A DNA stretch of 10,143 nt from Planctomycetota bacterium (GTDB taxonomy: Bacteria; Planctomycetota; B129-G9). How positions within the stretch are numbered: the stretch's first letter is position 1; every line of letters starts with the position of its first letter. Position numbers and translations under genes: made by a program. The DNA lies in NCBI GenBank assembly GCA_030607235.1, contig JAUWEX010000024.1, forward strand, positions 1 through 10,143. The letters are read 5' to 3'. Of this stretch, positions 1-10,143 are shown one piece after another. The notes below the pieces were generated by a model, which worked only from the letters and a program-made list of their open reading frames with translations, ran no database searches and was not told the origin of the DNA.

Positions 1-2
1 CG

Positions 3-1607
3 CTGGGGCCGGTTTCCTACACGACACTCGTCGCGGTCGGCCCGCAGGTCGGCATGCCCGAAGGAGCCAGGGGCAGCACCGCCGTCGGCCACGAAGTCCT
101 CTCCGGCGTTGACTACCGCCACCCGATGTCGCTTATCGAACAATCCATCGAAAACGACATTATGTATTCGCAGGTCGTCGACGAAGCGATAGGACATGCG
201 CTCGAGCACGGCTCCGCGCTGCACCTGATGGGCCTGATCTCGGACAACCGCGAGCACTCCGATATTCGCCATCTTTACGCGATCCTGAGCCGGGCTGTGC
301 AGATGGGCCAGAAAAAAACCCGCCTGCACTTCTTCTCCGACGGACGAGGCACGCCGCCGCAGTCCGGGCCGAGATTCGTAAAAGAACTCCGCGCAAAGAT
401 CGCCGAGATTACGGGAGGCGACCCCGCCTTCGACATAAAAATAGCCACCGTCGGCGGACGCGACCTGACTATGAACCGCTCTACGCAGTACTGGACGAAA
501 TCCGTCCCGGTTTTGCGCGCGATTTTCGAAGCCGACGCTCCGCGCGTCGACACGATCGGGCAGGCGTTTGAAGCGGCCTACAAACTGGGGCTTAACGACC
601 AGTACGTGCCGGTCGGTGTTTTAGGCGATTACGCGGGTGTGGGCGATTACGATTCGCTGCTGCACTTCAACTTCCGCCGCGACCGCACGGAAATGCTGAT
701 GCGGCTGATGCTGGAGCCCGAAGCCGAGATTGCGCGGATGCTGCGAGAGTCCGGCGATCCGACCTATGCGGCCCTGAAGGAGTTTCGCCGGTTCGAGAAG
801 AAAGACAGCCCGGATTACGCGACCCTCAAAATTTCGGCGCTGGTCGAATACTACAAGAATATTCCGTGTCCCGTGGCGTTTCGCGCGCCCGAGCATGAAT
901 GGACGTTTGGGCGGTTTCTCGATGAGATGGGCTATCGCCAGCGGCTGATTTCGGGCGTGGACAAAACCGCCGCGCTCAAATTGCTCAACGGCGCAGAGCG
1001 CGAGGAACTTTATCCCGGCCAGCAAAGCGTTCTCGTGCCGCTGCCCACAGCGATGGCGGACTACATTACCGCCTACGACGCCAACAAGGGACTGCCCGGG
1101 TTCGAGGACAATCCTTACGTGAAATTCCCGCTGGTAGAACTGGAGGAACTGACGCGTACGGTTGTGCGCGAATTGGCCGCAGCCGACGAAAAGACCGTTC
1201 TTGCGGTCAACGTTTGCAATCCCGACATGGTCGGCCACACCGGTGACATGGTGGCCTGTGTCAGGTGCGTCGAGGCGATCGATCCGGCCCTGCAAACGAT
1301 GGCCGAGGCCGCGCTGGCGGCGGGCGGGGCGATGGTCATCACTGCCGATCACGGAAACATCGAAGAAATTTGCAGCGACGGCGAGCCCAACACCTATCAC
1401 ACGCGAGCCAGAGTTCCGTTTGCGATTATCGGCCTGCCGAAAGTGGCGTTGCGCGCCGACGGCACGCTCAGAGATGTCGCGCCGACCTTGCTGTATCTGT
1501 TGACCGGAGAGGAAAGCCCCGAAGTGCGGCGGCATCTCGTGGGTCGGGTTTTGATCAGCAGGTCGCCAGGCAACGCACCGAAGGGATGTGTCCCTTTCAG
1601 CGGGTAA
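3..1607 (+). CDS. gpmI: 2,3-bisphosphoglycerate-independent phosphoglycerate mutase, 5' end missing
   Basis: This cytoplasmic enzyme interconverts 3- and 2-phosphoglycerate in glycolysis and gluconeogenesis. The reading frame is open to the window edge, and conserved sequence lies upstream of the first ATG (54), so 54 is not the start; about 60 N-terminal residues, including the first metal ligand, are missing. Family landmarks appear in order: the nucleophile loop GSTAVGH (72-92), a HLMGLISD block, SDGRGTPP (336-359), GGRDLTMNR, FNFRRDR, a lysine at 963-965, NPDMVGHTGD, TADHGN and HTRARVPF. These give the alkaline-phosphatase-like domain split by the phosphotransferase domain. Two deviations stand out. 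The usual GNSEVGH nucleophile position reads Thr (78-80), and the usual DGRD motif reads DGRG (348-350). The KYAHVTFF-type block is also divergent (DKTAALKLL). About 15 extra residues follow the normal C-terminus and run into a hairpin repeat. The family call is secure; activity is inferred, since all metal-binding motifs in view are intact. Confidence 0.93.
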   Translation: MGPVSYTTLVAVGPQVGMPEGARGSTAVGHEVLSGVDYRHPMSLIEQSIENDIMYSQVVDEAIGHALEHGSALHLMGLISDNREHSDIRHLYAILSRAVQMGQKKTRLHFFSDGRGTPPQSGPRFVKELRAKIAEITGGDPAFDIKIATVGGRDLTMNRSTQYWTKSVPVLRAIFEADAPRVDTIGQAFEAAYKLGLNDQYVPVGVLGDYAGVGDYDSLLHFNFRRDRTEMLMRLMLEPEAEIARMLRESGDPTYAALKEFRRFEKKDSPDYATLKISALVEYYKNIPCPVAFRAPEHEWTFGRFLDEMGYRQRLISGVDKTAALKLLNGAEREELYPGQQSVLVPLPTAMADYITAYDANKGLPGFEDNPYVKFPLVELEELTRTVVRELAAADEKTVLAVNVCNPDMVGHTGDMVACVRCVEAIDPALQTMAEAALAAGGAMVITADHGNIEEICSDGEPNTYHTRARVPFAIIGLPKVALRADGTLRDVAPTLLYLLTGEESPEVRRHLVGRVLISRSPGNAPKGCVPFSG

Positions 1608-1778
1608 GGGATTTTCCAAAAAAATCCGCGTAATCTGTGGATGAAAAAATCACATTGCGAAACCGCGCACAGGATTTGTTAGTAAGTGCAAGCGAAGCAC
1701 CCTTGCGCCGAAGGCGCAACAGCGAGCGGGTTTTGAAATGAGTGGTTACTTCCCTATTTGCTGCGGGGCGTCCCCGTG
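1581..1778. repeat. hairpin cluster, repeat-like, at the gpmI 3' end and in the gap after it
   Basis: No gene is visible between 1608 and 1778. The stretch from the last codons of gpmI onward holds several perfect short inverted repeats. They are AAGGGA/TCCCTT with a TGTG loop (1581-1596), GGATTTT/AAAATCC (1609-1627), GTGC/GCAC (1686-1700), TTGCGCC/GGCGCAA with a GAA loop (1703-1719), and CGGGG/CCCCG (1764-1776). None is followed by a proper T-run, so they are poor classical terminators. They could still serve as 3' ends for both convergent genes. The dense, tandem hairpins look like REP-type interspersed repeats, but only one copy lies in this window, so that reading is inference. Confidence 0.4.
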
Positions 1779-2180
1779 CTATTTTTTGTCGTAGTCGTGG
1801 TACTGCCTTTGGGGGCGGTAGCGGCCTTTCGTATCAAGGCGTCGGGGGGCGATGTAGCCCTCGAAAAACTTGCGCCTTGAGTGGGATATGCGCGCATTTT
1901 TATGCTTGCGCGTGAAATACGAATAGTCCATGTAATAAGAACCGGAGGTAATCGTTACGGAGTAGCAACCGTTACAGAGTTTATGAGTATGCGGGATGCC
2001 TGATTCAATATAGGGTTTGCCGTGTTCGAGGCCGATCACATACCGGCTCTGTTCGCGCATCGCCAGATCGGAATAGGGGTGGTTCGCGGCGCGGAAATAG
2101 TCCTTGCAGGCCAGTGTAGAGCATCCCGTCGCCACGCAGAGGCAAAAGACCAGCGTTGTGAGTGCGATAGTTTTTTTCAT
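1779..2180 (-). CDS. small tyrosine-rich lipoprotein of unknown function
   Basis: A 133-residue protein that I do not recognise. It starts with two lysines and a hydrophobic segment (residues 4-17) ending in ATGC, with Cys20 as the probable lipidated residue, so export by Sec and anchoring in a membrane is likely. The mature part is basic and rich in Tyr, Arg, His and Ser. It contains a CxxC pair (Cys69, Cys72) and another cysteine at 25, which could form disulphides or bind a metal. A good Shine-Dalgarno (GGAG, plus-strand 2188-2191) sits 7 nt before the ATG and fixes the start. It has its own promoter at 2226-2255 and runs convergent to gpmI. Confidence is good that it is a real gene and low for any function. 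Confidence 0.75.
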   Translation of the reverse strand: MKKTIALTTLVFCLCVATGCSTLACKDYFRAANHPYSDLAMREQSRYVIGLEHGKPYIESGIPHTHKLCNGCYSVTITSGSYYMDYSYFTRKHKNARISHSRRKFFEGYIAPRRLDTKGRYRPQRQYHDYDKK

Positions 2181-2225
2181 GGCGTATCTCCGCTGATATT
2201 CGGTGTCGGTCTCTTCTCCTTAACA

Positions 2226-2255
2226 ATTATCGCCACCAAACGGGCCGATAGTCAA
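2226..2255 (-). promoter_or_regulatory. sigma-70-type promoter of the small lipoprotein gene
   Basis: On the minus strand, TTGACT (2250-2255) and GATAAT (2226-2231) are separated by 18 bp, each one base from consensus or close to it. Transcription would begin near 2219, about 40 nt before the ATG at 2180. It faces away from the tRNA promoter about 20 bp further on, so this gap is a divergent promoter region. Confidence 0.65.
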
Positions 2256-2274
2256 GCAAAATCCTCCAAATCGC

Positions 2275-2303
2275 TTGCAATTTAAGTGTGGATGGAATAT
2301 ATT
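2275..2303 (+). promoter_or_regulatory. promoter of the tRNA-Arg gene
   Basis: TTGCAA (2275-2280) and TATATT (2298-2303) are spaced by exactly 17 bp, with 4/6 and 5/6 consensus matches. The predicted transcription start (about 2310) is only four bases before the first tRNA nucleotide. That very short leader is typical of tRNA genes. Confidence 0.65.
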
Positions 2304-2313
2304 ACCGCGGTTA

Positions 2314-2691
2314 GCCCCGGTAGCTCAGCAGGACAGAGCGTCGGTTTCCTTCGAAAGAGGGTCCCGATCCGGTAACGGGTCGGTGAAAATCGGGTGAATT
2401 CGGCGAACCCCCCCGCACATCTTACGCGCTGTCGCGCCAGTGCCGGGCAACGCCGAGCCTAGCCGGTTCGCCGGACGAGCGATGCGTTTGCATCGCCCGG
2501 TCGCGGGAGAAATCCCGGGACAGCGGGCCGGAAGGTGTAGAGGCCAGGGCATGAGGTTGCCGGACCGATAAGTGCCCCGCGAGCGCCCGACATCCGCGCG
2601 CTGCGTTGCGGATGATGACATGGTCCAGCCCCGTGTGAAAATGCGGGATCGCTGAAACCGAAGGTCACAGGTTCGAGCCCTGTCCGGGGTA
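2314..2691 (+). tRNA. tRNA-Arg(CCU) split by a group I intron
   Basis: The two exons, 2314-2350 and 2655-2691, join to a normal 74-nt tRNA. The acceptor stem is GCCCCGG with CCGGGGT (the first pair is G-U). The D arm has GCTC/GAGC with GG at 2331-2332. The anticodon stem is TCGGT (2341-2345) with ACCGA (2657-2661). The seven-base loop is TTCCTAA with anticodon CCT at 2348-2350, reading Arg codon AGG. The T arm is ACAGG/CCTGT with loop TTCGAGC, and the discriminator is A (2691). CCA is not encoded and must be added by tRNA nucleotidyltransferase. The intron lies between positions 36 and 37, directly 3' of the anticodon. Without removing 2351-2654 no functional tRNA can form, so splicing is essential if this is the only CCU isoacceptor. 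Confidence 0.93.
2351..2654 (+). ncRNA. group I self-splicing intron (IC3-like) without encoded protein
   Basis: A 304-nt ribozyme in the tRNA-Arg anticodon loop. P1 is formed by the exon end CCT and intron TC, closed by a GAAA loop and paired to GAGGG, which places the diagnostic U-G wobble at the 5' splice site (T2350 with G2359). P2 is CCGATCCG/CGGGTCGG with a GTAA tetraloop (2364-2383). P3 is TCGGGTG (2390-2396) with CGCCCGA (2584-2590). P4 is TCGGCG (2400-2405) with CGCCGA (2451-2456). P5 includes GCAC/GTGC. P7 is GGCCA (2542-2546), within the R-like GTGTAGAGGCCAGG, with TGGTC (2621-2625). P8 is CATCCGC/GCGGATG (2591-2613). P9 is a 7-bp stem with a GAAA loop (about 2631-2647). The last base is G2654 (omega-G). 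From memory, the core closely resembles the roughly 205-nt Azoarcus tRNA-Ile intron. The extra length lies in P6, which carries added hairpins (GCGATGC/GCATCGC; CGGGA-GAAA-TCCCG), and in an insertion at 2547-2583. No homing endonuclease is present. Confidence 0.92.
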
Positions 2692-2759
2692 TTTGATTTT
2701 TATCCCTTTCCCGCCGGACGCGGGGATCAGGTTTATACTTAATATTTTGCGGAGTGCAA

Positions 2760-3413
2760 ATGGCAGCAGATAACAAAAACGAATTCGGCAGGCATCGCGA
2801 AAAGTTCAGCCATGCCGGGGAAAAACCCGACCAGTTTGTCGAGTACAGCGAGAAGATGATCGATTTTTCGCGTCGCAATGCCGTTACAATCACCCTGATC
2901 GCCGTTACCATCGTCGTGGGCATTATCATGATTGCCAAGTTTGCCAGCGATGCCAAAGCCGAAGAAAGAGCATACTGCAGGCAGGCGAACAAATACGAGT
3001 ATTTCGATTTTCAGTCCGCCGAACTGGCGTCTTCCGAGAAAAAACCCAAGGTGGAAACGGTCGTTACCAACTTCCAAACACTCTCCGAGCAGAACTCCGA
3101 TCACGACAAAGCGCTTGCGACTCTTGTGGCGCTGGGCACCAGAGCCGAAATCGCGGCGGAGCAGTTGCTCAGCGAAGACGCCGCCAACACCGCTTTGTGG
3201 GCCTGGAATACCATCCTCGAAAAATATCCCGACTCCGCAATCGCCAGGGCCGTTGATCCCAACGATCAGGTGAATTTTCTGAGCAAGCACATCGAACGGA
3301 TGAAAAACCTCCTGGAGCAGATAAATAACATCAAGCAGAAGGCGGAATTCGATCCCGAAGGATTGAGCCAGACCGTCGACCCCCTCAGCCAATACAGAGA
3401 TATGATGAGATAA
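2760..3413 (+). CDS. single-span membrane protein of unknown function
   Basis: A 217-residue protein. Residues 1-39 are hydrophilic and charged, ending in RR. Residues 40-59 form one transmembrane helix rich in Ile and Val, and the remainder is a hydrophilic, mostly helical domain predicted to lie outside the cytoplasm. The segment LWAWNTILEKYPDSAIA resembles a TPR helix pair, so the outer domain may be a scaffold like that of YfgM-type anchored proteins; this is a weak resemblance. A GTG at 2754 is in frame, but it overlaps the GGAG Shine-Dalgarno (2751-2754), which lies 5 nt from the ATG at 2760, so 2760 is taken as the start. The gene lies 68 nt after the tRNA and 67 nt before rluD on the same strand. 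Co-transcription with rluD is possible, but no link in function is visible. Confidence 0.8.
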   Translation: MAADNKNEFGRHREKFSHAGEKPDQFVEYSEKMIDFSRRNAVTITLIAVTIVVGIIMIAKFASDAKAEERAYCRQANKYEYFDFQSAELASSEKKPKVETVVTNFQTLSEQNSDHDKALATLVALGTRAEIAAEQLLSEDAANTALWAWNTILEKYPDSAIARAVDPNDQVNFLSKHIERMKNLLEQINNIKQKAEFDPEGLSQTVDPLSQYRDMMR

Positions 3414-3480
3414 TTGGCCTGCGGGACAAGAGCGCGCTTATTTGACCGGTTCGATCTAACGTGTTGGTGCCAGCCGAAAT

Positions 3481-4506
3481 ATGCCAGAAGACAGCATTCT
3501 CTTTAATAAGCAGATATACGTCGTATCCGAAAGCGAAGCGGGCAAACGCGTCGACAAATTCCTTTCGGATAAAGTGCGTGCGTTATCTCGCGCCTATATC
3601 CAGGGCCTCATCAAGGAAGGCCACGTAACGATCGACGGCGCCACCTGCAAACGCAACACACTCGTGCGCGAGTTTCAGAGCGTGATGATGGAGGTTGCGC
3701 TGCCCGCTACTTTCTCGCCCACACCCGAAGACATCGCACTGGATGTCCTCTACGAAGACGACTACCTGATCGTCGTCAACAAACCCCCCGGGCTGGTGGT
3801 TCACCCCGCGCCGGGCCACTTCGAAGGCACCCTTGTCAACGCGCTGATGAATCACTGCGGCACGCTCTCCGACGTTGCCGGCCCGCTACGACTGGGTATC
3901 GTCCATCGGCTCGACAAGGACACATCCGGCGCGATGGTAGTGGCCAAAACCAACGAGGCCCACGATGCGCTCGCGCTGCAATTTCGCGAACGCAGCGAAG
4001 CGCTGATCAAGGAATACGTCGCGATAAGCGAAGGCGAATTTCGGTTCGACGCCGACACCATCGACCTGCCGCTGGGCAGGCATTTCCGCGACAAGAAAAA
4101 AATCGCCGTGGTCTTCGGCGGCGGCAAAGAATCCATTAGCCGTTACCAGGTATTGGAGCGTTTCAAAAACTATACCTTCGTGCGGGTGCTGCTCAAAACC
4201 GGCCGCACCCATCAGATTCGCGTTCACCTCAAGGCCCTGGGCCATCCGATCGTCTGCGACGGCTACTACGGCAACCGCCGTCGATTCCGCCTGCATGACG
4301 TTGTGCCCGAAAAGAAGCGCTCCGAACTGACCGAGCAACAACTCAACCGCATCCTTATTGGACGGCAGGCCCTTCACGCGTACAGGTTGCAGTTCGAGCA
4401 TCCCAAAAACGGCGAAATCATCGACGTTCAGGCACCGTATCCCCGCGATATCGAAAACACGCTGGAGGCGCTGCGCGAGTGGGCCTTGCCGGAGGGCGTG
4501 AATTGA
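3481..4506 (+). CDS. rluD: RluD-type 23S rRNA pseudouridine synthase (RluA family)
   Basis: The enzyme isomerises uridines to pseudouridine in large-subunit rRNA. In E. coli, RluD acts on helix 69 (positions 1911, 1915 and 1917). The 341-residue protein has an N-terminal S4 RNA-binding domain (about 21-67), then the catalytic fold. It contains NKPPGLVVHPAPGH, the catalytic motif HRLDKDTSG with Asp145 (codon 3913-3915), KTGRTHQIRVHL, and RQALHAYRLQFEHP near the end. Length and the HPAPGH block match RluD and YlyB better than RluA or RluC, but the target site cannot be proved from sequence. A stop codon in frame at 3457 and the lack of another early ATG fix the start at 3481. No Shine-Dalgarno is visible there, so it may be weakly initiated or depend on an upstream transcript. 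Its stop codon overlaps the start of the kinase gene. Confidence 0.92.
   Translation: MPEDSILFNKQIYVVSESEAGKRVDKFLSDKVRALSRAYIQGLIKEGHVTIDGATCKRNTLVREFQSVMMEVALPATFSPTPEDIALDVLYEDDYLIVVNKPPGLVVHPAPGHFEGTLVNALMNHCGTLSDVAGPLRLGIVHRLDKDTSGAMVVAKTNEAHDALALQFRERSEALIKEYVAISEGEFRFDADTIDLPLGRHFRDKKKIAVVFGGGKESISRYQVLERFKNYTFVRVLLKTGRTHQIRVHLKALGHPIVCDGYYGNRRRFRLHDVVPEKKRSELTEQQLNRILIGRQALHAYRLQFEHPKNGEIIDVQAPYPRDIENTLEALREWALPEGVN
4491..4496 (+). promoter_or_regulatory. ribosome binding site that sets the TTG start of the kinase gene
   Basis: GGAGGG lies inside the last codons of rluD, six bases before TTG at 4503. A GTG in the same frame at 4479 lies upstream of this site and has no Shine-Dalgarno of its own. 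The arrangement TTGA, start TTG and stop TGA sharing two bases, implies translational coupling. Confidence 0.65.
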
Positions 4507-5300
4507 ACGGGCGCATCGACAGGTCCCGGGGGCAGGTTTTGCCCGACGTGGTAGAGATCAAAGGTTACCCGCATCGCTGTGTCGATATCCTCAAGGAAGA
4601 TTTTTACGCCATTACCCGCATCTACGAAGGCCCCGCCGGCAAGTTCATCGTCAAGGCCAGCCAACTCTACCCGTACCGCAATTTTTTGCGCGAGTGGGCC
4701 GCGGCGTTTTTGGTGAAACGCGAATTGCGCAATCACAAGCGCCTTGAGCACATCGAAGAGATCCCGCGGATCGTACGCAAGATAGGGCGTTTCGGTTTTG
4801 TGCGCGAGTACGTCCCCGGCACAACGCTCAACCGCGCCGACAAGGTCAACGACGAATACTTCGACGGCCTAAAGGCGATTCTCGAAAAAGTCCACGCCGC
4901 CGGAGTGGCGCACATCGACATCGAAAAGCCCGAAAACATCCTCGTCGGCGACGACGGCAAACCCTACATTATAGACTTTCAGATATCGTGGTGTCCGTAC
5001 CACTGGCTGGCGGTGTTCCGCTGGCTGACGTGGCCGTTGTTCAGCATCGCCCTGCGCGAGGACTGGTATCACTTCTACAAGCACAAACGCAAACGACGCA
5101 AGGATCTCGTTACCGAAGAGGAGTACCGCCTGGGCAAGCGCACGAGTTGGGCAATCAGACTTCACAGGTTTGTTACCAGGCCGTATTTCTTTATCCGCCG
5201 CCGGATACAGAAAAAACGTCATATGGGGCGAGGCGAAGACAGGCCGAGCGACGAAAAACGCGCGGCCTACCGCAACACCTCATCGTCGAAGAAATCATAA
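4503..5300 (+). CDS. protein-kinase-fold enzyme, WaaP/InaA- or RIO-like, substrate unknown
   Basis: A 265-residue protein with the core of a kinase-like phosphotransferase. A candidate ATP lysine is Lys51 (in KFIVKAS) and a candidate helix-C glutamate is Glu74. The catalytic loop is HIDIEKPEN with Asp139 and Asn145, and the metal-binding motif is DFQ with Asp158 (usually DFG). There is no clear glycine-rich loop, and the catalytic loop lacks the HRD arginine. Both traits are common in lipopolysaccharide or RIO-type kinases and unlike the typical Hanks kinases of this phylum. Residues 163-184 are rich in aromatic and hydrophobic residues (many Trp) and are followed by a very basic stretch (KHKRKRRK), which suggests docking at the inner membrane. 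The C-terminal 60 residues are basic and probably disordered. A lipid or sugar substrate in the envelope is a reasonable guess, and the coupling to rluD leaves an RNA or ribosome role open. It ends 16 bases from a convergent gene. Confidence 0.75.
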   Translation: MNGRIDRSRGQVLPDVVEIKGYPHRCVDILKEDFYAITRIYEGPAGKFIVKASQLYPYRNFLREWAAAFLVKRELRNHKRLEHIEEIPRIVRKIGRFGFVREYVPGTTLNRADKVNDEYFDGLKAILEKVHAAGVAHIDIEKPENILVGDDGKPYIIDFQISWCPYHWLAVFRWLTWPLFSIALREDWYHFYKHKRKRRKDLVTEEEYRLGKRTSWAIRLHRFVTRPYFFIRRRIQKKRHMGRGEDRPSDEKRAAYRNTSSSKKS

Positions 5301-5316
5301 TTTCTCGGCGAGACCT

Positions 5317-6099
5317 TCAGTTCCCGTGTGCCTGTTTCCGTTGTTCGATTACCGAAGCCGTCTTTGTCTTCAGACTCGCCGCCATCTTTACGTCGCATTC
5401 CGCGTTAACCTCATCGCGACTATTGCGTATTTTGCTTTTGAGATTGAGCGCGGCGATCGCTTTGCCGTCGATTTTGGCGTTGACCGAAACCATCGCCAGC
5501 GGAAACCCGCTCTTTACGTCTATCAACAGCCCCTGTGCCGCAGCCGTGGCCTGAATCGAATTGCCTGGAAGGCAAAACAGCCCGACTCCCGTGAAATAAC
5601 CCAGTGCCATCGGATTGTAGAAATCCTCGATGACATTGTTTTTGGTGTACACGAACAGGATATCCGCGCCCAGGGCCGCGGCGCATTTCCTGATACGTGT
5701 CAGGTCCGACGAGCCTGGGCCGAAAGAGATAAGCGGTTCTATGCGGCTGATTGCGCCGATGTCGTTGAATTCATTTTCTATCGTTTCGATAGTTTCCGGT
5801 GCGGGGGTTGTCATACACCATCGGCTTGGGGCGCGTTGTTCAACCCACGCAACCGCCATGATCGCGGGGAACTGCGCGAATATCTTTCTTTGGGGCATTT
5901 CGCTTACGCCGGGTTCGTCAACGTCAAAAGTCTCCATGTTCAGCGTCATTTTTAGTTCGCGGCCCATTGTCGAAGACCCTTCGATGCCCTTGAGCGCGAA
6001 AGACCCTATGTCAGCCTTGGCCTCTGGCATGTTTGCGGAACATCCGACCGAAATTATTCCTGCTACCGCCAGACAAATCAGGATAATTATGTTCTTCAT
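5317..6099 (-). CDS. predicted lipoprotein of unknown function
   Basis: A 260-residue protein. The frame is open upstream to 6252, but two adjacent ATGs (6102 and 6099) follow a GGAGG at plus-strand 6106-6110. The second, 6 nt from that site, is the better start and gives a signal peptide MKNIIILICLAVAGIISVGC with Cys20 as the likely lipidated residue (Ser at -3 is atypical). The mature part opens with about 70 residues of beta-like sequence. It then has a helix containing RIRKCAAALGADILFVYT, a loop with LPGN, and QGLLIDVKSGFPLAMVSVNAK. That order (cysteine or alanine-rich helix, GADxLxVYT, LPGN, DVxSGxxLA) recalls a conserved envelope-lipoprotein family I know only as hypothetical. The neighbouring lipoprotein gene points the other way from the shared 269-base gap. 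Confidence 0.75.
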   Translation of the reverse strand: MKNIIILICLAVAGIISVGCSANMPEAKADIGSFALKGIEGSSTMGRELKMTLNMETFDVDEPGVSEMPQRKIFAQFPAIMAVAWVEQRAPSRWCMTTPAPETIETIENEFNDIGAISRIEPLISFGPGSSDLTRIRKCAAALGADILFVYTKNNVIEDFYNPMALGYFTGVGLFCLPGNSIQATAAAQGLLIDVKSGFPLAMVSVNAKIDGKAIAALNLKSKIRNSRDEVNAECDVKMAASLKTKTASVIEQRKQAHGN

Positions 6100-6218
6100 C
6101 ATTTTCCTCCGAAAATTTTTTGGAATGGTTCGTATACTCCATAACCACGTTTCGGAGGAGGTCGGATTTATAAAAAACGAAAAAACGCGCGCTCGCCGCA
6201 GCGATGTGCGGGTTGGGC

Positions 6219-6247
6219 TTGACGTGCGGCGGGACGGGTGGTACTCT
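6219..6247 (+). promoter_or_regulatory. candidate promoter upstream of the TPR lipoprotein gene
   Basis: TTGACG (6219-6224) lies 17 bp before TACTCT (6242-6247). The -35 match is 5/6 and the -10 match is only 3/6, with a TG one base upstream of the -10. Transcription would begin near 6254, giving a leader of about 115 nt before the ATG at 6369, within which a terminator lies. Confidence 0.5.
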
Positions 6248-6289
6248 AACAAATCGACGCGGTAACCGTAGAGAAGACACGCGATGTAT

Positions 6290-6326
6290 AAACGGATCGC
6301 GCCGATGTGGCGTGGCCCGTTTTTTT
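6290..6326 (+). terminator. intrinsic terminator inside the leader (possible attenuator)
   Basis: An outer stem AAACGG (6290-6295) pairs with CCGTTT (6317-6322). An inner stem CGCGCC (6298-6303) pairs with GGCGTG (6309-6314) around a five-base loop. The T-run 6320-6326 overlaps the end of the outer stem. The only interruption is one mismatch and one T-G pair between the stems. It is the best terminator in the window, yet no gene ends upstream on this strand within 950 bases, and the promoter is only about 45 bases before it. A competing stem, CGCGAT (6280-6285) with ATCGCG (6296-6301), would break the terminator's 5' arm, as in attenuators. Confidence 0.65.
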
Positions 6327-6368
6327 GTTATGGACTGCCTTCACGCGGAATCCGAACAGGAGAGCGCA

Positions 6369-7910
6369 ATGAAATACGCATTCGTAATTTTGATATCGGT
6401 AGTTCTGATTTTTGCCGAAGGCTGCACGGTCGGCGAAAAGCCGGACGCGGACAAAAAAGATAACGCCGGAATCAATCCGGAGGTGCAGGCCATGGTCAAC
6501 GCCCGCAAGTGGGTCGAGGAAGGGCTGCAATTGCTGGATGTGCATATGAGTCATACGGACGAGAAAGGGCTCCCCTTCAAGATGCTGGAGTTGGCGAAGT
6601 TGCAGGCCCTGACCGGCGACAGAGAGGGGGCGCGAGCGACTTTCGAGCGTATTACGAAGCACCTGACGGCACAGGGGAAGTTGAATTATTGGAAACACCC
6701 CCTGGCGCATTATGAGGTGATGGCGGGGTTGCACGATATGGCCATGGAGACAGTGAAGGACTTTGTTGGTCGCGATAGAGGGACCTGGTACAACATAGTC
6801 GTGTATGAGTCCAGAGCCGGTTTTTACGACAACGCCATGCGGACTGCCGAGTGCGTGAATGCGGACAAAGAGGAAGGGTATTTGATAGTAGCGTATACTG
6901 CCGCAACGGCGGGGGATTACGCAAAGGCCAAGGAGGCGGCTGCGCATTTGCAGGCCCAGAAAACGGCGGCTCTCATGTACATAGCGATTCACGAGCAGAA
7001 ATCCGGCGACAGCGAGGCGGCGAAAGAGACGTTTCGACTTGCCGAACAGGCCGCCGAGACAATCAAGGACAAAAGCCCGTATTTGACGATCGTCGTCGCG
7101 GATTTGAAGGCGACTCTCGGCGACAAGGCCGGCGCACGGGAATGCCTTGATAAAGCGCGTGTTAGTTTGTACGGTTTAGCAGGCATGGATGTTATGAGTG
7201 AATGTCTGTGTGAAATCGCAGTGGTGGAAGCCAAAGCGATCGGCAAAGACGCTGCGCTCAAGACGTTTCAGGAAGCGGGCGAGATCGCCAATAAATCAAA
7301 ACAATCGCAGCATTGGTGGGAAAAGATTATAGAGTACAAGGTCAAAGCGGGTTTTTATGCCGAGGCAAAGGCGGATGTGGGGAAATTAAGGGTGGATTAT
7401 AGTATCACCAAGGCGGTGGAAAAGATTGCACTGGCGGAGATCGAGGCGGGTCTTCATAAACAGGCCACAGAGACCGTAAACCTGATAAAGAGTATGAGGA
7501 ATAGACAAGACTCTTTATCCAAAATTGCTATGGCACAAATACGCGCCGGGGCGCTGGAGGAGGCCGCTAAAATAATATATGCGCTTGATTGGCGGTTTGC
7601 CGATCCCGAACCCCTTCTTTTGGCTCTGGGGAATGCGGAGATTGCTGCAGGTGACACACGGCATCTGGAAGAGAGAATCAGCGCGTTAACCAAAGAGAAT
7701 TCCGGCCTGCCGTCCAAAGAGGTCTTTGAATTGCTAGCCAGGAGCGGCCAGGACGATCGGCTGACAAAACTTTACGAGGAGTCCAAATCACGGCGGTCGG
7801 AGAAATCAACGGAAGTGTTGCAAAACTGCATCGCCATCATTCAAGGCTACTTAAACCGAGCGCAGGACTTGAAGCGCGCGGCCGATGCCGCCGGGCGCGA
7901 TGAGCGATGA
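6369..7910 (+). CDS. TPR-like repeat lipoprotein
   Basis: A 513-residue protein. The start is set by AGGAG (6358-6362), 6 nt before ATG 6369. The open frame reaches back to 6204 but crosses the promoter and terminator, so the longer form is rejected. A short signal peptide ends in AEGC (Cys19), a probable though unusual lipobox (Glu at -2), so it is expected in the periplasm or on a membrane. The rest is an all-helical solenoid of roughly eleven units of 33-40 residues. These are marked by turns such as TGDREGA, AGLHDMA, AGFYDNA, AGDYAKA, SGDSEAA, LGDKAGA, AGFYAEA, AGLHKQA, AGALEEA and AGDTRHL, each followed by an A-type helix. Such solenoids usually bind peptides or other proteins; the partner is unknown. 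It ends 6 bases from the stop codon of nadC on the other strand, so the two mRNAs probably overlap at their 3' ends. Confidence 0.82.
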   Translation: MKYAFVILISVVLIFAEGCTVGEKPDADKKDNAGINPEVQAMVNARKWVEEGLQLLDVHMSHTDEKGLPFKMLELAKLQALTGDREGARATFERITKHLTAQGKLNYWKHPLAHYEVMAGLHDMAMETVKDFVGRDRGTWYNIVVYESRAGFYDNAMRTAECVNADKEEGYLIVAYTAATAGDYAKAKEAAAHLQAQKTAALMYIAIHEQKSGDSEAAKETFRLAEQAAETIKDKSPYLTIVVADLKATLGDKAGARECLDKARVSLYGLAGMDVMSECLCEIAVVEAKAIGKDAALKTFQEAGEIANKSKQSQHWWEKIIEYKVKAGFYAEAKADVGKLRVDYSITKAVEKIALAEIEAGLHKQATETVNLIKSMRNRQDSLSKIAMAQIRAGALEEAAKIIYALDWRFADPEPLLLALGNAEIAAGDTRHLEERISALTKENSGLPSKEVFELLARSGQDDRLTKLYEESKSRRSEKSTEVLQNCIAIIQGYLNRAQDLKRAADAAGRDER

Positions 7911-7916
7911 CAGGAC

Positions 7917-8783
7917 CTATTTGAACAGCAGCGAGATGTCGGCGGCAGGCGCGGAGTGCGTGAGCGCGCCTATGGAAATGCGGTGAACCCCGGTGCCGGC
8001 GATCTCGGCGACCGTCTCCAGATTCACGTTGCCCGACGTCTCGAAAAGCACGCTATCGTTGGTCTTGCGGCCCATCAGCACCGCCTGCCGCATCTCGGCG
8101 GTGGACATGTTGTCGAGTAGAATGCAGTCCGGCGTCGACGAAAGACACGCCGCGACCTCGTTGAGGTTGCGCGCCTCGATTTCGATAAACGTCTCCTTGC
8201 CGAGTTTTTCGCGCATCGCGTCGAGGGTCTGCTTGATCGTGCGCCCGGCGTCGGCGGCCATGCGGATGTGATTCTCCTTGATGAGCACCGCATCGTACAG
8301 GCCCATTCGGTGGTTGACGCCGCCGCCGCATTTCACGGCGTGTTTTTCCAGCGCCCTCCAGCCCGGCGTCGTTTTGCGCGTGTCCAGTATCTTCGCTCCA
8401 GTGTCCGCCATCGCCTCGACGAAGCGGTGCGTGAGTGTGGCGATGCCGGTGAGACGCTGCAAAAAATTCAGCGCCGTGCGCTCGGCTTTGAGCAGGGCCG
8501 CGCCCTCGCCCTCGACTACGGCGAGCATATCTCCGGCGGTAAACGCCTCGCCGTCTTTTTTGCGGGCCTCGAACTTTACCGCCGGGTCGAGCGCGCGAAA
8601 TACCGCTTCGGCGACGCCGATTCCGGCCAGCGTACCGTCCTGCTTGGCGATGATTTCGGCCCGCGCCGGTGTCTGTGGCGCGACGATGTTGTCGGTGGTT
8701 ATGTCGCCGGCGCCGAGATCCTCCTGGAGCGCGGAGAGTATTTGCATCTTGAGGTCGTCGAGTTTCAAATCGTCGGGCTTCAT
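7917..8783 (-). CDS. nadC: nicotinate-nucleotide diphosphorylase (carboxylating), quinolinate phosphoribosyltransferase
   Basis: The enzyme converts quinolinate and PRPP to nicotinate mononucleotide, CO2 and PPi, the third step of de novo NAD synthesis in the cytoplasm. The 288-residue protein has the normal length and all main motifs: EDLGAGDITTD (21-31), Glu101-Arg102 (ERTALNFLQRLTGIAT), DTRKTTPG (134-141), KCGGGVNHRMGLYDAVLIKENH-type block with His158, Arg159 and Lys169, EIEARN (201-206), LLDNM with Asp224, and ETSGN from Glu248. The start is the ATG at 8783, 7 nt after an AGGA; the frame continues upstream to 8957 without conserved residues and crosses the promoter, so it is not used. nadA and nadB are not in the window, so it stands as a single-gene unit. 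Confidence 0.96.
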   Translation of the reverse strand: MKPDDLKLDDLKMQILSALQEDLGAGDITTDNIVAPQTPARAEIIAKQDGTLAGIGVAEAVFRALDPAVKFEARKKDGEAFTAGDMLAVVEGEGAALLKAERTALNFLQRLTGIATLTHRFVEAMADTGAKILDTRKTTPGWRALEKHAVKCGGGVNHRMGLYDAVLIKENHIRMAADAGRTIKQTLDAMREKLGKETFIEIEARNLNEVAACLSSTPDCILLDNMSTAEMRQAVLMGRKTNDSVLFETSGNVNLETVAEIAGTGVHRISIGALTHSAPAADISLLFK

Positions 8784-8832
8784 GTGTTTTCCTGTGTTAT
8801 CTTGTTTGCCAGGGACAGATTTTTGTTCTCGT

Positions 8833-8862
8833 ATTATAACATTTCGAACGGCGGATTGTCTT
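8833..8862 (-). promoter_or_regulatory. nadC promoter with extended -10
   Basis: On the minus strand a perfect TATAAT (8833-8838) is preceded by TGT (8839-8841), an extended -10. AAGACA (8857-8862, 4/6 of the consensus) lies 18 bp upstream of it. The start near 8826 gives a leader of about 40 nt. No NadR or NiaR-type operator was recognised around it. Confidence 0.7.
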
Positions 8863-9032
8863 GTGTCGAAGAAAAAAACCGGTGGTTTTTCCTGTTTTTC
8901 GCTTATCCTTTGCGGTTTGCGGAAAAATAAGCCGCCCCGAGGCTCTATGGTGGACAAGGGGTCAAACCGACGCTATCATACTGCGTACCATATAACGAAA
9001 GCCTATTTACTTTTGTCTGACGGGATTCGAAT

Positions 9033-10143
9033 ATGCCGAATAGAACAACTTTGATCGTTGCGCTGCTTGCGGCGACTCTTATTATTCCCGCGGTTTCGCC
9101 GGGCGAAACCCAAAAGCCGAAAAACCCCGAGCACGTCGTCAGCACCGCGGCATACGAAGACAACCAGATAGTTCAGGCTCTCATCGAGGTCGGCGACAGG
9201 ATGGCGGCGCACGGTGAGATAGCCGATGCGATCGAAACATACCAGCAGGCCCTCGAAGATACGCTCGATCGCAGCCCTTCGGCCCTCATCGAAACAGGCG
9301 AATCCACCGCCGACAAACTTGCCTATTACCGGCCATGCCTGGATGTCATCCGCGAGCGCATGATGCGGATGAACGATGACGATGTCGCCGTTTATCGCCA
9401 AAAATACGAGTCTTCCACCGCGCACACGGTCAGGAAGGCCATTGAGATGCGCGATATGGAGGCAATGCTCGATATCAGCCGCCGCAGGCCGTATACCGTG
9501 GCCGGAATCCGCGCCGCCGAAATCAGCGCGGACGTGGCGATGGAGAACGCAGACTTCGTCCTGGCCGCCGATATCTGCGGCCGCGCCCTCGAAATCATCC
9601 GCAAATACCCGAAAATTTTCTGCAACACCGGCCCGGCGCGCGCGGCGTTCTACGCCAAGGCTGCCGCGGCCTACGCCGCTTCCGGCAACAAGGAGGGACT
9701 TGACCGGATAGCGACCGCAGTGGCCGAGGACAAGGCGCTGGGCGCCGAAAAGATTCTGATTGACGGCAAACCCACTACCCTCGCGGCCCACGTCGACGAA
9801 ATCGCAAAGACCTTCGAAGCTCCCAGGACGCCCACAACTCCGGGATACCCGATGCTCGGCGGCGGCGACACACGCGCCGCGATTATGGGCGGGCGCGGCG
9901 GAATCGGTTTGCGGAAATGGCATTACGAGGTGGAATACAAAGACAGGGACTATTACGGAAGGCAGCAGAAAATCGCGTCGCACATCCTTATCCCGCCCAT
10001 CCCCACGGCCAGCGGAGGCCGTATTTATCTCAACACCGGATACGGCATGATTGCCCTGAGTGAATACGACGGCACGGAGATATTCGGCGCAAGCCTCTCG
10101 AACCCCGACCAGCCCCGGGCGCGCTTGCAGCTTCAGGAAACCC
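9033..10143 (+). CDS. exported helical-repeat plus PQQ-like beta-propeller protein, 3' end missing
   Basis: The frame runs open from ATG 9033 to the window edge (370 codons, no stop). An in-frame TGA at 9018-9020 excludes an earlier start. The Shine-Dalgarno is weak (CGGGA, 8 nt away). Residues 1-24 are a Sec signal peptide with no lipobox, so the protein is exported. Residues about 50-75 resemble a TPR unit (GDRMAAHGEIADAIETYQQ), followed by more helices, including DDVAVYRQKYE and an ADFVLAADICGRAL segment. From about residue 290, KWHYEVEYK and GGRIYLNTGYGMIALSEYDG look like the first blades of a PQQ-type or BamB-like propeller. I recall this order, helical front with an xLYRxxV-like segment then propeller, mainly from planctomycetes. 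The function is unknown; binding of proteins or polymers outside the inner membrane is likely. The cut 3' end prevents counting blades. Confidence 0.82.
   Translation, partial: MPNRTTLIVALLAATLIIPAVSPGETQKPKNPEHVVSTAAYEDNQIVQALIEVGDRMAAHGEIADAIETYQQALEDTLDRSPSALIETGESTADKLAYYRPCLDVIRERMMRMNDDDVAVYRQKYESSTAHTVRKAIEMRDMEAMLDISRRRPYTVAGIRAAEISADVAMENADFVLAADICGRALEIIRKYPKIFCNTGPARAAFYAKAAAAYAASGNKEGLDRIATAVAEDKALGAEKILIDGKPTTLAAHVDEIAKTFEAPRTPTTPGYPMLGGGDTRAAIMGGRGGIGLRKWHYEVEYKDRDYYGRQQKIASHILIPPIPTASGGRIYLNTGYGMIALSEYDGTEIFGASLSNPDQPRARLQLQET

Follow-up and report, generated by a model that had tools for sequence, protein, structure and literature searches.

A P7.1-bearing group I intron in the anticodon loop of a planctomycete tRNA-Arg(CCU) gene

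The locus studied here raises the question of what interrupts a bacterial tRNA-Arg(CCU) gene, whether the insert is likely to splice, and how it came to lie in a chromosome. In the window, by which we mean the whole stretch of 10,143 nucleotides that was analysed, ARAGORN in its default mode (introns off) returned zero tRNAs, showing that default tRNA annotation can overlook such genes. With introns allowed, it returned one tRNA in the window, at 2314–2691 and with a 304-nt intron. Joining of the two exons (2314–2350 and 2655–2691) afforded a complete 74-nt tRNA-Arg(CCU) cloverleaf in ARAGORN. A preliminary description had placed a group I intron with a 304-base insert in a tRNA-Arg(CCU) at 2314–2691, and these coordinates and lengths proved exact when compared with the ARAGORN and RF00028 results. 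The features of the locus are given below by position; R1 denotes our own covariance model.

2275–2303, + strand: promoter-like site TTGCAA-17-TATATT with 9 of 12 consensus bases, ending 10 bases upstream of the tRNA
2314–2350, + strand: 5′ exon of tRNA-Arg(CCU), last base U36 (ARAGORN, comparison with relatives)
2348–2361, + strand: P1, CCU/UC (2348–2352, slash at the splice site) with GAGGG (2357–2361), GAAA loop (fold, sequence)
2351–2654, + strand: group I intron, 304 nt, with terminal omega-G (ARAGORN, RF00028, R1)
2364–2383, + strand: P2, 2364–2371 with 2376–2383, 8 pairs, GUAA loop (fold, sequence)
2390–2396, + strand: P3 5′ strand, partner 2584–2590, 7 pairs (R1; the helix covaries in 30 relatives)
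2400–2456, + strand: P4, 2400–2405 with 2451–2456, and the hand-placed P5, 2408–2410 with 2445–2447 (R1, alignment)
2457–2535, + strand: P6, 2458–2459 with 2534–2535, and an enlarged, hand-placed P6a, 2463–2466 with 2528–2531 (R1)
2542–2546, + strand: P7 5′ strand GGCCA (guanosine-binding helix), partner 2621–2625 UGGUC (sequence)
2547–2577, + strand: P7.1 hairpin, GGGCA (2547–2551) with UGCCC (2573–2577), between P7 and P3′ (covarying in relatives)
2584–2590, + strand: P3 3′ strand (R1, sequence)
2591–2614, + strand: P8, CAUCC (2591–2595) with GGAUG (2610–2614) (R1, sequence)
2621–2625, + strand: P7 3′ strand UGGUC (sequence)
2630–2647, + strand: P9, 7 pairs of which two are G.U, GAAA loop (RF00028 alignment, sequence)
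2655–2691, + strand: 3′ exon of tRNA-Arg(CCU), first base A37, CCA not encoded (ARAGORN, relatives)
2754–3413, + strand: gene without Pfam match, a distant homologue of which follows the uninterrupted tRNA-Arg(CCU) in two sister-genus genomes (G001, G002)

The helices that define a group I core, P3, P4, P6, P7 and P8, are all present and in the right order. P1, P2, P3, P4, P7, P8 and P9, the splice-site U-G pair and the terminal G, all named in the preliminary description, were recovered in the RF00028 alignment and the sequence, and P5, P6 and the P7.1 hairpin could be added to them. GNRA loops cap P1, P2 and P9. P7 opens with G2542-C2625, the guanosine-binding G-C pair, and features a C-G pair where U-A is usual, while the last base of the intron is G2654. 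No endonuclease gene was found in the intron, as 2351–2654 contains no + strand ORF of at least 80 aa, and by eye the 3′ exon showed no clear pairing that could form P10. Promoter-like sites number 4 on both strands of 2150–2800, compared with 0.3 in shuffles, a resemblance that says nothing on function. A match to the snoRNA sR28 in the window (17.5 bits versus a gathering value of 39) was taken as chance.

The reading register of the anticodon required separate consideration. ARAGORN positioned the intron three bases early, which turns the anticodon into Gln(CUG), and our own register-scoring script likewise favored the Gln register, having admitted a G.U-rich pairing between exon and P2 strand. 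A tRNA-Gln(CUG) spliced after U33 was nevertheless rejected, since the exons fit Arg(CCU) better and U36 makes the U.G pair in P1. The joined exons share 86.5% identity with the intact sister-genus tRNA-Arg(CCU) versus 63.5% with the tRNA-Gln(UUG) of their own genome, and their loop TTTCCTAA recurs in G001, G002 and G391, where Arg(CCU) is encoded by intact genes; G391 belongs to the family f4 discussed below. Based on this exon identity, the common loop and the wobble of U36 (2350) with G2359 that marks the 5′ splice site, we hold the Arg(CCU) register to be right, and the insertion after base 36, as initially described, is borne out by the same pair and register.

A comparison with the Rfam group I model, which had been put forward as a check, revealed a match at 2338–2647 over the full model length (E 4e-7, 34.5 bits), although this score does not reach the gathering cut-off of 50 bits, a detection threshold and not a biological feature. 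At E up to 0.001 it is the sole RF00028 match genome-wide. The free fold of the precursor (z −3.57) is more stable than 100 of 100 shuffles. For a more specific model, R1, 30 introns were hand-picked from 86 representatives with the window excluded; the members had been gathered by a window-derived pattern (P7 5′, P3′) and their ends trimmed by P3-P4 5′ and P7 3′ motifs, at the loss of 18 of 241 rows. R1 matched the window at 2387–2626 with 101.2 bits and an E-value of 3.1e-32 that is partly circular, the members sharing selected motifs; because of the window-derived selection, neither this value nor some of the invariant columns are independent of the window. No such selection touches the match to Rfam, the exons of the tRNA or helices including P4 3′, P6, P7.1 and P8. 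Within the thirty-intron alignment, 95.1% of the cells are paired and 18 of 35 pairs show changes on both sides, values that 0 of 500 shuffles attained for either measure, and likewise none for the covariation score. All P3 cells of the thirty are paired, as are 76% of those of P7.1, in which each of the five pairs shows two-sided changes. The window matches 48 of the 51 columns invariant in the thirty, some of which had been selected for, and its three departures all fall in P7 and keep the pairing (U-A to C-G, A-U to G.U).

We thus regard it as highly probable that the window harbors a P7.1-bearing group I ribozyme without an endonuclease gene, which interrupts the anticodon loop of tRNA-Arg(CCU) in the chromosome, is able to splice to a 74-nt tRNA and was, most likely, gained by mobile-intron spread. 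The exons, core helices and splice-site bases, as well as the relatives and the uninterrupted sister loci presented below, are read directly from the DNA. On this basis, we infer that the tRNA is transcribed, spliced and charged, and the intron is probably self-splicing. In the precursor RNA, the internal guide GAGGG would pair with CCU/UC to form P1 and set U36.G at the 5′ splice site. Free guanosine bound in P7 would attack after U36, which would then itself attack after the terminal G of the intron, so that the exons become ligated to a tRNA-Arg(CCU) predicted to read AGG.

By wobble, AGG could also be read by tRNA-Arg(UCU). As the genome encodes such a tRNA, the cell need not depend on splicing and could tolerate decay. 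A decayed intron that has kept its core while the ribozyme no longer splices, AGG being read by tRNA-Arg(UCU) or by an intact gene missing from the assembly, would agree with the presence of this tRNA, with the Rfam score under the cut-off and with a genome that is just 76% complete. We nonetheless consider decay very improbable, as nearly all invariant positions are kept (some of them selected for), the three changes leave P7 paired, the exons, the U.G pair and the terminal G are intact, and no intact tRNA-Arg(CCU) copy was found. A second intact tRNA-Arg(CCU) elsewhere had been named in the preliminary description as the sign of a dead copy; none was found in the 76% complete genome, a draft in 418 contigs with 28 other tRNA matches and the Arg anticodons CCG, UCU and ACG.

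Hydrazine synthase is known from anammox planctomycetes. Its alpha subunit (PF18582) was detected in 3 of 4 tested f43 genomes, which belong to the same phylum as the window's genome, and in 0 of 14 controls; the window's genome, G005 and G027 gave no match to PF18582. Given these phylum mates, the host phylum is taken as Planctomycetota, in line with the initial impression of a planctomycete. Among four genomes examined in the window's class, only the window's carries the intron, and both sister-genus genomes (G001, G002) possess an uninterrupted tRNA-Arg(CCU). Homologues of the gene at 2754–3413 follow this tRNA in the same order in both, with 23–25% identity. A mis-binned contig, in which the window would be foreign to its genome, might be suspected from the draft state in 418 contigs, but this conserved order of tRNA-Arg(CCU) and downstream gene in both same-family genomes, despite the low identity, makes it hardly credible. 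Further along the window, a reading frame at 4479–5300 with a sub-threshold Pkinase match (23.6 versus 31.7 bits) adjoins an RNA pseudouridine synthase gene.

Regarding the type of intron, the classic tRNA introns of subgroup IC3 are without P7.1 or P7.2 between P7 and P3′, and subgroup IA carries P7.1, with or without P7.2, at this place. The Azoarcus tRNA-Ile(CAU) and Agrobacterium tRNA-Arg(CCU) introns both sit after base 36. With its tRNA-Arg(CCU) and its insertion after base 36, the window's intron agrees with the Agrobacterium type as generally characterized, isotype and site being alike by description and not by sequence. However, the hairpin at 2547–2577 sets it apart, again by descriptions, from the Azoarcus and Agrobacterium IC3 introns without P7.1, and it is not of the plain IC3 type, judged by the general features of that subgroup. 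P7.1 has been used as a feature for classing group I introns in a review of their subgroups, according to which phage introns were then (2014) known in protein genes only (PMC3984707), and the Azoarcus intron has been assigned to IC3 (PMC4498298). The core and P7.1 recur in tRNA introns of Burkholderiales (CAU) and of Acetobacteraceae, cyanobacteria and Aminicenantes (Asn), which differ from the window's in isotype and site, mostly after 36 (CAU) and after 35 (GUU). Bacterial tmRNA group I introns also contain a P7.1 region and include an endonuclease gene in few cases, 36 of 883 (PMC11915505). Compared by description, they resemble the window's intron in P7.1 and in the rarity of the endonuclease gene, but are located in the TpsiC loop.

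A 2014 overview assigns bacterial group I tRNA introns to cyanobacteria, alpha- and beta-proteobacteria only, with 37/38 as the usual site (PMC4033280). Elsewhere, an fMet or Ile2 tRNA gene was reported to be overlooked through group I introns in 36 genomes (PMC8450103), interrupted tRNA-Arg(UCU) and tRNA-Leu genes were described for Thiomargarita (PMC4853749), and short inserts in cyanobacterial tRNAs were termed group I, with mention of tRNA-Arg(CCU) introns (PMC5733544); further background concerns archaea (PMC6125680), a database (PMC11835236) and two additional studies (PMC4390854, PMC7886860). Within the titles and abstract openings of open-licence literature, no report of planctomycete tRNA genes with such introns was found, which is a weak negative. 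The window's intron is a fresh case of an already known intron sort.

Searches across the phylum followed. RF00028 with strict filters scored only G066 among 79 genomes and missed the window's own intron; in this genome of the same phylum (L002, L422), a tRNA-Arg(UCU) carries a short group I intron without P7.1. R1 matched 15 of 392 genomes of the phylum, among which the exact pattern had retrieved none but that of the window. tRNA-Arg(CCU) introns account for 8 of the 15 (the window and seven genomes of family f4); the other matches comprise a CAU tRNA (G376, by eye), a tRNA-Asn (G187), the tRNA-Arg(UCU) of G066 and four that could not be placed (G254, G174, G266, G285). A survey of f4 itself matched 8 of 41 genomes, of which two were already known; the remainder comprise five new Arg(CCU) cases and one contig-end fragment. 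Counted from rows, 48 different f4 genomes were covered (10 through the phylum sample and 41 through the family survey, 3 of them by both), and 12 of these have same-site Arg(CCU) introns. As both R1 searches used strict filters, some introns may be missed. ARAGORN read most f4 introns in an Arg(CCG), Gln or Pro register, and CCU was read from the common TTTCCT exon end. In G391, the tRNA-Arg(CCU) is uninterrupted and shares 95% identity with the G005 exons after joining.

As to its origin, the preliminary description had considered horizontal spread or great age. Great age by vertical descent is unsupported, with the G001 and G002 loci uninterrupted and a patchy distribution; horizontal spread, or repeated gain and loss, fits better. 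Most likely, the intron spread into this lineage as a mobile intron once the sister genus had diverged; intron loss in the two sisters is an alternative indistinguishable from gain.

For a common origin with the f4 Arg(CCU) introns, with a single intron lineage passed down within the phylum or homing there to this site, we see even chances. Both share the tRNA and the site after U36, the guide AGAGGG is identical in 10 of 12 f4 introns, and the fourth pair of P7 is C-G in the window and in 12 of 12 f4 introns versus 2 of 241 pattern matches listed elsewhere (L194, L370), the survey pattern having admitted both C-G and U-A forms. P1, however, tracks the target site and is thus weak evidence of descent. 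Sequence identity between the f4 introns and the window amounts to 60–65% (seven compared), the f4 P7.1 region contains a longer insertion, and P2 in the aligned f4 introns is formed by different bases (by eye). In a core tree of 53 introns and 165 core columns, from which 7 of 60 rows were dropped (L422, L420, L424, L426 and one match each of L147, L194 and L083), the 12 f4 introns form one group (support 100/98) that does not include the window. The window instead falls with Acetobacteraceae (Rhodopila) tRNA-Asn introns, nearest to L339 and L317, at a support of 86/80 that is not strong, and forcing it with f4 is 16.6 log-likelihood units worse, although the AU test does not reject this grouping (p 0.093). 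In the wider 60-row tree, which includes very divergent rows, the window was placed similarly, with support 98.

This placement raises the possibility, to which we lean less, of an independent arrival, in which a tRNA-Asn-type intron from another phylum jumped to tRNA-Arg(CCU) with a changed guide. In a blastn comparison with loci other than those of f4, the best match lay in a tRNA intron from Burkholderiaceae (81% along 81 bases), which would suit such an event. Yet the tree support is indecisive, the window's branch is long (0.49), and the common P7 C-G pair points to f4. A phage source of the Arg(CCU) intron was rejected, as the two viral P1-type pattern matches are without an intron-bearing tRNA in ARAGORN and appear to be coding DNA by eye; blastn against plasmids and phages yielded no match to the intron.

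Spread of a mobile intron, our preferred reading, was placed in a broader context using the window's P7-P7.1-P3′ part as a survey pattern, which matched at least 117 stretches in GTDB genomes and at least 120 in viral contigs. Among the matches listed, 93 of 118 in genome loci and, over both scans, 9 of 123 in viral loci lie within a tRNA (ARAGORN, introns allowed). These 93 listed matches span at least 16 named phyla or candidate groups, including 41 from Pseudomonadota and 12 without a phylum given. The earlier statement that group I introns in bacterial tRNAs are known in few settings therefore does not hold, since the P7.1 type alone has this range, as against the three groups of the 2014 overview (PMC4033280). 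Insertion sites were called from the exon-end U, the intron-end G and P1 for 103 rows (the window, 9 viral and 93 genome rows), of which 3 received no call and some minor classes look unreliable. Among the 103 rows listed, insertion is commonest after 36 in CAU tRNAs (35 rows) and after 35 in GUU tRNAs (27 rows), and CCU is the best register for the window's row alone. The hosting tRNAs are CAU and Asn(GUU); Phe, Leu, Lys and others are less certain hosts.

The P7.1 type has been little described; its occurrence is scattered, and many bacterial tRNAs carry it in their anticodon loop. Because it is so widespread, genomes seemingly missing a tRNA may merely have the gene interrupted by an intron. 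The recurrence of insertions at anticodon-loop sites can also serve to test how group I introns spread when they have no endonuclease. It seems rather doubtful to us that the P7.1 types make up one widespread, mostly endonuclease-free family moving among tRNA anticodon loops across bacterial phyla and viruses by guide change alone, with the window as an Asn-type to Arg(CCU) jump independent of f4.

Other group I introns are also found in tRNA genes on viral contigs. With an IC3-like core pattern, 78 of 122 matches in IMG/VR viral contigs (L032–L151) lie in stretches with an intron-bearing tRNA according to ARAGORN, the cases including Leu(UAA), Arg(UCU) and others, with some contigs exceeding 200 kb; prophages or mis-sorted sequences may be among these contigs, and the ARAGORN registers are unsure. 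A Phycisphaerales genome (L332:1250–1720) contains, by eye, a P7.1-type intron in tRNA-Asn(GUU) for which ARAGORN made no call, with an HNH-endonuclease-like stretch (by eye) in a reading frame upstream of the core. A similar HNH-like coding stretch is located just before the core of a Chloroflexi P7.1-type intron on the − strand of L301 (by eye). Finally, the Rhodopila contig L339 carries two P7.1-type introns on opposite strands, at 4560–5000 and 5450–5650, and one tRNA copy seems broken, with extra bases in its 3′ exon.
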